A model generated the notes under the pieces. It was given only the letters and a program-made list of their open reading frames with translations. It made no database searches and was not told the origin of the DNA. Positions 1 to 64,000 of a DNA stretch of 64,000 nucleotides are shown here, one piece after another. Every line of letters begins with the position of its first letter. Within the stretch, counting starts at the first letter, position 1. Source of the stretch: a virus; the IMG/VR virus record IMGVR_UViG_3300028008_000005, positions 50,690-114,689 of that record; one strand, written 5' to 3'. The position numbers and the translations under genes were made by a program.

Positions 1-9
1 TTACTTACA

Positions 10-1287
10 ATGATTACATTTTTTCTTGTTGGCTTTGTTGCTGGCGGAGTTAATGGTCAAACATATACAGAAGAAGTAGCAAGCATTATTAACGAAAACT
101 GCGTGGTCTGTCACAGAGCAGGCGGCATTGGACCTATGAGCTTTGAAACATATGAGCAAGTAAGACCATGGGCACCACTTATCCAAATGAGAGTGGCTAA
201 CCGTGAAATGCCTCCCTATGCATACGATCATGGAATTGGTATTCAAGACTTGCAAGGTGACTGGCGACTATCACAGGATGACATAGACACTGTTGTTGCG
301 TGGGTCAATGAAGGATCTCAATACGGCAATCCAGACACAGTATTACAGTCAGTTGACCTAGGCGATCCAGAAGCATGGAGCTTCGAAGGAGACTTTGGAG
401 TACCAGATGCAATCATACCAAGTGTAGCAATCGATATTCCGGCAAACGGTAACGACCTATGGCATAAGCATTTAGTACCTACAGGCCTTACTGAAGATCG
501 CTGCATTAAAGCAGTACAGGTAAAGCCTCGTGGTGATGCAAAAGCAGTAGTGCATCACGCTAACTCCAATGTTGTTATTGACGGAGGTCGTGAAGGTATG
601 CTCACGGAGTATGCTATGGGAAAGTGGGGAGAGATCGTCCCAGAGGGAGTATGCAGGCTACTTCCAGGAAACGCAGAAATCAGATGGGATATTCACATGT
701 TCCCGGGTGGACTTGGAGCAATGGCACCCGGATCAGTTATCAAAGACAACGTGGTAGAGATTGGTCTTTGGTTATATACCGAAGAGGAAAGCCAAGGATT
801 GAAATACAAACAAGATTTGAGTCTGTATCGCCTAGGCAACCAGGACGATATTACGATACCCCCAAATGGTTACTACATGACTCAAGGTTTACACAGTTTT
901 GATCATCCAGTTAGACTAGATAGTTTTCAACCACATGGACACTTGCGTATGAACGCAGCAAGTTTGGAAATATTCTATCCAGAGACAGGACGCACAGAAC
1001 AGATTAGCCAAGTAAGTAATTGGAGTGCAACATGGCATCACAGTCATTTATATGACCCAGATGTAGCACCACTCTTACCAGCAGGCGCAGTGATTGTTCT
1101 GAAGCAATGGTACGATAACACATCAGACAATCCAAATAACCCAGATCCAGATATGTGGGTAATGGGTGGCTCAAGAACAGGCGATGAGATGACGCACGCG
1201 TGGCTTGCTATTACGCATCTAGATGACGAAGGATATAATAGGCTAAAAGATGAAAGAAATGAAAGAGTTGAGCTTGCTAATAGATAA
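10..1287 (+). CDS. Secreted cytochrome c / copper type II monooxygenase-like protein (first copy)
   Basis: Predicted periplasmic redox protein. A short hydrophobic signal peptide (residues 1-16) precedes a heme-binding CVVCH motif (C31, C34, H35). The C-terminal two thirds carry the ligand pattern of peptidylglycine/dopamine monooxygenases (PHM/DBH): a His-His pair (H182-H183), a His in IHMF (H229), an HxH (H309, H311) and a late Met (M394). In that family the first set binds CuH and the HxH plus Met bind CuM. The substrate cannot be read from sequence. A second, divergent copy follows at 1401-2645, with a small ORF between. The frame is open to the window edge upstream of the ATG, so the start could lie further left, but this ATG gives a credible signal peptide. 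Such a gene is unexpected in a phage; it could be host-derived auxiliary metabolism. Confidence 0.7.
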   Translation: MITFFLVGFVAGGVNGQTYTEEVASIINENCVVCHRAGGIGPMSFETYEQVRPWAPLIQMRVANREMPPYAYDHGIGIQDLQGDWRLSQDDIDTVVAWVNEGSQYGNPDTVLQSVDLGDPEAWSFEGDFGVPDAIIPSVAIDIPANGNDLWHKHLVPTGLTEDRCIKAVQVKPRGDAKAVVHHANSNVVIDGGREGMLTEYAMGKWGEIVPEGVCRLLPGNAEIRWDIHMFPGGLGAMAPGSVIKDNVVEIGLWLYTEEESQGLKYKQDLSLYRLGNQDDITIPPNGYYMTQGLHSFDHPVRLDSFQPHGHLRMNAASLEIFYPETGRTEQISQVSNWSATWHHSHLYDPDVAPLLPAGAVIVLKQWYDNTSDNPNNPDPDMWVMGGSRTGDEMTHAWLAITHLDDEGYNRLKDERNERVELANR

Positions 1288-1408
1288 TCGCAATAGGTTA
1301 GATATAGATAGGGATTGGGAAGAATACCAAGAACTAACTGAAGAGATCCAACTTTTACAAAATGATTTAGTAACACTATCAATTATGGGAGAAGATTTAA
1401 ATGAATAA
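1250..1408 (+). CDS. Small acidic ORF bridging the two redox genes
   Basis: A 52-residue ORF that overlaps the end of the upstream redox gene by 38 bases and the start of the downstream one by 8. It fills the only gap between them. The product is acidic, Leu/Glu-rich and probably helical or coiled coil, with a WEEYQELTEEIQLLQ segment. A second in-frame ATG lies at 1259. I recognise no family. It could be a coupling ORF that carries ribosomes to the ATG at 1401, or chance; the long unbroken frame across the gap favours a real gene. Confidence 0.4.
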   Translation: MKEMKELSLLIDNRNRLDIDRDWEEYQELTEEIQLLQNDLVTLSIMGEDLNE

Positions 1409-2645
1409 AATAAACGCTGCGGCAGGAACATTAGGTGTTCTATTGCTAATGCTTGGACTTAGAGCAGAAGCGCATGACGATGTAAAGATCGACTACGCAG
1501 AGAACGTAGCCCCTATCTTTGTAGAACAATGTCAAAGCTGCCACCGTGAAGGTGGTATTGCACCGTGGGCAATGAGTGACTTTAGAATGTTGCAAGCATT
1601 CGCCCCTGCAATCCGTGAAGCAGTTACAACATTAGAAATGCCACCCGGGCAGATTGATCGCAAATATGCAAAGGATATTATCAATCATCGCACACTCAGT
1701 CATACAGAAATGGAGACTATTGTACAGTGGATTGATGCAGGCGCTCCTGTCGAAGGTGACAGAGATCCGCTAACAGAAACTGTATACTCAACATCAGAGT
1801 GGGTACACGGTGAGCCTGATATGATTGTCTATGTACCAGCACAAGAAATTCCTGCTGGTCCTTCTGCGATTCCATATCGTTATGTTGGTGTAGACTTAGG
1901 ACTAACTGAAGACAAATGGCTTCGTGGTTCAGAGTTTTTGCCTTCAGAGCCTACAGTAATGCATCACATGCTAAACTCAGTAAGTGTACCGGGAGAGCGT
2001 AATGGCAACATCTTAGGCACACAAGGTGGCGGACAAGAAGAAATGAACTACGCTAGTGTGAGTGCATATGTACCAGGAGGCGATCCAGAATTTTATGACG
2101 AGAACACTGGTGGTTTGTTAAGAGCAGGTTCAACAGTAAACTTACAGTTACACTACACACCAGACGGCAGAGCAAGAACTGACGAAGCAAGAATTGGTTT
2201 GTACTTTCACGATGAAGGTGTAGTACCAGAAGAGAGAATGGCAGGCGACTGTGCTTGTATCTTCCCTAACAACTGGACAACTATCCCTGCATTTGATCCT
2301 AACTTTGTACAAACAGCAGAAGTAGTTCTAAAGCAAGATGTAATGCTGCACACATTCTTACCACACATGCACTTCCGTGGCAAGAGTATGAAAGCAACTG
2401 CATTCTATCCAGACGGCACTGTAGAAGAACTAATTGATGTACCAAGATATGAATATGCTTGGCAACTATCATACACGTGGAGAGAGCCTAAGTTCTTACC
2501 TGTAGGTACAAGACTGTTTGTAGAGGGAGCATTTGACAACTCAGCAGAGAATAAAATGAATCCCGATCCTAGCAGAGACGTACCGTGGGGTCAGATGAGC
2601 GAAGATGAAATGTTCTTTGGAGCATTTACTTGGAAAAACCTATAA
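1401..2645 (+). CDS. Secreted cytochrome c / copper type II monooxygenase-like protein (second copy)
   Basis: Same architecture as the product of 10-1287 but clearly diverged: a signal peptide (residues 1-24, ending in a RAEA-type cleavage region), a CQSCH heme site (C44, C47, H48), then PHM-like copper ligands HHM (188-190), H251, HMH (322-324) and M404. All six predicted copper ligands are present, so the enzyme core looks intact. Exported to the periplasm; the N-terminal heme domain probably feeds electrons to the copper centres (inference). The two copies may form a heteromer or act on different substrates. The gene ends in TAA just before a strong Shine-Dalgarno (AAGGGGA) that serves the pqqA-like gene at 2656, so the two are probably on one transcript. 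Confidence 0.7.
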
Positions 2646-2655
2646 GGGGACTAAT

Positions 2656-2727
2656 ATGTGGACTAAACCAGCTTATGAAAATATAAGACTTGGATTTGAA
2701 ATCACTATGTATTTTAGTGTTAGATAA
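2656..2727 (+). CDS. pqqA: PqqA-like pyrroloquinoline quinone precursor peptide
   Basis: A 23-codon ORF whose product begins [15 protein letters not shown] and continues ITMYFSVR. This matches the short PqqA peptide family (typically 22-24 residues: W near the N-terminus, an aromatic, then GFEVTMY). The Glu and Tyr that PqqE crosslinks to make PQQ are present with the obligatory three-residue spacing (E15, Y19). A good Shine-Dalgarno (AAGGGGA, 2644-2650) lies 5 bases upstream. No PqqB-E genes are visible here, so the peptide would have to be processed by host PQQ enzymes. It sits 10 bases after the second redox gene and 29 before the EF-hand protein. The motif match is strong for so short a gene. 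Confidence 0.8.
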
Positions 2728-2756
2728 TCTATAACTTGTCAAACTAGGAAAAATAA

Positions 2757-3086
2757 ATGTCAGAAGCAGAAATAAAAAAATCTGGTCATCATCCTGCCGA
2801 TACAAATGGTGATGGTAAAGTAAGCCCTAAAGAACAAGATATGTACATGGAATTTAGGCGTAAAGAGCTTGAAGACCAAGATGCAATGCGGGATGCACAA
2901 AGGAAGATGGCATGGTTTGCTTTAGGTGGTATGCTTCTTTATCCTTTTGCAGTTGTAGTCGCATCCATTGCAGGATTAGACCAAGCTCAGGCAACTCTCG
3001 GTGATATGGCACCTACATATTTTGTTGCTGTTGCTGGTATTGTTGCTGCCTTTTTTGGGGCTCAGGCATTTGCTAAGAAACCATAA
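2757..3086 (+). CDS. Small EF-hand membrane protein
   Basis: 109 residues. Near the N-terminus is a canonical EF-hand calcium loop (D15, N17, D19, K21, S23, E26 at loop positions 1, 3, 5, 7, 9, 12) within HHPADTNGDGKVSPKE. Two hydrophobic helices follow (about 51-74 and 88-105), so the loop is on one side of a membrane hairpin. Likely inner membrane. Function unknown; a calcium-sensing or Ca-dependent virion/lysis role is possible. It is the last gene of the plus-strand group, ending just before a perfect hairpin. The RBS is AGGAAAA ahead of the ATG. Confidence 0.75.
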   Translation: MSEAEIKKSGHHPADTNGDGKVSPKEQDMYMEFRRKELEDQDAMRDAQRKMAWFALGGMLLYPFAVVVASIAGLDQAQATLGDMAPTYFVAVAGIVAAFFGAQAFAKKP

Positions 3087-3090
3087 TAAG

Positions 3091-3131
3091 ATTAATACGG
3101 GTAGATTTGCCTTGAATCTACCCGTATTAAT
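3091..3131. terminator. Perfect 17-bp stem, 7-nt loop hairpin between convergent genes
   Basis: ATTAATACGGGTAGATT (3091-3107) and its exact reverse complement (3115-3131) flank the loop TGCCTTG. It lies between the ends of a plus-strand gene (3086) and a minus-strand gene (3162). The symmetric A/T-rich stem base suits a bidirectional terminator, though a classic long U-tract is missing. Confidence 0.75.
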
Positions 3132-3161
3132 AATTAACGGGTGATTTTCTTATGTTTTTCC

Positions 3162-3638
3162 CTAAGGGGTGTTAGACACTAGTAAGCCAATCATAACCGC
3201 GATTATCATAGTTCCTATTATACAAACTGCCCCTATAGTAATTACATCGGACCAGAACTTTTTATTTTCTGCTTCCGCCTTTGCTTTCGCTGCTCGTGCA
3301 TTCATAATTCTTCTACGCTCCGCCATCATATCTTCATAAAATGCACCCTGTCCTGACCATATCAAATATTCTCGCAATTCTTTTTCAAGTTGCATGATTT
3401 TATGTTTTGCGGCTGTTGCTTCAAGTGCTTGTGCTTCGACACTAGTACCAGAAAGAAGTTTAGATGCAATTGGCGCATTTTGACTCAGATGGTTGGCTTT
3501 AATAATATTATCTTTGGCATCAAAAAACTTGCCAAACATCTGCGCCATGTCTTGCGCTTCTTTTCCGGCATCCATTGCCTTTCTAATGGTTTTATAGGCA
3601 CCGTTTGCTATAGAGACTGCTGCTGCGATTTCTATCAT
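3162..3638 (-). CDS. Small membrane-anchored protein with helical region, unknown function
   Basis: 158 residues. The N-terminal part is Ala/Lys-rich and helical; a charged coiled-coil-like segment around 80-125 (MAERRRIMNARAAKAKAEAENK) leads to a C-terminal membrane helix (about 132-153), giving a tail-anchored topology. No family recognised. It is translated immediately after a tiny ORF (3688-3635) whose TGA overlaps its ATG, and a late-type box lies upstream at 3723-3730, so it is probably expressed late. A holin or virion-associated role is possible but nothing in sequence decides it. Confidence 0.6.
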   Translation of the reverse strand: MIEIAAAVSIANGAYKTIRKAMDAGKEAQDMAQMFGKFFDAKDNIIKANHLSQNAPIASKLLSGTSVEAQALEATAAKHKIMQLEKELREYLIWSGQGAFYEDMMAERRRIMNARAAKAKAEAENKKFWSDVITIGAVCIIGTMIIAVMIGLLVSNTP

Positions 3639-3688
3639 AAACGATCCATTTGAACTGATAGCATAACAAAGAGATATAGGCGTTTCAT
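3635..3688 (-). other. 17-codon ORF copying the start of the 7635 gene; leader peptide or remnant
   Basis: On the minus strand an ATG at 3688 encodes MKRLYLFVMLSVQMDRL and stops at a TGA overlapping the start of the next gene (ATGA). Its first residues and bases match the signal-peptide start of the gene at 7635 (MKRLYLFAML): 26 of the first 30 bases agree. A GGGAG Shine-Dalgarno and a TATAAATA box at similar spacing precede both. It looks like a duplicated promoter-plus-start module left in front of a different gene. Confidence 0.55.
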
Positions 3689-3722
3689 TTGCTACTCCCT
3701 TATAAGGTAAGAACTATATCTT

Positions 3723-3730
3723 TATTTATA
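3723..3730 (-). promoter_or_regulatory. Late-type promoter box TATAAATA
   Basis: Minus-strand TATAAATA. By the T4 late rule (box at -13 to -6) transcription would start near 3717, 29 bases before the small ORF at 3688. It serves the gene at 3638. Confidence 0.6.
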
Positions 3731-3733
3731 TAA

Positions 3734-4237
3734 TTACTCTGAGTCGTTCAGGGGGTTATCGAGTATACGCTCGATTTTATCTTCTAGTTCATCACGCATT
3801 TCTCGCAACTCTTCATCTAGATCTCTCAGACGATCATTTAACTCTGTCTCCATACCATAAACATCGTTGCGTAAGTCTCTTTGTGTCTCATTTGTAGACT
3901 CGTCAATTGTTCTTACGAATGTATCCATCTCGTCTACGTCTTCACGAACACGGTCTATGTCTTCTGCTATACTTTCAAATAAGGTTGTTACAGTATTAAA
4001 CTGCTGAGATATATCTTCTTGCAGCGAACCGACTGTCTCTGCCTGTACTGCTAACTGCTGATTAATACCAGACATATCAGGAGCAACATATTCTGTTACC
4101 GCTTGTTCTGCATCGAGCAATCTCTGATACAGTTCAAAGCCTCCCCACATGCCACCAAGTATAGTGCCTAGTAATGGGATAAGAATTAGTGCCTTTCCGC
4201 CTGATACTTTCATTTGTCCTATTTCTACTTCAGCCAT
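3734..4237 (-). CDS. Membrane-anchored coiled-coil protein
   Basis: 167 residues. One membrane helix near the N-terminus (about 14-36, LILIPLLGTILGGMWGGF) is followed by a long acidic coiled coil to the end (DDIDRVREDVDEMD, RDLDEELREMRDELEDKIERI). Topology suggests an N-in inner-membrane anchor with a periplasmic coiled coil of the spanin or fibre-stalk type (inference; no Rz-like lipoprotein partner seen). The start overlaps the end of the upstream gene by 8 bases. Function unknown. Confidence 0.6.
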   Translation of the reverse strand: MAEVEIGQMKVSGGKALILIPLLGTILGGMWGGFELYQRLLDAEQAVTEYVAPDMSGINQQLAVQAETVGSLQEDISQQFNTVTTLFESIAEDIDRVREDVDEMDTFVRTIDESTNETQRDLRNDVYGMETELNDRLRDLDEELREMRDELEDKIERILDNPLNDSE

Positions 4238-4502
4238 TTGAAAATTTCCTTTGAATCCATTTAAATGTGTAGTAAATTGTAAGACCGTAACAAGCCAATA
4301 CGCTCATAGGCATCGCTATGTATATTAGCTCCCACGGGGATAAGAATAATATTTCCCATGTAAAGTTTGCTACTGCTTCAGCATCGCCTATAGGATGTTT
4401 AGGTATAAAGGCTTCTGCATCGTCAAATTCAACGTAGTTATGGAACTCTATCCATTCGTTATTTGTAAAACATATTTCAAATTCTTCTGGACACTCTGTC
4501 AT
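4230..4502 (-). CDS. Small acidic membrane protein
   Basis: 90 residues: an acidic N-terminal half (MTECPEEFEICF and an EFDDAEAF segment) and one strong membrane helix near 56-80 (LIYIAMPMSVLACYGLTIYY), then a short basic tail. N-out/C-in orientation is likely by the positive-inside rule. It lies between the secreted 698-residue protein upstream and the coiled-coil protein downstream with almost no spacing, so all belong to one minus-strand operon. No family recognised; holin or spanin-like roles are possible from size and position only. Confidence 0.55.
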   Translation of the reverse strand: MTECPEEFEICFTNNEWIEFHNYVEFDDAEAFIPKHPIGDAEAVANFTWEILFLSPWELIYIAMPMSVLACYGLTIYYTFKWIQRKFSNG

Positions 4503-4504
4503 AA

Positions 4505-6601
4505 TTATCTCCCGTATTGTAAGGATATTAATTCTTTGTATTTCTTATCTGTGCCAATCATTCGCAGCATAGAGTTTCTATCATTCTGTACACTGCTCGT
4601 CGGCATACCTCTGTCAGTGTAAAAGCTAACATCTTGTAGTTGTCCGCTGTATTGTGAAAACGCACTGTTACGACCCATTAAGAATACAGTCAAGCTTTGA
4701 TCTGTGAATCCGCCAGAGTCTTGCATGTTACTAGCAAACTCGTCCAAGTTTTGTTCTAGTTGTTCGTCAGACATATTTTCAGCTTGTGCGTTTGCTTTGT
4801 CTGTAGTCTCCTGTTCTTCTTGACTTGGTGGCGCAACATTAAAACGTGAGAAATCAGGTGGTGCTGTTGAAGTTAGAGCATCGCTTATCGATCCACCACT
4901 AGAGAAGGCTTGATTAGTTTGACTACCAAAGTTCTGGTCTGAAGTTGTTACACCAGATGACGATAAAGTGTCTGTGAAATCTTGGGTATCAGACTGTTGA
5001 TTAGTTGCCTCAATTGATAGTGCTGAAAATATTATAGAAGGCCCTCCAAAGCTAAAATCAAGGTTAGTCTCTTCGCCGAAAGATTGTTTCCCGCCGTTAA
5101 AAGTTTGACCGCTATCTCCCATGCCCATACTACCTGAGTTTTGTTCTATTAAGTCTTCAACAATGCTTTCTTCGGTTATTTCACTAAAGCTTTGAATTTG
5201 GGATTGTTGCTGTGCCTGTGTTATGCTGTTTAAAGCGAACTTGTTGCTTGATGTTATCGATGACTGAACTAAGTTTGCACTAGATTGTATCTGGTTCATA
5301 GCAATGGCCACAGCGTCTACTCTTCTAGCTGCGTTTTGCCTTGTTGCTACTGGACCAGATCGACTATTAACAGGTGCTGCTTTGACTACAGCGACTTCAA
5401 TCATGTCTTCTCTTATGAGTAAATTGTCATCAGAATTACTCATAACTTCGGGTTGCGTGTAATTTTCTTCTTTTTTTACATCTACAATTTGCTTTTCTAT
5501 TTCAGGTGTAAATTCTTCATATGTTTCCTCTATCTCTGGTACAACTACCTCATCGAACTCTTGCTCCATCATGTCTAGTTCTGGTCCACCACCAAAGTCA
5601 TCCAGAGAAGAACCACCATTAAAAAGATCAGGTGTTGATCCATCAAATGTATCAGCTACCATTCCGTTAAAGTCATCCAGAGAAGAACCACCAAAAAACT
5701 CCTCTTGAGTTTGACCAGCTGTCAATGTATCTTGATATGTATCAAAAGGATCCGGGCCGAAATTAAGTGAAGGATCATCAACAAAATCAAATACATTATC
5801 ACCAAAGACTTCAGTACCATCAAAGGATCCTACAGGATCAAAAATGCCACACGACTGTGGATTGTCGTCACATTCATCTACAGCTACGTAATTAGATAGA
5901 GTGGAGTTTACAGTATCTAATACTGAATCAACACCGCTCGCATTCTCATACGCACCTGTTACTGTATTAAACTGCATTGTAAATGGAATATTAGAAACCC
6001 ATTTATTCTTTTTATATTCAAGAACATTATATTGACCAATACTCAAATCACCTGCTGTACCTACCGTAGTGTTGTGCGACTTTATCTTTATTTTATCGTA
6101 TCTAAATTTAATATCACCTGTGTCAAAAATCTTTACTTCAAAGCTATTTAATCTATTAACATTATAATATTCTGGTATATCGTACCAGCCAAACGTGGCA
6201 GTATTGCTTGTTGTTTTATACCAAGGGTTAGGATTATATTCTACTGCTAAGTCTGTCCAAAGACCGAAAATAGAATAACTCAATGCATCCGCTTTGCTAC
6301 CGTTTCTCCATTGCTCGGTATTGTACATTTCAGCTTCTAAGTCGTATCCACTACAACAAAAAGTATGTCCCTTAACACCATTATCTTGGAAGTTCACTAC
6401 ACCGTTGTAAGTGACCCATGCTTTGTCGTATGTGTTATCATAGAAAGGAAAGTCAAACCCTAGATCAACTTGAGCTTGTTGGAGGTCATCGATATCAAGC
6501 TTTACTGCTGAGTTATCATTTCTTAAGTCTACAAGCACAGACGGATATTGCCCATAAGCAATTCCGCTCAATAGCATTAAGGCTATAAATAACTTTTTCA
6601 T
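4505..6601 (-). CDS. Secreted 698-residue protein with NIDO-like N-terminal region
   Basis: A clean signal peptide (MKKLFIALMLLSGIAYG) is followed by a beta-rich region (about 25-215) resembling nidogen-type NIDO domains: DLGFDFPFYDNTYDKAWVTY, a W-T-D-L segment, then FEVKIFDTGDIKFRYDKI. The middle (about 230-390) is acidic with Asp/Gly/Phe repeats such as GGSSLDDF; the rest is Gln/Ser/Asn-rich. The ATG shares one base with the upstream stop (TAATG), so it is translationally coupled to the Asn/Thr-rich protein. Extracellular or virion-surface role likely; function unknown. It could bind host glycans or matrix, but no catalytic motif is visible. Confidence 0.6.
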   Translation of the reverse strand: MKKLFIALMLLSGIAYGQYPSVLVDLRNDNSAVKLDIDDLQQAQVDLGFDFPFYDNTYDKAWVTYNGVVNFQDNGVKGHTFCCSGYDLEAEMYNTEQWRNGSKADALSYSIFGLWTDLAVEYNPNPWYKTTSNTATFGWYDIPEYYNVNRLNSFEVKIFDTGDIKFRYDKIKIKSHNTTVGTAGDLSIGQYNVLEYKKNKWVSNIPFTMQFNTVTGAYENASGVDSVLDTVNSTLSNYVAVDECDDNPQSCGIFDPVGSFDGTEVFGDNVFDFVDDPSLNFGPDPFDTYQDTLTAGQTQEEFFGGSSLDDFNGMVADTFDGSTPDLFNGGSSLDDFGGGPELDMMEQEFDEVVVPEIEETYEEFTPEIEKQIVDVKKEENYTQPEVMSNSDDNLLIREDMIEVAVVKAAPVNSRSGPVATRQNAARRVDAVAIAMNQIQSSANLVQSSITSSNKFALNSITQAQQQSQIQSFSEITEESIVEDLIEQNSGSMGMGDSGQTFNGGKQSFGEETNLDFSFGGPSIIFSALSIEATNQQSDTQDFTDTLSSSGVTTSDQNFGSQTNQAFSSGGSISDALTSTAPPDFSRFNVAPPSQEEQETTDKANAQAENMSDEQLEQNLDEFASNMQDSGGFTDQSLTVFLMGRNSAFSQYSGQLQDVSFYTDRGMPTSSVQNDRNSMLRMIGTDKKYKELISLQYGR

Positions 6602-7635
6602 TAATTAGGCATGTTAGGTGAGGAGGTCATTTTCCTAACACTGCGTTTGGTTACACCAGGCACATCTATAAGATTCTCTTCCCATGCAACGCCCGCCTCT
6701 TCGCCAATCAAACCTTGGTAAGGGCATGGAGTTCCTGCCATCTTCATAGCAGTCCATACACGCTCATCTTGACACATTAAAGATACAGCAGCAACTCTCA
6801 TACCCATATCGTATATTGTCTTAGCAAGTTTAATTCGTTCACAGTTTGTATCTGTAACCGACTTGCCTGCCGACAAACCAAATATTTGAGTTTGAACAGC
6901 ACCTGCTACACCTGTAGTACACAAGTCTTGTGAGAATGAAGCACCTATAGAAGGAGCAATAGCAGATGGCGGAGGTGACTCTATTTTCTGAGTCACGGTT
7001 TGAGTTGATTGTGATTGATTAATGTTCTGGTTTACATTATTGTTTGTGTTATCAGTTGTTACCTCACTAACGCTGTTGTTATTATTAGATGACGAAGATG
7101 TAGAAACGTTGACGTTTGTATTGTCACTAGTTGATGATGACACATTGGTGTTATTACTAGTACTAGAATTGTTACTGGTAGAAGTATTAACATTGGTGTT
7201 GCTATTTGTATTGGTGTTTGTGTTGGTATTCACATTGGTATTACTGTTTGTATTGTTACTTGTATTGTTGCTTGTATTATTTGAGGTATTGATATTAGTA
7301 TTCACATTAGTATTACTAGTGCCACCACTCATCACGTTATTGTTAGTATTAACATTAGTGTTGCTACTTGTGCTAGTACTGGTATTTGTATTGTTGTTAG
7401 TATTTGTGTTTGTATTATTATTGGTAGCAGTACTAGTGTTGGTATTTGTATTGTTGTTAGTATTTGTGGTAGTTGCAGTCGAGGTCGATGTTGAAGTCGA
7501 CGTGATATCAGTTTCCGCAGTGGATCCTTCGCAGTATTGGGTTCCAGCAGTACAAGTGCCAGTTGCTTGTGCCAATACAGGGTTAGACAATATAGGAGTC
7601 ATCAAAAGCATAGCAAAGAGATATAAACGTTTCAT
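6601..7635 (-). CDS. Secreted Asn/Thr low-complexity protein
   Basis: 344 residues. A signal peptide (MKRLYLFAMLLMTPILSNPVLAQ) is followed by a short Cys segment (CTAGTQYC) and then a tract of about 170 residues built almost only from N, T, S and V (TNTNNNTNTNTSTATNNN style). The C-terminal 110 residues form a compact, Cys-containing domain (VQTQIFGLSAG, DTNCERIKLAKTIYDMGMRV, CQDERVWTAMKMAGTPCP). The first gene of a minus-strand operon with a late box 37 bases upstream, coupled to the next gene by TAATG. The repeat tract could be a flexible or amyloid-prone spacer, perhaps length-variable by slippage. Function unknown. Confidence 0.65.
   Translation of the reverse strand: MKRLYLFAMLLMTPILSNPVLAQATGTCTAGTQYCEGSTAETDITSTSTSTSTATTTNTNNNTNTNTSTATNNNTNTNTNNNTNTSTSTSSNTNVNTNNNVMSGGTSNTNVNTNINTSNNTSNNTSNNTNSNTNVNTNTNTNTNSNTNVNTSTSNNSSTSNNTNVSSSTSDNTNVNVSTSSSSNNNNSVSEVTTDNTNNNVNQNINQSQSTQTVTQKIESPPPSAIAPSIGASFSQDLCTTGVAGAVQTQIFGLSAGKSVTDTNCERIKLAKTIYDMGMRVAAVSLMCQDERVWTAMKMAGTPCPYQGLIGEEAGVAWEENLIDVPGVTKRSVRKMTSSPNMPN
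6990..7512 (-). repeat. Asn/Thr/Ser-coding low-complexity tract
   Basis: Degenerate trinucleotide repeats (AAT/AAC, ACT/ACA, AGT on the coding strand) across most of the secreted protein. Repeats are imperfect at DNA level (mixed synonymous codons), which suggests selection for amino-acid composition rather than simple slippage. Confidence 0.75.
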
Positions 7636-7671
7636 AGTTAATTCTCTTTAGGGGGATAGTTATTGCCTATC

Positions 7672-7679
7672 TATTTATA
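7672..7679 (-). promoter_or_regulatory. Late-type promoter box TATAAATA
   Basis: Minus-strand TATAAATA with a predicted start near 7666, giving a 31-base leader to the ATG at 7635. It is the main promoter candidate for the 7.6-3.7 kb minus-strand operon and is divergent from the early promoter at 7714. Confidence 0.7.
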
Positions 7680-7688
7680 ATAATTTAC

Positions 7689-7705
7689 GTTACGAACTAT
7701 GACGA
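7689..7705 (+). repeat. Upstream promoter repeat, copy 1 (GTTACGAACTRTGACGA)
   Basis: A 17-base element repeated at 7946-7962 with a single change. Both copies lie 48-49 bases upstream of a TATAAT, so it is part of a duplicated promoter region and may be an activator or UP-type element. Confidence 0.6.
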
Positions 7706-7713
7706 TTTGGGGG

Positions 7714-7742
7714 TTCACAAAAGGTATTTTTTAGGGTATAAT
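7714..7742 (+). promoter_or_regulatory. Sigma70-like early promoter
   Basis: TTCACA (7714-7719), 17-base spacer, TATAAT (7737-7742). It reads into the small gene at 7774. The sequence after the -10 (ACTCACRTAAATTA) recurs after the promoter at 7971-8000. Confidence 0.75.
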
Positions 7743-7773
7743 ACTCACATAAATTAAATAAAGGACCAAACCT

Positions 7774-7959
7774 ATGTCAAAGATGGGCCAGTACATCCAA
7801 GAGTTTAATGACGACCTAATTAATATGTCGTTCCACGATTTTTGTTTAAAGCATGCCAACGACTATCCAAATAAGGCTAAGGACGAGAACAAGCTAAAGG
7901 AGCTCAAGGATGAGTACAACTCTATGAAAGATGATTTGCTAACAAGTTACGAACTGTGA
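7774..7959 (+). CDS. Small early protein, unknown function
   Basis: 61 residues, charged and helical (KDENKLKELKDEYNSMKDD). It has its own sigma70-like promoter and AAAGGACC Shine-Dalgarno, and its stop codon lies inside the second copy of the GTTACGAACT repeat, directly before another promoter. That single-gene, promoter-flanked arrangement is typical of phage early host-takeover genes (inference). No family recognised. Confidence 0.6.
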   Translation: MSKMGQYIQEFNDDLINMSFHDFCLKHANDYPNKAKDENKLKELKDEYNSMKDDLLTSYEL

Positions 7960-7962
7960 CGA
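7946..7962 (+). repeat. Upstream promoter repeat, copy 2
   Basis: Second copy of GTTACGAACTRTGACGA. It contains the TGA stop of the 7774 gene and precedes the promoter at 7971-8000 at nearly the same distance as copy 1 precedes its promoter. Confidence 0.6.
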
Positions 7963-7970
7963 ATTAATTG

Positions 7971-8000
7971 TTTACAAGACCCCCTGTTCTAGTGTATAAT
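7971..8000 (+). promoter_or_regulatory. Sigma70-like early promoter
   Basis: TTTACA (7971-7976), 18-base spacer, TATAAT (7995-8000). It drives the gene run starting at 8032; near-duplicate of the 7714-7742 promoter. Confidence 0.75.
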
Positions 8001-8031
8001 ACTCACGTAAATTAGGAAAAGGACAAAGATT

Positions 8032-8121
8032 ATGGAAAAGGTTAAATACGTACTTACTGAAATAGCTATTGCAGGTTCGGTTGGTTTGGTTATGGGAATT
8101 ATTTTTGGATTAGGGGTTTAA
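8032..8121 (+). CDS. 29-residue single-helix membrane peptide
   Basis: The product starts MEKVKYVLTEIAIAG and is hydrophobic from residue 11 to its end, long enough for one membrane helix (SVGLVMGIIFGLGV). It follows the early promoter at 7971-8000 and a GGAAAAGGAC Shine-Dalgarno region, and ends two bases before the next ATG. Function unknown; small early membrane peptides can act on host envelope processes, but nothing specific is visible. Confidence 0.55.
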   Translation: MEKVKYVLTEIAIAGSVGLVMGIIFGLGV

Positions 8122-8123
8122 TT

Positions 8124-8312
8124 ATGAATATTGATAAGAAAATGGTTACAGATATAAACGTTGCTTATAAGCAGTTCTTAAATCTTGTCGAAGAAGGTGC
8201 GGGTGATTTCACAACCCATAAAGCACTGTGCAATATGATAGATTACGCACACTCTCTTCAAATGGAAATAGATCCAGACCCTCGAGCCATTTGCCGGAGG
8301 GAGGGGCGATAA
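8124..8312 (+). CDS. Small early protein, unknown function
   Basis: 62 residues (MNIDKKMVTDINVAYKQFLN start), acidic and mostly helical. It follows the membrane peptide by two bases and ends in TAATG, sharing one base with the next start, so it sits in a coupled early operon. No family recognised. Confidence 0.55.
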   Translation: MNIDKKMVTDINVAYKQFLNLVEEGAGDFTTHKALCNMIDYAHSLQMEIDPDPRAICRREGR

Positions 8313-8590
8313 TGAATAGGATCGAAATGATTAAGAATGCGGTTCATAAGATTCAGGGCAATCCAGAATTTAAGTCTACTATGCAAAAGGCTAACGCTAG
8401 GTTTATTAAAGATTGCCAAAAGAAGATCGATCGCATTCGAGCTAAGCAAGAGCGTCAGGCAGAGAAAGAGATACAGGAGCTTGACGAAAACTATAACCAT
8501 CTTGAACCAAAGGTTGCTCGCCAAATCGCAGATTCTGTTGTTGGTGAGATATATCGCGAAACTACTAGATTTGATAATGAGTGGAATTAA
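8312..8590 (+). CDS. Small basic coiled-coil early protein
   Basis: 92 residues with the start at the TAATG junction, preceded by GGAGGGAGGGGCGA as Shine-Dalgarno. An in-frame upstream ATG at 8228 lies inside the preceding gene and is less likely. The centre is a highly charged helix (KKIDRIRAKQERQAEKEIQE). No family recognised; role in the early operon unknown. Confidence 0.55.
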   Translation: MNRIEMIKNAVHKIQGNPEFKSTMQKANARFIKDCQKKIDRIRAKQERQAEKEIQELDENYNHLEPKVARQIADSVVGEIYRETTRFDNEWN

Positions 8591-8591
8591 T

Positions 8592-8954
8592 ATGGAAACA
8601 TTTGTTGTAACAACACAGATCCTTGAAAACTACGGATCGCATACCACCGACGGGGAATTCTCTTCGGGCAATGCCTACTGGAAGTTTAAGGGTGGATCAA
8701 CGTATATCGTTAAAGGATTATCCCGTAGCCAGGACGCTATGGCTTATGTTGCTGGACCTAATATCGAGAATACCGTTAACTGGAAAGAGTTTCCTATTGA
8801 GGTTATGACCATGGATGAATTTGAATCTAGGTTTCCAGAAGCTTCTGATCTCCTAGATTTTGAATTGAGAGAAGCTATTACTTTAGATGCTAGCGTTGAG
8901 ATACCTACTAAGCCCAAAGGCAGATTTCATCTGCGTGGGTCCTTGGGACTATAA
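8592..8954 (+). CDS. Conserved phage protein of the VTTQILENYG type
   Basis: 120 residues starting METFVVTTQILENYG. The pattern VTTQILENYGSH, then YWKFKGG and YIV, recurs as a conserved hypothetical in T4-like and other marine phages (from memory). The start at 8592 is preferred over in-frame upstream starts because the conserved motif begins there. Coupled by TAATG to the next gene. Function unknown. Confidence 0.65.
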   Translation: METFVVTTQILENYGSHTTDGEFSSGNAYWKFKGGSTYIVKGLSRSQDAMAYVAGPNIENTVNWKEFPIEVMTMDEFESRFPEASDLLDFELREAITLDASVEIPTKPKGRFHLRGSLGL

Positions 8955-9286
8955 TGTCTACACCTCGTCGCTTAAAAGAAGCAAGAATGGAAGCTCACCG
9001 CCAAGAAAAGATTGAGAAGGAACGTAAGAAGTTGTTTACGGTTAATTCAAATAAGAAGGAGTTTATACCCTATGTCCCGAAACCGATTTATCGCAAGGAG
9101 GAACAGAAGTATGAAAGTGCAGTCAGCAGCAAACTCGAACATTCGGCGGCAGCAACAGCAAAGCCAAGAAGAACAGAGTACTCCGGTGACTACGTCACAG
9201 GAATCGCAACAATGCACAAATCAAATCTCGTCCCTGTCGGAAGGGGAGATAATCCGCAAGATTATGCAACAATGAGGAGAAGTTAA
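8954..9286 (+). CDS. Small basic conserved phage protein
   Basis: 110 residues. The N-terminal third is strongly basic (RRLKEARMEAHRQEKIEKER); the C-terminal third has GDYVTGIATMHKSNLVPVGR followed by DYATMRRS, a motif seen next to the VTTQILENYG gene in other phages (recollection). TAATG overlaps at both ends couple it to its neighbours. Nucleic-acid binding is possible from the charge. Function unknown. Confidence 0.6.
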   Translation: MSTPRRLKEARMEAHRQEKIEKERKKLFTVNSNKKEFIPYVPKPIYRKEEQKYESAVSSKLEHSAAATAKPRRTEYSGDYVTGIATMHKSNLVPVGRGDNPQDYATMRRS

Positions 9287-9534
9287 TGAACCGCAATAAA
9301 ATGATTGAAATGCTACGTGATCAGGTGTGCGTAGTTAAGTTTACTAAGGTAAACGGGGAATCTCGCGAAATGGCATGCACTTTAAATGAGAATGCTATTC
9401 CAGATACAATGAAGCCTAAGGATTCATCTACAGCTTGGCCGGAAGAAGTTATTCGGGTCTTTGATGTAAACAAATCCGGTTGGCGTTCTTTTAAGGTTGA
9501 TTCAGTTCAGACGTTTGATTTTCTACTTCCATAA
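9286..9534 (+). CDS. DUF2693-like small protein
   Basis: 82 residues. The pattern VVKFTKVNGESREMACTLN, then an RVFDVNKSGWRSFKVDSV ending, matches the DUF2693 family of short phage proteins, probably a small beta barrel. It ends the 8.0-9.5 kb early operon; a new sigma70-like promoter starts 6 bases after its stop. Molecular function is not known for the family. Confidence 0.65.
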   Translation: MNRNKMIEMLRDQVCVVKFTKVNGESREMACTLNENAIPDTMKPKDSSTAWPEEVIRVFDVNKSGWRSFKVDSVQTFDFLLP

Positions 9535-9539
9535 ATATG

Positions 9540-9568
9540 TTTACTTTTTTAGAAAAGTGTGATATAAT
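9540..9568 (+). promoter_or_regulatory. Sigma70-like early/middle promoter
   Basis: TTTACT (9540-9545), 17-base spacer, TATAAT (9563-9568). Closely similar to the promoter at 53390-53418, including the T-run after the -35 and GTG before the -10. A strong AGGAGG Shine-Dalgarno follows before the ATG at 9598. Confidence 0.8.
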
Positions 9569-9597
9569 GATTTTATTATTAACAAAAGGAGGTTATT

Positions 9598-10731
9598 ATG
9601 GCAATAGGTAGAAAGCAATTAAAGAAGACAGTCAGGGTAAGACCTAAGACTGGAATCCATGCTGCTGAGACCATTGTTGATTTCTATAAGCTTAAGTGGT
9701 ACTTCCACTATGAAATAGAAGTAAAAGAAATATCTTCTGTTGTTAAGCCCTGGATCAAAGAAACCTTTTCTAAAGAAGAAGCAAAGGCTATTCTAGCTAA
9801 TCCCGAATATCACTTTACGATGTATCCACACTTTGCATCGTGTATATTTTGGGCTAAGAAGAATATGCCTTATCCTGAACCATATGCTAATTGGTTTAAT
9901 ATTGTTAAGGATTACTATACCAGCATTATTGAAATCGGTCAATCTATTGTTAAGGAAAAAGCTGAGAACAAAGATAATGCTGGAACAAACGTAGTAACAC
10001 TCAGTCCTCAGCAAAGACTAATCAATAAGATTAACGATACAGTTATGCAGGATATTCTTGATCTTGAAGATAAGTGGATAGATGGTGACAATAAAGCTAC
10101 TATCGATCTCTATACCCAGTTTAAGGTACACGGCCTATCTGGCTCTGCTGCTGATCACGTTCGTAAGGTCCTTAGTGTATGGTTGGATGAGTACACAGAA
10201 GCTTATAGCGGAACGTGTGAGCAGCTTAGCGAGGCGTATTCACATGTCTCTAAGCCTAATCTTAAGCAAAGGATTAAGACCTGCGAAGCTATGCTATCTG
10301 ATCTTGATAAGATTAAGAGTGCAGCTAAGGCAGTTCGTAAGACTCGTATTAAGAAACCTAGAGCTGCTGATAAGCAAGTAAGTAAGTTAAACTACTGCAA
10401 AGAGAATAATGAATTTAAAATTGTTTCAATATTCCCTATACAGATTGTTGGCTCTATGAGGTTATATGTATTTAATGTTAAAACCAGAGAGTTAACTGAA
10501 TTCATAAGTGAATCGGTTAATGGCTTTGAAGTGAAAGGGACTTCATTGCAAAACTTCGCGGGAGGATCACGTAAGGTTAGATTACGTAAACCAGACGAGT
10601 TCCTATCAATTGTACAGTCTAAAACACCGAGGCAAATTGATAACGAATGGCAAAAATTAACTACAAAGACAAGCGAACCCAACGGGCGAATCAACAAGGA
10701 CTGTGTCTTGTTACGTGTATCGGACTCTTAG
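9598..10731 (+). CDS. Conserved phage protein, unknown function (377 aa)
   Basis: The gene has its own promoter and a very strong ribosome site (AGGAGGTTATT), so it is probably highly expressed early or middle. The product has an N-terminal region with aromatic patches (KLKWYFHYEIEVKEIS), a central helical part (residues about 140-260, WLDEYTEAYSGTCEQLSEAY) ending in a basic linker (KAVRKTRIKKPRAA), and a C-terminal beta-rich domain (KIVSIFPIQIVGSMRLYVF). I recognise no characterised family; similar proteins seem to be common hypotheticals in marine T4-like phages. Its end overlaps the endolysin start by 85 bases. Confidence 0.6.
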   Translation: MAIGRKQLKKTVRVRPKTGIHAAETIVDFYKLKWYFHYEIEVKEISSVVKPWIKETFSKEEAKAILANPEYHFTMYPHFASCIFWAKKNMPYPEPYANWFNIVKDYYTSIIEIGQSIVKEKAENKDNAGTNVVTLSPQQRLINKINDTVMQDILDLEDKWIDGDNKATIDLYTQFKVHGLSGSAADHVRKVLSVWLDEYTEAYSGTCEQLSEAYSHVSKPNLKQRIKTCEAMLSDLDKIKSAAKAVRKTRIKKPRAADKQVSKLNYCKENNEFKIVSIFPIQIVGSMRLYVFNVKTRELTEFISESVNGFEVKGTSLQNFAGGSRKVRLRKPDEFLSIVQSKTPRQIDNEWQKLTTKTSEPNGRINKDCVLLRVSDS

Positions 10732-11261
10732 CAGTTGTAGCTCGATGGGATTATTCAACCCCTGTAAAAGCTGAGCCAATTGTAATTCCTGAGGTAGTAG
10801 AAAAACACACACCTTATGAAACTGTCTATGCTACTGATATATTCGTAGAGAAAGACTTTGAATGCTTAGTTTTAAATAGCTATTATGAAGCTAGGAATCA
10901 GAACGAAGATGCTATTATGGCAGTTGCCATGGTTACTTTAAATAGAACCCAAGATAGTCGTTATCCTTCTACAATATGCGAGGTTATTAAGCAAACTAAG
11001 TATGATAGACTGGGTAGGATACTGCTTAACCAATGCCAGTTCTCTTGGTATTGCGACGGTAAGTCCGATAGACCCAAAGATAGAAAGGCATATAAGTATG
11101 TACAGTATATAACAGAGAAAGCTATTGTTCTCTGGTATACTAATCAGGACATTACAAAAGGTGCAACACACTATCATGCACGCTATGTAAAACCTGATTG
11201 GGCATCATCACTCGCTTACATTGATGATATAGGCGATCATAGATTTTATAAATGGAACTAA
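10647..11261 (+). CDS. SleB-type cell wall hydrolase (endolysin) with N-terminal membrane anchor
   Basis: 204 residues. An N-terminal hydrophobic segment (about 18-33, GLCLVTCIGLLAVVA) could act as a signal-anchor. The catalytic part (about 65-204) matches the Hydrolase_2/SleB family: NSYYEARNQNEDAIMAVAMV followed by TLNR, SRYPSTICEVI, QFSWYCDG and GATHYHARYVKPDW. The Glu in YYEAR is the likely catalytic acid. It would cleave peptidoglycan for lysis, secreted by the host Sec path. The start overlaps the previous gene by 85 bases. The hub spike gp5 here lacks a lysozyme domain, so this is the only muramidase-like enzyme seen in the window. Confidence 0.75.
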   Translation: MAKINYKDKRTQRANQQGLCLVTCIGLLAVVARWDYSTPVKAEPIVIPEVVEKHTPYETVYATDIFVEKDFECLVLNSYYEARNQNEDAIMAVAMVTLNRTQDSRYPSTICEVIKQTKYDRLGRILLNQCQFSWYCDGKSDRPKDRKAYKYVQYITEKAIVLWYTNQDITKGATHYHARYVKPDWASSLAYIDDIGDHRFYKWN

Positions 11262-11279
11262 TGACTGAGGAGTATAGCT

Positions 11280-11459
11280 ATGCCAACGAAGTTTAAACCG
11301 TCTACATATAAGAGGGTTGGGGGTGTTAAAGTAGGATCTCATACCTACATGTCCGGGGTATCTGTTAAAGCCCTGCAAGACGTATTAGAGTCTAATTCAG
11401 CAAAGCCTAAGATGAAGAATAAGGTTCGAAAAGAGCTTGTCCGACGAGGCGTTGTATGA
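11280..11459 (+). CDS. Small basic protein upstream of gp33
   Basis: 59 residues (MPTKFKPSTYKRVGGVKVGS start), strongly basic. It has a good Shine-Dalgarno (GAGGAG) and ends in an ATGA overlap with the gp33-like gene. No family recognised. Position between endolysin and late-transcription gene, plus charge, suggests a nucleic-acid-related small protein (inference). Confidence 0.6.
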   Translation: MPTKFKPSTYKRVGGVKVGSHTYMSGVSVKALQDVLESNSAKPKMKNKVRKELVRRGVV

Positions 11460-11698
11460 TAGAACCTAAAATCTTAACTAAGAAAAGGTTTTCAGAGGAA
11501 GTAGAAAACAGGATGGCAAAAGGCTTAGAGAGTAGCTACATTGACGCCTGTGTTCAAGTCTGTGAGAACCACCAATTCCCTCCAGAAGAAGCTGGTCGGC
11601 TTATCTCTCCCTCTTTATACTCTAAGATTGAGGCAGAAGCTGCTAGGGTAAATTTAGTAAAGGTTCCCTCTCATAATACAACCATGCTTCCTATATGA
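11456..11698 (+). CDS. 33: gp33-like late transcription coactivator
   Basis: 80 residues. The pattern SSYIDACVQVCENHQFPPEE, then a Leu-Ile-x-P segment and SKIEAEAARVNL, resembles the gp33 proteins of marine T4-like phages. In T4, gp33 bridges RNA polymerase and the gp45 clamp so that gp55 can fire late promoters. The many [TC]ATAAATA boxes in this window are the expected targets. It lies directly before gp59 and gp32, as in T4, and is coupled by ATGA overlaps at both ends. Confidence 0.65.
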   Translation: MIEPKILTKKRFSEEVENRMAKGLESSYIDACVQVCENHQFPPEEAGRLISPSLYSKIEAEAARVNLVKVPSHNTTMLPI

Positions 11699-12285
11699 GA
11701 CAAATGGAACCTTTCCAAGCCTTCAGTCTATATCAAGCTATTAAGCTACACTTCGAAAGTGATAGCTACGATGCAGTAAAGTATAACTACAAAACGTCTG
11801 CTAAGCCACAGTCTTTCTGGAAAAGAAAGGATAAGTATTTCTTTGCTAAAGTTGGTAAAAGGTTTGAAACAGCAGAGCAGTTAAAGTTCTATTACATCTC
11901 CCACTTCATTAAAGACAATAAGTGGATAGGTGATATGATCTCAAACGAAGGTCCTTATGATGACTGGATTAGGATAAACGAAAGTCTTGGCTATATCTTT
12001 GAGCAAGACCTATATAAACTATCAGAGGAGATAAGCTCGTTTGACGACTTGTTTAAGATTGATGTACATCCTAAGATTGTAGAAAAATACATGCAGGATG
12101 AGATATCATTAGAAACAGTTGTTATAATAAATAAATTAGTCGGCTTTATGAATAAGGCTGATAAAGAAATTACGGAAACTATCGTGTGGCCTGACATCTC
12201 ACGAAAGATTCGTAAGTATACCCCTTTTGTTATGGCGAACCCTGAAAGAATGAAAAAAATTATTCTTAAGGTGTTTACATCATAG
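11695..12285 (+). CDS. 59: gp59-like helicase loader
   Basis: 196 residues, close to T4 gp59 (217). N-terminal FSLYQAIKLHFESDSYDAVK, then a KRKDKYFFAKVGKRF segment and WIGDM match the T4 pattern (YDVIKYN, RRDKYFF, WIGD). The all-helical C-terminal half fits. gp59 loads the gp41 replicative helicase onto gp32-coated forks. The start overlaps the gp33-like stop (ATGA); a second in-frame ATG lies at 11704. The gp33-gp59-gp32 order is as in T4. Confidence 0.85.
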   Translation: MRQMEPFQAFSLYQAIKLHFESDSYDAVKYNYKTSAKPQSFWKRKDKYFFAKVGKRFETAEQLKFYYISHFIKDNKWIGDMISNEGPYDDWIRINESLGYIFEQDLYKLSEEISSFDDLFKIDVHPKIVEKYMQDEISLETVVIINKLVGFMNKADKEITETIVWPDISRKIRKYTPFVMANPERMKKIILKVFTS

Positions 12286-12302
12286 CAAAAGTATGGTATA
12301 AT
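12274..12302 (+). promoter_or_regulatory. Sigma70-like promoter of gp32
   Basis: TTTACA (12274-12279), 17-base spacer, TATAAT (12297-12302), overlapping the end of gp59. It gives gp32 its own transcript, ended by the terminator at 13296-13319. The leader before the ATG at 12368 is about 55 bases. Confidence 0.8.
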
Positions 12303-12367
12303 GTAGTCTATATTATGGGAAAGTGGATAATTCAGTAATACTAATACAAACTATATGGAGTAATAAT

Positions 12368-13279
12368 ATGTCATTCGCAGACCTCAAGCGTAACCGTTCA
12401 TCAGCAATCTCAGCTCTTACTGCAGCAGCAGAATCAGCTGGATCTGGTCAACAACAAACTAAAAGCTATGTAGACGATCGATTCTGGAAGCCAACATCTG
12501 ATAAAGCAGGTAATGGTTATGCAGTAATTCGATTCTTACCTGCCCCATCCGGTGAAGAACTCCCTTGGGTTCGTTACTGGGATCACGGCTTCCAAGGTCC
12601 TGGTGGTCTTTGGTACATCGAAAGCTCACTCACCTCGATCGGACAACAAGATCCAGTATCTGAAATGAATACTGTACTTTGGAATACCGGCAGGGATGAG
12701 GATAAGCAGATCGCTCGCGATCGTAAGCGTCGTCTACATTATGTAGCGAATATTCAAGTTATCTCAGATCCTTCTAAGCCAGAAAACGAAGGTAAAGTAT
12801 TCCTTTACAAGTTTGGCAAAAAGATCTTTGATAAAGTTATGGATGTTATGCAACCTCAGTTTGCAGACGAGCAACCAGTTAATCCTTTTGATTTCTGGGA
12901 AGGTGCAAACTTTAAGATTAAGATTCGTAAGGTAGATGGTTGGGTTAACTATGACAAGTCAGAATTTGATGGCATGTCAGCAATCTCTCAAGATGAAACT
13001 GAAATCGAAGCAATCTATAATAAGCTATATAGTCTACAGGATTTTATGGATCCTAAGAACTATAAGACCTATGAAGAACTTAAGCAACGCCTAAACAAAG
13101 TATTGGGTGAAGCACAAGTTATGACTACTGCAGAATCTATCTCATTGGACGAATCTTCTGATTCAATCCCATGGTCAGCAGAACCGGCTCCAGTTCCAGC
13201 TCCGGTTCAGGCTTCTGTTGATAATGATGACACAGAGGATACATTAAGTTACTTTCAGAAGTTAGCAACGCAAGGGTAA
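12368..13279 (+). CDS. 32: gp32-like single-stranded DNA-binding protein without zinc site
   Basis: 303 residues (T4: 301). The start MSFADLKRNRSS matches gp32 N-termini; an upstream in-frame ATG at 12323 is unlikely. The core has the gp32 pattern AGNGYAVIRFLPAP, then DHGFQGPGGLWYIESS. T4 gp32 binds zinc through three Cys and one His just after that point; here the protein has no cysteine at all, so the zinc site is lost. The acidic C-terminal tail that contacts replication partners is kept (DNDDTEDTLSYFQ), after a Pro/Ala linker. It coats ssDNA in replication, repair and recombination. Own promoter and terminator. Confidence 0.92.
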   Translation: MSFADLKRNRSSAISALTAAAESAGSGQQQTKSYVDDRFWKPTSDKAGNGYAVIRFLPAPSGEELPWVRYWDHGFQGPGGLWYIESSLTSIGQQDPVSEMNTVLWNTGRDEDKQIARDRKRRLHYVANIQVISDPSKPENEGKVFLYKFGKKIFDKVMDVMQPQFADEQPVNPFDFWEGANFKIKIRKVDGWVNYDKSEFDGMSAISQDETEIEAIYNKLYSLQDFMDPKNYKTYEELKQRLNKVLGEAQVMTTAESISLDESSDSIPWSAEPAPVPAPVQASVDNDDTEDTLSYFQKLATQG

Positions 13280-13295
13280 GAACTTAGCGTTTTTT

Positions 13296-13319
13296 GGGAG
13301 ACTTCGGTCTCCCTTTTTT
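13296..13319 (+). terminator. Rho-independent terminator after gp32
   Basis: GGGAGAC, TTCG tetraloop, GTCTCCC, then six T. A textbook intrinsic terminator, 16 bases after the gp32 stop. The T-run follows only on the plus strand. Confidence 0.95.
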
Positions 13320-13327
13320 ATGTGTGG

Positions 13328-15286
13328 CTAGAAGGGGTTTATAAAGTCCAGACGTTGAAGGTCGTCAGCTGATATACCCTGTGATATATTATTAGTTATA
13401 GCTGTAGCTGAATTAATGTTGCCACCTGATCTACCACCACCTCCACCGCTTGAAGCTTGAATAATAGTCATATTAGTTTGTGCAGCTGCTTGCGCTTTAT
13501 TGTCCATCATAGTATTAGTAGATGAGAGTACTGCTCCAGGTGTCGTAGCGGGCTCTATACGAGGTGCTAGAGGGGTAGGTTCACTGCCTTGTATAAGATT
13601 ATTAGATTGGTCTTCATCAGATCCTCTGATCATTGACCTCGTTCTGGTCTCTATAGTAGCTATAGCATCTTTCTTTTGTTCTACTAGCTTATTGTATTCT
13701 TCGGCTTCATCTCCAAAGAATCCTGCATTATCTTTTGCTTGAGCTCTTAGTTGTTCGTCGTTTGCGGTTGCAACGTTAAACTCAGGCTCTTCACCACCCA
13801 ACCAGGACGGCAGTATAGATTTAAGTTTAGCACTGATCTCGTCGAGAGACGGGAGGAAGTCAAACAGTTCTGAAAAGAAGTTTATAACATTATCAACTAC
13901 ACCGCCAATCATTTCGCGTAGGGAGAAACTTTCTTCTGGTGTCTCAAAGGCAAACATACCCATGATCCAGTTAATAGCCATATCAACAGGAGCAAAGAGT
14001 ATATCAAATAAGCCACCTTCACCTACTAGTCCTTCCCATAGGGCTTGCATTGTTTCAGCAATATCAAAGTTAGAGAATACTCCCTTTACCCAATCAACTG
14101 CTGAACCTACAATTCCGAATATACTATCAAACATTGAGGTAAACAATTCAGAGAATGAAAATGATTCTAGCATCTCTGCAGCGTTTTCAAATCCTAGCTT
14201 ACCCAATACCCAGGATACTATATTTTTAATAAAATCGAGGGGAACAGCAACAAGATTATCAAATAGGTTTGTTATCGCCCCTTGGATACCACCTATTAAA
14301 CCACCTTCTTTAAATCCTTCGATAAAGCCAGTAATAGCAGAAAATGCACCCAAAGCAATTGTAAAGGGCAGAAAGATTTTTCCAAAGATTTTTCCGACCT
14401 TACCCAAGGTTTGACCAAAAGATCTAGCCATTTTTAGTAAAGAAGAAAATCCTCGTATAATAGATCCGCCAAATATAGCAAAGAATCCTGCTAAGGCAAT
14501 ACCTATACCTTTAATATTTTCTCCTATAAGGACTTTTGCTGTTTCCCAATCGCCACCAATAATAGCTTGGATGGTCTTGTACATACCATCAAAGAAGTTA
14601 ATAACAGAATCAATTATCTTATATAATGTTTCCGGAGAGAATAGCATTAGGCCAATAGCACCAAGAGCGCCAATTAGTCCTGCACCTTTCTTAAAGTTAT
14701 CTGAGAACTTATCAAACTTATCCCCTACATTATCAAGACCGTTAGACATTTGAAGCAGGCGAGAGTTACCTTCTTCTGATAGTCTTCGATTCTCGCGAAT
14801 AGTCTCTTCGTCGTCTGCAGATGATTTAATTGTTTCTATCTGCTTAAGCAATAGATCCTTTTCCTCAGAGCTTATATCAGGATTCTCTAAACGCTCTGAT
14901 GTTTCTTCAAACGACTTCAGTAATGCCTTAGAGTTATCAGTAGATGATAATAGCCCATTTAAAGACTCAAGCTTATTACCAAGCTGCGCAACAGTCTTAT
15001 TTGCTAAAGTATCTTTCTTTTCTACTTTCATGTCTTCCACAAGCTTTGGAAGGCCAGTAAGATTAGCTAACTTATCACTTAGCATTTTCTTAGTACTATT
15101 TAATGCTTCTAGTTCTTTAGAGTGCACTCTAAGCTGATTAGTCAATTTCTTTTTGTTGTTTTTCCCCTCTGCAGACTCTCTGGCTTTTGAGATCCTACTT
15201 TGCTCATCTGTCGCAGCGGCAAGTTGATCTGTAACCTCTTTTAGTTGACTACTTAAACTATCTTCAGCCATTACCGTCTCTCTCAT
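13328..15286 (-). CDS. Tail tape-measure-like / gp29-type hub protein
   Basis: About 650 residues. An N-terminal coiled coil (1-190, SSQLKEVTDQLAAATDEQSR) is followed by hydrophobic, Gly/Phe-rich segments (about 205-440: GAGLIGALGAIGLMLF, IGIALAGFFAIFGGSI) and a low-complexity C-terminus with a Gly run. This is the look of tail tape measure proteins, which set tail length and are ejected with DNA; T4 gp29 does this job in the hub. It lies directly after the gp26 gene with its frameshift extension, where tape measures normally sit. The ATG at 15286 overlaps the extension's TGA; a second start at 15271 (MAEDSL) has a better GAGAGA Shine-Dalgarno. Confidence 0.75.
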   Translation of the reverse strand: MRETVMAEDSLSSQLKEVTDQLAAATDEQSRISKARESAEGKNNKKKLTNQLRVHSKELEALNSTKKMLSDKLANLTGLPKLVEDMKVEKKDTLANKTVAQLGNKLESLNGLLSSTDNSKALLKSFEETSERLENPDISSEEKDLLLKQIETIKSSADDEETIRENRRLSEEGNSRLLQMSNGLDNVGDKFDKFSDNFKKGAGLIGALGAIGLMLFSPETLYKIIDSVINFFDGMYKTIQAIIGGDWETAKVLIGENIKGIGIALAGFFAIFGGSIIRGFSSLLKMARSFGQTLGKVGKIFGKIFLPFTIALGAFSAITGFIEGFKEGGLIGGIQGAITNLFDNLVAVPLDFIKNIVSWVLGKLGFENAAEMLESFSFSELFTSMFDSIFGIVGSAVDWVKGVFSNFDIAETMQALWEGLVGEGGLFDILFAPVDMAINWIMGMFAFETPEESFSLREMIGGVVDNVINFFSELFDFLPSLDEISAKLKSILPSWLGGEEPEFNVATANDEQLRAQAKDNAGFFGDEAEEYNKLVEQKKDAIATIETRTRSMIRGSDEDQSNNLIQGSEPTPLAPRIEPATTPGAVLSSTNTMMDNKAQAAAQTNMTIIQASSGGGGGRSGGNINSATAITNNISQGISADDLQRLDFINPF

Positions 15287-15468
15287 CGACTTTGTTGTTT
15301 TATTCTTTGGTTCTCATCTTCGATATACTGATGTAATAACATAATATAAATCTCTCTTTCCCAAGGTAGCATATCATCTAATTCTGTTAATGAGTACTTG
15401 TGGTGCTGCATTAATGCAAAATTAGTCTTATAATGGTTCTCCAATGAATCATGAGAAAGACTTACGAG
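15283..15468 (-). CDS. -1 frame extension of gp26 (tail assembly chaperone-like)
   Basis: In the -1 frame after the gp26 slippery site lie 61 open codons, LVSLSHDSLENHYKTNFALM onward, with KYSLTELDDMLPWEREIYIM and DENQRIKQQSR, ending in TGA that overlaps the tape-measure ATG (ATGA). The segment is clearly protein-like, helical and charged. An internal ATG at 15408 has no Shine-Dalgarno, so independent translation is less likely than frameshifting. With the shift, a fusion of about 294 residues would be made. The arrangement mirrors the G/GT chaperone of lambda-like phages. Confidence 0.65.
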   Translation of the reverse strand, partial: LVSLSHDSLENHYKTNFALMQHHKYSLTELDDMLPWEREIYIMLLHQYIEDENQRIKQQSR

Positions 15469-16166
15469 AAAAAATTCTGTAAGCCCTCGATCTCAATATC
15501 ATTCTTTACTTTACAGCTTTGACACTGAAAAGATACTTTATGCTTAAGCTTAGGCATATCGTCAAAAAACGACGTAACCTTTTTAAACTGATCAGAAGTT
15601 AATGAATCAATAAACTCCATTAGACTCTCATCCGTTTCATTTTCTGATGCATAAACGTTCTCAGCATCGTAGATAGATTCAATTGAAGAGATAACAGCTG
15701 ACATTGCTGAGTCTGTATCATTGCTCTTCTGAAGCTGTCTATATAACCCTTTAACAGTCGGATACTTAACCATTAGACCAACTGTATCTGTTAGCTCAAT
15801 CTTGGCAGATGGTTTAATATCTCCTTCAACCTCGACGTCGTTTAAATTTATTTCCACCTGACTTGTCTTAGAACAGTCTGAGCATTTAATACCGAGGGTA
15901 GATGTCTCTCCCACTGACTTAGACCGAAGCTTAAGGAAGATGTACTCTAGATCAAAGATAGTAAGGTTATCAACCTTTACTTTACCCTCTGTACAACCTG
16001 CGATTGTATCACGAAGAGCTGATATCATTTGAGATTGGTCTTTTGTCTCAAACGCCATCATTAAGATCTTTTCTTCTTTAACTAAGTACGGCCGATATTC
16101 TACTACCTCCTTTGTACTCGGTACTTCTAAACTATATTTAGCTGCGACCAGCTTGGGTAATGCCAT
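15462..16166 (-). CDS. 26: gp26-like baseplate hub / tail assembly protein
   Basis: 234 residues from the ATG at 16166 (MALPKLVAAKYS), which has TTGGAG 8 bases upstream; that TTG is also an in-frame alternative start at 16178. It matches the T4 baseplate hub family that includes gp26 and gp51: the YRPYLVKEEKILMMAFE motif is diagnostic. Two CxxC pairs (CSDCS in the middle, CQSCK near the C-terminus) may bind zinc. In T4, gp26 works in hub assembly. The last codons read AAT TTT TTC TCG TAA, a slippery heptamer right at the stop. The tape-measure gene follows. Confidence 0.8.
   Translation of the reverse strand: MALPKLVAAKYSLEVPSTKEVVEYRPYLVKEEKILMMAFETKDQSQMISALRDTIAGCTEGKVKVDNLTIFDLEYIFLKLRSKSVGETSTLGIKCSDCSKTSQVEINLNDVEVEGDIKPSAKIELTDTVGLMVKYPTVKGLYRQLQKSNDTDSAMSAVISSIESIYDAENVYASENETDESLMEFIDSLTSDQFKKVTSFFDDMPKLKHKVSFQCQSCKVKNDIEIEGLQNFFS
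15468..15474 (-). promoter_or_regulatory. T_TTT_TTC slippery heptamer (programmed -1 frameshift site)
   Basis: On the coding (minus) strand the in-frame sequence is AA T TTT TTC TCG TAA, with the heptamer two codons before the gp26 stop. A one-base slip back enters the 61-codon extension. The form X_XXY_YYZ is correct with respect to frame. Confidence 0.65.
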
Positions 16167-16205
16167 AATATTCTCCAATAATTATATAACTTACACGTCT
16201 AACGA

Positions 16206-17123
16206 TTAACCAGATAAACCTTTAACGGCTGAAGATGTTCGAGAGATAACAGCTTGTGATGCAGTACTTGCTGCTTCATTAACCGTTCCTCCTAGACCAG
16301 CACCGAATATATTTGTAACCTTTCCAGATATTTGTGAGATAACAGATCCAAGTGATCCTTCATATGGTATTGTTATAGATGCGGAATTACCAAGTATCTT
16401 ATCTCGAATTTGTGATGTAATAGAGTTAAGAGCAGTTGTCATCTCTCCAGCTAATTCTGATTTTAAACCTGCTAGAAGTGTTTCAGCCTGATCTCCCAAA
16501 TCCCCAAAAGGGAAGAAGGGGAGTGAAGGCATAAGTGGGTTAGGGAATGACAATGAGTTCTTAAACTCTGCTAATGATGATGCCAAAGTGAAGTATGTAG
16601 TGTTACTTTTAAAGTTATCATAGGTCATTGTAACAGTAAATTTCATGACCTGGCTTTCAGCGGTATTAGATAGCTCCATAGCACTAAATGAAATAGGGAA
16701 TGCTTTTTCTAGATTTACCCTATGTACCATTTTGCCATCAAGAGATAGCATTGTTATAGTCATATCAGAGGCATACTGCGATTTATAGTATATCTTACCG
16801 TCTTCGTCGTTTATAACGTGCTTCATCCACTTCTCAAATAGATTCTTAATATAGAAATCATTTGTAACTAAGAAGGTAAGAGTTACATCGTCGTTTATAA
16901 ACGTATAAGGTGTTTTAGTAGAATGCTTAGTGGTTACATGTTCGTTAGTAGATATAGAGCGACCAGGTAATGATGCAGACTCGCATATAGCGTTAACAAG
17001 AAACATATCTGGATTAATAGAAGCTGGACCATTAAACGTAATAGCAAAAAGATTAGGACGGGCTAATCCGCCACGCTCTGATATTCTTGAAGATAAATCC
17101 TGGACTGGAGAATCAAAAATCAT
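16206..17123 (-). CDS. 54: gp54-like baseplate tail-tube initiator
   Basis: 305 residues (T4 gp54: 320). The N-terminal half has a tail-tube-like beta fold pattern: GLARPNLFAITFNGPASINP, CESASLPGRSIST, then TFLVTNDFYIKNLFEKWM and FPISFSAMELSN, followed by an amphipathic helical C-terminus. gp54 sits on the baseplate and nucleates the gp19 tube; gp48 (18297-19085) is its paralogous partner and shares the tube-like pattern. The gene follows the 17126-17713 gene by two bases on the minus strand. Confidence 0.65.
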   Translation of the reverse strand: MIFDSPVQDLSSRISERGGLARPNLFAITFNGPASINPDMFLVNAICESASLPGRSISTNEHVTTKHSTKTPYTFINDDVTLTFLVTNDFYIKNLFEKWMKHVINDEDGKIYYKSQYASDMTITMLSLDGKMVHRVNLEKAFPISFSAMELSNTAESQVMKFTVTMTYDNFKSNTTYFTLASSLAEFKNSLSFPNPLMPSLPFFPFGDLGDQAETLLAGLKSELAGEMTTALNSITSQIRDKILGNSASITIPYEGSLGSVISQISGKVTNIFGAGLGGTVNEAASTASQAVISRTSSAVKGLSG

Positions 17124-17125
17124 TG

Positions 17126-17713
17126 TTATACCTTTTGTCTTGAGTCTTTCCAGACTGTTCTCTTGCCTGATTTACGGAATTGCTCTGTTGGTAAGAACAC
17201 TGCTATTTCCCATTCTGTTGCCTGTACCATAGCAGCTTGTCCTTCTACATGCTTATATAGATATCTTTTAAAACAAGGAGCAAACCATTTTAATTTAGAT
17301 ACACTTTTTAATAGATTGTAGTTTAGTTTAAAACGTGTTGACTCGTCGTATCTCTTATTGTTTGTTATATCCATAAGACCATCGAGCATCTTAGCGCGAA
17401 GCGGCGGTGGGAGATAATGTAGGTTTAAGCCATAGAATCCACCAGGTGCTGCTTCTACCATAACAACTAAAGGAAATGCGTCATAGTACGGTAAGGTCTC
17501 TCGATTCTTAGGATCATAGAAATACATGTACATTGATCCAGAGCGTAAACGTTTTCGTTCTATTACATTCGGATCTTTTAAAAGACCACGACGGCTTACA
17601 CCTTGCATTGTTTTAAGCTTATCCTGGAACCAAGCACGAGAACTATCTGTACGTGGAGTTATTCCAGCTTTAAAAGCTTGCGCTTGATACTTGTCGAATA
17701 GAGAATCTGCCAT
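17126..17713 (-). CDS. Conserved virion protein, gp2-neighbourhood (DNA-end/head completion?)
   Basis: 195 residues, basic at both ends. Conserved-looking core: MYMYFYDPKNRETLPYYDAF, PLVVMVEAAPGGFYGLNLHY, LPPPLRAKMLDGL. It lies next to gp4, where T4 has gene 2 (DNA end protector), so a gp2-like role is possible but I cannot confirm homology. No Shine-Dalgarno is visible before the ATG, and a late box CATAAATA ends six bases upstream of it, so the mRNA may be leaderless. Confidence 0.5.
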   Translation of the reverse strand: MADSLFDKYQAQAFKAGITPRTDSSRAWFQDKLKTMQGVSRRGLLKDPNVIERKRLRSGSMYMYFYDPKNRETLPYYDAFPLVVMVEAAPGGFYGLNLHYLPPPLRAKMLDGLMDITNNKRYDESTRFKLNYNLLKSVSKLKWFAPCFKRYLYKHVEGQAAMVQATEWEIAVFLPTEQFRKSGKRTVWKDSRQKV

Positions 17714-17718
17714 AGTAC

Positions 17719-17726
17719 TATTTATG
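17719..17726 (-). promoter_or_regulatory. Late-type promoter box CATAAATA, leaderless spacing
   Basis: Minus-strand CATAAATA. If the box occupies -13 to -6 as in T4, +1 is 17713, exactly the A of the ATG. Confidence 0.55.
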
Positions 17727-17734
17727 CTATTTTG

Positions 17735-17763
17735 TTTACATTCCTATGAATATATGATATAAT
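17735..17763 (+). promoter_or_regulatory. Sigma70-like promoter pointing into the antisense strand of gp4
   Basis: TTTACA (17735-17740), 17-base spacer, TATAAT (17758-17763), in the 81-base gap between two minus-strand genes but oriented plus. A small hairpin (AGAGA-GTCT-TCTCT, 17765-17778) and a GAGGAGG follow. It would transcribe antisense to gp4 and on towards gp48. Confidence 0.6.
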
Positions 17764-17794
17764 AAGAGAGTCTTCTCTGAGGAGGGATGATATA

Positions 17795-18247
17795 CTACCC
17801 AGTCAAGAGTCTTATTCCTAATGATTTTAAGGTGTCTTCTGTCCATATCTCAAAATGATATCCACGGTTAGATGCGTACTTCTCAGCAGCTTTCCATTTT
17901 GATTCATTCTTAATAAAGGTCATGACCTCTGAGATATATCTTTTAGTTTGTCTGGCAGGCTTCTTAGGAGGTGCGCATTGTGATTTAGGTTTAATCTCTA
18001 CAAGGACTATTCTTCCATCAGAGAATTTTACTTTTAAATCAATAAAGTACCTATGAGGCTTATTGTCAGTCCTACAGATATAAGGAACAATTACTTCCTC
18101 AGAAGACCATCCGACAACTGCATCTTGGTCTTCACACCAGCGAAAAGCCTGGCGCTCCCATAAAGACCTATATGTTACTTTGGATGGATCACCCAGATAC
18201 TTCTCGGGTTTCTTTAATTTATATTTGCCTTTATAAGTCTTTGCCAT
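17795..18247 (-). CDS. 4: gp4-like head completion protein
   Basis: 150 residues, the same size as T4 gp4 (gp50). The core is an endonuclease-like fold: VTYRSLWERQAFRWCEDQD, then FIDLKVKFSDGRIVLVEIKP with Asp, Glu and Lys in the PD-(D/E)xK arrangement (D in FIDLK, E-x-K in VEIKPK). T4 gp4 finishes the packaged head before tail joining. It faces gp48 head to head; the 49-base gap holds a late box on the plus strand. A plus-strand promoter lies just past its 3' end. Confidence 0.85.
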   Translation of the reverse strand: MAKTYKGKYKLKKPEKYLGDPSKVTYRSLWERQAFRWCEDQDAVVGWSSEEVIVPYICRTDNKPHRYFIDLKVKFSDGRIVLVEIKPKSQCAPPKKPARQTKRYISEVMTFIKNESKWKAAEKYASNRGYHFEIWTEDTLKSLGIRLLTG

Positions 18248-18252
18248 AACAC

Positions 18253-18260
18253 CATAAATA
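18253..18260 (+). promoter_or_regulatory. Late-type promoter box CATAAATA before gp48
   Basis: Predicted +1 near 18266 and a 31-base leader with TAAGGT ahead of the ATG at 18297. It is the main promoter candidate for the plus-strand baseplate operon. Confidence 0.65.
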
Positions 18261-18296
18261 GATAGAGTACTTCTAATTTATTTATAAGGTCACGAT

Positions 18297-19085
18297 ATGC
18301 CTCGCGAATACATATATCCATCTCATCTGGCCGGAGCCAACGTCCCTTTTATGAGAATAACCGCTAACCGCTATAAGTACGGTGGTGGAGGACAGCCTCG
18401 AGGCCACGTGACTCTATATCAACCGCCAGGTGTTTCTTTTTCAGACGGTGCTGGTTTTGGGTCTATGGATATGGGACCAATTGGCAATCAGCTTATGGAA
18501 GGTGTTCAATCAGGTAGGTCTGGTGTAGAGATAGCAAAGCAAGCAAACCAACAGATCAATGGTGAAGGATCTAATTCTGATCTTCGATCCATGATGAGTT
18601 TAAAAATAGCAAAAGATTCTGGTCTAGGAAATTTAGTACCTGGAGCTGAGAACCTTTCTGATATGTATGGTATGTCTAAAGGTGTAGCTACTAACCCTAA
18701 TACTGTTGTAGCATTTCAGAATATGACACTACGTTCGTTTAGCTTTAACTTCTCCCTTGTTGCAGAAGATCCATCTGAGTCAGATGAGATTCGTAAGATC
18801 CAGGAATTCTTTCGCTCTGAAATGTATCCAGAGGCCGGAGTAGGTTCTTACATTCTAACCTATCCCTCTACCTTCTCAATTAAGTTCTATACACAGAATG
18901 GTCAGGAGAATCCATACTATCCTAGAATATTTGAGTGCAACCTAACTAATCTTCAGACTAATTTTAATGAAAGTGCCCATATGCATTTTGATGGAGGTGC
19001 ACCTATATCGGTAGGCGTATCTCTTACTTTCCAAGAGACTCGTGTTCTTACTAAAAATGATATTGGTGCTGATGTGCCGGAGTAA
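18297..19085 (+). CDS. 48: gp48-like baseplate tail-tube cap
   Basis: 262 residues (T4: 364). Tail-tube-like pattern in the C-terminal half: VAFQNMTLRSFSFNFSLVAE, then IQEFFRSEMYP and IFECNLTNLQTNFNES. The N-terminal LYQPPGVSFSD segment is typical of marine T4-like gp48. It caps the baseplate hub together with gp54 before tube assembly. First gene of a long plus-strand run of baseplate genes; 5 bases separate it from gp53. Confidence 0.85.
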   Translation: MPREYIYPSHLAGANVPFMRITANRYKYGGGGQPRGHVTLYQPPGVSFSDGAGFGSMDMGPIGNQLMEGVQSGRSGVEIAKQANQQINGEGSNSDLRSMMSLKIAKDSGLGNLVPGAENLSDMYGMSKGVATNPNTVVAFQNMTLRSFSFNFSLVAEDPSESDEIRKIQEFFRSEMYPEAGVGSYILTYPSTFSIKFYTQNGQENPYYPRIFECNLTNLQTNFNESAHMHFDGGAPISVGVSLTFQETRVLTKNDIGADVPE

Positions 19086-19090
19086 GCTTA

Positions 19091-19864
19091 ATGCTAAATT
19101 TCTTTAAATCGTTCCCATTAGTTCAGTATCAGTTTGATGAAGAATCAGACGAAAAGAACGTTATTATTGATATAAGTCGTAATGTTCGTGCATATCTAAG
19201 CGAGATGGATAACGCAAATGCCTATCGCTACTTCGAGGTAAATGACGGGGCAAGACCCGATCAGGTATCAATGAAGCTATATGGTACTCCAGCATACTAT
19301 TGGACATTCTTTGTAGTCAATGAGGATCTAAGCAATGGATTACATGAATGGCCTAAGTCTTCCCAGGAATTAGCTAACTTTGTCGATGAGACCTACTTCC
19401 GTACTGCTCTTACCTTGGAATCTAAGCTTGGGGTATCAAGTAATTCACATCATCTATATAATTATCCTACTCTCGTAATAGGAGAGACTGTTAAGGGTCT
19501 TACATCAGATGCAACTGGTAAGATAGCAAAAATAAATTATTCTACAAACAGCCTTATACTTTCCAATGTTACTGGTACGTTTATAAACGAAGACTTTATT
19601 ACTCTAACTTCTGAATTAGCATTTGCAAAGGGCGCACAATTTAACCATTTTATTACAAAGGAAAAGGATGCGCCACATCATTATGTAGACTCACAGGGAA
19701 GAGAAATAGATCGTTTAAACTTTAACGTCTCTGATAACCAGTTACCTGTGACTAACTTTGAGCACGAGGTAGAGGTAAACGAAGCTAAGCTATCAATTAG
19801 GGTTATTAATCCTGCTGCTATAGATACTTTTGCCACTCGTTATCGCAAACTCATTAATTCTTAA
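19091..19864 (+). CDS. 53: gp53-like baseplate wedge protein
   Basis: 257 residues (T4: 196). The N-terminal half carries the gp53 signature: YRYFEVNDGARPDQVSMKLY followed by GTPAYYWTFFVVNEDLSNGL and EWPKSSQEL. A central insertion (about 120-185, VIGETVKGLTSDATGKIAKI) absent from T4 explains the length. gp53 joins wedges around the hub. Placed between gp48 and the hub gene. Confidence 0.88.
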   Translation: MLNFFKSFPLVQYQFDEESDEKNVIIDISRNVRAYLSEMDNANAYRYFEVNDGARPDQVSMKLYGTPAYYWTFFVVNEDLSNGLHEWPKSSQELANFVDETYFRTALTLESKLGVSSNSHHLYNYPTLVIGETVKGLTSDATGKIAKINYSTNSLILSNVTGTFINEDFITLTSELAFAKGAQFNHFITKEKDAPHHYVDSQGREIDRLNFNVSDNQLPVTNFEHEVEVNEAKLSIRVINPAAIDTFATRYRKLINS

Positions 19865-19873
19865 GAGTAGAAT

Positions 19874-21178
19874 ATGCCCCTCCAAAAAGGTTTACATCCT
19901 ACAGATCTTTCTGCTATATCGCCTGATTCTTTTAGGCTAACAGTAACGATCGAGGGAGCAAACGGTAAAGAAAGAGACATATCACAGCTTGTTACATCAA
20001 TGAGAGTATATGAATCAATCTTTCAACAAACTCTTATGGCAGAATTTGATATATCAGACGGTATATCACTCTTTGAAGATTTAAACATATCAGGTAATGA
20101 AAAGATAGTATCTGTTGTGCGTAAGCAGAATGATAAGAGTTCTCCCCCAATCGACATACAAAATGATTGGCATGTTCTTGATATACCTATATACGGTAAG
20201 CCTAAACCAGATCTTGCTACATATCGTATAAGATGCATTACTCCCTTTGGACTAGTATCTAAGTTTCGCCGTATCTCTTCTCCTTTATCTGGTACCTCTA
20301 TTGAGATAATAGAAGAACTATACAGACAAGTAGGGGTAACAATAGATAAGCAAGAGACACAGAGTCTAGGCACAATGAAGTTTATTCCGCCTAAGCTAAC
20401 ATATTCCGATGCTATATCAAATGTACTGCAGAAGAGTATGACTCCTAATGGTTCGCCACTCTTTACATATCAGACCTTTCATGACTCTGCATTTGTTTTA
20501 AACTCTTATAATAAAATGATTACGTCTGACATAGTTGATAACTATTCCCAAGGTTATTTTTATACACAAGAGTCACAGACAGAAGGTTCATTTGAGGAAA
20601 AGAGACTACGTATACTCGAATCAGCATCAAACATAGGCTTTTCTCCATATAAGTCTATGAAGAATGGATCATATGTTACGCGTACGCATAAGCTCGATAT
20701 ATCAAATAAGACATATGAGCGAATAGATTTTAATGCCTATGAAGACAAGGTCCCACTTATAGATGGGGAGGAATCAGATCCAGTCTGGAATAGATCGTTT
20801 ACAGTATCTGGTGTAGGTCCTACGACACTCAAAGAGACAAGTAATATCTTTATAAACCAGAACTCACTTGCCATGGCAGAGACTGGCGATATAAACTATC
20901 ATCAATTCGGTGCATATAAAGAAGCAACAAAGAGATCAGTCTATTCTAATTTAGAACAGCTAGAGCATTCAATTAAACTATATGGTGATTCGCGATTAAA
21001 ACCCGGATCTATAATCAATTTAAACTTTCCTAAGACAGGACAGGTAGAAGGAGCAGGAAGACAGAACGATGAGTTTATGTCTGGACGCTATCTAATAGTG
21101 TCAAGCACACATACCTTTAATAGTCTTGGTTACTTTACACAAGTGAAGGTACGTCGCGATTCGGTGCACAAACGATGA
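19874..21178 (+). CDS. 27: gp27-like baseplate hub protein
   Basis: 434 residues (T4 gp27: 391). Early strands DSFRLTVTIEGANGKERDIS and MRVYESIFQQTLMAEFDISD, and a middle YRIRCITPFGLVSKFRRISS, fit the hub fold built of tube-like domains. A C-terminal RYLIVSSTHTFNSLGYFTQV matches hub proteins generally. It forms the trimeric torus that carries the gp5 spike, encoded next with an ATGA overlap (21175-21178). Homology is inferred from pattern and position. Confidence 0.75.
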   Translation: MPLQKGLHPTDLSAISPDSFRLTVTIEGANGKERDISQLVTSMRVYESIFQQTLMAEFDISDGISLFEDLNISGNEKIVSVVRKQNDKSSPPIDIQNDWHVLDIPIYGKPKPDLATYRIRCITPFGLVSKFRRISSPLSGTSIEIIEELYRQVGVTIDKQETQSLGTMKFIPPKLTYSDAISNVLQKSMTPNGSPLFTYQTFHDSAFVLNSYNKMITSDIVDNYSQGYFYTQESQTEGSFEEKRLRILESASNIGFSPYKSMKNGSYVTRTHKLDISNKTYERIDFNAYEDKVPLIDGEESDPVWNRSFTVSGVGPTTLKETSNIFINQNSLAMAETGDINYHQFGAYKEATKRSVYSNLEQLEHSIKLYGDSRLKPGSIINLNFPKTGQVEGAGRQNDEFMSGRYLIVSSTHTFNSLGYFTQVKVRRDSVHKR

Positions 21179-22500
21179 ATAAATTTATGGATACAAAGTT
21201 TGTTTGGTTTCATGGTGTTGTGGAAGACCGAGCAGATCCTCTCTATTTAAACAGAGTACGTATACGTGCCTTTGGTTATCATACTCCAAATAAGGAGTTA
21301 CTGCCCACTGAAGACCTTCCATGGGCAACTATAATGATGCCTACAACTGATTCAGGCACATCTGGTGTCGGTCGCAGTCCCCATGGATTAGTTGAGGGAT
21401 CGTGGATAGTTGGATTCTTCCGTGATGGCACAGACGCGCAAGACCCTATCGTTTTAGGTTCTATTGCAGCACTGAATACTACTGAAGCTGATACAACTAT
21501 AGGCTTCTTTGATCCTGCTGGTCTTTACCCTAAGAAGACAGATGATGTAGAGACAAACTATTTAAACGAGTCTGATGTTAATAAAGCTGCTCGTGGATTA
21601 GCTACACAGGCCAATTTAAATCAGGAGTCTATCCGAGTAGGTAAGGTAGCTAACTCAGATGCGAATACCGATCTAGGATATGTTGAATCTAAATCAAAGG
21701 CAGAACCGTTTGCATTAGAGGCAGAAGAGGACACCGATCCTGTTAACATATTTCAGTTTGACGAGCCGCCTTCACCATCTAAACCCCAATATCCGTTTAA
21801 TAAGGTTACAGAGTCTGAGTCAGGACACGTATTCGAAGTAGATGATACTGCAGACTATCAGCGTATTAAGGAGCATCACCGATCTGGTACATTCTATGAG
21901 ATACATCCAGACGGATCACGTGTACTGAAGGTTGTTAAAGACAACTATGAAGTAACATTGGGTGATGAGTATGTAAATGTAAAAGGTACATCCCGTGTTA
22001 CAGTCGAGGGTGACTGCAATCTCTTTGTTGTAGGTAACTGTAACACTGAGATACAAGGTAATAAGGAAGAGCACATATACGGTGACTCTACCCAGGTTAT
22101 ACATGGCTCAGAGTTTAAAACGGTTAAGAAGAACGTTATTGAGAAGATTGAAGGCTTTATGACTCTGGACATAACAGAATACTTAGCTCAGGGTATAGGC
22201 ACTTACATGACTCTTACTACTGGGGATTACTTTACACAGACAATAGCAAAAGATATGACTCTTGAAGTATCAGGAGCATTAACAGAGACTATATCTGGTG
22301 CACAATCAACAACTGCATCTGGCAATACATCGATTAACAATAATGTTGCTATCTCTGGTCTACAAACTGTGGGTTCTACAATCAATGCTGGTGGTATTAT
22401 TACATCTACATCGGATGTTAAGACCGGTTCGATATCTCTTAAGGATCATAAGCATACTTCTAACCAACAGGGCACACCAACCTCTAAACCGATTGGCTAA
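21175..22500 (+). CDS. 5: gp5-like central spike, no lysozyme domain
   Basis: 441 residues. N-terminal OB-fold: RVRIRAFGYHTPNKELLPTE, LPWATIMMPTTDSG, GSWIVGFFRDGTDAQDPIVL. A linker (about 105-215) follows directly, so the lysozyme domain that T4 gp5 has between OB-fold and needle is missing. The C-terminus (about 235-441) is a triple-stranded beta-helix type repeat (VEGDCNLFVVGNCNTEIQG) ending in KDHKHTSNQQG, possibly a metal-binding tip. The spike pierces the outer membrane at infection. Coupled to the hub gene by ATGA. Confidence 0.88.
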   Translation: MNKFMDTKFVWFHGVVEDRADPLYLNRVRIRAFGYHTPNKELLPTEDLPWATIMMPTTDSGTSGVGRSPHGLVEGSWIVGFFRDGTDAQDPIVLGSIAALNTTEADTTIGFFDPAGLYPKKTDDVETNYLNESDVNKAARGLATQANLNQESIRVGKVANSDANTDLGYVESKSKAEPFALEAEEDTDPVNIFQFDEPPSPSKPQYPFNKVTESESGHVFEVDDTADYQRIKEHHRSGTFYEIHPDGSRVLKVVKDNYEVTLGDEYVNVKGTSRVTVEGDCNLFVVGNCNTEIQGNKEEHIYGDSTQVIHGSEFKTVKKNVIEKIEGFMTLDITEYLAQGIGTYMTLTTGDYFTQTIAKDMTLEVSGALTETISGAQSTTASGNTSINNNVAISGLQTVGSTINAGGIITSTSDVKTGSISLKDHKHTSNQQGTPTSKPIG

Positions 22501-22504
22501 AGGA

Positions 22505-22512
22505 CATAAATA
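22505..22512 (+). promoter_or_regulatory. Late-type promoter box CATAAATA, near-leaderless spacing for gp25
   Basis: With the box at -13 to -6, +1 is 22518, one base before the gp25 ATG. No Shine-Dalgarno lies at normal distance. Confidence 0.55.
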
Positions 22513-22518
22513 GATACT

Positions 22519-22962
22519 ATGAGTAATCAAATCCTATCAGATAAAAGTTTAGAACTTACACGAGCTTCAGTTGTTGCTCGTTCACGTGACTTCTCTGATC
22601 TTGATCTCCGATTTAAACCCCATCCGAACCTGGGTGATCTGGTACCATTGCGAGACATAGCTGCTATTAAGAACTCTGTAAGAAATCTTATTCTTACAGG
22701 ATATGGCGAAAGACCTTTTCAGCCATCCATTGGTTGTGCTATTACAGATCAGCTATTTGAAAACTTTACCCCAATTACAGTTGCAGCTATGCAGGAATCA
22801 ATAAGTCGTACTATTAGCTTTCATGAACCTCGAGTATCACTTGCAGGTATATCAATAAGTGATAAGTCTGACGAAAATGCTGTGTTTGTTTCTGTAAAAG
22901 TTTCTATAATAAACGTACCTGATCTAGTGGATATAGATATTTACTTAGAGAGAATTCGATAA
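22519..22962 (+). CDS. 25: gp25-like baseplate wedge protein
   Basis: 147 residues (T4: 132). Conserved gp25 pattern: IKNSVRNLILTGYGERPFQP then SIGCAITDQLFENF, with the Glu-x-Pro-F core typical of this family (also in type VI secretion TssE). It sits in the wedge core next to gp6 and starts sheath assembly. The ATG follows a late box with no room for a leader. The next gene overlaps by one base (TAATG). Confidence 0.93.
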   Translation: MSNQILSDKSLELTRASVVARSRDFSDLDLRFKPHPNLGDLVPLRDIAAIKNSVRNLILTGYGERPFQPSIGCAITDQLFENFTPITVAAMQESISRTISFHEPRVSLAGISISDKSDENAVFVSVKVSIINVPDLVDIDIYLERIR

Positions 22963-24806
22963 TGGCGAACATTAAGAACGTAACTGAATTAGACTTTGAT
23001 CAGATTAAGGTCAATCTAAAAGCTTATCTGCAAGGACAAGATAAGTTTGCTGACTATGATTTCGATGGATCAGGTATGGCAGTCTTACTTGATATCCTTG
23101 CATATAATACCCAATATAATGCTTTACTAGCTCACACTAATGCAAATGAGGCGTTCTTAGATACAGCACAGATGCGTGCGAATGTAGTATCTCATGCTAA
23201 AAGCCTAGGATATGTACCAGCTTCTTCAAAGTCATCTGAGGCTAAAATTGATGTTACCGTTATAGGCGCAGCGGGATCCAATACCTTTGCAACTATACCC
23301 CGAGGAACAGTATTCTCTGGTCTAATTGGATCTAAGCAATTTACCTTTATAACTAACGAATCCTATATTACTTCTAAGAATATTTTAAATCGTTATGTAT
23401 TTGAAAATGTTTCAATCTTTGAGGGTGAGATCGAAACGTTTACCTATCGTGTAAACGGACAAATAGAAAATCAGAAGTTTAAAATACCAACAAACAAAGT
23501 TGATACCTCTACTCTTGTTGTTGCCGTACGGGATTCAGCTACATCTGAAACGTCTGAGATCTACACCCACTTTAACAACATCCTTGATGTAAAATCTGAC
23601 TCTCGTGTGTATTTCTTACAAGAGGGATATGGCGGTGAGTACGAAGTATACTTTGGAGATGGTATTATAGGTAGTAAGCCAACAACAGGTCAGGTAGTAG
23701 ACATAGCTTATATTAAGACCAATGGTGCTGAAGCGAACGGTGCATCATCGTTTACTACTGACGCTACTATTGGGGGATTTTCTGGAGCAACAGCTGCTCT
23801 TTCGACAGGATTTATTAAAACATTTTCTGGAGCAGATAAAGAAGATATAGATTCAATTAAGTTTAATGCACCTAAGGCCTTTCAGAGTCAGAATCGTGCA
23901 GTAACATCTATTGACTATAACGCTATACTTAAGTTAGAATACGATTTTATTGAAGATATATCTGTATGGGGTGGTGAGGTAAACGATCCACCAACGTATG
24001 GTAAAGTGTTTATATCAATTAAGCCTACAACCGGGGACTATTTATCGACTACTACTAAAAGTATAATAAATCGATTTCTCTCTACTAAAAACGTAGGATC
24101 AATTACAACTGAAATCGTTAACCCCGACTTCACCTATATTACAATGGAAGTGTTCTTTAAGTATGACGCAGATAATACAGCGAAATCTAAGGCTCAGTTA
24201 GAGCTAGCGGTTAAGGATGCTATAATAAATTATAACGATGTTAATCTAGAGAAATTTGACGGCGTGCTTCGATTCTCCAAGTTATTAAAAGCAATTGATA
24301 ATGCTGATAAAGGCATTTTAAACTCTACAGTTCGTTTAAAGATGCACAAGCACGTTTCTCCTATAACTGGTGAGATACGCGACTATCCTATTAAATTCTC
24401 TTCTCCGATATATAGGACTTCAAGTACAGAACAAACGCTTTCTTCTTCGAAGTTTACTTATGCTGGACAAGAGTGTGAGCTATCTGATATAGCTTCTGAT
24501 ACATACCCAAATAGAATCGTGCAGATACGTAATGCTTCAACAAAAACCATTGTAAATTCTGCAGCAGGAACAATCACACCTACTACTGGCATGGTTAATC
24601 TAACACAGATTCAAATAGATTCAGTAGCGACTCTACTCATTTTTGTAGATCCAGACTCAAATGATATAGCACCTAAGTTTAATCAGCTAGTATCGATTGA
24701 AAAAGACCAGACTCCTGGCATTGTTATAACAGGCGAAGCAGATAGTATTGCTGCTCTCGGCTCAGTCGGCGCATCCTCATATACAACCTTTAGCAGACAC
24801 GAATAA
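22962..24806 (+). CDS. 6: gp6-like baseplate wedge protein
   Basis: 614 residues (T4: 660). The N-terminus is diagnostic: FDFDQIKVNLKAYLQ-like start, then FADYDFDGSGMAVLLDILAY, NTQYNALLAHTNANEAFLDT and MRANVVSHAKSLGY. Later GYGGEYEVYFGDGIIGSKP and IKPTTGD follow the same family. gp6 forms the wedge ring of the baseplate that drives its hexagon-to-star change. TAATG links at both ends. Confidence 0.93.
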   Translation: MANIKNVTELDFDQIKVNLKAYLQGQDKFADYDFDGSGMAVLLDILAYNTQYNALLAHTNANEAFLDTAQMRANVVSHAKSLGYVPASSKSSEAKIDVTVIGAAGSNTFATIPRGTVFSGLIGSKQFTFITNESYITSKNILNRYVFENVSIFEGEIETFTYRVNGQIENQKFKIPTNKVDTSTLVVAVRDSATSETSEIYTHFNNILDVKSDSRVYFLQEGYGGEYEVYFGDGIIGSKPTTGQVVDIAYIKTNGAEANGASSFTTDATIGGFSGATAALSTGFIKTFSGADKEDIDSIKFNAPKAFQSQNRAVTSIDYNAILKLEYDFIEDISVWGGEVNDPPTYGKVFISIKPTTGDYLSTTTKSIINRFLSTKNVGSITTEIVNPDFTYITMEVFFKYDADNTAKSKAQLELAVKDAIINYNDVNLEKFDGVLRFSKLLKAIDNADKGILNSTVRLKMHKHVSPITGEIRDYPIKFSSPIYRTSSTEQTLSSSKFTYAGQECELSDIASDTYPNRIVQIRNASTKTIVNSAAGTITPTTGMVNLTQIQIDSVATLLIFVDPDSNDIAPKFNQLVSIEKDQTPGIVITGEADSIAALGSVGASSYTTFSRHE

Positions 24807-27703
24807 TGACTATAAGATCTAATATAGAATCGAGTAAACTCGAATCGTTAATCCCGCGTCAGTTAATAGCTGATGCAGGAGGACTAATTGAGTTTATAAA
24901 AGAATATTATAGATTTATGCACGAGGAGCAAGGACCTTCCTATGTAATAAACAACATTCTTGCAAATAAAGATGTTGATACAGTTGTAGATACCTTTATA
25001 TCTTTGGTAGAAAAAGAAATTGGAGCTGGATTTACTACTAATCTAGCAGCCAATAAGACTAATCTCTATAAAAATATAGTTCAGTTTTATCAGGCAAAAG
25101 GTTCTGAAGAATCATTTAAACTTCTTTTTCGACTTCTATATGATACAGATATTGATATATCGTTTCCTAAAGAAAAAATCCTTGTAGCTTCAGACGGGCG
25201 TTGGATCCAGCAGAATTCAATCTTTATTGAGGTTACAGAAGGTGATCCATTTGACCTTTTTGCTAACATTACAGATGTAACCACAACTGATAGGGTTGTT
25301 AAGGTTGAAGTAGAAAGAATACGGCGTGTCGAAGAAACTGCTTTTTATGAGATCTTTATAACAAAGGATAATAACACTCGGCGAGTTACTACTGGAGCAA
25401 CGATAGATCAGTATGGTGTTAAGGCTACTGTTGTCGAGTCCTTAAACAAGTATGAGATCTATCATCCAGGTACAGGCTTTGGAATTGCACAGTTTGTCGA
25501 CGTTACACAATCTCAAGATTTAGAATATAATTCCGGCGATTTAATCGCTATAACCTCTATACCTTCTGCTACCTTTATAGGAAAAAACGTAACGGTTGCT
25601 ACAGGTACTAACGCCTATGGTACAGGAAATAAGTTTTATATTGACGGATTATCAGGTGCAAGCCCTGACCTAGATTTGGTGGAAGAAAGAACCTATAGAC
25701 TCGATCAATCAGATTCAAGTAATTCATTCCATCCAATTAAATTTTCAGAGACGGCAAACGGTACCCACGGTACCGGAACAGAGTATACTACGGGTGTAAC
25801 ATATGTAGGAACACCCGGTACAGCAGGAGCATATACACAAATTGTTCTTACTGCAAATACTCCTGCCCTATATTACTATTGTGCTAATCACTCTGGTATG
25901 GGAGGTACTGCAAATACAATTGCTGGAGCTACTGAGAACTTCTTTCAGAAAGAACTTACAGTAAACGGCATTCGACTCGTATCAGCTGGCGCTGTTGGCG
26001 GTCAGGATTCTGTACCAGACGAATGGGTTAAGAAGACAGCAAGAGTTATTGAGCTACTGACAGATCCGACAGGTGCTGGTATTAATGAGGCTGATCAAAG
26101 AAACTTAATTAAAACCCTTTCAGGCGATTCTGGCACACTTACACACCCGGGAGTTCCAACACTACAAAGAATTGCATATGGTGGTGGATCAGAGTATACC
26201 CCAGCTTTCTTAACTGATGCTGGTACTGAATATTGGAACCTAAATGGTTTATATGATACCCATGTCCAAGATGATATGGTATGGTATAAGAATGTTTCAG
26301 GACCAGATCCCTCAACAAGTGATCGAGACATTGAAGAAATTATGGAGCACGTGTTCCATACTATTCATAACTTTGGTATTCCAGGTGCAGTGGCTGCTTC
26401 ACAGGCTGAAGTACCAATGGCTTATCTGACGACACTCCTTCAACAGAGTCCTGCTTTCGATTGGCAAAACACAGCTCTTCACCTTGCTATGAAGGAGGTA
26501 ATCGACGCAGGCTTATTTGATCCCTCCGGCTATGCTGTAGATTGGGACACAGATCCAGAAGCAGCAGTTGTAGCATATAAGGAATATGCGTATCTTCTTA
26601 ACTGGTCAATGTGGGACATGAAAGAGTTCTGGGAGAACGAATCTCTAGCCCCAGAGTGGAGCGATACACTCAGAACACCTGCATTTATGCTGGCAAACAA
26701 CCCTTTAGGTTATGCCTTATTCAATACCTACTTTGCCCCAGTATTAAGCAAGCCAGACTTTGCTGTATTAAAAAATATTTTTCAAGCAAATGATGCTGGT
26801 GAATCAGGATATAACGCTAACGACATATCAGATGGGGATGGCGTTAAGTTTAAAGTAACTAAGGTAGATGCTGGAACAGGTGCTCTAGAAGAAATTAAAT
26901 TTATAAACTTTGGTGTAGGATACTCTTCGGAGTTCTATGCTATGATCATTCCTCGATCAGAAATAGTTGGCGGGGTTGATCTTATTATATCACAAAACCC
27001 TGCAGGGGATAAGATTACATATCCATCACGAGCAATTATAAAATTCTCTGAGTCAGTTCTTGCAGAGTATCGTGGGGAATATTCTACAAATAATGGTTTT
27101 TTATCTGACGATATATATCTACAAGACAACTTCTTTTATCAGCAGTTCTCTTACCTTATTCGATCATCCCAGCAGTTTGATAACTACAAGGATATTGTTA
27201 ATAAGACAGTTCACCCAGCTGGCATGGCTATGTTTGGTGAGTTCGAGATTAATAACTCTTTTGATATGTCTCGTGCGTTCGAGCTCTTACGTCGTTACTT
27301 CACTAACCGTGAAGAAGATGTTATCGATACAATTGATCTAAATTTTTGGACACTGTATAAGCCACGTGAAGATGTAGCCTATGCTTCAACTACTGATTGG
27401 TTCTACGATTTCTATAAGAATGTTTCAGAGATTGTAAACGTTCCAGATCCAGAATATAAAGACTTCTTTAAAGTTCTTGGAGATACAGCACTTAGTACCG
27501 ATGAATTAACATACGCAATTACTAAGATGAAGGAGCTGGTAGAGAATTTAGCTATATCAGAACTTGCTATAGTTAGTTACGCAAAACCGCTTACAGAAGT
27601 CATAAATAGTAATGATTCAGGCGTTATAGAGATATTAGGTGATATCTACGCCGAAGATTATTTTGCTGAAGATTATTCCGAAGGATTAACTTCATTTACC
27701 TAG
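24806..27703 (+). CDS. 7: gp7-like baseplate wedge protein with cupredoxin-like insert
   Basis: 965 residues (T4 gp7: 1032). N-terminal signature of marine T4-like gp7: LIPRQLIADAGGLIEFIKEY, YRFMHEEQG, then LYKNIVQFYQAKGSEESFKL. Around residues 280-375 is a beta-rich insert with SNSFHPIKF, EYTTGVT, GTPG and YYYCANHSGMGG; the His and the C-x2-H-x2-M set look like type-1 copper ligands of a cupredoxin. The C-terminal part has QQFSYLIRSSQQFDNYKDIV, then KTVHPAGMAMFGE, also family-typical. gp7 links wedge, gp8, gp10 and fibres. Position between gp6 and gp8 fits. Confidence 0.75.
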   Translation: MTIRSNIESSKLESLIPRQLIADAGGLIEFIKEYYRFMHEEQGPSYVINNILANKDVDTVVDTFISLVEKEIGAGFTTNLAANKTNLYKNIVQFYQAKGSEESFKLLFRLLYDTDIDISFPKEKILVASDGRWIQQNSIFIEVTEGDPFDLFANITDVTTTDRVVKVEVERIRRVEETAFYEIFITKDNNTRRVTTGATIDQYGVKATVVESLNKYEIYHPGTGFGIAQFVDVTQSQDLEYNSGDLIAITSIPSATFIGKNVTVATGTNAYGTGNKFYIDGLSGASPDLDLVEERTYRLDQSDSSNSFHPIKFSETANGTHGTGTEYTTGVTYVGTPGTAGAYTQIVLTANTPALYYYCANHSGMGGTANTIAGATENFFQKELTVNGIRLVSAGAVGGQDSVPDEWVKKTARVIELLTDPTGAGINEADQRNLIKTLSGDSGTLTHPGVPTLQRIAYGGGSEYTPAFLTDAGTEYWNLNGLYDTHVQDDMVWYKNVSGPDPSTSDRDIEEIMEHVFHTIHNFGIPGAVAASQAEVPMAYLTTLLQQSPAFDWQNTALHLAMKEVIDAGLFDPSGYAVDWDTDPEAAVVAYKEYAYLLNWSMWDMKEFWENESLAPEWSDTLRTPAFMLANNPLGYALFNTYFAPVLSKPDFAVLKNIFQANDAGESGYNANDISDGDGVKFKVTKVDAGTGALEEIKFINFGVGYSSEFYAMIIPRSEIVGGVDLIISQNPAGDKITYPSRAIIKFSESVLAEYRGEYSTNNGFLSDDIYLQDNFFYQQFSYLIRSSQQFDNYKDIVNKTVHPAGMAMFGEFEINNSFDMSRAFELLRRYFTNREEDVIDTIDLNFWTLYKPREDVAYASTTDWFYDFYKNVSEIVNVPDPEYKDFFKVLGDTALSTDELTYAITKMKELVENLAISELAIVSYAKPLTEVINSNDSGVIEILGDIYAEDYFAEDYSEGLTSFT

Positions 27704-27715
27704 GAGAAGAAAAAA

Positions 27716-28171
27716 ATGCCATTAATGAACGAGCAAGTTAGCCCCAAGGGTCAAGTCTCAATTGAGATATTTAGCCCAGACGGCAAGCTTAAGGATAAGG
27801 TAAACATTCCAAACCTAGTCGTACAGACTGGTAGGAACTATATTGCCTCGCGTATGAACGATACAGCACAGACTGACGTAATGACTCATATGGCAGTTGG
27901 TTCTGGTTCAACTGCAGCTACATTAAGTGACACAGTTCTAGGAACTGAGCTTACTCGTGTTGTTCTTGATTCAGATAATACTGTTGATAACGTTATTACC
28001 TATATTGCTACCTATGCTCCTGGAGTTGGTACTGGTGCGATCACTGAAGCTGGTATCTTTAATGATGCTGCAGCGAACACAGGTGATCTACTTTGTCGAA
28101 CGACTTTCCTTGTCGTAAATAAAGCAGTAGATGACTCTATGGTTATCACTTGGACAATTACAATATCTTAA
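27716..28171 (+). CDS. Small virion/tail protein
   Basis: 151 residues, beta-rich: GQVSIEIFSPDGKLKDKVNI, then NLVVQTGRNYIASRMND and MAVGSGSTAAT. This pattern recurs in short tail or baseplate-associated proteins of many phages (collar or fibre attachment type). It lies between gp7-like and gp8 genes, 12 bases after gp7, with an AGGAG ribosome site. Function inferred from neighbours only. Confidence 0.6.
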   Translation: MPLMNEQVSPKGQVSIEIFSPDGKLKDKVNIPNLVVQTGRNYIASRMNDTAQTDVMTHMAVGSGSTAATLSDTVLGTELTRVVLDSDNTVDNVITYIATYAPGVGTGAITEAGIFNDAAANTGDLLCRTTFLVVNKAVDDSMVITWTITIS

Positions 28172-28189
28172 TAGAATAGAGACTACCTT

Positions 28190-29755
28190 ATGTCTGCTGT
28201 AATTAGACCTAACTTTCATCATACGATGGCTGAATCGATTTACGATAAGATTCAGAATAGATCGGCGAACTATCATTACTACCTTGGTAAGGTTTTACCA
28301 TGGCAGTTTGAAGGAGCTATTGCAGATGCACCTAATCCATCCAATAATATGGATGAAGAGAACGATTCCCGTAATAATATGATCGGGATTAAGCAAATAA
28401 ACATTAATGACGTATCTTTTATTACTCGTCGAATTGATTGGTCTTCAAGGGTATTTGATGCCTACGATGATTTAGATACTGTTATGGTAGAAGAAGATTT
28501 CTACGTATTAACAGAGGATTTTAATGTTTATAAGTGCATAGAAAATAACAAGGGTGCTGTATCCACGGTTAAGCCAACTGGTTTTGATGTTGGTTATACC
28601 TCTACAGCTGATGGATATATTTGGAAGTTTATGTACTTTATGCCGCTTGCATTGCGAAATAAGTTCTTAACACCTAACTATATGCCAGTGATTAAGAAAG
28701 TTAAAAACCAGTACTACTCAGCTGGAGTTATTGAAAACTACGTTCTAAACGACTCTGGCCAAGACTATGATCCTGATGAGACATATGCAGTTATTCAGGG
28801 TGATGGTGCAGACGGAGCAGCATCTCTTACAATAGAGAATGGCCAGATTACTGCAGTCACAATTGATAATCCTGGTACAGGTTATACTATTGCTTATCTA
28901 ACTGTAACAAAAGGTGCACTCGATCCAGGTACTGGTGCTGATATTGATCTAGTCCTTTCTTCTCCGGGAGATCTAGATTCTCAGCAAGCAGATGTTGAAA
29001 CCCTTACAGTAGATGGCGACATATCACAGATTGTTGTTACAAGATCAGATAATTCTTTTACAAGCGTGCCAGCTGTGACTATTACGGGTGATGGCACAGG
29101 AGCAACAGCAACAGCAACACTAGATGTAAATGGCGCAGTTTCTCAGATTATTCTAAATAATAGGGGATCAGGATATACCTATGCGGATATATCAATAGCA
29201 GCGGAATTAGATGGTCTTAGAAGTGCTACAGCTCGTGCGGTTATATCACCCCAATATGGGCATGGATTTAACGCTCCTCGTGAGTTAATCGCTGATACGC
29301 TTTGCTTCCATACTTCTTTCGAAAATGAATTAAATCAAGGTGTGTTAGTAAATAATCAATATAGACAGTTTGGGATTATTAAAGACGTCGAGATCTTTGA
29401 TGCTAAGAGGTATTATATTACTGATTCTGGATCAGCATGCTATCTCGTAGAAGGGACATTGGTTGGTGATTCGTTTCCAGAGGATCAGCTTGTAGCTACA
29501 GCGGGTAGTGTTAAGATATTAAGAACTGTAACAAGCGAAGATAATAAATTACTTGCTCAGTCTCTTGATGGAACAATACCGGCAATTGGTGATATCTTTT
29601 TTAATGCTGCAGAGACTGCTTACTTTACAGTTACAGCAGTTACTAATCCTCAAATAAACAAAAAGACTGGCGAAATACTGTTTATTGATAATAGACTAGC
29701 ATTTACATCTTCTGAGGAACAAACTGTAACATTCAGATCATTCATCAAATTTTAA
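28190..29755 (+). CDS. 8: gp8-like baseplate wedge protein with GYT/GDG repeats
   Basis: 521 residues (T4: 334). N-terminus: HHTMAESIYDKIQNRSANYH, YYLGKVLPWQ, later FITRRIDWSSRVFDAYDDLD and WKFMYFMPLALRNKF, all typical of gp8. The extra length is an insert (about 180-345) with repeats of a GxGYT...TGDGTGA pattern, e.g. DNPGTGYTIAYLTV and TITGDGTGATATATLD. The same repeat occurs in the giant fibre protein at 43460-49801. gp8 binds gp7 and gp10 in the wedge. Confidence 0.88.
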   Translation: MSAVIRPNFHHTMAESIYDKIQNRSANYHYYLGKVLPWQFEGAIADAPNPSNNMDEENDSRNNMIGIKQININDVSFITRRIDWSSRVFDAYDDLDTVMVEEDFYVLTEDFNVYKCIENNKGAVSTVKPTGFDVGYTSTADGYIWKFMYFMPLALRNKFLTPNYMPVIKKVKNQYYSAGVIENYVLNDSGQDYDPDETYAVIQGDGADGAASLTIENGQITAVTIDNPGTGYTIAYLTVTKGALDPGTGADIDLVLSSPGDLDSQQADVETLTVDGDISQIVVTRSDNSFTSVPAVTITGDGTGATATATLDVNGAVSQIILNNRGSGYTYADISIAAELDGLRSATARAVISPQYGHGFNAPRELIADTLCFHTSFENELNQGVLVNNQYRQFGIIKDVEIFDAKRYYITDSGSACYLVEGTLVGDSFPEDQLVATAGSVKILRTVTSEDNKLLAQSLDGTIPAIGDIFFNAAETAYFTVTAVTNPQINKKTGEILFIDNRLAFTSSEEQTVTFRSFIKF

Positions 29756-29756
29756 T

Positions 29757-29764
29757 TATAAATA
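29757..29764 (+). promoter_or_regulatory. Late-type promoter box TATAAATA
   Basis: Directly after the gp8 stop; predicted +1 near 29770 and a 28-base leader with AGGA before the ATG at 29798. Confidence 0.7.
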
Positions 29765-29797
29765 TTTGGTATAAGACTTAATTTTAGGAATAAGTTA

Positions 29798-32700
29798 ATG
29801 GCAATAAATCTAAACACTGATCCGTATTATGACGACTTTGATAATACCAAAGGGTTTCATCAAATACTCTTTAAGCCAGGTGTTGCTGTACAAGCGAGAG
29901 AATTAACCCAGATTCAATCTATTCTTCAGAATCAGATTAAATCTTTTGGTGATAACATCTTCAAAGAAGGTGCTCTTATTCAAGGTGGTCATCAATCTCT
30001 AGATACCCAGTATCACTCAGTTAAGCTAACTGCCGCTGCGGATTCAATTGTATTGTCATTAATTGATCAAGAGGTATATGGACTAAAATCCGGTATTAAA
30101 GCTAAGGTTGTTAATGCTACCCAAGCGACCGCGGCAGGCGATCCGCCAACTATCTTTATTAAATATCTAAACTCAGGTAAAAGTAAAGAAAAATCCGGAT
30201 TTGCTCAGTCTGAGATAATATGGAACGAGGCTAAAACTGTCTCCGTTACTACTGCGGCTACTTCTGTAAATTCAGTTGGAACAGCTTATACCATGACAAA
30301 CGGTATCGTATATGCTGGAGGATTCTTTGTATACTTTGCTGATCAGACAGCTATCCTAAACAAATATGGTCCAATCACCAACATTATTGTTGGATTCGAT
30401 GTTAAGCAAACGATTAAAGATTTTACAGACGACTCTAGCCTAAATGATCCAGCTAACGGATCATTTAACTATGCTGCTCCTGGTGCTGATCGTCTTCAAG
30501 TAGCTCTTACACTTACAAATAGACCTTGGCAAGCTGATAATGTAGTTGATCCCGATTTTATAGAAATCGCTAGAATACAAAATAAAAAAGTTATATCTGC
30601 TGTAACAAGCACTGCATATAATATTCTAGGTGATACCCTTGCTCGTCGCACATATGACGAGTCAGGCGATTATGTAGTTCGTCCATATGATCTTTCAATG
30701 GTAGAGCATAAAAGGACATCGCTATCTGTAAACGATGGATACTACACTGCTGCCGAAGGTGGTGATGCTAATAAGTTTATTAATAAGATCTCCCCTGGTA
30801 AAGCTTACGTTAAAGGGTATGAGATTGATAACGTTAAAAGCGCAGCTATAGCTGGAGACAAGGCAAGAGATACAGCATTAGTAGAATCAGGATCGGTGTA
30901 CACCCCATTTGGTAACTATGTTCGTGTTACCAATATTAATGGTGTATCAGAAGAAATAGACAATCTTCCTGAAGTACAGATATACAGCCAATTTACTTCT
31001 ACCCCGGGTGTACCAGAAGGAATAGCAATCGGTACTGCTCGTATTCGTCATACAGAATTCTTTTCTGGTACACCAGGAACAACTACTGCCCAGTATAACG
31101 TTTACCTCTTTGATATTAAGATGAGGACTGGATTTTCGTTTACAAACGATGCCAAGCAAATAGTCTATATTAATTCAGTATATTCTTCTGACTTTACTGC
31201 TGATGTTGTTGAAGAACTATCTAACCTAACAGGTACTATATCAACCGTTGGAGCTTCCCAAACAATACAAGGTATTGGTACACGATTCCTTACAGAATTG
31301 AGTATAGGCAACTATATCAATATAGATGGGGATACACATCGTGTTACTACAATAATTGATGATACAGGAATTGAAGTATCACCAACGCCCACCCAGAGTC
31401 GGTCAGGCTATGTATTCTCATCTGTAAAGTCTAAACTATGGAATACCGATAGGAATTCATACATATTCCCCTTACCAGTTAATATTGTTAAGTCAATTGA
31501 TCCAAGTGGAGTAGATACGGTATACGAGACTCGAAGAATATTTGAAAGAACTTTAACAGCAGGTGTAGTTCAAGTAGATGCAGGCGTTAACGAAAGCTTC
31601 TCATCCGAATCACTTGATAATATGCAGCTATATGTTTCTAATGGAGATGTTGTAGATATAACTGGCGACGTAACAATATCTGGTGCAGCAAATACAGTAC
31701 TCACAATAGACATATCAGGTCAAGGATATACAACAGAAACAGTTATGCTAATTGCTACTGTTTCAAAAAATGGTTCGGCTGCTGACAAAAAGACTAAGTC
31801 TCTGCAAGCGAATCAACAGCTTGACATCCTAACAGAGGCAACATCGACTGCTCAAAGCATCTCTTTAGGTAAGGCAGATATTTATAGATTAGTCTCTGTT
31901 AAGATGACAACAACCGGTGTATTCGGTGATGCATCGTATAACAGTACAACAGAAGTTGATATTACTAATCGTTATACCCTTGACAACGGTCAAAAGGCAA
32001 CATACTACGGATTAGGTTCTCTTCGACTAAAAAGTGGATCAAATGCACCTACAGGGCCAATCCGTATTACCTTTGACTACTTTACACATGGAACAGGCGA
32101 CTACTTCTCTGTTGATTCATATACTATTGACTATAAGGATATTCCAACTCTTATTCTAGGTGGTAACGAGTACGTACTTCGAGACTGCTTAGATTTCAGA
32201 CCTAAGATTAACGATGCTGGTACCGGCTTCTCTGGTGCTGGATCAAGCGTTGGTGAATTCCCAGACTTTGAAAACGATATTACTACATCATACGAGTATT
32301 ACTTACCACGAACAGATAAGATTGTTATCAATCGCGATGGTCGTATTAAGGTAATTAAGGGTGAAAGCGGATTCGAGGCAAAAGAGCCTACCACACCTGA
32401 AGACTCAATGGCTTTGTATATCCTTAAACAAAAGCCATATGTCTTTAATATATCTACAGATATTGATATTGTTAAAATTGACAACCGACGCTTTACTATG
32501 CGTCAAATTGGCAAGTTAGAAAATAGAATTAAAAATATCGAATACTATACTTCTCTTAACCAGCTTGAGGTTGATACCCAGAACTATCAGATTAAGGATA
32601 TTAATGGATTTGATAAGTTTAAGAATGGCTTTGTTGTAGATTCATTCCAAGGTCACGGGATAGGAGACGTATATAACCCCGACTATGGTGTTGCAATCGA

Positions 32701-35038
32701 TTATGATAAGAGAGAACTTAGACCTCTATGTAAGACTGAGGCATTTACCCTAAAAGAAGTTGCAACCACAGACGCTGAAAGAGCTGCAGCTGGATATGCT
32801 AAGACTGGGGATTTGTACACTCTTCCATATACAGAAGAGAGACTAATCTCAAATAATAGATCTTCTAAAGTAGAGAATCTAAACCCATATGACGTGGTAT
32901 CTTTCCGGGGTAAGATGAAAGGTAAGCAATCCGACATATGGATTGATACGATTCGTCTTCCGGATCTTCCAGTATCTGTTGACAACTATTCTTCTCTTAC
33001 TGCTGATGCAAAGGCAAAGGGAACATATGGCACAGTTTGGGGAGCATGGGAAACAGTCCATTTTGGTACATATCAAGGAACACAAGAAATTGGAACCCGA
33101 GTAGGTACTGAAACAACCTACACTGAAGAGATTACAACAGAAACAAAACATGATATAGTAAGATCTTCTTCTGTTATAGCTAAAATGAGAGATGTTTCTA
33201 TTAACTTTGAGGCAGAGGGCTTAATGCCTGACACCAGAATGTACATCTTTATGAATAATCAAGATGTTACTGCAGATTGTAAATCTACTTTGTTATACGA
33301 TCATGATCTTGTAGCTGGTGATTCTAATACAACTATTAATGCTTTTGGGCAGCAAGGGAAAATGCTTGCTACAGATGATAACGGAAAGCTAAAAGGTACA
33401 TTCCATTATTCTGCAGAAAAGTATAATTGGAACACCGGATCATATATTATTCGAATGACCGATGATTTTGAAAATAATCCAACATATGAGTTTACTGCTG
33501 CAGAAATGACGTTTACCTCTTCGGGAGAACTTCATAATATACAAAATGAAATCGTATCAACACGAAATGCTATTGTTACTTCTAAGCCTGTTATTGAAAA
33601 GTCATCAAGAACAGACTATTTTGAAAGCGGTAAGCTTAAGAGCAAGTCTTGTAAAGGATTTGATCTATATGAAGAAAAATACGACGGGTCTGGCGGTACA
33701 TACGAAGTCCTTATAGATGCAAAGAATATTGGTGTATGTGGATATGTTAAGCCTATTATAACCCCTACCCCAATCGAGCCAGATAACCCTGTAGTTGTAC
33801 AGACATGTCCGGCCGGTGGAACAATACTTGATACCTATTGTGATGCTGTTACCTTTAATCTTATGGCAACAGTAGCTGCAGGACCTGATGGTAATGGGAA
33901 TTGCACAACAACAACAGTTATTACCGAAACTGGTTCTACCCAATGTACACCAGTTAGCCCGTGCGATGTTGCTGGAACCCTAGCTCAGACGTTCTGTAAG
34001 AATCAAACAGATCTATGGGGTCAATACTTTGACGGTACATACAACTACGTTACTGGGGATTGCAACACTTACCAATCCTTAATAGAAGCGAATAATGTTG
34101 AAGACTGTAAATATATACTTCATACTGCTTATGGTGTACCTACTGGTAACACTGAATGCTACCAGCCTGGATTTATTAAGTATGTAGAATATCACGATGG
34201 ACTTGGTGGAACATATAAGAACATTGAAGAATACGGTTCAGTAGAATGTGGATATGTAACTCCGGCAGTAATCGCAGCAGCTGAAGCTGAGGGCGAAGTT
34301 GTTACACAGGAAGAAAAAGATCTTGCTGAAACATATGATCCTGCTGATCCTATTGCAGCTGGTACACATAATCGTTATGAGTGTCGCGGCGTTGATTACT
34401 ATGAAATGATAGCTGATGGAAACTGGGGAGAAACTGCAGTTCTAATTGAAGCTAACTCTGAGTTCTACTGTAACTATACAGTTCCTAAAGATACAATCTT
34501 TATTGAAACCTTTGTCGATCTAGATCCAGACGACGATGATGACGGCGACTTAGATCCTCCACGAGCTCAAGTTGTAGATACCGTTGGATTTATAGGTGGT
34601 GTATTTAACTATGCATTTGGTAGAAACCTTACAGAAGCAGAAAGAGGAGAAGCTCAGGCTTATTTCGATGCTAACGGTATTACAGCAGACACCCTAGCAA
34701 ATGCAACAACGTCTGGCTCTAACATTACTAATGGATATATTGATGCTGACGTTGTCCCTGATGCTTATAATGCAGACGCAGAAAAAGTAGCACTTGCAGT
34801 AAAAACCATGATTGAGGTTGGTGTAGCTAGGGGATATGGAAGTGATTCAGATGCATCTGTAACCAATTATCTAAATACTGTTGAAGGTGCAAATGTAGAA
34901 ACTCTTTCAAACCAAATTGCTATTCAAGCAATTACAGCTGCTACACACATAGATAACCCTGCGATAGACGAAAGCTGGGCAAAAGAGGCTGTTAGGCTTC
35001 TTATAAATAATACTGAAACTGGCGGAAGCCTGGTATAA
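29798..35038 (+). CDS. Large DUF4815-type baseplate/fibre protein
   Basis: 1746 residues. The N-terminus (PYYDDFDNTKGFHQILFKPG, VAVQARELTQIQSILQNQIK, SFGDNIFKEGALIQGG) is the DUF4815 signature of large phage baseplate/fibre proteins. The bulk (to about 1270) is beta-rich. From about 1280 to 1565 lie four divergent Cys-containing repeats of the type xDGxGGTYxxxIExxxxxCxY (e.g. YDGSGGTYEVLIDAKNIGVC). An Asp-rich linker (DPDDDDDGDLD) leads to a helical C-terminal region (about 1590-1746, VFNYAFGRNLTEAERGEAQA). It probably takes the gp10/gp9-like place connecting baseplate and fibres. Own late box upstream. Confidence 0.7.
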   Translation: MAINLNTDPYYDDFDNTKGFHQILFKPGVAVQARELTQIQSILQNQIKSFGDNIFKEGALIQGGHQSLDTQYHSVKLTAAADSIVLSLIDQEVYGLKSGIKAKVVNATQATAAGDPPTIFIKYLNSGKSKEKSGFAQSEIIWNEAKTVSVTTAATSVNSVGTAYTMTNGIVYAGGFFVYFADQTAILNKYGPITNIIVGFDVKQTIKDFTDDSSLNDPANGSFNYAAPGADRLQVALTLTNRPWQADNVVDPDFIEIARIQNKKVISAVTSTAYNILGDTLARRTYDESGDYVVRPYDLSMVEHKRTSLSVNDGYYTAAEGGDANKFINKISPGKAYVKGYEIDNVKSAAIAGDKARDTALVESGSVYTPFGNYVRVTNINGVSEEIDNLPEVQIYSQFTSTPGVPEGIAIGTARIRHTEFFSGTPGTTTAQYNVYLFDIKMRTGFSFTNDAKQIVYINSVYSSDFTADVVEELSNLTGTISTVGASQTIQGIGTRFLTELSIGNYINIDGDTHRVTTIIDDTGIEVSPTPTQSRSGYVFSSVKSKLWNTDRNSYIFPLPVNIVKSIDPSGVDTVYETRRIFERTLTAGVVQVDAGVNESFSSESLDNMQLYVSNGDVVDITGDVTISGAANTVLTIDISGQGYTTETVMLIATVSKNGSAADKKTKSLQANQQLDILTEATSTAQSISLGKADIYRLVSVKMTTTGVFGDASYNSTTEVDITNRYTLDNGQKATYYGLGSLRLKSGSNAPTGPIRITFDYFTHGTGDYFSVDSYTIDYKDIPTLILGGNEYVLRDCLDFRPKINDAGTGFSGAGSSVGEFPDFENDITTSYEYYLPRTDKIVINRDGRIKVIKGESGFEAKEPTTPEDSMALYILKQKPYVFNISTDIDIVKIDNRRFTMRQIGKLENRIKNIEYYTSLNQLEVDTQNYQIKDINGFDKFKNGFVVDSFQGHGIGDVYNPDYGVAIDYDKRELRPLCKTEAFTLKEVATTDAERAAAGYAKTGDLYTLPYTEERLISNNRSSKVENLNPYDVVSFRGKMKGKQSDIWIDTIRLPDLPVSVDNYSSLTADAKAKGTYGTVWGAWETVHFGTYQGTQEIGTRVGTETTYTEEITTETKHDIVRSSSVIAKMRDVSINFEAEGLMPDTRMYIFMNNQDVTADCKSTLLYDHDLVAGDSNTTINAFGQQGKMLATDDNGKLKGTFHYSAEKYNWNTGSYIIRMTDDFENNPTYEFTAAEMTFTSSGELHNIQNEIVSTRNAIVTSKPVIEKSSRTDYFESGKLKSKSCKGFDLYEEKYDGSGGTYEVLIDAKNIGVCGYVKPIITPTPIEPDNPVVVQTCPAGGTILDTYCDAVTFNLMATVAAGPDGNGNCTTTTVITETGSTQCTPVSPCDVAGTLAQTFCKNQTDLWGQYFDGTYNYVTGDCNTYQSLIEANNVEDCKYILHTAYGVPTGNTECYQPGFIKYVEYHDGLGGTYKNIEEYGSVECGYVTPAVIAAAEAEGEVVTQEEKDLAETYDPADPIAAGTHNRYECRGVDYYEMIADGNWGETAVLIEANSEFYCNYTVPKDTIFIETFVDLDPDDDDDGDLDPPRAQVVDTVGFIGGVFNYAFGRNLTEAERGEAQAYFDANGITADTLANATTSGSNITNGYIDADVVPDAYNADAEKVALAVKTMIEVGVARGYGSDSDASVTNYLNTVEGANVETLSNQIAIQAITAATHIDNPAIDESWAKEAVRLLINNTETGGSLV
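35002..35009 (+). promoter_or_regulatory. Possible late-type box inside the end of the DUF4815 gene
   Basis: TATAAATA about 50 bases before the ATG at 35060. It lies in coding sequence, so it may be coincidental. Confidence 0.35.
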
Positions 35039-35059
35039 TACAAAGAGGCTAGTTAATAA

Positions 35060-36859
35060 ATGTCATATAATGTCGTAGATCCTTTAGCTCAATCTTTTCT
35101 TGTTGAGGATACCTGTGTAGTTACTAAGGTAGAATTATTCTTTAAGAATATAGACAGAAAGACCCCTATGAGGATTCAGTTAAGGGATATGAAAGACGGA
35201 TTCCCCGGAGATTATATTATTCCTCTTTCAGACAAGTTTGTATATCCTAAAAATATATCTACCTCAGCTGACGGGTCCAAGGGTACTATAGTAAGATTTG
35301 ATAGCCCTGTGTTTTTAAAGAAAGGCGAATATGCTCTTTGTCTCGGTTCTGATTCAAAGAAATATACCGTGTTTATATCTGAGCTAGACACTACAGATCT
35401 GATTACTGGTAAAAGAATTATTAAGCAGCCTTATCTAGGATCCCTGTTCAAGTCCCAAAATACCTCAACTTGGACACCCGAGCAAATGCAGGATCTTAAG
35501 TTTAGTATTTTTAAAGCTAAATTTGATACAACTGCAGCTGGTAGTATTGATTTCAATGTTAACAATTCCCTTATGGAAACACAAGTCCTAGAAGAAGATC
35601 CTTGTCAGACCTTCTCAGGGTCTACCACAATGAGGGTAAACCATTTTAATCATGGTATGACTGATGGATCCTATGTTAAGTTATCTGGTATTGCAGAAGT
35701 AGATAAGGTATTCGGAACAACTGGAACTATACATGGTGTAGACTTTACAAATGTATTGAATACAGCTCTAGTAATAGCAAACGCTAGTCTTAACGGATAT
35801 ACTGTTACACTCCCTACTGCAGCAAATGCTGATGCTAGATTTGGAGGAACTCGAGTAACCGCTACGGAAAACATTGTAGTAAATGCTCTATACCCTATTA
35901 CATCTAAGATTGAAGAAACAACTACACAGGTCCAGCATTTATTTAAAGGGACTTACTCTGATTACTCTCAGGATCTAGCCTACACTGTTCTTGAACCTGG
36001 CACAACTGAATTATCTAAGTCTAGAATTATTACTAACTCGACTACTAAAGCAGAAAACCTATCAGGAGCAGATTCGTTTAGTTATAGAATTGGTTTAAGC
36101 TCTCAGAATACTAGACTATCTCCCGTAATCGATCAGCAGCAGCTTGGGGTATTAACAGCACAAAATTTAATAAACAACCCAGACGAATCAACTGAAAATC
36201 CATTAACAGAAGACCTTATAAACTTTATGACTTCTGTGGCTTCTGTAACATTTACAGCTGTTACAACAACTTCCGGAATACTTACGGTACCCCTGGCACA
36301 ACAAGATGCTGCACTTAAATTGATACCAGGAACAACAGCATATATTACTGATTCTAATACTACCAATACTGGGACTTATCGTATATCAAATATCGCATCT
36401 AATGGTGATGAGATATTATTTACTAAGATTTCAGGTACATGTGCTACTAATACTGGAACATATACAATTTCAATTGGTAGAAACTTTGTTGCTGAAGAAG
36501 CTCCTTCTGGCGGTTCAGTATACTCTAAGTATATTACTCGTAAAATTGACTTTGCTAATCCGTCTACGTCGATTAACCTTAGATTAGATGTTAATCGGCC
36601 GGCGGGATCAAACATTAAAGTATTCTATAAGTCAAGCCTAGTTGGTGAATCTGATGATATTGCAGAGAACGAATTCAAACACATTGATGCCTTAATACCT
36701 ATTCTGCCGGTATCTCTAGACAAGAAATTCCAAGAAGTAGAGGTAGAGCTACTTGATCTTCCTCCTTTTGAAAGCATCGTATTTAAGATTGCATTTACAT
36801 CAACAGATTCTGCTAGTGTACCTAAGTGTAAGAATCTAAGGATCATAGCGTTAGCATAA
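35060..36859 (+). CDS. Virion structural protein (baseplate/fibre linker)
   Basis: 599 residues. The N-terminus YNVVDPLAQSFLVEDTCVVT then KVELFFKNIDRKTPMRIQLR and GEYALCLGSDSKKYTVFIS is typical of structural proteins next to DUF4815 genes in marine T4-like phages. The C-terminal part (about 490-599) has INLRLDVNRPAGSNIKVFYK and VSLDKKFQEVEVELL, a beta-sandwich pattern. No catalytic motif. The next gene starts at its last base (TAATG). Confidence 0.6.
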   Translation: MSYNVVDPLAQSFLVEDTCVVTKVELFFKNIDRKTPMRIQLRDMKDGFPGDYIIPLSDKFVYPKNISTSADGSKGTIVRFDSPVFLKKGEYALCLGSDSKKYTVFISELDTTDLITGKRIIKQPYLGSLFKSQNTSTWTPEQMQDLKFSIFKAKFDTTAAGSIDFNVNNSLMETQVLEEDPCQTFSGSTTMRVNHFNHGMTDGSYVKLSGIAEVDKVFGTTGTIHGVDFTNVLNTALVIANASLNGYTVTLPTAANADARFGGTRVTATENIVVNALYPITSKIEETTTQVQHLFKGTYSDYSQDLAYTVLEPGTTELSKSRIITNSTTKAENLSGADSFSYRIGLSSQNTRLSPVIDQQQLGVLTAQNLINNPDESTENPLTEDLINFMTSVASVTFTAVTTTSGILTVPLAQQDAALKLIPGTTAYITDSNTTNTGTYRISNIASNGDEILFTKISGTCATNTGTYTISIGRNFVAEEAPSGGSVYSKYITRKIDFANPSTSINLRLDVNRPAGSNIKVFYKSSLVGESDDIAENEFKHIDALIPILPVSLDKKFQEVEVELLDLPPFESIVFKIAFTSTDSASVPKCKNLRIIALA

Positions 36860-37110
36860 TGTCATTAGTTAAAGTAAAACCATTTGACGGTTATGAACAT
36901 CTTCTAAAGGATACTCGGAATAAAGCTGTGATTAACCAAGACGATAAGGCTTTTTCTGATTATGTTTCAAAAAGAAATAAAATCAGAGAAGAGGAAGCTT
37001 TTAAATATAATATGGAAACCCAGATGCAAGATGTTGAATCGGATATAAATAATATTAAGTCCGATTTATCTGATATTAAGAATCTGCTTACTGCATTAGT
37101 AAATAAATAA
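36859..37110 (+). CDS. Small coiled-coil structural protein
   Basis: 83 residues. N-terminal VKVKPFDGYEHLLKDTRNKA, then a heptad-like C-terminal half (MQDVESDINNIKSDLSDIKN) predicted to form a trimeric or dimeric coiled coil. Coupled to the previous gene by TAATG. Likely a small fibre or baseplate linker; function not known. Confidence 0.6.
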   Translation: MSLVKVKPFDGYEHLLKDTRNKAVINQDDKAFSDYVSKRNKIREEEAFKYNMETQMQDVESDINNIKSDLSDIKNLLTALVNK

Positions 37111-37121
37111 TAGGAATCACA

Positions 37122-38078
37122 ATGTCTGTAGCACTCACACTTCGTAGTGTAAAAGGTACCCGACTAACTAATACAGAAGTCGATACTAACTTTAGTAATA
37201 TTAGCACAGAACTTGATCTTAAAGCACCTATTAATAATCCGGTCTTTACTGGATCAGGTCAATTTACTGGTGCTTTAACTGTAGACGGCGATCTAGAAGT
37301 ATCAGGTACAACCACCTTTGTTAACGTACAGAATCTTGGTGTTGCTGATACCATGATCTATGTTAACCAACGAACAGAGGGAACACTAACTGCTGCTTCT
37401 GGTGATGGAACCAATGTAACATATACAGTTGATAATAACTATGTTGTAGGGGACTTCCTCGTTGTACAGGGTGTTACCCCAGCGTCTTTTAATGTTAACG
37501 GAGCATTGATTACCGCAACTACAGAGACATCAGTTACAATTGCTTCAACAAATACAGATACATATGTGTCTGGTGGTTCTACCTATGCTAAGACCTATGT
37601 TAATCTAGATCTTGGTTTAGCAGGGGGATATAATTCAGACGGTACAGCAGGCGGGTATGCACACACTGGCGTATTTAGAGATGCTACTGACGGCGGAACT
37701 TGGAAGTTCTATCAGGGATATACCCCAGAGCCTTCAGCTGGTGTTGACATTAATACGAGTCACGCTAGCTTTGCTCTTGCGCCAATCGCTGGATCAACAA
37801 TATCAGCAACAGACTTTAATTCAACGTCTGATATTAGTTTAAAGAAAAACGTGAGAGTTATAGAAAATGCTTTAGATCTGGTAAACAGACTAGAAGGCGT
37901 AAACTTTGAATGGAAAGATTCCTCCAAAGCTGCTATAGGTGTAATTGCTCAGCAGGTAGAAGAGGTAGTTCCAACTATTGTTAATACAGGTTCAGATGGA
38001 ATTAAGAGAGTATCATATGACTCGCTTATTCCTATACTCATCGAGGCAATTAAAGAGTTATCAGCTAAAGTCAAATAA
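37122..38078 (+). CDS. Tail fibre with C-terminal S74 intramolecular chaperone
   Basis: 318 residues. N-terminal fibre start TLRSVKGTRLTNTEVDTNFS. The middle (about 75-215) is a module also present in the 58799-60415 fibre: DTMIYVNQRTEG, SGDGTNVTYTVDNNYVVGDF, GVTPASFNV, FVSGG-like and FRDATDGGTWKFY. The C-terminus (about 230-318) is a peptidase S74-type chaperone: STSDISLKKNVRVIENALDL, VNRLEGVNFEWKDSSKAAIG, VIAQQVEEVVP. Such domains help a trimeric fibre fold and then cut themselves off at the conserved Ser before LKKN. Confidence 0.8.
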   Translation: MSVALTLRSVKGTRLTNTEVDTNFSNISTELDLKAPINNPVFTGSGQFTGALTVDGDLEVSGTTTFVNVQNLGVADTMIYVNQRTEGTLTAASGDGTNVTYTVDNNYVVGDFLVVQGVTPASFNVNGALITATTETSVTIASTNTDTYVSGGSTYAKTYVNLDLGLAGGYNSDGTAGGYAHTGVFRDATDGGTWKFYQGYTPEPSAGVDINTSHASFALAPIAGSTISATDFNSTSDISLKKNVRVIENALDLVNRLEGVNFEWKDSSKAAIGVIAQQVEEVVPTIVNTGSDGIKRVSYDSLIPILIEAIKELSAKVK

Positions 38079-38112
38079 GACCTTCAGCCGAGTTTCTCTA
38101 GGAGATACGAAG

Positions 38113-38493
38113 ATGGCAATAAAGGTATCAGGCACTACGATTATTGATGATAATCGTAATCTTGTCGACGCCAATGTCAGGGGTAAAAAACAGGATCTAG
38201 GTAGCATCTCTGGTGTAATATCACTAGATATGAATGATGGCGAAACTGTTACAGCAACCATTACTGGCAATACTACATTCACTGCTACAAATATTGTTAG
38301 CGGTTCTGTAAACACTATTTTCTTTTATCTAACTAATCCTGGGACAGGAACAATTACCTGGCCACCAACTACTACTTGGGACAAAGGAAATTATCCAGTA
38401 CTTAATTCCTCCGGTAAGACTCTGATTATTCTAGAATCATACGATAACGGATCAAATTGGTTAGGTGTTCAGGCTTGGCGTCAAAACGCATAA
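38113..38493 (+). CDS. Small fibre-associated beta protein
   Basis: 126 residues from the ATG at 38113 (MAIKVSGTTIIDDNRNLVDA), which has AGGAGATACGA as Shine-Dalgarno; in-frame upstream starts fall inside the S74 fibre and are rejected. The rest, LDMNDGETVTATITGNTTFT and YLTNPGTGTITWPPTTTW, is a common short phage fibre/tip beta domain. Likely a virion surface protein. Confidence 0.6.
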   Translation: MAIKVSGTTIIDDNRNLVDANVRGKKQDLGSISGVISLDMNDGETVTATITGNTTFTATNIVSGSVNTIFFYLTNPGTGTITWPPTTTWDKGNYPVLNSSGKTLIILESYDNGSNWLGVQAWRQNA

Positions 38494-38502
38494 GGAAATA
38501 TA

Positions 38503-40467
38503 ATGTCACGTAGATTCTGGTTAGGTACTCCAAAAGGGCAGTACACGTCAGCTGTTACTAGCTTTCTTACATCTAGACTGACTAATACAACTTTTAATAC
38601 TTCAGCTCCTACGCTAACTCCTACTACTTTTATAACACAGTGGTATACACCTACACCTACGTCAAATTTAACGACTACAACCTATAACACCTTATTTACT
38701 GATCCTGGTATTGATACTGAATACTCAAGCTCTTTTATAACAAATTATATTACTAACTTTGCGAATGTTGTACCAACTGCGTTTGCTGAAACCACAATAT
38801 ATTCCCCGACTAGTAATCAAACGTTTAAGGGTAATTATAACACAGATATTTCTACAACTATAAGTCCTGGCACAACACAATATACTGTGCCTACTACATC
38901 TACTAGTTTTACATCTGGCACAACACAATATACTGTGCCTACTACATCTACTAGTTTTACACCTGGTACAACACAATATACTGTGCCTACTACATCTACT
39001 AGTTTTACACCAACGGCAACTGTGTACACTAGTTATACGCCAACGGCAACTGTGTACACTAGTTATACCCCAACTCCAACTAATTATACTTATTTTTATA
39101 CCTATCCCACTCAATATTTACAACCAACTAGTCATCCTACAATTAGCACTACTTACGTTACTCAGGATATTTATCAGCCCACAGAATATTCACAAAATAC
39201 GACTGTTGCTGGATATTTCTATACTACATTTACAACGACAACAACATCATATACATATCCCGATTCTGCATCCGGATGCTACCTATATAATGTAGACGGA
39301 TCGCCGGCCGGTACATCAGGAGACACGGTACCAAGTAACTGCTCTATTGTATCTTGTACTCCGGCCCCCAACGGCGATACATATTCTACTGGAAATGTAT
39401 TTACTGATTATCCTTATTCTCAAGCAACCTTTTATGTGTCAACATATATTTCTACACAAACAACATATACCACAACATCTTCAAACACTTACGTGGGAAA
39501 CGGCCTAGGTGCTCCCCCGTTTGGGGGTTGTTATCCAGAAATAGATGCAGCCGAATATTGCGCAAGTCCTGAGTCTAACTGTTATCCTTGTGCGATCTAT
39601 GAGGTTACTTCCACAATCGCCACGTCATATGCTAATTACCCTGTTAGTGTTACAGTATATTATAATTCAGGTTATACCCTTCCTCAGTATACACAAGTTA
39701 CTTATTTATCAGCATCTTGTCTAGATTGTAGTTTAACGTGTAATACCACTGAGGAGATTATCGCTGCTAATCCAACTGGAGGATACGTAGCACCTAGCTC
39801 TAGAAATACATCTTATAATGTAAATACAGTTATCGGTAACACAATTAATACTAATTTAACGCCCACTGAAACATACTATGATTCCGGTTATTATGTTAAT
39901 ACCCAGGGTGAGGGATATAATGTTACTTCAACGCAGTATACCAGCTTTACCCCAGGTACAACGCAGTATACTAACCTTACACCAGGTTCAACGCAGTATA
40001 CTAACCTTACACCAGTTCAAGAAACAAGGTTTGATCCAACAACATATACTAGTTTTACAACAGTTCAAGAAACAAGGTTTGATCCAACGACATATACTAA
40101 CCTTACACCAGTTCAAGAAACAAGGTTTGATCCAACGACATATACCAGTTTTTCTACTACTGTTAGCTCCTTATTGGAAACTACTACATATCAAACTGAA
40201 ACAGGTATAACAACGTCGTTTAGAGATACTGATTATCCTACTAGTAATCCTACTTCAAAAACGACTACAACTACTTTCTTACAGAATACAGGTGCTACTT
40301 CATATGAGGTTCCAACGTCGAATCAGACTACAACTACATATGATACCGATACTTTAACCCAGCAAGAAACATCAAGAGATACCGAGGTTATTACAACTTG
40401 GTTAACAGATGATGACATAACAACATCATTTACGACTTCTAGGTCTACGACCTGGTTCACGCAATAA
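38503..40467 (+). CDS. Thr/Tyr/Ser-rich repeat protein (adhesin-like)
   Basis: 654 residues, dominated by T, Y, S and P with a recurring T-[YF]-T rhythm. Exact internal repeats: three 16-residue units (GTTQYTVPTTSTSFTP), two 10-residue units (TPTATVYTSY), three 10-residue units (TQYTNLTPGS-like) and three 16-residue units (VQETRFDPTTYTSFTT). A Cys-containing middle (about 255-440) breaks the pattern with CSIVSCTPAPNGD, YCASPESNCYPC and CLDCSLTCNT. No family recognised. Late-region position among fibres suggests a surface adhesin. The DNA repeats allow unit gain or loss by recombination. The N-terminus RRFWLGTPKG may be its virion anchor. Confidence 0.6.
   Translation: MSRRFWLGTPKGQYTSAVTSFLTSRLTNTTFNTSAPTLTPTTFITQWYTPTPTSNLTTTTYNTLFTDPGIDTEYSSSFITNYITNFANVVPTAFAETTIYSPTSNQTFKGNYNTDISTTISPGTTQYTVPTTSTSFTSGTTQYTVPTTSTSFTPGTTQYTVPTTSTSFTPTATVYTSYTPTATVYTSYTPTPTNYTYFYTYPTQYLQPTSHPTISTTYVTQDIYQPTEYSQNTTVAGYFYTTFTTTTTSYTYPDSASGCYLYNVDGSPAGTSGDTVPSNCSIVSCTPAPNGDTYSTGNVFTDYPYSQATFYVSTYISTQTTYTTTSSNTYVGNGLGAPPFGGCYPEIDAAEYCASPESNCYPCAIYEVTSTIATSYANYPVSVTVYYNSGYTLPQYTQVTYLSASCLDCSLTCNTTEEIIAANPTGGYVAPSSRNTSYNVNTVIGNTINTNLTPTETYYDSGYYVNTQGEGYNVTSTQYTSFTPGTTQYTNLTPGSTQYTNLTPVQETRFDPTTYTSFTTVQETRFDPTTYTNLTPVQETRFDPTTYTSFSTTVSSLLETTTYQTETGITTSFRDTDYPTSNPTSKTTTTTFLQNTGATSYEVPTSNQTTTTYDTDTLTQQETSRDTEVITTWLTDDDITTSFTTSRSTTWFTQ
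38867..39070 (+). repeat. 48-bp x3 and 30-bp x2 direct repeats
   Basis: Three 48-base units (starting 38867, 38915, 38963) that are nearly identical, followed by two 30-base units (39011, 39041). All are in frame within the Thr/Tyr-rich gene. Confidence 0.85.
39931..40158 (+). repeat. 30-bp x3 and 48-bp x3 direct repeats
   Basis: Three 30-base units (39931, 39961, 39991) then three 48-base units (40015, 40063, 40111), all in frame. The unit lengths equal those of the first repeat block although the coded sequences differ. Confidence 0.85.
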
Positions 40468-40477
40468 GGAGCATTAA

Positions 40478-40987
40478 ATGTTATATGCAAGAATAAACAA
40501 AGAAACTGACGAGGTCTTAGAGTTTCCCATAACAGAAAAAGAGCTTCGCAATGCTCTTTTAAACACCTCTCTGCCATCTAAAATTACCTCAATGACCCTA
40601 GCTGGTACTGCTTATGTATTGGTTCCCCCGATTCATCCAGATCAGCTTACTGTTCAGGCAACTGCTGAAATGGCTATTGAGCCTGTTGGTTGTTCAAAAG
40701 ATCCTGAAACAAAAGTCTGGATAAGAGAATATGGATTGGTAGAAGTACCTGAAGGTGGTCGTTTACAAAGGCTTGCCGGCCGATGGAATTATATACGAAC
40801 AAGAAGGGATAGAGTTCTTAGGGCTATCGATTGGAGAGTAATAAGAAACCAAAGAGAGATTGCTTTAGGCCTTACTCCTACAGACGATATAGATACTCTA
40901 TATGCTAAGGCACAAGAGATGGCTGATATTACAGATTCACATGAAGATCCGTTCTTAATTGATGCTAGTACTATAACTATAGAATAA
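40478..40987 (+). CDS. Putative tail fibre assembly chaperone
   Basis: 169 residues. The C-terminal half has IRTRRDRVLRAIDWRVIRNQ, like the RDxLLxxxDW segment of phage tail assembly chaperone (Phage_tail_APC) proteins. It follows the repeat adhesin by 10 bases, the usual place for a fibre chaperone. No signal or membrane segment. The role is inferred from motif and position. Confidence 0.5.
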   Translation: MLYARINKETDEVLEFPITEKELRNALLNTSLPSKITSMTLAGTAYVLVPPIHPDQLTVQATAEMAIEPVGCSKDPETKVWIREYGLVEVPEGGRLQRLAGRWNYIRTRRDRVLRAIDWRVIRNQREIALGLTPTDDIDTLYAKAQEMADITDSHEDPFLIDASTITIE

Positions 40988-41021
40988 AAATACTTTTTGT
41001 TATTTTTGATAAGGTAATACT

Positions 41022-42065
41022 ATGGAAGTAAAAACAAATATGGACCCGTATGCGGCTTATTCTCCTGCAAAGGAAGAAAAAAAGCCTAAGATTGAACCTA
41101 AAATTGCCCCTCGATTATCTGATCAGCTTATGTCTGACGAAAAGACGTTCGGTTCTGGTAAGATAGGTCCATATATCTCAAGATCTAAAAGAAACAATTG
41201 GGCTACTGATCAAGAAGCTACTCTTCGCGAAAAGTGCCCAGATTTCTATTATATCTCCTATGATGTTTCAGCAAATCAACCTAACAACTTCTCAGAATAT
41301 TGCTACACTGAATTCCCAGCTGGTGGACTTTATAGTTCCACACAATCACGCGAGATTAATTGCAGATTAATTGATTTTGCATCTAAGGAAGAATCAGGTT
41401 TAAAAGGAGAAGAAGCCCTTACTCATTTTATTGATTCCCTGTCTGATAAATACGATCTTCTTGATATAGAAGAAAAATATCAAGGTATAAATCATGTTGT
41501 CTTTATGCCAGGTCATAATCTTTTAGACTTAGCTGATGTTGACTATGTCCTAAGACTTATAAATGAAACCGATGATGTATATCTTAAGCCACACCCTCTA
41601 ACTGTAGGTGATGCAGTTCACGGTTTAGCCGGTAGAGTTGGATGGAATAAAATCTTGCCAAAGGATGCTTCTGGTGTAAAGTTACTTCAAAACTGTACCC
41701 ATGTTTATACAACAACTGCATCTGAATTCTCTATTACTGGAGCTGCTCTTGGTAAGGCTGTTATTAATATCTCTAAATATCAATCAGAGGGAGCTGGAGT
41801 ATATCAACCATTCTCGAGAGTATTAACGATTGCCCAAAGACGTCATGGCACTGAAGAAGCAAAAAGGTTACTAGGTAATATACTGGCATGTAAGTGGTCT
41901 GGCCTCTATTTTGAGTGGCAGGATGATGTCGAGGAAAGAATGGATGCTTACTTTACTAAAACCCAAGAGCTTCGCGAGCTGTACCGCCCATTAGCACAGG
42001 GTCGTGGCGATATTGATAAAGGTGCTAAAAAAGTCCCAGTTAAGGCTGTAGCTGGAAAGAAATAA
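41022..42065 (+). CDS. Glycosyltransferase-like protein (capsule-synthesis type)
   Basis: 347 residues. After a Lys/Pro-rich N-terminal tail, the middle and C-terminal part show a GT-B type pattern: HVVFMPGHNLLDLADVDYVL, then VYLKPHPLTVGDAVHGLAGR and CTHVYTTTASEFSITGAALG. The KPHP motif and the Ser/Glu before an Ala-Gly stretch resemble capsule polysaccharide transferases (KpsC/KpsS class). It could modify virion fibres or host surface sugars. The tail DPYAAYSPAKEEKKPKIEPK may anchor it. Confidence in exact family is modest. Confidence 0.5.
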   Translation: MEVKTNMDPYAAYSPAKEEKKPKIEPKIAPRLSDQLMSDEKTFGSGKIGPYISRSKRNNWATDQEATLREKCPDFYYISYDVSANQPNNFSEYCYTEFPAGGLYSSTQSREINCRLIDFASKEESGLKGEEALTHFIDSLSDKYDLLDIEEKYQGINHVVFMPGHNLLDLADVDYVLRLINETDDVYLKPHPLTVGDAVHGLAGRVGWNKILPKDASGVKLLQNCTHVYTTTASEFSITGAALGKAVINISKYQSEGAGVYQPFSRVLTIAQRRHGTEEAKRLLGNILACKWSGLYFEWQDDVEERMDAYFTKTQELRELYRPLAQGRGDIDKGAKKVPVKAVAGKK

Positions 42066-42067
42066 AT

Positions 42068-42075
42068 CATAAATA
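42068..42075 (+). promoter_or_regulatory. Late-type promoter box CATAAATA
   Basis: Predicted +1 at 42081, the first base of AAGGAG, so the leader is only 14 bases and begins with the Shine-Dalgarno. Confidence 0.6.
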
Positions 42076-42094
42076 CATGTAAGGAGTCTCCTCC

Positions 42095-42295
42095 ATGTCA
42101 ATAGTGGAAGGTAAAGGACACCCAGAAGTAGCAAGACGAATTGCTCTTTGCGGAAGATGTGTTCATCTTATACCTCATATGAACGTATGTAAAAAGTGCG
42201 GATGCTTTATGCCCGCCAAGACAAGATTATCCGGAGCTCGATGCCCAATAGGTAAATGGGAAAAAATCGAGATAAAAGATATAACAGAAGAATAG
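42095..42295 (+). CDS. Small zinc-ribbon-like protein
   Basis: 66 residues with two CxxC pairs (LCGRCVHL and CKKCGCFM) plus one more Cys before the end (GARCPIGKW). The layout suggests one zinc site and resembles the small DUF6171-type phage proteins. Own late box and a strong AAGGAG. Function unknown; the late timing speaks for a virion or assembly role rather than early transcription control. Confidence 0.65.
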   Translation: MSIVEGKGHPEVARRIALCGRCVHLIPHMNVCKKCGCFMPAKTRLSGARCPIGKWEKIEIKDITEE

Positions 42296-42304
42296 GTAAT
42301 AGCA

Positions 42305-42841
42305 ATGGCAGCAAAGATTATACTTAAGAAATCTAATACGCCTACTAGTCAACCAGGTGTATCAGATCTTGAATATGGTGAGCTTGCTATTAACTATGAC
42401 GATGGCATACTGTATTATAAAAATAATGCAGGTGCAGTTGATATTATTGCACGTAAAGCCATTGGTGGTGCATCTGGTATATCAATCACTAGGATATCTA
42501 CTAGCTATACTGCAAGTGGCGGTGATTTCCTCCTTGCCGATACTTCTCTCGGTTCATTTACTCTAACCCTACCATCCGCTCCTACAACAGGATCTTTTGT
42601 TACTATATTTGACGGTGGGTCTTGGACATCTGATCCTCTTATTATAGATCCAGGCCTTCTTAGTATAGATGGTGGTGCAGGCGGAAGTACCATTAATCTA
42701 GAGGTAGGCAACGTAAGGGTAGACTTAGTTTATAATGGGACAACCTGGAAAACCCACATACCAGTTGATCGCCAGTGGGTAGAAAATAGATTAACAGCAT
42801 TTGAGGATGATGTTATAACTTATGCTATAGCTTTAGGTTAG
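42305..42841 (+). CDS. Tail fibre/tropism-type protein
   Basis: 178 residues. N-terminal KIILKKSNTPTSQPGVSDLE, YGELAINYDDGILYYKNNAG is the phage fibre N-terminal motif (Mtd_N type). The rest is beta-rich (GSFTLTLPSAPTTGSFVTIF) and ends in a short helix (WVENRLTAFEDDVITYA). A short fibre or fibre adaptor. It follows the zinc-ribbon gene closely. Confidence 0.7.
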   Translation: MAAKIILKKSNTPTSQPGVSDLEYGELAINYDDGILYYKNNAGAVDIIARKAIGGASGISITRISTSYTASGGDFLLADTSLGSFTLTLPSAPTTGSFVTIFDGGSWTSDPLIIDPGLLSIDGGAGGSTINLEVGNVRVDLVYNGTTWKTHIPVDRQWVENRLTAFEDDVITYAIALG

Positions 42842-42847
42842 AATACG

Positions 42848-42855
42848 TATAAATA
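42848..42855 (+). promoter_or_regulatory. Late-type promoter box TATAAATA
   Basis: Predicted +1 at 42861 and a 28-base leader to the ATG at 42889. Confidence 0.65.
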
Positions 42856-42888
42856 GTAACTATATACTAAGAATCTTAAGTAGAATTT

Positions 42889-43206
42889 ATGTCATCATTC
42901 TCTAACATTTCATCATCAGGAATTGGCACTACGCCAACGACCCTATTTACAGCTACAGAAAAAACTGTAGTGATTGGCTGTAATATGTCAAATGTTATTA
43001 ATCAGATCGTTCCAGTTAGCGTTATATTAAATGATGGTAGTAACGACGTATACATCAAGAAAAACTTTAGAATAGAAAATGGTTTTAATGATGAAATTAT
43101 GAAGGGCAACAAAATAGTATTAGAGATAGGCGATTCAATTAAAGCTTCAGCTGCTGTTGATTCGTCTGTTGATGTAGTTCTATCCCTATTAACAGGAGTT
43201 AATTAA
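42889..43206 (+). CDS. Small beta-rich virion protein
   Basis: 105 residues: SSSGIGTTPTTLFTATEKTV, then VPVSVILNDGSNDVYIKKNF and IVLEIGDSIKASAA. This pattern is common in short phage structural proteins. It shares one base with the next start (TAATG). Function unknown. Confidence 0.6.
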   Translation: MSSFSNISSSGIGTTPTTLFTATEKTVVIGCNMSNVINQIVPVSVILNDGSNDVYIKKNFRIENGFNDEIMKGNKIVLEIGDSIKASAAVDSSVDVVLSLLTGVN

Positions 43207-43463
43207 TGGCTGGAATCGAAGGCGCAGATGACTATCCCGAAGGGTTAGATCTTGCTAATAAAACCTTTTATGGATTTAAACTAAATCCTGACAATGGCGG
43301 ACTAGATGTTCAGCTTATAGACGATGATACCATGGCGGTTTCACTTCCTAACCTACAGGATAAAATCATCGATAAATACGCATATAAACATTGGGTTTGG
43401 TCACAAAATTCCCTTCAGTTCCAGTGGAGCGATAACGGACATTTACAGGTTAAAATAGTATGA
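43206..43463 (+). CDS. Small conserved protein upstream of the giant fibre
   Basis: 85 residues, acidic: GADDYPEGLDLANKTFYGFK and YAYKHWVWSQNSLQFQWSDN. Coupled on both sides (TAATG upstream, ATGA into the 43460 gene), so it is likely made in step with the giant fibre protein. No family recognised. Confidence 0.55.
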   Translation: MAGIEGADDYPEGLDLANKTFYGFKLNPDNGGLDVQLIDDDTMAVSLPNLQDKIIDKYAYKHWVWSQNSLQFQWSDNGHLQVKIV

Positions 43464-46400
43464 CACAGTTAATAGATTTAGGTAAATTAAGATTTCACTT
43501 TGCGGGTGACTGGGCTTCTGGTACTACCTACGAATCCAATGACATTGTAAAATACGGTGGTAATGTATATGTTTATACGTATGCATTAAAATCTGCTGGT
43601 GTTTTACCTACAGATGACACTCGCTGGGCCTTAATGGTTGAAGGCTTTAGATTCCAGGGTGAATTTGATGTTACTGTTGACTATAAAGTCGGCGATACAG
43701 TAGCACATGGTGGTGTTGTTTATGTTGCTATTGCTGATTCTGTAAACACTACACCACCCAATGCTACATACTGGAGCAAATTCCTTGATGGTATTCAATA
43801 TGAGGGAATTTATGATCCGGTAGGTGTATACCAAAAGAGCGACGTAGTTAACTACGGTGGTTCAATATACATTGCTACACAAGATACATCTGGTAATTTA
43901 CCAACAGATGCTACTTTCTGGAATAAGTTCGTAGAAGGTGTAAGCCCACAAGGCGTATATAACGACGCTACAGCATATGTACCAAACGACTTGGTAGCAT
44001 ACGGCGCTAACATCTACCGAAATAAAATCGAAAGTACTGGCAACGTTCCTTCTAATGTAACATATTGGGAACTTTACATTGGTGGTATTATCTTTACGGG
44101 TACATTTAATCCCGTTACAGAGTACTTTGTAAATGACTTGGTTATTTACGGTAACACAATTTATCGATCACGCCAAACTCAATCTGCTGTACTTCCTACT
44201 GTTACAGCTAACTGGGAATTGCTAACTGGCGGTGTTAACTACTCCGGTAACTGGGACGTTGCTACACAGTATTACATCGGTGATATTGTTGTATATGGTA
44301 ATAACTCTTACCGTGCTACCGTAACTACACTTGGTGCTAATCCAACTGATCTGGTTGATTGGGTATTACAAGCTGGTGCAACATCATATCAAGGCGTATA
44401 TTCTAACGCGACTACTTACTATATTGGCGACTTAGTTAACTATGGTGGTAACGTATATCTTAACATAGCAGAATCAGTTGGCGATGTACCGACAGATACA
44501 AGTCATTGGTCATCATATTCTGCTGGATTCTCCTATCAAGGAGTGTGGTCAAGCGCTACTCAGTATTACATTGCTCAAGTGGTTAACTACGGTGGATCGC
44601 TATACCAAGCTGATGTTGATAATAGCAATACTAATCCTACAGACACAGCGTCATGGAGTAAGATCGTACCAGGCATTAAATCGCTAGGTCCATGGGCAAC
44701 GCTAACAGAATATGCTACAGACGAAGTGGTTACATATGGCGGTAACACGTTTATCGTTCTATTACCACACGCTGCTGGTTCAGACTTTAATGTTGATCTC
44801 GCTGCTGGTAAATGGCAAAAATTTAACTCTGGCATTCGTTGGAGAGGCATTTGGTCATCAGCTACACAATATCTAAAAGATGATGTAGTAAAGGCTGGTT
44901 CATCCTCCTTTATTGCAGGCGAAGATGTAATCGGCGGTAATTCCCCAGCAAGTGATCCTGTTCCACCAGAATGGCTTGGCTTTGCAACAGGTGCTGAAGG
45001 ATTCCTATCAAAAGATGGCGATACAATGTTGGGTTTCCTTACATTGGATGCAGATCCTACTGACGCTTTACATGCGGCAACTAAAGCATATGTAGATCGC
45101 TTTGTTAATGCTACAGATGGTGGTACAGTTGAAGGCCCATTAATATTCGACAACACTTCCTCGGGTGGTGCTGGACTTACCCTGCAGAATGGTGCTGATC
45201 TTACTGTTGATGGTGGTACTGTTACACTTGAAAACGGTGCTACACTTTCAATTGACTCAGCATCAACCCTTGCAGAAGTTACTGTAGACGGTGATATTAA
45301 TCTAAATGGCGGTAACCTAGACACTACGCAGACCTCTATTAATATAGTTAATGCCAACGCTACAACAGTTAATTTTGCAGGTGCGGGTACAGCAGTGAGT
45401 ATTGGTGCTGCTACTGGTACTACAACGATTAATAATAACCTTGTCGTTACAGGTACAACAGCATTTAACGGTGGTACAATTGAGCTTGGCGATGGTGATG
45501 CAGATAACGTTGTGTTTGGTGCTGATGTTAACTCGGCAATTATTCCAAATATTGATGATACCTACGACTTAGGTACTGCTACTAAAGAATGGAAAGATTT
45601 ATTCCTCGACGGTACTGCAAAGATTGATACAGTCGTCGTTGATGAAACTCTAAGTGTTACTGGTAATACCTATCTTACAGGCGAGCTAGATACTGGAATT
45701 GGCGGTACTACATACACTAATACTTCTCTTGATCCAACAGGCTTTGACAACAGCCACGCAACAACACGTGGTGTTATTGAATTCTCTGATAATGGTACAA
45801 GAGTATATTCAATTGGTACCGACGGCGTAGTAACAGAGCGTGAAGATTCTACCTTTGCAACAGGTACTGCTTACTCAACTGCTGCTACTGCAAATACTTT
45901 GGTTATGTATCCAGCAGCTGGTCAGGCTAACTTTACCTACTACGTTAACGGAGTACGCTACGAAAAGACTGCATTAGAGTCAGTTACATTAGCTGGTACA
46001 CCTACACTATATCATTACTTCCACTTTGCTGATGGCGTATTAAGTTCTTCTACTACACGAGACGACGCATCATTAATTAGTAATGCTCAAGTTGCTTCAA
46101 TCTACATTAGTCCATCTAATAATCGTATTACCTATCTTTCAGACGAAAGACATGGTATATCAATTGATGGTGATAGCTTAGTCTATGCTAATAAAGATGG
46201 CCTTGAGGTAATTAGCGGATTTGGTCTAACAGGAACTGCTGGATCAGAGAATTATGTATCTACTTCTGCAGGTGTACTTAGAAATGCAGATCTTAGAATC
46301 GATGCTCCGGTTAAAACAACAAATAAGTTTGCTTCTCGTCTTGCTACAGATTGGAAAATTTCAGACTTCGGCAACACATTAATATCCAACAAGCTAAGTA

Positions 46401-49400
46401 TTCTTGGCTCTGTTACAGTTGATAATGGAGGTTCTGGATATCGTGGTGCAACAACCTCAGCAGTTGTTCAGGGTGATGGCTCGCTCGCAACTGTTGAGCT
46501 GGGTTTCTCTGCTGCTCCTATCGCATCTGTTACTTTAACAGACGGTGGTTATGACTATGCACCTGGAACAACAGCAGCAATCACTGGTGATGGTACTGGA
46601 GCTTTGGTTTCAGTTACAATTCCATTGGGATTTAACCTTGCTACTCAAGCAAGTGGCGGTCTAAATCTTCCCACAAGCGGTAGTGGTTACACTAATCCAC
46701 TTATTACTGTAGTTAACGATCCTAGTGATACAACAGGTACCGGTGCAGTAATATCGCATACTCTAGATTATGGTACTCCAATTGCAGATATCCACATGGA
46801 TGCTCTCGGCTCTGGGTATACTACAGCAACAGCAACAATTACCGGTGATGGTGCTGGCGCAACAGCAACTGTCACCATTACTGCTGGTGCAGTATCAGAT
46901 ATTAACATTACAGATCCTGGTTCTGGATATACTACAGCAACCGTAGATATTACAGGTGACGGAACTGGAGCTTCTGCAACAGTTTACACTCTAAAAAATG
47001 AGATTGTAGATTATCTTATAACCGCGGTAGGCTCTGGGTATACTACAGCTTCGGTAACAATTAACGGTGATGGACACGGAGCTACTGCAACAGCAACAAT
47101 TACAGCTGGTGGTGTGGCTGATATCGTAATTACAGCTGGTGGTCATAGCTATACATACGCTACAATGACTATTACAGGTGATGGTACTGGTGCTACTGCA
47201 GAGCCACGTTTAAGCGGTTACCCAATTGCTTCAATTAGCTTTGCCGATGACGATGCTCGTGGTAAAAACTATACAGCTATTCCTGACGTTACAATCCTCG
47301 AGGATGGGTTTGGTATTGTAAAAGACGGGGGATCACCAAATTCACCAAATGCCCCTACACCAGCAGATATTACAACAGCTCTATCTACGGGTAATACGAT
47401 CGAGGCACTTACTCTAGATTCTGCTGGCACAGGATATACCACAGCTGTATTAGGTCTTTCTAATATTGGCGATGGAAACGGTGCATCTTTTGATTCTTCA
47501 ACAGAACCAAGCAGTATTCTATCTGTTACCGTAACAAACGGTGGTAAGCAATATACCTATGCAGATATTATTATTACTTCCCCAACAGGATCAGGAGCGA
47601 CCTTTACCTCAAACCTAACTCCTGTACCTCAGTTTAACGAAAAGACTGCTGGACAATACGATTTTGCTAATATTCCAGCAGATAAGTTTACAACTACATA
47701 CTTTGTAGCTATCAATGGCGTTGATAATGTAATTAAGATACCAAGCGAATATATCTTTGATAGTATCGTAGAAGCTTACATGAAAGCTACTCCGGAGATC
47801 GAAGAGCTAAAAACATATGGACTACCTTTTGAAAAGTACGAGTTTATCGGCTTCTCTATTCTTAATCACCTTGGTGAAATCCAGACAATGTCTGATACCA
47901 ATCAAGGCGATGTAGTTTACTATGACTTAACTGCTAGAATCGCAACGGACTTAGTAGAAGATCAAGTTGGGGACGTTGGCGTAGCTGGTAGATCACTAAC
48001 AGTTACAAACTCAGGAACATCTGCTCAGTTTATTGGTGCTACTGAATCTGATAAAGTATACTACGTTGCTCCACATGGTGTAGATGCTTTACATTCTGGT
48101 AGAAACCAATCAACACCATTTGCTTCAATCAAGTATGCCTGTGAGCAAGCAGGCGATAATGCTACAATCTTTGTTAAGACTGGTTCTTATACAGAGGAAC
48201 TTCCAATTGTAGTAGGAAGTAATACAGCGGTAGTGGGTGATAACCAACGTACAGTATTAGTACACGCTGCATCAGGCTTTGAGACTGGTACAATGTGGAA
48301 GTTATCTAACGGTGCTATCCTGAACAAAATGACGTTTAAGGGTATGACCGGTTGGGTAGCTGGTTCTACTCCAGATGATATTACTACATCAACACCAGCT
48401 GGTATCGCGGTAGCATTTAACGAGCTATCTCCTATCTCTACCAAGTCACCATATGTACTAGAATGCTCATTTATTGGATCTGGTGGTATTGGCGCATATG
48501 TAGATGGTACGCTTCACGGAAGCGGTAATAAGAGTATGATCTTCCACGGTTATACTATTATCTCTGACAACGGTGTAGGCTATTGGGTTGATAACGGCGG
48601 TTTAGCAGAACTTGTATCTAACTTTACATACTTTTGTTACTTTGGTTACACATGTACAAATGGTTCAGAAATTCGTTCACTTAACGGTAACTGCTCATAC
48701 GGTACATACGGTGCATCATCAAGCGGTTTTGATGCTGCAGAAGTACCTCTAACTGGTACTCTTGTAGGTCAAGAGCTTAACGCAGTATACATCTCCGGAA
48801 CAGTAAACGTCGGCGATACTATTACAGAAGATATAACAGGTGCTACTGCTACAGTATTAAACGTACAGTATTCAGCTGATAAAGTCTATGTCGAAAATGT
48901 TTCAGGAACATTTACCCCTGGTAATAACTGCACAACATCAAGCGGCGCTGTCTTTACAGTAGACCTTGGCGGTGCACAAGACGTACGAGGATTTATCCTA
49001 ATTGTTACAGGCCTTGCTGCTGAGCCAAAACCAGGCGGTAGTATATCTCTTACCGATGACAGTATCTCTTATGTAATTCAGAGTGTATCTGGAACATATG
49101 TAGATAATACATCAAATATGATAGTTGTTCTTTCTCAAGAGAAACCTACAGGATCTGCTGAAGGCGTTGCTACTACAGTTCGTTATAACTATTCACAAGT
49201 ACGTTTGACAGGTCACGATTTCCTACAGATTGGTACTGGTGGTACAGTTACAACAAACCATCCGAACGAGCCTACTCAACCACCTGCTCAAGGTAATGAG
49301 ATTCAGGAAACGTTCCCAGGTCGTGTATACTACGTGTCTACTGACCAAAACGGTAACTTTAGAGTTGGTGAATTCTTTAAGATTGATCAGGCAACAGGTA

Positions 49401-49801
49401 CAGCAACGCTAAATGCTAACGCCTTTAACCTAGCTGGTTTGACTAGCTTACGACTCGGTTCGATCGGTGCACAACTTGGTGAATCGATTAACGAATTCTC
49501 ATCTGATGGTACATTGGCTGGTAATTCAAATATTGCAGTACCAACAGAAGCAGCTGTTAAAACTTATGTAGATAATAAGAGTCTTAGCAGTACCTTTAGT
49601 AGTTTGAATTCTACATTTAATGCAGCTAATCAATTAACTGGAGCTATAAATCAGGGAATAACTTACTCAGAAATAGCTTATAATTCAGATGGATATATAT
49701 CATCATATAAAGAAACAGTTGACGGCCTAACTATAAAGCTTATAACTGTTACATATGACTCTGATAATCTAATTACTGCAGTAACAACAGCAGTCGTATA
49801 A
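43460..49801 (+). CDS. Giant tail fibre (2113 aa) with ten carbohydrate-binding-like repeats
   Basis: The N-terminal 510 residues hold ten repeats of about 48-52 residues with the pattern W-x5-TxYxxGDxVxYGGxxYxxxxxxxxxxPTDxxxW (e.g. GNWDVATQYYIGDIVVYG), like CBM5/12-type chitin/cellulose-binding modules. Then come fibre segments (DPTDALHAATKAYVDRF, GIGGTTYTNTSLDPTGFDNS), a region of GxGYT/TGDGTGA repeats (about 990-1400), and a beta-helix region (about 1530-1800; ASIKYACEQAGDNATIFVKT, then GSYTEELPIVVG) of pectin-lyase type. The C-terminus repeats fibre-shaft motifs (VPTEAAVKTYVDNKSLSS). Probably the main long fibre. Late genes encoding Cys-rich adhesins follow. Confidence 0.75.
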   Translation: MTQLIDLGKLRFHFAGDWASGTTYESNDIVKYGGNVYVYTYALKSAGVLPTDDTRWALMVEGFRFQGEFDVTVDYKVGDTVAHGGVVYVAIADSVNTTPPNATYWSKFLDGIQYEGIYDPVGVYQKSDVVNYGGSIYIATQDTSGNLPTDATFWNKFVEGVSPQGVYNDATAYVPNDLVAYGANIYRNKIESTGNVPSNVTYWELYIGGIIFTGTFNPVTEYFVNDLVIYGNTIYRSRQTQSAVLPTVTANWELLTGGVNYSGNWDVATQYYIGDIVVYGNNSYRATVTTLGANPTDLVDWVLQAGATSYQGVYSNATTYYIGDLVNYGGNVYLNIAESVGDVPTDTSHWSSYSAGFSYQGVWSSATQYYIAQVVNYGGSLYQADVDNSNTNPTDTASWSKIVPGIKSLGPWATLTEYATDEVVTYGGNTFIVLLPHAAGSDFNVDLAAGKWQKFNSGIRWRGIWSSATQYLKDDVVKAGSSSFIAGEDVIGGNSPASDPVPPEWLGFATGAEGFLSKDGDTMLGFLTLDADPTDALHAATKAYVDRFVNATDGGTVEGPLIFDNTSSGGAGLTLQNGADLTVDGGTVTLENGATLSIDSASTLAEVTVDGDINLNGGNLDTTQTSINIVNANATTVNFAGAGTAVSIGAATGTTTINNNLVVTGTTAFNGGTIELGDGDADNVVFGADVNSAIIPNIDDTYDLGTATKEWKDLFLDGTAKIDTVVVDETLSVTGNTYLTGELDTGIGGTTYTNTSLDPTGFDNSHATTRGVIEFSDNGTRVYSIGTDGVVTEREDSTFATGTAYSTAATANTLVMYPAAGQANFTYYVNGVRYEKTALESVTLAGTPTLYHYFHFADGVLSSSTTRDDASLISNAQVASIYISPSNNRITYLSDERHGISIDGDSLVYANKDGLEVISGFGLTGTAGSENYVSTSAGVLRNADLRIDAPVKTTNKFASRLATDWKISDFGNTLISNKLSILGSVTVDNGGSGYRGATTSAVVQGDGSLATVELGFSAAPIASVTLTDGGYDYAPGTTAAITGDGTGALVSVTIPLGFNLATQASGGLNLPTSGSGYTNPLITVVNDPSDTTGTGAVISHTLDYGTPIADIHMDALGSGYTTATATITGDGAGATATVTITAGAVSDINITDPGSGYTTATVDITGDGTGASATVYTLKNEIVDYLITAVGSGYTTASVTINGDGHGATATATITAGGVADIVITAGGHSYTYATMTITGDGTGATAEPRLSGYPIASISFADDDARGKNYTAIPDVTILEDGFGIVKDGGSPNSPNAPTPADITTALSTGNTIEALTLDSAGTGYTTAVLGLSNIGDGNGASFDSSTEPSSILSVTVTNGGKQYTYADIIITSPTGSGATFTSNLTPVPQFNEKTAGQYDFANIPADKFTTTYFVAINGVDNVIKIPSEYIFDSIVEAYMKATPEIEELKTYGLPFEKYEFIGFSILNHLGEIQTMSDTNQGDVVYYDLTARIATDLVEDQVGDVGVAGRSLTVTNSGTSAQFIGATESDKVYYVAPHGVDALHSGRNQSTPFASIKYACEQAGDNATIFVKTGSYTEELPIVVGSNTAVVGDNQRTVLVHAASGFETGTMWKLSNGAILNKMTFKGMTGWVAGSTPDDITTSTPAGIAVAFNELSPISTKSPYVLECSFIGSGGIGAYVDGTLHGSGNKSMIFHGYTIISDNGVGYWVDNGGLAELVSNFTYFCYFGYTCTNGSEIRSLNGNCSYGTYGASSSGFDAAEVPLTGTLVGQELNAVYISGTVNVGDTITEDITGATATVLNVQYSADKVYVENVSGTFTPGNNCTTSSGAVFTVDLGGAQDVRGFILIVTGLAAEPKPGGSISLTDDSISYVIQSVSGTYVDNTSNMIVVLSQEKPTGSAEGVATTVRYNYSQVRLTGHDFLQIGTGGTVTTNHPNEPTQPPAQGNEIQETFPGRVYYVSTDQNGNFRVGEFFKIDQATGTATLNANAFNLAGLTSLRLGSIGAQLGESINEFSSDGTLAGNSNIAVPTEAAVKTYVDNKSLSSTFSSLNSTFNAANQLTGAINQGITYSEIAYNSDGYISSYKETVDGLTIKLITVTYDSDNLITAVTTAVV

Positions 49802-49811
49802 ATAAATGTTA

Positions 49812-49819
49812 TATAAATA
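49812..49819 (+). promoter_or_regulatory. Late-type promoter box TATAAATA
   Basis: Predicted +1 at 49825, 24-base leader with AAAAGGGAC before the ATG at 49849. It serves the two Cys-rich adhesins. Confidence 0.7.
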
Positions 49820-49848
49820 TAACAAACAGAATTAAAAGGGACAATTAA

Positions 49849-51285
49849 ATGGCTGATATACTATTATCTAATTCTTTAGAGAACCTTGCTAAGTCTCATA
49901 TTTCAGCTAATGCTAAAATAGACTACAAGAAGCTCTTAGGATCTAGTCTGAAAGACTTTTTGGATGCTTTGTTTACGAATAATATTTCTTCAGGCCCATG
50001 GCAACCGTTTACTGGCGCTGTTGCAGCCTGTCCTTTATATCTTCTGTCTTGCGGATCGCGATTAAGCTCATGTGAGAATAACTTTTCTGGTTCAGGATCA
50101 CAAGTCGGCGATAAATTCTGCGGTACCGATGATAATCCGTGGCGACTAGAAAACGTATTATTAGGACAACTTACAATTTCCAATGCAGACGTTGTTAACT
50201 CAGTATTAACTTTATCTTCGATATTAAATGAAGTATCTATTAGTGGCTATACCTCTGATATTTCGAAAGACATCCAATTACAACATGCGGTTTTAAGAAG
50301 TGAATATATTTCTGACGGGGGGTCAACAGCTACAGAAATTTTAAGTAATTGGTACGGAGTCGGTGTTGCTCCAGATAATTCTGGGGCAAAGCTTAGCAAC
50401 GATAACACCTTTAAAGTATGTGGAACAAATTGGACATTCGGCGAAGGCGGATCTTGTACTTGGACAGTCCCGAACGGGGCCACTAGAGCCAAGTTTCAAG
50501 TATGGGGAGCAGGAGGTGGAAGCAATCCAGGCTGTTGTTGTGGAGGAAGTCCAGGAGGTCCTACTGGGGCTTATGCTGAAGCCACCATGACAGTATCGCC
50601 AGGCGATACATACACTATTTGCTCCGGTTGTTCATGTAACCAGTATCTTTGTAGCAACTCACAGCCGGGTCCTGGATGTATGTCAGGTGTTACAGGGCCT
50701 GGTATATGTTGTTTATCGGCTCATGGCGGGCACTGTACTTCCGGAAGTCCTAGGCAAAGCATGTATTATCTTCGGCAAACAGGTCAAGTTGTCGGCGGGC
50801 CCGGCGGAGGATGTTGCAGATTTGAAAGCTTTTACTGCACTTCTAGCGGGCCCTGCTGGTGTTCAAACGGGGAATATTGCTATGATAACAGCTGTGCAAC
50901 GTGTGGAGTAGTTGCAATGTATCCTGACTGTTGCAACTTTACAAATGGATGTAGCTGCATAAATCTAGATGCAGCGTATTGTATTACTGGATTGTCAGGA
51001 ATTAATAGAACAGTTAGAGGTTTGCTAGGCGGGGGATGCCTGGATACAAATAACTATGGTTATCATATTCGTCCTCCTGTTATTGATGCAGACACAGGAT
51101 TATGTTTTTGCGGTGGCTGTCGGTGCGCAAGCTTTTCATCAGGCACTTGCTGTGGTGGATGTAACGGTAGGGATTGGCTATTTCATCCTGGTCATGGAGG
51201 AGCTCATACCCACATTATGGGTGGTACTAATGAGCATAAATCTGACGCTGGTAAAGCTGGTATGGTCCAGGTCTCATGGGTTTAA
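49849..51285 (+). CDS. Cys/Gly-rich adhesin-like fibre tip protein (copy 1)
   Basis: 478 residues with about 38 cysteines by my count. The N-terminal 180 residues are ordinary (MADILLSNSLENLAKSHISA). From about 185 on, a domain starts CTWTVPNGATRAKFQVWGAG, the Gly-rich phage-adhesin motif, followed by dense Cys clusters (GCCCGG, CSGCSC, GPCWCSNGEYC, GTCCGGCNG) and a C-terminal FHPGHGGAHTHIMGG with many His. Disulfides or metal binding are possible; if the protein is made in the cytoplasm, metal is more likely. Likely receptor-binding. The next gene is a paralogue. Confidence 0.65.
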   Translation: MADILLSNSLENLAKSHISANAKIDYKKLLGSSLKDFLDALFTNNISSGPWQPFTGAVAACPLYLLSCGSRLSSCENNFSGSGSQVGDKFCGTDDNPWRLENVLLGQLTISNADVVNSVLTLSSILNEVSISGYTSDISKDIQLQHAVLRSEYISDGGSTATEILSNWYGVGVAPDNSGAKLSNDNTFKVCGTNWTFGEGGSCTWTVPNGATRAKFQVWGAGGGSNPGCCCGGSPGGPTGAYAEATMTVSPGDTYTICSGCSCNQYLCSNSQPGPGCMSGVTGPGICCLSAHGGHCTSGSPRQSMYYLRQTGQVVGGPGGGCCRFESFYCTSSGPCWCSNGEYCYDNSCATCGVVAMYPDCCNFTNGCSCINLDAAYCITGLSGINRTVRGLLGGGCLDTNNYGYHIRPPVIDADTGLCFCGGCRCASFSSGTCCGGCNGRDWLFHPGHGGAHTHIMGGTNEHKSDAGKAGMVQVSWV

Positions 51286-51300
51286 TAAAAGGATAAAAAA

Positions 51301-52698
51301 ATGGCTGATATTATAGTTCAAAATGGTATTAATAAGGTAGCATCTGCCGTAATACAGGTAGGAAGTAATATAGACTATGTTACTTTATTAGGGGAATCAC
51401 TAGCTTCAAGGCTTACTGCAATAATTAACGCAAATACTACAGTCGGTTCTCCATATTACTCAACGATAGCGACTACTAAATTATTATGTGACCTTTCGAG
51501 TGCAGGGTTTATAAGCAAATGCACATGCAGTTATAGTGGATCAGGCTCGACCTATCCAGGACAAACAGGCACACAGGTTTGGACGTCTGGGGAGGTTTTA
51601 AAGGGGGGAGCTTTCGAAAAATCTTTAATCGAAATATCAGGGGCTTTTAAAAACCTTGATACAGAATTAAATAATATAGCCACTATAGAACCTGATAGAG
51701 TAAATCTTGATTTATATACAGAATATTATTCGTTAAAAAGCACTTTTTCTGATACTACTATTTTAGGTAATTGGTACGGAGTCGGAGCAGATGAAGTACA
51801 AGGCGCGGCTTTAAGTTCTACAAATAGAATAAAAGTATGTGGAACAGATTGGGCGAGTGGAGAAGGCGGAACTTGTACTTGGACAGTCCCGGCCGGGGCC
51901 ACTAGAGCCAAGTTTCAAGTATGGGGAGCTGGGGTTGGTACTAATCCAGGCTGTTGTTGTGGAGGAAGTCCCTTTGGAACTACTGGGGCTTATTCAGAAA
52001 TGTTTCTTAACGTAACTCCCGGTGAAACATATACGGCGTGTTCAGGATGCTCATGTAGTATTTATTGCTGCAGCAATACTCTTCCAGGGCCGGCTTGCAA
52101 TAGCGGAGTAACAGGTCCTGGTATATGCTGCCTAATAGCTAAAGGGCAAGGAGCTTGCTCGGCAGCGAGCTGCAATAATATGAATTTTGTTCGTTGCGAA
52201 CAAGGCAGTGGCGGCGCGTGTTATAGATACCAAAGCATATATTGCACAAACAGCAGCGGCTGCTGGTGTTCAAATAACGAATATTGCTATGATAACAGCT
52301 GTGAAACGTGTGGTACTGTATCAGTAATCCCTTCCTGCTGCGGAGATATGACTACGTATTGCAGCTGTAGTACCTTAGATAGTTACTGTGTGACAGATGG
52401 CGACGGCGCAAAAAGAGGTCATAGAGGAATATACGGCGGTGGCTGTTTAGATCAAAACAATTATGGATTCCATAATAGACCGCCTATTATTGATGCAGAC
52501 ACAGGATTAGAATACCCTAAAGACTCTGGTTGTTATCTTATGACATTTACATCAGGCACTTCATGTGGTGGATGTAACGGTAAGGATTGGGCATTTCATC
52601 CTGGTCATGGCGGGGCCGGAAATCATATTATGGGTGGTACTAATGATCATAAAGGTGATACTGGTAAAGCTGGTATGGTTCAGATTTCTTGGATATAA
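51301..52698 (+). CDS. Cys/Gly-rich adhesin-like fibre tip protein (copy 2)
   Basis: 465 residues, paralogue of the preceding gene. The N-terminal third has diverged (MADIIVQNGINKVASAVIQV), while the C-terminal two thirds keep the CTWTVPAGATRAKFQVWGAG motif, most Cys clusters (GCCCGG, CSGCSC, EYCYDNSCETCG, CGGCNG) and the FHPGHGGAGNHIMGG end. Between copies the positions after the Gly-rich motif vary most, as expected for two receptor specificities. Tandem, 15 bases apart. Confidence 0.65.
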   Translation: MADIIVQNGINKVASAVIQVGSNIDYVTLLGESLASRLTAIINANTTVGSPYYSTIATTKLLCDLSSAGFISKCTCSYSGSGSTYPGQTGTQVWTSGEVLKGGAFEKSLIEISGAFKNLDTELNNIATIEPDRVNLDLYTEYYSLKSTFSDTTILGNWYGVGADEVQGAALSSTNRIKVCGTDWASGEGGTCTWTVPAGATRAKFQVWGAGVGTNPGCCCGGSPFGTTGAYSEMFLNVTPGETYTACSGCSCSIYCCSNTLPGPACNSGVTGPGICCLIAKGQGACSAASCNNMNFVRCEQGSGGACYRYQSIYCTNSSGCWCSNNEYCYDNSCETCGTVSVIPSCCGDMTTYCSCSTLDSYCVTDGDGAKRGHRGIYGGGCLDQNNYGFHNRPPIIDADTGLEYPKDSGCYLMTFTSGTSCGGCNGKDWAFHPGHGGAGNHIMGGTNDHKGDTGKAGMVQISWI

Positions 52699-52721
52699 AT
52701 TAATTTTAAAGGGTATAAAAA

Positions 52722-53384
52722 ATGACAGATGTTAGTGTAACTTATAGTTATAATATTCCTAATGATCAATTCATTGAGGATTTTTCCAACGGGGAAACCG
52801 GGACTTTTACATACAATGGTCCAGAAGTGCTGTTAGTAACAGTACCTGCAGGCGGATCAGCATATACACAAAAATTAGATGGACCTGTTTATGACACTGA
52901 GCAATTAATTCAGATTAATGTAACAGAAAATCCAGAATTACTTGTTTATGCTGATCTTCTATGGGGTATACCAGAAGATTATGAAGCAGAGTTTGAAAAT
53001 GTTACATTAGATGACGGAACGGTGTATGCTGATCAAACTAACAAAAGAATTAGCGATTATTACTGGATGCCTGTATACAATGAAGAAACTGAAGAGTGGA
53101 AGCCTTTACAGTTGCTAGTAAAAGATACGTTAAGCGCTAAAATGAGAACTGAAATTGCTAAAGGCGAACAGTTTATCGAAATTTTAGAAAGATTCTCGCT
53201 TGAAGAAGAAGACGAAGCAAAATTCAGGACGTACAAAGAAGGATTAGCAAGCTATAGAAACGTATGTGCGATGCCATGGAAATATCCTGGTACAAATCCG
53301 TTCGACCTTTTATGTCCTAAAATCCCTATGTCACTTGTAAATGCAAAAAACACTATTAAACAAGCTGGATTAGAAGACTCTTAA
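52722..53384 (+). CDS. Putative adhesin/fibre chaperone
   Basis: 220 residues. N-terminal beta part (TDVSVTYSYNIPNDQFIEDF, NGPEVLLVTVPAGG), then an acidic helical C-terminal part with FRTYKEGLASYRNVCAMPWK, YPGTNPFDLLCPKIPM. It follows the Cys-rich adhesins by 23 bases and is the last gene before the metabolic operon. Position and the helical C-terminus suggest a fibre-assembly chaperone; the family is not certain. Confidence 0.5.
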   Translation: MTDVSVTYSYNIPNDQFIEDFSNGETGTFTYNGPEVLLVTVPAGGSAYTQKLDGPVYDTEQLIQINVTENPELLVYADLLWGIPEDYEAEFENVTLDDGTVYADQTNKRISDYYWMPVYNEETEEWKPLQLLVKDTLSAKMRTEIAKGEQFIEILERFSLEEEDEAKFRTYKEGLASYRNVCAMPWKYPGTNPFDLLCPKIPMSLVNAKNTIKQAGLEDS

Positions 53385-53389
53385 TATTG

Positions 53390-53418
53390 TTTACTTTTTT
53401 AGCTTTTTGTGGTATAAT
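53390..53418 (+). promoter_or_regulatory. Sigma70-like promoter of the metabolic operon
   Basis: TTTACT (53390-53395), 17-base spacer, TATAAT (53413-53418), nearly the same as the promoter at 9540-9568. It sits between late fibre genes and the operon, so the operon can be expressed early, before the late genes around it. Confidence 0.8.
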
Positions 53419-53466
53419 ATATACTACAGACATATAAATTAATATAATTATTGAATAGGTTATTTC

Positions 53467-54501
53467 ATGAAAAAAGCGTTTTTTATAAACGGTGGCGTGG
53501 GAAGGGTTCTCTGCTCCATTCCCGCCTTAGAATGGCATAAGGAAAATATAGACCCGAGCGTTGTAATTGTAGCAGAAGCTTGGCTGGAAATTTTCTTTAC
53601 TAGTCCTATATTAAGAGATAACGTATATCCTATAGGCCACAAGGGGCTATTTGAGGATAACCTTATTGATCGCGAAATCATATCCCCTGAACCGTATCGA
53701 CTTAATCCATACTTTAATCAAAAGTGTGACTTAACCCAAGCCTTTGACATATTAATTAATGACTTGCAAGAAATTCCAAAAAGCAAGCCAATTAACCTAG
53801 AGGTTTCTCGTTTAGATCAAGCTTATGGTTACAATTTTATTAATCAGGTTAAATCACAAACTGGTAAAGAAAAGGTAGTTATTTTTCAGCCTTTAGGGTC
53901 TGGAGCTAACATAAACGGAGACTTCTTACTAGATCAGTCAGGAAGAAGCTTTGAGCTTAACGACATAGTAAAAATAACTAAAGAGCTAGTAAAAGACTAT
54001 GCTGTTGTATTAATGACTAATATTGATATTCCTGTACAAGAAAATATAGGCGCCATAATTCCTAATGGGGCTAATCTTCTTGAATGGATGGGCATTATTA
54101 ATGCAGCAGACTATTTCCTAGGATGTGACAGTATGGGTCAGCATTATGCTAATGCCTTAAATAAGCCAGCTACTGTGGTAATCGGTTCTACCTTCCCTGA
54201 AAATATATCATATCCAGATAATAAGAATTTTACTCTTATAGATAATGGAAAAGATATTCGAAAGTATATTCCTATGAGAATTACCCAAGATTTTACTGGG
54301 GAAAGAAACAACGAAGACGCTATGGTATTGGACAATAAACAGGTAGAAAAAATTATTAAGAGTGTTACTGATAAACTTGGTAAAAGCAAGAAAAACAAAG
54401 TGCCTAAAATAACCCCTGCAGCGGCGTCTCACGTCCATGGACCCGATTGTTCCCACGGTAAAGCTGGGCAACCCATTTCTCCACCCTTTGCTAAGAAATA
54501 A
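53467..54501 (+). CDS. GT9 (heptosyltransferase)-like glycosyltransferase
   Basis: 344 residues. N-terminal FFINGGVGRVLCSIPALEWH is the GT-B start of GT9 enzymes; later VVIFQPLGSGANINGDFLLD, a NAADYFLGCDSMGQHYANAL segment and KPATVVIGSTFPE match the donor-binding half (D-S-xx-x-H-x-A, as in ADP-heptose:LPS transferases). The C-terminal tail is unusual: AASHVHGPDCSHGKAGQP, a His/Cys-rich metal-binding-like end. It could change host LPS (superinfection exclusion) or glycosylate virion parts. First gene of the operon with its own promoter. Confidence 0.7.
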   Translation: MKKAFFINGGVGRVLCSIPALEWHKENIDPSVVIVAEAWLEIFFTSPILRDNVYPIGHKGLFEDNLIDREIISPEPYRLNPYFNQKCDLTQAFDILINDLQEIPKSKPINLEVSRLDQAYGYNFINQVKSQTGKEKVVIFQPLGSGANINGDFLLDQSGRSFELNDIVKITKELVKDYAVVLMTNIDIPVQENIGAIIPNGANLLEWMGIINAADYFLGCDSMGQHYANALNKPATVVIGSTFPENISYPDNKNFTLIDNGKDIRKYIPMRITQDFTGERNNEDAMVLDNKQVEKIIKSVTDKLGKSKKNKVPKITPAAASHVHGPDCSHGKAGQPISPPFAKK

Positions 54502-54525
54502 ATTATTAATTGATGAGGTTTTATA

Positions 54526-56319
54526 ATGTCTAACCAAACAGGATACATCCTAGGTATTTCCCGTGGGCACAATGCTGGCGCTTGCTTGTTAAAAGATGGC
54601 AAGATTGTTTTTGCTTTAGAAGAAGAAAGACTTTCTAGACAAAAATATGACGGAGGACCGTACGCGTGCATGATGAAAGTTAAGGAATACACTGATAAAC
54701 TAGATTATATCTTTATCTCTCATACTCAATCATTAAAAGATACAGGAGCAACCGTTGAATTTATTGGTGACGATGTTTATACTGGACTAGCACGTAAAAT
54801 GGGATTGATCGAAAGAAAAAACGTCAATCTCAGGGAACATCCTCAAGTTATTGATTTAAGCCATCAGCATCATAAAATACATGCCGCTTGTTCTTTTTAC
54901 AGATCTGGATTTGATTCCGCTGTATCTCTTATTGTGGATGGAGCTGGATCCGTAGAGTTTGTTGGCCAAGGAGGAGCAGCGCTTTGGGAAGTAGAAACAA
55001 TTATCGATTGTGACTTCCCTGCTAAATTTAATACTTTATACAAGCATCAAGGCACTGTGGAAAGAATGTCTTCGGGCATAGATCCTAAAAGGAGTGCTAA
55101 GCATCTTGGAGAAGATGGTACTTTCTTTAGTGTTATTTCTGATACAGCTGGTATTGTTAAAGTTTATGAAGCAGTGACAGAATATTGTGGGTTCTCTGGG
55201 ATTGAAGCTGGTAAAACCATGGGGCTTTTCCCATACGGAAACCCCAATAAGGCTATACCAGAGCTATTTAGAAAGGATACTGAAATTCCTTTATCTGATA
55301 GAAATGTTACTGTTCCTACGTATCCTGGCTCAGCTATTATAAATTCTAACGTTTTTGAGTCTTTAAACGATTCCGGTAAAGATTTAACGCTTCTACAATC
55401 TCGTCGAGATCTAGCATACGCTTTACAAACCCAAACTCAAGATCAAGTTCTAAATCTTATTCTTAAAGCTGCAGAAATGTCCGGTAAAAATAAAGTAATT
55501 TTATCAGGTGGTTATGGCTTGAATTGTGTAGCAAATTATCACTACCTAGATAAGCTAAACGAGGAAGGAATTGAGCTATATGTTGAACCAATTTCAAATG
55601 ACGGTGGTACGGCGATCGGGGTTGCTCTTTGGGGTTACTATGAGGTATCCCAGTCTACAGAAAAACTAAATGGTCGTGAGATTTATCTTGGTCCAGAGTA
55701 TAACTATAAGCAAAGTGAGATTGAAGCTTTAGCAGCTCGATATAATGCTATTGTAGAAGATGCTGATGACGATAAAGTTATTGAGACTATGCGCAATAAG
55801 AATATTGTTGCACTGTTCCAGGGTCGATCAGAGAATGGTCCACGTGCTTTAGGTAATCGTTCACTGATGTTTGATCCTACCTTTAAGGATGGAAAAGACT
55901 TTGTTAACGAGATTAAGCATCGCGAGTACTTCCGGCCATTTGCTGGGTCGATCCTTGTTGAAGACGTGCACGAATGGTTTGATCTCCGTGGAATGGAAGA
56001 TTCGCCCCACATGATGTATGCTGTATCATGTAAAGATGGGGTTGAGGAAAAGATTCCATCTATTATTCACGTTGATGGATCATGCCGTATACAGACTGTA
56101 TCAAAGGAAGACAACCCGATCTACCATCGTATTATTTCTAAGTTCAAAGAAGAGACTGGTGTACCTATTATCTTTAATACGTCATTTAACCTTGGAGGTG
56201 AACCGCTGGTTGAGACCCTTGAAGATTGTCTATGGACACTACAGCAAAGTGATATTCAATATCTCTACTTGCCAGAATACGGTAAAATGCTAACCGTCCC
56301 TAACATAAAAGTAATCTAA
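54526..56319 (+). CDS. NodU/CmcH-type carbamoyltransferase
   Basis: 597 residues, full length for the family. N-terminal ILGISRGHNAGACLLKDGKI and ALEEERLSRQK, then HQHHKIHAACSFYRSGFDSA and VDGAGS form the Kae1-like domain. The C-terminal YrdC-like part has LFQGRSENGPRALGNRSLMF, EIKHREYFRPFAGSIL and FNTSFNLGGEPLVE. These enzymes move a carbamoyl group from carbamoyl phosphate, through carbamoyl-AMP, to a hydroxyl of a sugar or other acceptor. Placed after the glycosyltransferase, so the acceptor is probably a surface or virion sugar (inference). Confidence 0.88.
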   Translation: MSNQTGYILGISRGHNAGACLLKDGKIVFALEEERLSRQKYDGGPYACMMKVKEYTDKLDYIFISHTQSLKDTGATVEFIGDDVYTGLARKMGLIERKNVNLREHPQVIDLSHQHHKIHAACSFYRSGFDSAVSLIVDGAGSVEFVGQGGAALWEVETIIDCDFPAKFNTLYKHQGTVERMSSGIDPKRSAKHLGEDGTFFSVISDTAGIVKVYEAVTEYCGFSGIEAGKTMGLFPYGNPNKAIPELFRKDTEIPLSDRNVTVPTYPGSAIINSNVFESLNDSGKDLTLLQSRRDLAYALQTQTQDQVLNLILKAAEMSGKNKVILSGGYGLNCVANYHYLDKLNEEGIELYVEPISNDGGTAIGVALWGYYEVSQSTEKLNGREIYLGPEYNYKQSEIEALAARYNAIVEDADDDKVIETMRNKNIVALFQGRSENGPRALGNRSLMFDPTFKDGKDFVNEIKHREYFRPFAGSILVEDVHEWFDLRGMEDSPHMMYAVSCKDGVEEKIPSIIHVDGSCRIQTVSKEDNPIYHRIISKFKEETGVPIIFNTSFNLGGEPLVETLEDCLWTLQQSDIQYLYLPEYGKMLTVPNIKVI

Positions 56320-56904
56320 ATGCGGGATATAATAACCCACGTAAAGAATGTGCTAACCCCTGAGGAGTGCCAAGCTATTATTGACGACCAACTCCCTCGG
56401 GTTCAGCAGGGTATGGTTGGTGGTGGTAAAATGGTTGCCCTGAAGGTAAGAAAAAGCCAGGTATCTTTTATAAGGGGGAAAGACCATCCATTAAGACCTT
56501 TAGTAAAGCGTCTACATAATATTATAACAGATATTGCTTGGAAAGTACATCAGACTGAAATAACATTCTTTGAAGATGCTCAGTTTACAGCATATAAGCC
56601 TATCGGATTTTATAAAGCACATGTGGATGTACAAAGGGTAGCACCGATGAGAACTATATCAGCTACTATTGAGCTAAGCGATCCTAAGAATTATATAGGT
56701 GGTGGTATTACTATACATAATCATCCTAAGTCTAAAGTTCAGCCAAAAGAGCGTGGAGGCCTAATAACATTTCCATCCCTGTCACTACATGAAGCAAACA
56801 CGGTTTGGTGGGGTAATAGATACTCATTAGTAATATGGGGATTAGAAAGACATCCCTCTGAAACAGATCCTAATCTACCTAAATGGAAAAAGCAACCGTC
56901 ATGA
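56320..56904 (+). CDS. 2-oxoglutarate/Fe(II)-dependent oxygenase
   Basis: 194 residues. Iron ligands H101-x-D103 (FYKAHVDVQR) and H157 (LHEANTVWWGNRYSLVIW), with R167 for 2-oxoglutarate. N-terminal VLTPEECQAIIDD is typical of phage P4H-like oxygenases. Substrate unknown: protein side chain, nucleic acid base or small molecule. Begins directly after the carbamoyltransferase stop and ends in ATGA with heme oxygenase, so translation is coupled along the operon. Confidence 0.85.
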   Translation: MRDIITHVKNVLTPEECQAIIDDQLPRVQQGMVGGGKMVALKVRKSQVSFIRGKDHPLRPLVKRLHNIITDIAWKVHQTEITFFEDAQFTAYKPIGFYKAHVDVQRVAPMRTISATIELSDPKNYIGGGITIHNHPKSKVQPKERGGLITFPSLSLHEANTVWWGNRYSLVIWGLERHPSETDPNLPKWKKQPS

Positions 56905-57440
56905 CACTAAAAGAGCAAACTCAGGATCTACACGAAATAGCAGAAAAGAATACCTTTGCTCAGATGCTACTTGGCGGAAAACTTAATGAGCAGCAGTATG
57001 GTACATATCTTGCTAATCTTTGGTTAATCTATAGTGTCTTAGAAAAGATTGCTGAAGAGAATGGTGCACTCAAAGGTATCGAAGACATCAAAAGATCACA
57101 TGAGATTCGTGCTGATTTGCTTGAGCTTAATGTTAAGGATCAAGTGATTGTCCCTGCAACATACATGTACATAACCCATCTTGATAATGAGTTTGCTAAT
57201 AATAAGAGGCCAGGTATACTGGCCCACATTTATGTACGTCACTTTGGTGACTTGTATGGTGGACAAATAGTTAAGAAGATGGTTCCAGGATCTGGTATGA
57301 TGTACGAGTTTCCTGACCGTGCAGGACTAATTGAAAAGACCCGATCTATGCTAACTGAGGACCTAGGTCCAGAAGCAAGAATGGGATTCGAATTTGCTAT
57401 AGCGCTATTTGAGGATCTGGTTAATGAGCTTAATCTTTGA
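56901..57440 (+). CDS. ho: Heme oxygenase
   Basis: 179 residues from the ATGA start at 56901; an in-frame ATG at 56883 lies inside the previous gene. Proximal heme ligand H11 in LKEQTQDLHEIAEK, then MYITHLDNEFANNKRPGILA and AHIYVRHFGDLYGGQIVKKM, where the Gly-rich distal helix (GDLYGGQ) sits on the O2 side. Short compared with cyanobacterial HO1 (about 240) but core-complete. It opens heme to biliverdin, releasing CO and iron, using ferredoxin electrons. The product is the substrate of the next gene, which overlaps by 17 bases. Confidence 0.92.
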   Translation: MTLKEQTQDLHEIAEKNTFAQMLLGGKLNEQQYGTYLANLWLIYSVLEKIAEENGALKGIEDIKRSHEIRADLLELNVKDQVIVPATYMYITHLDNEFANNKRPGILAHIYVRHFGDLYGGQIVKKMVPGSGMMYEFPDRAGLIEKTRSMLTEDLGPEARMGFEFAIALFEDLVNELNL

Positions 57441-58110
57441 TAGACTAGAAGAGCATGCGGGCAATTTACAGTCTATACTAAATTCTAGGCTGTTACGCTC
57501 AGATGAGACGCACGATTTTCCATGGGACAATTTAGTATATAATGGTAAAGGATCAAGAAGAGCTCACATTGACATTGTAGATAAGCGTAAAGAAAAGAAG
57601 CTTTATATGATGCACCTTTGTGTATTTCCCTCTATATACTCCTCTGCCCCTATATACGGATTTGATCTTATCGCTGGGCCAAATAAGGTAACCGGTGCAT
57701 TCCACGATTTTAGTCCTATAAAATGTGATCACCCTCTTAATGATATATTTTATAATAGGGTTAAAGGATATTCTTGGAGTAAGAAACGAGAGTTACCTGA
57801 ATGGGCTAAAGCTATATTCTCTGAGAACATGGTATCAGCTGGCAACATAAGAGATTCAAAAGAGCTAGATGAAGTACTTAATTTATCAGTTTGTAATCTG
57901 CTAGAGTACTTAGATTACCTTGAGGGTGAAACCGAGATTGTTTCATCTGCCGAGCAACTAAAGATTATTACAGACTACACAGAAGCACAGAATCGTTACT
58001 GTCACTTTCAAAAGCAAAATCCTCACACCCCACGAGTTATGGAATCACTAGGCTATGATCCAGATACCGTAAATAGATTTATTCAGACCTGTCTCTTCCC
58101 AGAAATATAG
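57424..58110 (+). CDS. Ferredoxin-dependent bilin reductase, PcyX-like
   Basis: 228 residues from the ATG at 57424. Core of the PcyA/PebS (HY2) family: AHIDIVD, LYMMHLCVFP, APIYGFDLIAGPNKVTGAFH, ELPEWAKAIFSEN and QNRYCHFQKQNPHTPRVMES. Compared with PcyA (recollected alignment), Glu76 is replaced by Asp (D50), His88 is kept (H64) and Asp105 is kept (D81). PebS has no His at position 88, so this is PcyA-related. The Glu-to-Asp change points to the viral PcyX group, which makes phycoerythrobilin from biliverdin. Partnered with heme oxygenase just upstream. Last gene of the operon. Confidence 0.88.
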   Translation: MSLIFDRLEEHAGNLQSILNSRLLRSDETHDFPWDNLVYNGKGSRRAHIDIVDKRKEKKLYMMHLCVFPSIYSSAPIYGFDLIAGPNKVTGAFHDFSPIKCDHPLNDIFYNRVKGYSWSKKRELPEWAKAIFSENMVSAGNIRDSKELDEVLNLSVCNLLEYLDYLEGETEIVSSAEQLKIITDYTEAQNRYCHFQKQNPHTPRVMESLGYDPDTVNRFIQTCLFPEI

Positions 58111-58111
58111 C

Positions 58112-58119
58112 CATAAATA
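58112..58119 (+). promoter_or_regulatory. Possible late-type box CATAAATA after the bilin reductase
   Basis: The box ends 5 bases before the terminator-like hairpin, and its predicted +1 (58125) is the first base of that hairpin. It may be a weaker second promoter or a relic beside the better box at 58152. Confidence 0.35.
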
Positions 58120-58124
58120 CTAAT

Positions 58125-58149
58125 AGAGGTGTTTCTTTAGTCCTCTTTT
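58125..58149 (+). terminator. Probable terminator of the metabolic operon
   Basis: AGAGG (58125-58129) pairs with CCTCT (58142-58146) across a 12-base loop, followed by TTT. The stem is short, so termination may be partial. It lies between the bilin reductase and the late box at 58152. Confidence 0.5.
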
Positions 58150-58151
58150 AG

Positions 58152-58159
58152 TATAAATA
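58152..58159 (+). promoter_or_regulatory. Late-type promoter box TATAAATA
   Basis: Predicted +1 at 58165, 19-base leader with AGGA before the ATG at 58184. Start of the neck/terminase late operon. Confidence 0.7.
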
Positions 58160-58183
58160 GATGAAAGACCTAGGATTTTATCA

Positions 58184-58519
58184 ATGGCTATATACGCAAA
58201 CCTAACAGCGGATCAAGGTTCTACATTTATTAGTGTAGTATCATTAGTAGACGATACTAATGAGCCTTTAGATCTTACTGGTTACACTACTAGTGGGCAA
58301 GTAAGAAAAACATACAGTTCAACAACTTCTGTAGATTTTACTACAACTGTTTCTACACCAACAAACGGCCAGATTCAACTTCAGCTAACTGATATACAGA
58401 CTGGTGGAATGAAAGCTGGTCGATACGTTTACGATGTTGAAATCTCATCTGGTGGTGGTACAGTTACAAGAGTTATTGAAGGTCAGTTGGAGATTACTCC
58501 AAGCGTTACTAGGGGATAA
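58184..58519 (+). CDS. Small beta-sandwich virion protein
   Basis: 111 residues: ANLTADQGSTFISVVSLVDD, EPLDLTGYTTSGQVRKTYSS, then GRYVYDVEISSGGGTV. This is the BppU_N-like Ig fold pattern seen in many phage baseplate/neck-associated proteins. First gene of the 58-64 kb late operon; 2 bases to the next gene. The function is structural by inference. Confidence 0.6.
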   Translation: MAIYANLTADQGSTFISVVSLVDDTNEPLDLTGYTTSGQVRKTYSSTTSVDFTTTVSTPTNGQIQLQLTDIQTGGMKAGRYVYDVEISSGGGTVTRVIEGQLEITPSVTRG

Positions 58520-58521
58520 GA

Positions 58522-58773
58522 ATGGCAAATATAAAAGCTACTGTTGGGATTAACCCCTCAACAAACCTTAAAGCTAAAATAGCTACTAATAGGGATAAGC
58601 TTAGAGCCCAGACTATCGGCATCGGCCAACCCACGTCACTAAATGATATGACTGATATTGACATGTCGTATAAAGAGCAGGGTGCAATGCTTGTATGGGA
58701 TGAATCAGCCGGGCAGTGGAAGGCAAAACAAACATTAGCCGATGGAACTAGTTTCGAAGGCGGACACTATTAA
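58522..58773 (+). CDS. Small structural protein upstream of the second fibre
   Basis: 83 residues: ANIKATVGINPSTNLKAKIA, TSLNDMTDIDMSYKEQGAML, VWDESAGQWKAKQTL. The end resembles fibre-tip segments (LVWD...GQWKA) common in phage fibres. Paired with the previous gene by a 2-base gap. Function unknown. Confidence 0.55.
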   Translation: MANIKATVGINPSTNLKAKIATNRDKLRAQTIGIGQPTSLNDMTDIDMSYKEQGAMLVWDESAGQWKAKQTLADGTSFEGGHY

Positions 58774-58798
58774 AAAAATAAAGACAACGGAGATTTAG

Positions 58799-60415
58799 AT
58801 GTCTACTACTATTATTCGCGTAAAACGAACCAGTACAGCTGGTGATCCTAGTACGCTAGGTGATGGTGAATTAGCCTATTCAGCTGCGGACTATAGCACC
58901 GTTTCTGGTGGTGGCCGATTATATGTTGGTATTGGTGCAGAAACAGGTGGTGATGCAGCATCTCACCTTGTTATTGGCGGTCAATACTTTACAGATAAAT
59001 TAGATCACCTTCCTGGTACTCTTACAGCTGGTTCAGCTCTATTAGTTGACGTTGACAAGAAGCTAGATAATCTGAAAGTAGATAATCTAGATTTTAACGG
59101 TAATACTATATCTTCAACTGACGTTAATGGTAACATTGTACTGTCTACAAATGGTTCAGGTATTATCTCTGCTGATTCTACTCGAATCTCTAATGTAGCT
59201 AATCCAACATTAGACCAAGATGTGGTTACTAAGAGCTATATTGAAAGCGGACTCAATGACGTAAGCTTCAACAACATTGACGCTTCTGGCAACTTGCAGA
59301 TTGATGGTAATCTCACCGTTGGCGGTTCTACCACTACGATCTCTGCTCAGAACTTGGCAGTTTCAGATAACATGATTTATTTGAATCAAGGTAGTGAGTC
59401 AGGTGTTACAGGAGCTTCTGGTGACGGAACAGACGTAACATATACAACATCTGGACACAACTATATAGTTGGTATGAAAGTTGAGGTAACTAATGTTACT
59501 CCAGCATCATTTAATGTTGTTGATGAAACGATTACTGCGGTAAGCGGTGATGACTTTACGATATCTTCTTCAAATACCGACACATTTGTTTCTGGCGGTG
59601 AAGCTCGAGGTAAAACATCAGCTAATCCAGACCTTGGTTGGTCAGCTGGATATGATGACGGCACATACGCACATGCTGGCTTCTTTCGCGATGCTACTGA
59701 TGGAAGATTTAAGGTCTTTGATAGCTATGTTCCTGAACCAGATGCAGACGTGTTTATCGACACAACCGATTCATCATTTGCTTTATCAGAGATTCAAGCT
59801 GAAAACTTCTATGGCGAATTAGTAGGTAATGCAAGCTCAGCTACGATTTTGCAGACTACACGAACACTTTCAATATCAGGAGATGGTACTGGTTCACAGA
59901 CGTTTAATGGCGGATCTGATTCAGATATAGCCTTTACTCTTGCAGACTCGGGTGTTACAGCTGGAGCATATGGTTCACAGACAGAAATCCCAACGTTTAC
60001 TGTAGACGCAAAAGGTCGTTTAACATCAGCTGGCGTTGTTACCGTAGCTACAACATTAAACATTAACGCTGACAATGCAACATCAGCTTCAGTTGATCTT
60101 CTTTCAGAATCACTAACGTTTGCTGGTGGTCTTGGCTTAATAGCAACTGCAGCATCAGGTACAGATACTCTTACATTCGGTGTAGATATTAATTGGTTTG
60201 ATGAAGCGGCACAAGATGCTCTAGGAACAGCTATTGCAGCTGGCGCACAAACCAATATCTCAGTAACATATGACGATGTAGCAGGCTCAATTGATTACTT
60301 TATAAATACTGCTACAACATCTACTCTAGGTGTTGCTAAGTTTAGTACAGACAATTTCCAAGTAACAGCTGGTAACGTTGAAGTGATTGAAGTTAATGGC
60401 GGTACTTACAGCTAA
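58799..60415 (+). CDS. Tail fibre/neck fibre protein
   Basis: 538 residues. N-terminal fibre motif TTIIRVKRTSTAGDPSTLGD, GELAYSAADYSTVSGGGRLY. Residues about 180-350 are a module shared with the S74 fibre at 37122-38078 (SDNMIYLNQGSESG, SGDGTDVTYTTSGHNYIVGM, ATDGRFKVFDSYVPEPDADV). The C-terminal part is beta-repeat (FNGGSDSDIAFTLADSGVTA), without an S74 domain. Located just before gp13, so it could be a neck fibre (whisker) or another tail fibre. Confidence 0.7.
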   Translation: MSTTIIRVKRTSTAGDPSTLGDGELAYSAADYSTVSGGGRLYVGIGAETGGDAASHLVIGGQYFTDKLDHLPGTLTAGSALLVDVDKKLDNLKVDNLDFNGNTISSTDVNGNIVLSTNGSGIISADSTRISNVANPTLDQDVVTKSYIESGLNDVSFNNIDASGNLQIDGNLTVGGSTTTISAQNLAVSDNMIYLNQGSESGVTGASGDGTDVTYTTSGHNYIVGMKVEVTNVTPASFNVVDETITAVSGDDFTISSSNTDTFVSGGEARGKTSANPDLGWSAGYDDGTYAHAGFFRDATDGRFKVFDSYVPEPDADVFIDTTDSSFALSEIQAENFYGELVGNASSATILQTTRTLSISGDGTGSQTFNGGSDSDIAFTLADSGVTAGAYGSQTEIPTFTVDAKGRLTSAGVVTVATTLNINADNATSASVDLLSESLTFAGGLGLIATAASGTDTLTFGVDINWFDEAAQDALGTAIAAGAQTNISVTYDDVAGSIDYFINTATTSTLGVAKFSTDNFQVTAGNVEVIEVNGGTYS

Positions 60416-60426
60416 GGATACAAATA

Positions 60427-61176
60427 ATGGCTAATCCAACAACTAGGGTTACCCTGGTCGACTATTGTTTACGTCGGCTAGGATCTCCAGTAATTGAGAT
60501 AAATGTTGATGAAGATCAGATTGAAGATAGAATTGACGATGCTATGCAATTCTATCAGGAGTATCATCATGACGCAACTATTCGTACATATCTAAAACAT
60601 CAGATTACTGCTGACGATATTACAAACAAGAGTATCCCTATTAGCGATAGTATTATCTACGTAAAAAACGTATTTCCGATATCCGCTTCTAACTCTACTT
60701 CTGGCATGTTTGATATTAAGTATCAGATGCACATAAATGATCTATATGATATGAGCTATATCGGTGATCTTGTGCACTATGAGATGCTACAGCAATATAT
60801 TTCTTTACTTGACCTGAAGCTAAACGGTTCAGGTATGTTTACCAGATATAATCGGCATATGAATAAACTTATGCTTGATATAGACTGGGATACTGAGTTA
60901 AAGGTAGACGACTATATTATTGTTGAATGCCAAGCTGTAGTAAGTCCTTCCTCATATCCAGACATATATAATGATATGTTTCTTAAACAATATGCTACAG
61001 CACTGATTAAACAACAATGGGGTGCAAACCTTATAAAGTTCGACGGAATGGCAATGCCTGGTGGTGTTACCGTTAACGCTCGTCAAATCTTTGATGACGC
61101 AACAGAAGAGCTAAATACAATTAGAGAGCAAATGCAATTAAATTATGAAACCCCTGTCGACTTCTTTGTAGGGTAA
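60427..61176 (+). CDS. 13: gp13-like neck protein
   Basis: 249 residues (T4: 309). TRVTLVDYCLRRLGSPVIEI, NVDEDQIEDRIDDAMQFYQE, YHHDATIRTYLKHQIT is the gp13 N-terminal signature; later YIVVECQAVVSPSSYPDIYN and EELNTIREQMQLNYE. gp13 forms the neck with gp14 on filled heads and allows tail joining. Followed 3 bases later by gp14. Confidence 0.93.
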   Translation: MANPTTRVTLVDYCLRRLGSPVIEINVDEDQIEDRIDDAMQFYQEYHHDATIRTYLKHQITADDITNKSIPISDSIIYVKNVFPISASNSTSGMFDIKYQMHINDLYDMSYIGDLVHYEMLQQYISLLDLKLNGSGMFTRYNRHMNKLMLDIDWDTELKVDDYIIVECQAVVSPSSYPDIYNDMFLKQYATALIKQQWGANLIKFDGMAMPGGVTVNARQIFDDATEELNTIREQMQLNYETPVDFFVG

Positions 61177-61179
61177 ATC

Positions 61180-62097
61180 ATGGCTACTAATGTATACTTT
61201 TCGCAAAAGGTAAAGTCCGAGCAAAACCTTTACGAAGATATTGTTATAGAATCCCTGAAAATGTACGGGCAGGATATCTATTATCTTCCCCGTGATGTTG
61301 TTCACGAGGATACAATACTTAATGAAGATGTAGAAAGCAAATTCGATGCTTCCTATACTATTGAGATGTATATCGAGAGCGTTGATGGGTTTGAAGGCGA
61401 CGGGGATATTCTATCTAAGTTTGGTGTAGAGATCAGAGACCAAGCAACCTTTATAGTTTCCCGACGTAGATGGGAACAGCTTATCGGTATTCATAATAAT
61501 GGTATTAACTCCGTTAGGCCAAATGAGGGTGATCTTTTATATCTTCCCCTTTCTAAAGGCTTATTCGAGATTCGCTTTGTAGAAGACGAACAACCATTCT
61601 ATCAGTTATCTAATCTTCCAGTCTATAAGCTTCAATGTGAGCTATTTGAGTTCTCTGGTGAAAAATTCAATACTGGCCTTGTTAATCTTGACGATAATAT
61701 TAACAGTCAAGCTACTCCGCAGTTAAATATTCAATTAGGTACAAACAACAATTCAATTGAATTTATTATTGGGGAAAATATACAGCAAGAGATAACGTCA
61801 GGCTCTGGTGAATATATTACTGGTAATGTTGTAGCATTTGATTCTGTAACAAGGATAATTTCTATAAACGAATGGGCAACAACCGACGGTAAGTATCATG
61901 ACTTTAATCTAGTTTCTGATTTGGTAGGCTTAACCTCTGGTGCTACCTATGATGTTACTAACGTATATCAGATTGACGATACGCTAGATAAGCAGGCGTT
62001 TGGTAATGATAACCTATCCCAAAACCAGGAGTTTGAAGCTGTTAAAAGTGATATTATAGACTTTTCTGAAAATAATCCCTTTGGAGATCTTGGTTGA
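61180..62097 (+). CDS. 14: gp14-like neck protein
   Basis: 305 residues (T4: 256). ATNVYFSQKVKSEQNLYEDI, VIESLKMYGQDIYYLPRDVV, then VEIRDQATFIVSRRRWEQLI are typical gp14. A C-terminal insert (about 190-270, IGENIQQEITSGSGEYITGN) adds length. Neck partner of gp13. ATGA-type overlap with gp15 (62094-62097). Confidence 0.93.
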   Translation: MATNVYFSQKVKSEQNLYEDIVIESLKMYGQDIYYLPRDVVHEDTILNEDVESKFDASYTIEMYIESVDGFEGDGDILSKFGVEIRDQATFIVSRRRWEQLIGIHNNGINSVRPNEGDLLYLPLSKGLFEIRFVEDEQPFYQLSNLPVYKLQCELFEFSGEKFNTGLVNLDDNINSQATPQLNIQLGTNNNSIEFIIGENIQQEITSGSGEYITGNVVAFDSVTRIISINEWATTDGKYHDFNLVSDLVGLTSGATYDVTNVYQIDDTLDKQAFGNDNLSQNQEFEAVKSDIIDFSENNPFGDLG

Positions 62098-62855
62098 TGT
62101 TATCAGATCATTTCTATCACGCAGCTATTCGTCGTACTATCGCGGCATTCGGAACTATCTTTAATGATATTAAGGTAGTAAGAAAGGATGGTAGTGGCGA
62201 GGTAAAAAATATTACTCGTGTACCTCTAGCATACGGACCTAAGCAAAAGTTCTTAGCTCGTATAGAAAGCGAGTCAGATCTAGGTACATTAAAAGGAGGA
62301 GTAGCTATTAAGCTTCCTCGCATGTCATTTGAAATTTCTGGAATGACATATGATGCTGCTTCTCAAGTAAACAAGATGAATCAGCTTAAGCTAGGTTCTA
62401 TTACATCTGGGACCAGGCAATCAGTATATACCCAAACGCCATATAAAATGAATATTGATCTTTCTATAATGGCTAAGAATCAGGATGATGCATTACAGGT
62501 TGTAGAGCAAATACTTCCATACTTTCAGCCCGATTATACTATAACAATTAAAGAAATACCAGAGATCGGGTTAAAGACCGATGTACCTATTGTACTTAAT
62601 GCGGTTAGTTTAACTGACGATTATGAAGGGGATTTTGTTTCACGTAGAGCTATAGTGTATACACTTAGCTTTGAATTACGTGTAAAATTTTATGGACCTG
62701 TTAGAACAAAGACTGTTATCCTTAATTCTTCAGTTGACCTAAACGACCTAGATACCTTTGGGTTCTTGGAAGAGGTGTCAGCAGCTGGAGATCCGGATAC
62801 TCTTGATTTGGATACAGGAATTGATATAACCGACGATAATATTATTACACCATGA
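62094..62855 (+). CDS. 15: gp15-like tail terminator
   Basis: 253 residues (T4: 272). LSDHFYHAAIRRTIAAFGTI, FNDIKVVRKDGSGEVKNITR, VPLAYGPKQKFLARIE is the gp15 start. gp15 forms the hexameric cap on the finished tail and joins it to the neck. Overlaps gp14 and gp16 by four bases each. Confidence 0.93.
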   Translation: MMLSDHFYHAAIRRTIAAFGTIFNDIKVVRKDGSGEVKNITRVPLAYGPKQKFLARIESESDLGTLKGGVAIKLPRMSFEISGMTYDAASQVNKMNQLKLGSITSGTRQSVYTQTPYKMNIDLSIMAKNQDDALQVVEQILPYFQPDYTITIKEIPEIGLKTDVPIVLNAVSLTDDYEGDFVSRRAIVYTLSFELRVKFYGPVRTKTVILNSSVDLNDLDTFGFLEEVSAAGDPDTLDLDTGIDITDDNIITP

Positions 62856-63214
62856 GAAAAGATAAAACAGATATAGATGACGATTACGAATTTGCTAGAG
62901 CTAAATATTACAATCTAGTAGAGAAAGGCGATGAAGCTCTGGAGCTTATGATGGATCTTGCTCGAGAGTCCGAGCATCCGCGAGCATTTGAAGTTTTATC
63001 TAATATGATGAAGCAAAACGCTGAAGTTGCAGATCGGCTTATGGAACTGCAAAAGAAAAAGAAAGAAGTTGAAAAGGTTGAAAAAGACAACCCATTAGCT
63101 TTACCTAATAGCATGACGCAGAATAATGTTTTTGTTGGATCTACAACGGATCTACAAAGAATGTTAGCCTCTAAATTTGAAGAAAAAGCCAATGTCATTG
63201 AGTCTGAAGAATAA
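62852..63214 (+). CDS. 16: gp16-like small terminase
   Basis: 120 residues (T4: 164). An acidic N-terminus (MRKDKTDIDDDYEFARAKYY) and a central helical pair (AFEVLSNMMKQNAEVADRLM, ELQKKKKEVEKVEKD) fit the small-terminase oligomerising core; the C-terminus NNVFVGSTTDLQRMLASKFE matches marine T4-like gp16. It recognises DNA and stimulates the gp17 motor. It overlaps the gp17 start by 23 bases. Confidence 0.9.
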   Translation: MRKDKTDIDDDYEFARAKYYNLVEKGDEALELMMDLARESEHPRAFEVLSNMMKQNAEVADRLMELQKKKKEVEKVEKDNPLALPNSMTQNNVFVGSTTDLQRMLASKFEEKANVIESEE

Positions 63215-64000
63215 TATAGCCGGCTATCTCGGCAATCCAAATATCAAGCGCGATGGTATAGAACAGAACTTCACAAATGATGAAGTTACTGAATATGTCA
63301 AGTGCATGAAAGATCCTACATACTTTGCAAGGACCTATATTAAGGTTATTTCCCTCGATGAAGGTCTAGTACCATTCGATCTTTATCCCTATCAAGAAAA
63401 AATGTTTAAGCACTTTAAGGATAATAGATTCTCTATTGTTCTAGCATGTCGTCAATCTGGCAAATCTATATCTTCTGTAGCGTATCTCCTTTGGTATTCT
63501 ATTTTTCACCCAGAAAAGACTGTTGCTATTTTAGCGAACAAAGGTGCTACTGCACGTGAGATGTTAGCTAGGATTACTCTTATGCTGGAGAATCTACCGT
63601 TCTTTTTACAGCCTGGGTGTAAGGCAGTGAATAAGGGTTCACTTGAATTCTCCAACAATTCACGTATTCTTGCTGCAGCGACCTCTGGCTCATCTATTCG
63701 TGGCTTATCGGTTAACCTACTGTTCTTAGATGAGTTTGCCTTTGTTGAAAACGATGCGACGTTCTATACCTCAACATATCCTGTAGTTGCAGCTGGTAAA
63801 GAGACCCAGGTTATTATTACATCCACAGCAAACGGATTAGGTAATGTATACCATAAGCTATATGAAGGTGCAGTACAAGGCACAAACGAATATAAGCACT
63901 TCCGCGTAGACTGGTGGGACGTACCCGGTCGTGATGACGAGTGGAAGAGACAGACTATATCAAATACTTCACAGCTGCAATTTGATCAGGAATTTGGAAA
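63192..64000 (+). CDS. 17: gp17-like large terminase (partial, runs off the right edge)
   Basis: 269 codons in the window, open at the edge (T4 gp17: 610 residues). The ATG at 63192 lies inside gp16 in another frame. The ATPase half is clear: Walker A ACRQSGKS (85-92), a Walker B LLFLDEFAF (176 onward, D180 and E181), then a VIITSTANG coupling motif. Adenine-binding segment LYPYQEKMFKHF precedes Walker A. The nuclease domain lies beyond the window. It powers headful packaging with gp16. Confidence 0.95.
   Translation, partial: MSLSLKNNIAGYLGNPNIKRDGIEQNFTNDEVTEYVKCMKDPTYFARTYIKVISLDEGLVPFDLYPYQEKMFKHFKDNRFSIVLACRQSGKSISSVAYLLWYSIFHPEKTVAILANKGATAREMLARITLMLENLPFFLQPGCKAVNKGSLEFSNNSRILAAATSGSSIRGLSVNLLFLDEFAFVENDATFYTSTYPVVAAGKETQVIITSTANGLGNVYHKLYEGAVQGTNEYKHFRVDWWDVPGRDDEWKRQTISNTSQLQFDQEFG

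Follow-up and report, generated by a model that had tools for sequence, protein, structure and literature searches.

Does gene 26 at this locus specify a single protein, or are two proteins made from it by a ribosomal slip just before its stop codon? The window, by which we mean the whole 64,000-nucleotide stretch that was analysed, is the final 64 kb of a 114,689-base IMG/VR virus record. On its minus strand gp26 (15462..16166) encodes a zero-frame product of 234 aa that matches Pfam PF12322 (T4_baseplate, E=2.4e-62) and phrog_150 (E=1.8e-64) and is proposed to be a short tail assembly chaperone (TAC-N). Directly upstream is a tail tube-family gene (16206..17123, minus strand; phrog_45 tail tube, E=1.6e-37), and directly downstream of gp26 and its extension is a probable tape-measure gene (13328..15286, minus strand), identified by this position and a weak match to the tape-measure family phrog_3981 (E=0.0037). 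In some relatives a small ORF separates chaperone and tape measure.

The 3' end of gp26 reads AAT (15476-15474) TTT TTC (15470-15468) TCG TAA (15464-15462) on the minus strand. As the sequence-only reading of this DNA had claimed, it holds the slippery heptamer T_TTT_TTC (15468..15474, minus strand) in correct phase, with the gp26 stop two codons further on, and the -1 frame is open for 61 codons. This extension (15283..15474, minus strand), the 'gp51' domain, consists of FF followed by LVSLSHDSLENHYKTNFALMQHHKYSLTELDDMLPWEREIYIMLLHQYIEDENQRIKQQSR, which accounts for the 61 new codons, and a TGA at 15285-15283. The predicted gp26-51 fusion has the junction NFF-LVSL and a length of 294 aa, and is proposed as TAC-NC. 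The TGA had also been described as overlapping the tape-measure start; it does overlap ATG 15286, but the downstream gene has a second candidate start, ATG 15271, which is preceded by the purine-rich, better Shine-Dalgarno-like GAGAGAGACGG and may be the true start instead.

We compared this arrangement among related phages, using a first set of 160 loci to which more distant queries and named phages were later added. Wherever the first set yielded both parts, the extension lay in the -1 frame of gp26 (156/156 loci, the window counted). In the enlarged set T_TTT_TTN was present inside the overlap at 274 of 291 scorable loci, or 135/139 once near-copies were removed. The heptamer is carried by the Kyanoviridae P-SSM2, S-PM2 and Syn33 and by Pelagibacter phages, by Straboviridae (KVP40-like vibriophages, Cronobacter S13, Aeromonas AS-szw), and by Caulobacter Cr30, Rhizobium Pootjesviridae and Stenotrophomonas YB07, while the 17 loci without it belong to the Ackermannviridae and Vibrio D503. 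Within the window, in-phase T_TTT_TTN occurs only 3 times among the 21,621 codons that make up ORFs of at least 100 codons (spurious ORFs included), and one of these sites falls within 12 codons of a stop. A chance origin of the heptamer is untenable because the heptamer is conserved. The site is an in-phase X_XXY_YYZ heptamer within an ORF overlap, and heptamer and -1 ORF are kept beyond what codon usage would predict. Loss of the heptamer from relatives that keep the downstream ORF had been named as evidence that would tell against frameshifting; phages with a -1 extension retain the heptamer, save for the Ackermannviridae/D503 group, and T4-type loci without it have a separate full-length gp51 instead. 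The proposal of a programmed -1 frameshift is therefore supported: 274 related loci, spread over several families of phage, share the -1 frame, the heptamer and the extension.

A conserved xFF motif at the C-terminal end of the gp26 protein could leave such a heptamer as a side effect, and FF is indeed conserved; T4 gp26, which ends AGA GGC CTC AAA GAG TTC TTT GAG TTA CTA TAA, retains FF with the heptamer absent. Codon choice at the site, however, is far off background. Among 74 heptamer-bearing loci of <75% identity, the codon preceding FF was AGT, AAT, GAT, TCT or GGT, ending in T in 74/74, and the first Phe codon was TTT in 74/74, compared with 69% TTT and 31% TTC in the rest of gp26. From codon usage a T-ending codon followed by TTT would be expected in ~32/74 loci (log10 P for 74/74 ~-28, phylogeny ignored); as these loci were picked for the heptamer, this P merely measures the departure of codon choice from background, and the count free of heptamer-based selection is the 135/139 given above. 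The third codon of the site is TTC in 53 loci, TTT in 16, TTA in 4 and TTG in 1, so the zero-frame Phe can go while the slip site persists; in 5/74 loci FF has become FL with the site retained. A by-product of the protein motif would also leave the conservation of the extension in the -1 frame unexplained, and we give this reading almost no weight.

The extension behaves as coding sequence. It matches phrog_634 (baseplate hub assembly catalyst, E=4.4e-28), 62/62 aligned relatives match, and it also matches the C-terminal end of the phrog_150 profile, so that both parts are positive in profile searches for the gp26/gp51 family (PF12322). Its stop lies 58-70 codons past the slip in the 74 loci. 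At extension codons 5-10, differences split 34/19/47% over -1 frame positions 1/2/3; a check for synonymous constraint had been suggested, and differences shortly past the slip are indeed biased to third positions of the -1 frame. By these sequence criteria the -1 frame codes for protein from just past the slip. The phage collection contains 610 records with a match to the extension and 873 with a match to gp26, and database annotation of the extension varies between gp51, hypothetical protein and none.

Many cyanophages are annotated with the extension as a small gene of its own, gp51; its translation would then begin at an internal start codon, through re-initiation past the gp26 stop or coupling to it. 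An ATG is found at extension codon 21 in 58/74 loci, and in a minority of loci codon 5 or codon 10 is ATG or TTG. Yet the best anti-SD pairing at candidate starts has a median of -1.5 kcal/mol, against -1.3 at random sites and -6.3 at real gp26 starts, bearing out across the 74 loci the earlier remark that the internal ATG has no Shine-Dalgarno sequence (that ATG lies at 15411-15409, not at 15408 as had been given). Moreover, 2/74 loci have no candidate start, the -1 frame is already constrained at codons 5-10, before the candidate starts seen most often (codons 20-21) are reached, and a separate gene leaves heptamer conservation without a reason. We judge an independently started gp51 to be very unlikely. 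The 'gp51' stubs annotated in marine T4-like phages are very probably, as part of the best explanation of these data, extensions of gp26 with no gene of their own.

Upstream of the heptamer, pairing with the anti-SD sequence peaks between -17 and -8, at ~-6 kcal/mol, where the flanks are mostly at ~-1. The element at the peak is typically GGAGG, 9-10 nt from the heptamer; in the window it is CGAGGG (15484..15489, minus strand), at the same 9-10 nt spacing. Against synonymous resampling the family-wide element gives z = -7.4, and codon choice within it is biased: Glu is encoded by GAG in 30/42 cases versus 29% elsewhere (p = 1e-8), and Gly by GGA/GGG in 39/72 versus 27% elsewhere (p = 2e-6). 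In dnaX an SD sequence at similar spacing (~10 nt) upstream of the slippery site stimulates -1 shifting, and it is plausible from its sequence and position that the conserved GGAGG is a stimulator of the dnaX type. E. coli dnaX adds a downstream hairpin, whereas at gp26 none is distinctive: stem-loop z scores beside the site (~-0.9 to -1.0) do not differ from those elsewhere in the locus, and there is no consensus fold. Pairing of GGAGG with a downstream CCCUC, strong on average, was rejected as a candidate, its partners showing no covariation (z = -0.06).

The same element bears on whether the fusion could arise from transcriptional slippage at the T run instead of a ribosomal slip. Runs of 7-8 T occur in 16/74 loci and would suit a slipping polymerase; in 58/74 the run is just 6 T, which is short for polymerase slippage. 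Transcriptional slippage would also give no role to the fixed codon phase of the run or to an SD-like element at fixed distance, which plays no part in transcription, and we consider it slightly less probable even than an independent gp51. Comparison of the sequences shows heptamer, frame, extension and upstream element to be conserved, and a ribosomal -1 slip near the end of gene 26 almost certainly takes place, to judge from that conservation, here and in hundreds of marine T4 relatives.

How, then, does T4 make do without the heptamer? T4 gp26 (208 aa) and gp51 (249 aa) are homologous to the short and long proteins described here, with the difference that they come from separate, divergently transcribed genes and that the end of gp26 has no heptamer. 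PF12322 is matched by both, and the extension domain of gp51 matches phrog_634 (1.2e-23; profile alignment over residues 200-244), so that T4 gp51 is, by its profile matches, a full-length gp26-like domain plus the extension. This architecture, together with the loss of the heptamer from gp26, implies that in T4 two genes supply the short form and the long one, whereas most sampled relatives frameshift. Five more T4-type loci (L311-L314, L316) lack the heptamer at the same place, and phiAS4 has a two-gene layout like that of T4. Campylobacter CP220 has a single long in-frame gene, and the structure search also shows a separate CP220 gp26-like protein. As KVP40-like phages, S13 and AS-szw, all of T4's own family, frameshift, it is simplest to regard the two-gene layout as derived. 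A tree of the gp26 domain sets gp26, gp51 and frameshift types apart; as it has no root and its branches are long, it is by itself no proof of the ancestral state. We lean towards the view that frameshifting, tuned by the SD-like element, is ancestral in the wider T4 group, that T4 represents a derived split, and that the short 'gp51' gene of marine phages does not exist.

Several loci depart from the common pattern. The Ackermannviridae and Vibrio D503 loci (L178:2760-2963, L212-L226, L179) keep the extension with the canonical heptamer absent and have junctions reading GAG ATT TTC ATT TAA or CTT TTC AAG TAA; in L218 a -1 stop lies just 5' of the shifted stretch. The T4-type gp51 frame of L315:1501-2246 is broken after ~120 codons and resumes in another frame (two pieces by tblastn), which could be either a sequencing error or real. 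In L100 the gp26 frame stops ~60 codons early with the extension intact, and in L089, L134, L138 and L163 (Mosig) the gp26 stop lies many codons past the heptamer, giving a longer zero-frame tail. Vibrio phage SRILMA (L181:1464-2153) encodes a 229-aa protein whose C-terminus carries the extension motif in frame, possibly another single-ORF long form.

As encoded, the gene architecture yields a short form and a C-terminally extended long form. AlphaFold models gp26 with confidence (pLDDT 92), and among viral structures the model matches mostly gp26 homologues. In the PDB, Foldseek returned local fits over ~50 residues to 2ob9 (3.2 A) and 3fgx (1.7 A) with E values of 3.5-3.9, which are not significant; 2ob9 is the HK97 tail chaperone and 3fgx is treated likewise as a tail chaperone (PMC9603447). 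A PDB sequence search with both profiles found no chaperone and no homologue, and a structure search with the 63-aa extension gave no match. The genome position and the short/long architecture, together with the weak local structure fits, support a tail-chaperone role, and gp26 and gp26-51 are probably the short and long tail assembly chaperones.

We infer from this conservation and architecture that the shift takes place, how often it does so, what the upstream element does and that the pair acts as a chaperone. Most ribosomes would terminate two codons past T_TTT_TTC to give the 234-aa gp26. A minority would slip -1 at the heptamer, both Phe tRNAs re-pairing on UUU UUU with the aid of 16S rRNA pairing to the SD-like element ~10 nt upstream, and would read 61 further codons to give the rarer, 294-aa gp26-51. 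By analogy with lambda G/GT, surplus short form may coat the tape-measure protein, the extra domain of the long form may recruit tail-tube subunits, and both forms would be absent from the finished virion. It is highly likely overall that gene 26 gives rise to two proteins, a chaperone pair, by a -1 frameshift that the SD-like element assists, and that two separate genes provide this pair in T4.

The lambda gpG/gpGT pair likewise consists of a short form and one lengthened by a -1 shift, is encoded immediately before the tape measure, and has its heptamer just ahead of the zero-frame stop. It belongs to another protein family at the sequence level, and its slippery site is G_GGA_AAG; here the family is PF12322, the site T_TTT_TTC, and an SD-like element lies upstream. 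The chaperone of Pakpunavirus Adele and the Vandenendeviridae (PMC12846349) likewise has a conserved poly-T -1 site and a downstream ORF mis-annotated as a gene, but in another phage family and with a GTTTTT motif. Vladimirov, Gautam & Davidson 2022 (Virology 566:9) identified T4-like tail chaperones, probably of the same protein family, and its title favours a mechanism other than frameshifting. PMC12846349 names it as the source for poly-T frameshift signals in the TAC-N genes of T4-like phages, and PRFect cites it for two genes instead of a frameshift in 'some T4-like phages'. The core finding may be partly published already. The sequence-only reading knew of no description in T4-type gp26, but the chaperone role of T4-like genes and poly-T signals in some of them are credited to that work, and many genomes already list the extension as 'gp51'. 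In the searchable literature we found no description of the gp51 re-annotation, the marine spread or the SD-like element. The site is a well-supported, widely mis-annotated case of a known kind.

A comparison in 2010 found cyanophage gp51 to be 'only ~20% of the length' of T4's, with cyanophage and vibriophage gp51 lacking the first ~200 residues (PMC3037559); this puzzle is explained because the missing part is gp26. For many cyanophages and other marine phages with sequenced genomes, the finding puts right how a near-core gene is annotated, and it points to a candidate upstream stimulator that is open to testing. G-T frameshifting has been described as conserved across long-tailed phages except T4 (PMC5009743), and our results narrow that exception to T4's own branch, plus probably the Campylobacter phages.

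Follow-up and report, generated by a model that had tools for sequence, protein, structure and literature searches.

The 64,000-nucleotide stretch of viral DNA analysed here (the window), which corresponds to bases 50690-114689 of a T4-like virus record of 114,689 bases, carries adjoining genes for a heme oxygenase (HO) and a PcyX-type ferredoxin-dependent bilin reductase (FDBR). In our interpretation, which we hold with good confidence, a T4-like (Kyanoviridae-like) virus with a non-cyanobacterial, most likely proteobacterial host, probably a non-photosynthetic bacterium from water, carries the pair in an auxiliary metabolic cassette that is probably transcribed late, and HO and PcyX would together lead to phycoerythrobilin (PEB). 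Judged by the gene order of Mosig, the record is possibly ~15 kb short of a full genome; seen with most of its genome, the cassette is a well-anchored case for the published puzzle of phycobilins from phages of non-photosynthetic bacteria. The features of the locus, in window positions, are:

53433..53440, + strand: late-promoter-like word TATAAATT, one mismatch to TATAAATA, 27 nt 5' of the ORF at 53467 (motif scan)
53467..54501, + strand: phrog_8954 protein, 344 aa (phrog_8954, E = 4e-135)
54526..56319, + strand: NodU-like carbamoyltransferase, 597 aa, in the cassette gene run (PF16861, E = 7.6e-57; PF02543)
56320..56904, + strand: 2OG-Fe(II) oxygenase (PKHD-hydroxylase-like), 194 aa, directly 5' of HO (PF13640, E = 1.3e-9; phrog_61)
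56901..57440, + strand: heme oxygenase, 179 aa, or 185 aa from the ATG at 56883 (PF01126; PDB 1iw0; His and GDLYGGQ)
57424..58110, + strand: PcyX-type ferredoxin-dependent bilin reductase, 228 aa, D50/H64/D81 (PF05996; 5owg; tree; residue survey; AlphaFold/Foldseek)
58152..58159, + strand: late-promoter-like word TATAAATA, 25 nt 5' of the next gene at 58184 (motif scan)
60427..63214, + strand: neck gp13, gp14, tail sheath stabiliser gp15 and small terminase (gp15 and gp13 profile matches; Mosig homologues)

Between 53467 and 58110 the phrog_8954 gene, the carbamoyltransferase, the 2OG oxygenase, HO and pcyX form a run with hardly any gaps, of which the phrog_8954 gene is the probable first member; a relative of its product in the locus L091 matches glycosyltransferase family 9 weakly (PF01075, E = 6e-4, below the cut-off). 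The carbamoyltransferase is conserved in the related loci L004, L005, L007, L008 and L011, and the 2OG-Fe(II) oxygenase adjoining HO is likewise conserved in relatives. On the 3' side of pcyX come tail-fibre-type genes and then gp13, gp14, gp15 and the small terminase; the slot of the cassette is defined by these virion genes. The late region before the cassette contains, at window 49849-52698, two adjoining cysteine-rich ORFs of 478 and 465 aa with 38 and 35 Cys. The T4-like late-promoter word TATAAATA is found 25-45 nt before several ORFs, and its occurrence just after pcyX suggests the start of a new transcription unit there. With promoter words bracketing the run, the cassette is probably transcribed late; we infer this co-transcription from position, because the 13 occurrences of TATAAATA in the window are not a significant excess over the 9.1 in shuffles.

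The HO ORF (56883-57440, +) matches PF01126 with E = 3.3e-22. Within this ORF, an ATG at 56901 shares the sequence ATGA with the stop of the 2OG oxygenase gene before it, and because of this overlap it is probably the true start, as the preliminary description had it; at the other end, the gene overlaps the start of pcyX (ATG 57424) by 17 nt. All 55 homologues retain the proximal His (H17 when counted from the start at 56883), and the G-D-L-Y-G-G-Q motif of the distal helix agrees with the G-D-x-x-G-G pattern used as a test for the HO-1/HmuO type. The closest solved chain is that of HmuO (PDB 1iw0, E = 2.7e-13), a biliverdin-producing enzyme, and the predicted product of the viral enzyme is biliverdin IXalpha.

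The reductase (57424-58110) matches PF05996 with E = 4.2e-21 (76 bits, cut-off 31). By sequence, its best solved structure is 5owg, PcyX_EBK42635 (E = 4e-56), with PcyA far behind at 1e-13, and it is 52.5% identical over 183 residues to PcyX_EBK42635 versus 27.9% to Synechocystis PcyA. The structure predicted with AlphaFold (pLDDT 89, pTM 0.88) has the FDBR fold; in Foldseek, 5owg is top by target-normalised TM-score (0.85) and PcyA 2g18 comes first by E-value. Alignment places D50, H64 and D81 at PcyA positions 76, 88 and 105, exactly as had been claimed from a first reading of the DNA. The comparison enzymes have E/H/D in the case of PcyA and N at the second position in that of PebS, while D/H/D is found in 58 of 60 viral groups (95% identity, site covered, among the matches listed); the two exceptions, both outlying viral sequences, carry Q or K in place of the first D. 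FDBRs of this outlying kind, in which Gln or Lys aligns with PcyA Glu76, are encoded in L012 and L013 near gp59/gp32 genes, and in L013 a 527-aa ORF separates HO from the FDBR.

In a tree of 66 sequences, the phylogeny that the preliminary description had proposed as a check, the window reductase groups with PcyX_EBK42635, Mosig and other viral proteins, outside PebS, which sits at the tip of a very long branch, and split with support of 99/95 from cyanobacterial and cyanophage PcyA; PcyA of alphaproteobacteria, a member of the same AX clade as PcyX (PMC10151467), was not among the 66. An assignment to PcyA is contradicted by Asp rather than Glu at position 76 and by a score of 94.9 bits against a cut-off of 206 for the NCBIfam PcyA equivalog, and one to PebS by His64 where PebS has Asn88 and by a place in the tree off the PebA/PebS branch. 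Glu76 is reported to be absent from PcyX (PMC10151467). The earlier assignment to PcyX rather than PebS or PcyA is supported by the identity to 5owg, the tree split and the D/H/D signature. FDBR specificity is not reliably predicted from sequence (PMC13193486), and PEB is the presumed product of this PcyX-type enzyme. In the pathway that we propose, HO would cleave the heme ring, giving biliverdin IXalpha, CO and Fe(II), and PcyX, translated from the start overlapping the HO gene, would take up the biliverdin and, with electrons presumably from a host ferredoxin, reduce it in a four-electron reaction by way of 15,16-dihydrobiliverdin to PEB.

The relationships of the virus point away from cyanophages. 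Of the 24 genes that the record has in common with every one of the six reference phages, 12 are most similar to C48C1, 5 to Melnitz, 4 to Mosig and 3 to HTVC008M, where Mosig and HTVC008M are phages of SAR11, Melnitz is a phage of OM43 and C48C1 has no host stated in its record; Caulobacter phage Cr30 and cyanophage S-SSM4 are the best match for 0 each. In this gene-sharing analysis, which had also been put forward as a check, the core genes are therefore never closest to the cyanophage compared. That no photosystem gene lies in the window holds for the entire 114.7 kb record, in which psbA, hli, cpeT, petE, PTOX and transaldolase gave no significant tblastn match. The pqqA-like gene noted earlier is genuine, encoding at window 2656-2727 (+) a 23-residue PqqA (TIGR02107, 49.1 bits with the cut-off at 20); PqqA has been described before in phages whose predicted hosts are Methylophilaceae (PMC7678222). 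A loose PqqA pattern occurs in at least 120 IMG/VR stretches, with mostly one and the same peptide among the matches listed, and 31 of the 121 such loci read share other genes with the window virus. The record also encodes a two-piece tmRNA (RF04321, 97 bits; alpha_tmRNA, 50 bits), and the phage affinity, the absent photosynthesis genes, this tmRNA and PqqA together make the host most likely a proteobacterium and not a cyanobacterium. The suggestion of a non-cyanobacterial host in the preliminary description is supported by the same core-gene affinities, PqqA and alpha-type tmRNA; as the case of Melnitz illustrates, a tmRNA of the alpha type does not fix the host class (PMC9004378). Neither result that the preliminary description had named as a refutation, a reductase within the PebS/PcyA clades or a host among the cyanobacteria, emerged from the analysis. 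The permuted two-piece gene lies just outside the window, at record 44386-44769 (L018:10486-10869), and its tag is ANDEAFALAA, versus GEDNFALAA in Mosig.

Homologous pcyX loci are widespread in IMG/VR, an alignment-based scan finding at least 451 stretches. All loci read contain HO except three cut off by a contig end and L095, L098 and L104; with at least 451 loci, and HO in all complete kept loci but these last three, the pairing of HO and reductase is not a matter of chance, and such a number of loci with near-invariant active-site letters argues for selection on the reaction. In L095, L098 and L104, ALA synthase (AlaS; TIGR01821, 546 bits in L098) lies directly 5' of pcyX, overlapping it by 4 nt, and no HO was found in any part of these fragmentary records of 8-24 kb. 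A few loci have something extra between HO and pcyX: in L047 and L065 it is a 2OG oxygenase, in L026 a nitrilase-like gene, and L027 has both, the nitrilase-like genes being named from their sequence by eye. No pcyX was found on plasmids, and two candidates for a cellular pcyX were rejected. L026, a MAG contig of 335 kb labelled Neomarinimicrobiota, has phage-like neighbours around its run of HO, nitrilase-like gene and pcyX (by eye, Hsp20-like, ClpS-like and cell-wall hydrolase-like ORFs) and is probably a large phage binned in error. In L027, a fragment at the edge of a 29.9 kb contig, the order is HO, oxygenase, nitrilase-like gene and FDBR; other sampled genomes of its class had only FDBR-like proteins to which the window reductase has no tblastn match. 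The tag ANDEAFALAA was likewise without a match in 385 genomes sampled from the class of L027, a result that carries no information on the host.

The 2OG oxygenase next to HO is a recurrent neighbour, flanking HO in 19 of 54 sequence groups versus 14 of 606 other ORFs (2.3%). It lies directly 5' of HO in 17 of the 54 groups (Fisher p = 3e-12, for groups that are not independent by descent and comparison ORFs that were called crudely) and between HO and the FDBR in 3, and these oxygenases come from more than one family (PF13640, PF13759).

Two alternatives concern what the enzymes make and for whom. The reductase could be a true PcyA that makes phycocyanobilin (PCB), since PcyX and alphaproteobacterial PcyA share the AX clade (PMC10151467) and the enzyme of a similar phage, CB_2, first named PcyA/X, proved to be PCB-forming (PMC11480375). 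The CB_2 enzyme, however, is said to stand midway between PcyX and PcyA, whereas the window protein falls inside the group of the biochemically defined PcyX_EBK42635 and carries Asp where PcyA has Glu76, and we consider this alternative very unlikely. Still more improbable, to the point where we give it hardly any weight, is that a cyanophage-type gene supplies phycobilisomes during infection of a cyanobacterium, which is the role proposed for hemO/FDBR in cyanophages and was at first assumed for the marine cassette too; the record has no photosystem, hli, cpeT, petE or PTOX homologue and does have PqqA, its core genes are never closest to the cyanophage compared, and its tmRNA is of the alpha type. 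The preliminary description had placed the gene pair outside a typical cyanophage context, which is true, but the setting is not unusual, PcyX being normal in such phages (PMC13193486, PMC11480375).

With HO and PcyX leading to PEB as the preferred reading, the remaining alternatives concern what the virus gains. We give equal weight, in each case somewhat short of an even chance, to heme turnover that frees iron, with biliverdin disposed of reductively, and to a bilin that is itself the purpose, whether as ligand, antioxidant or signal, and distinctly less to some other role. That the cassette frees heme Fe(II) for Fe(II)-dependent enzymes, PcyX only clearing biliverdin, is a tentative possibility for which the 2OG-Fe(II) oxygenase genes beside HO (19 of 54 groups against 14 of 606 ORFs) speak, and an iron role has already been discussed in print; yet these phages are rich in 2OG genes in general, the groups are related by descent and the ORFs crudely called, and L095, L098 and L104 pair PcyX with ALA synthase in records with no HO, which puts weight on bilin or tetrapyrrole supply. 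A narrower version, in which heme would be broken down late mainly to provide Fe(II) to the neighbouring phage 2OG-Fe(II) oxygenases and biliverdin reduction would act as a pull or disposal step, strikes us as fairly unlikely; if true, it would amount to an iron-salvage use of a pigment pathway by viruses of non-photosynthetic bacteria. Loading of the bilin into a host photoreceptor or bilin-binding globin is doubtful in our view: the HO-PcyA island of Bradyrhizobium ORS 278 includes a phytochrome gene, and in non-photosynthetic bacteria bilin-binding globins adjoin pre-PcyA genes, but the record contains no GAF domain and no photoreceptor is among the annotated recurrent neighbours of pcyX. 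The 2OG-oxygenase neighbours and the AlaS-pcyX pairs lend themselves to opposing readings, the former that the iron matters and the latter that the bilin does.

The window cassette is a new, well-supported case of a hemO-pcyX cassette that is already in print for Mosig-like pelagiphages, where its role was left as a question (PMC11480375), PcyX being known from some phages and not from cyanophages (PMC13193486). New to our knowledge are the count of relatives, the near-invariance of D/H/D, the enrichment of 2OG oxygenases beside HO and the HO-less AlaS-pcyX pairs; that AlaS can occur near hemO-pcyX is already published. Mosig EXVC030M shares the order 2OG-HO-FDBR, the overlapping ends, gp13 downstream and the slot, with 46% identity for the reductase and 31% for HO. 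It differs by an adjoining ferrochelatase gene, additional 2OG oxygenases and a 2Fe-2S ferredoxin of its own, and the window run by its carbamoyltransferase and phrog_8954 genes; no ferrochelatase was detectable in our record, a cysteine-motif search turned up no convincing ferredoxin, and ALA synthase and PqqD were not found there. In HTVC008M the corresponding slot is occupied by a ferrochelatase and four 2OG oxygenases. The freshwater phage CB_2 resembles the window virus in its HO and FDBR and in a predicted non-photosynthetic host, but its vPcyA-X makes PCB and it carries AlaS, absent from our record (PMC11480375). PebS of cyanophage P-SSM2 differs in its FDBR branch, its N at position 88 and its cyanophage context, and is alike in the overall reaction, from biliverdin to PEB. 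The phage phycoerythrobilin synthase PcyX_EBK42635 (5owg) has the D/H/D letters and the fold in common with the window reductase, at 52% identity over 183 residues.
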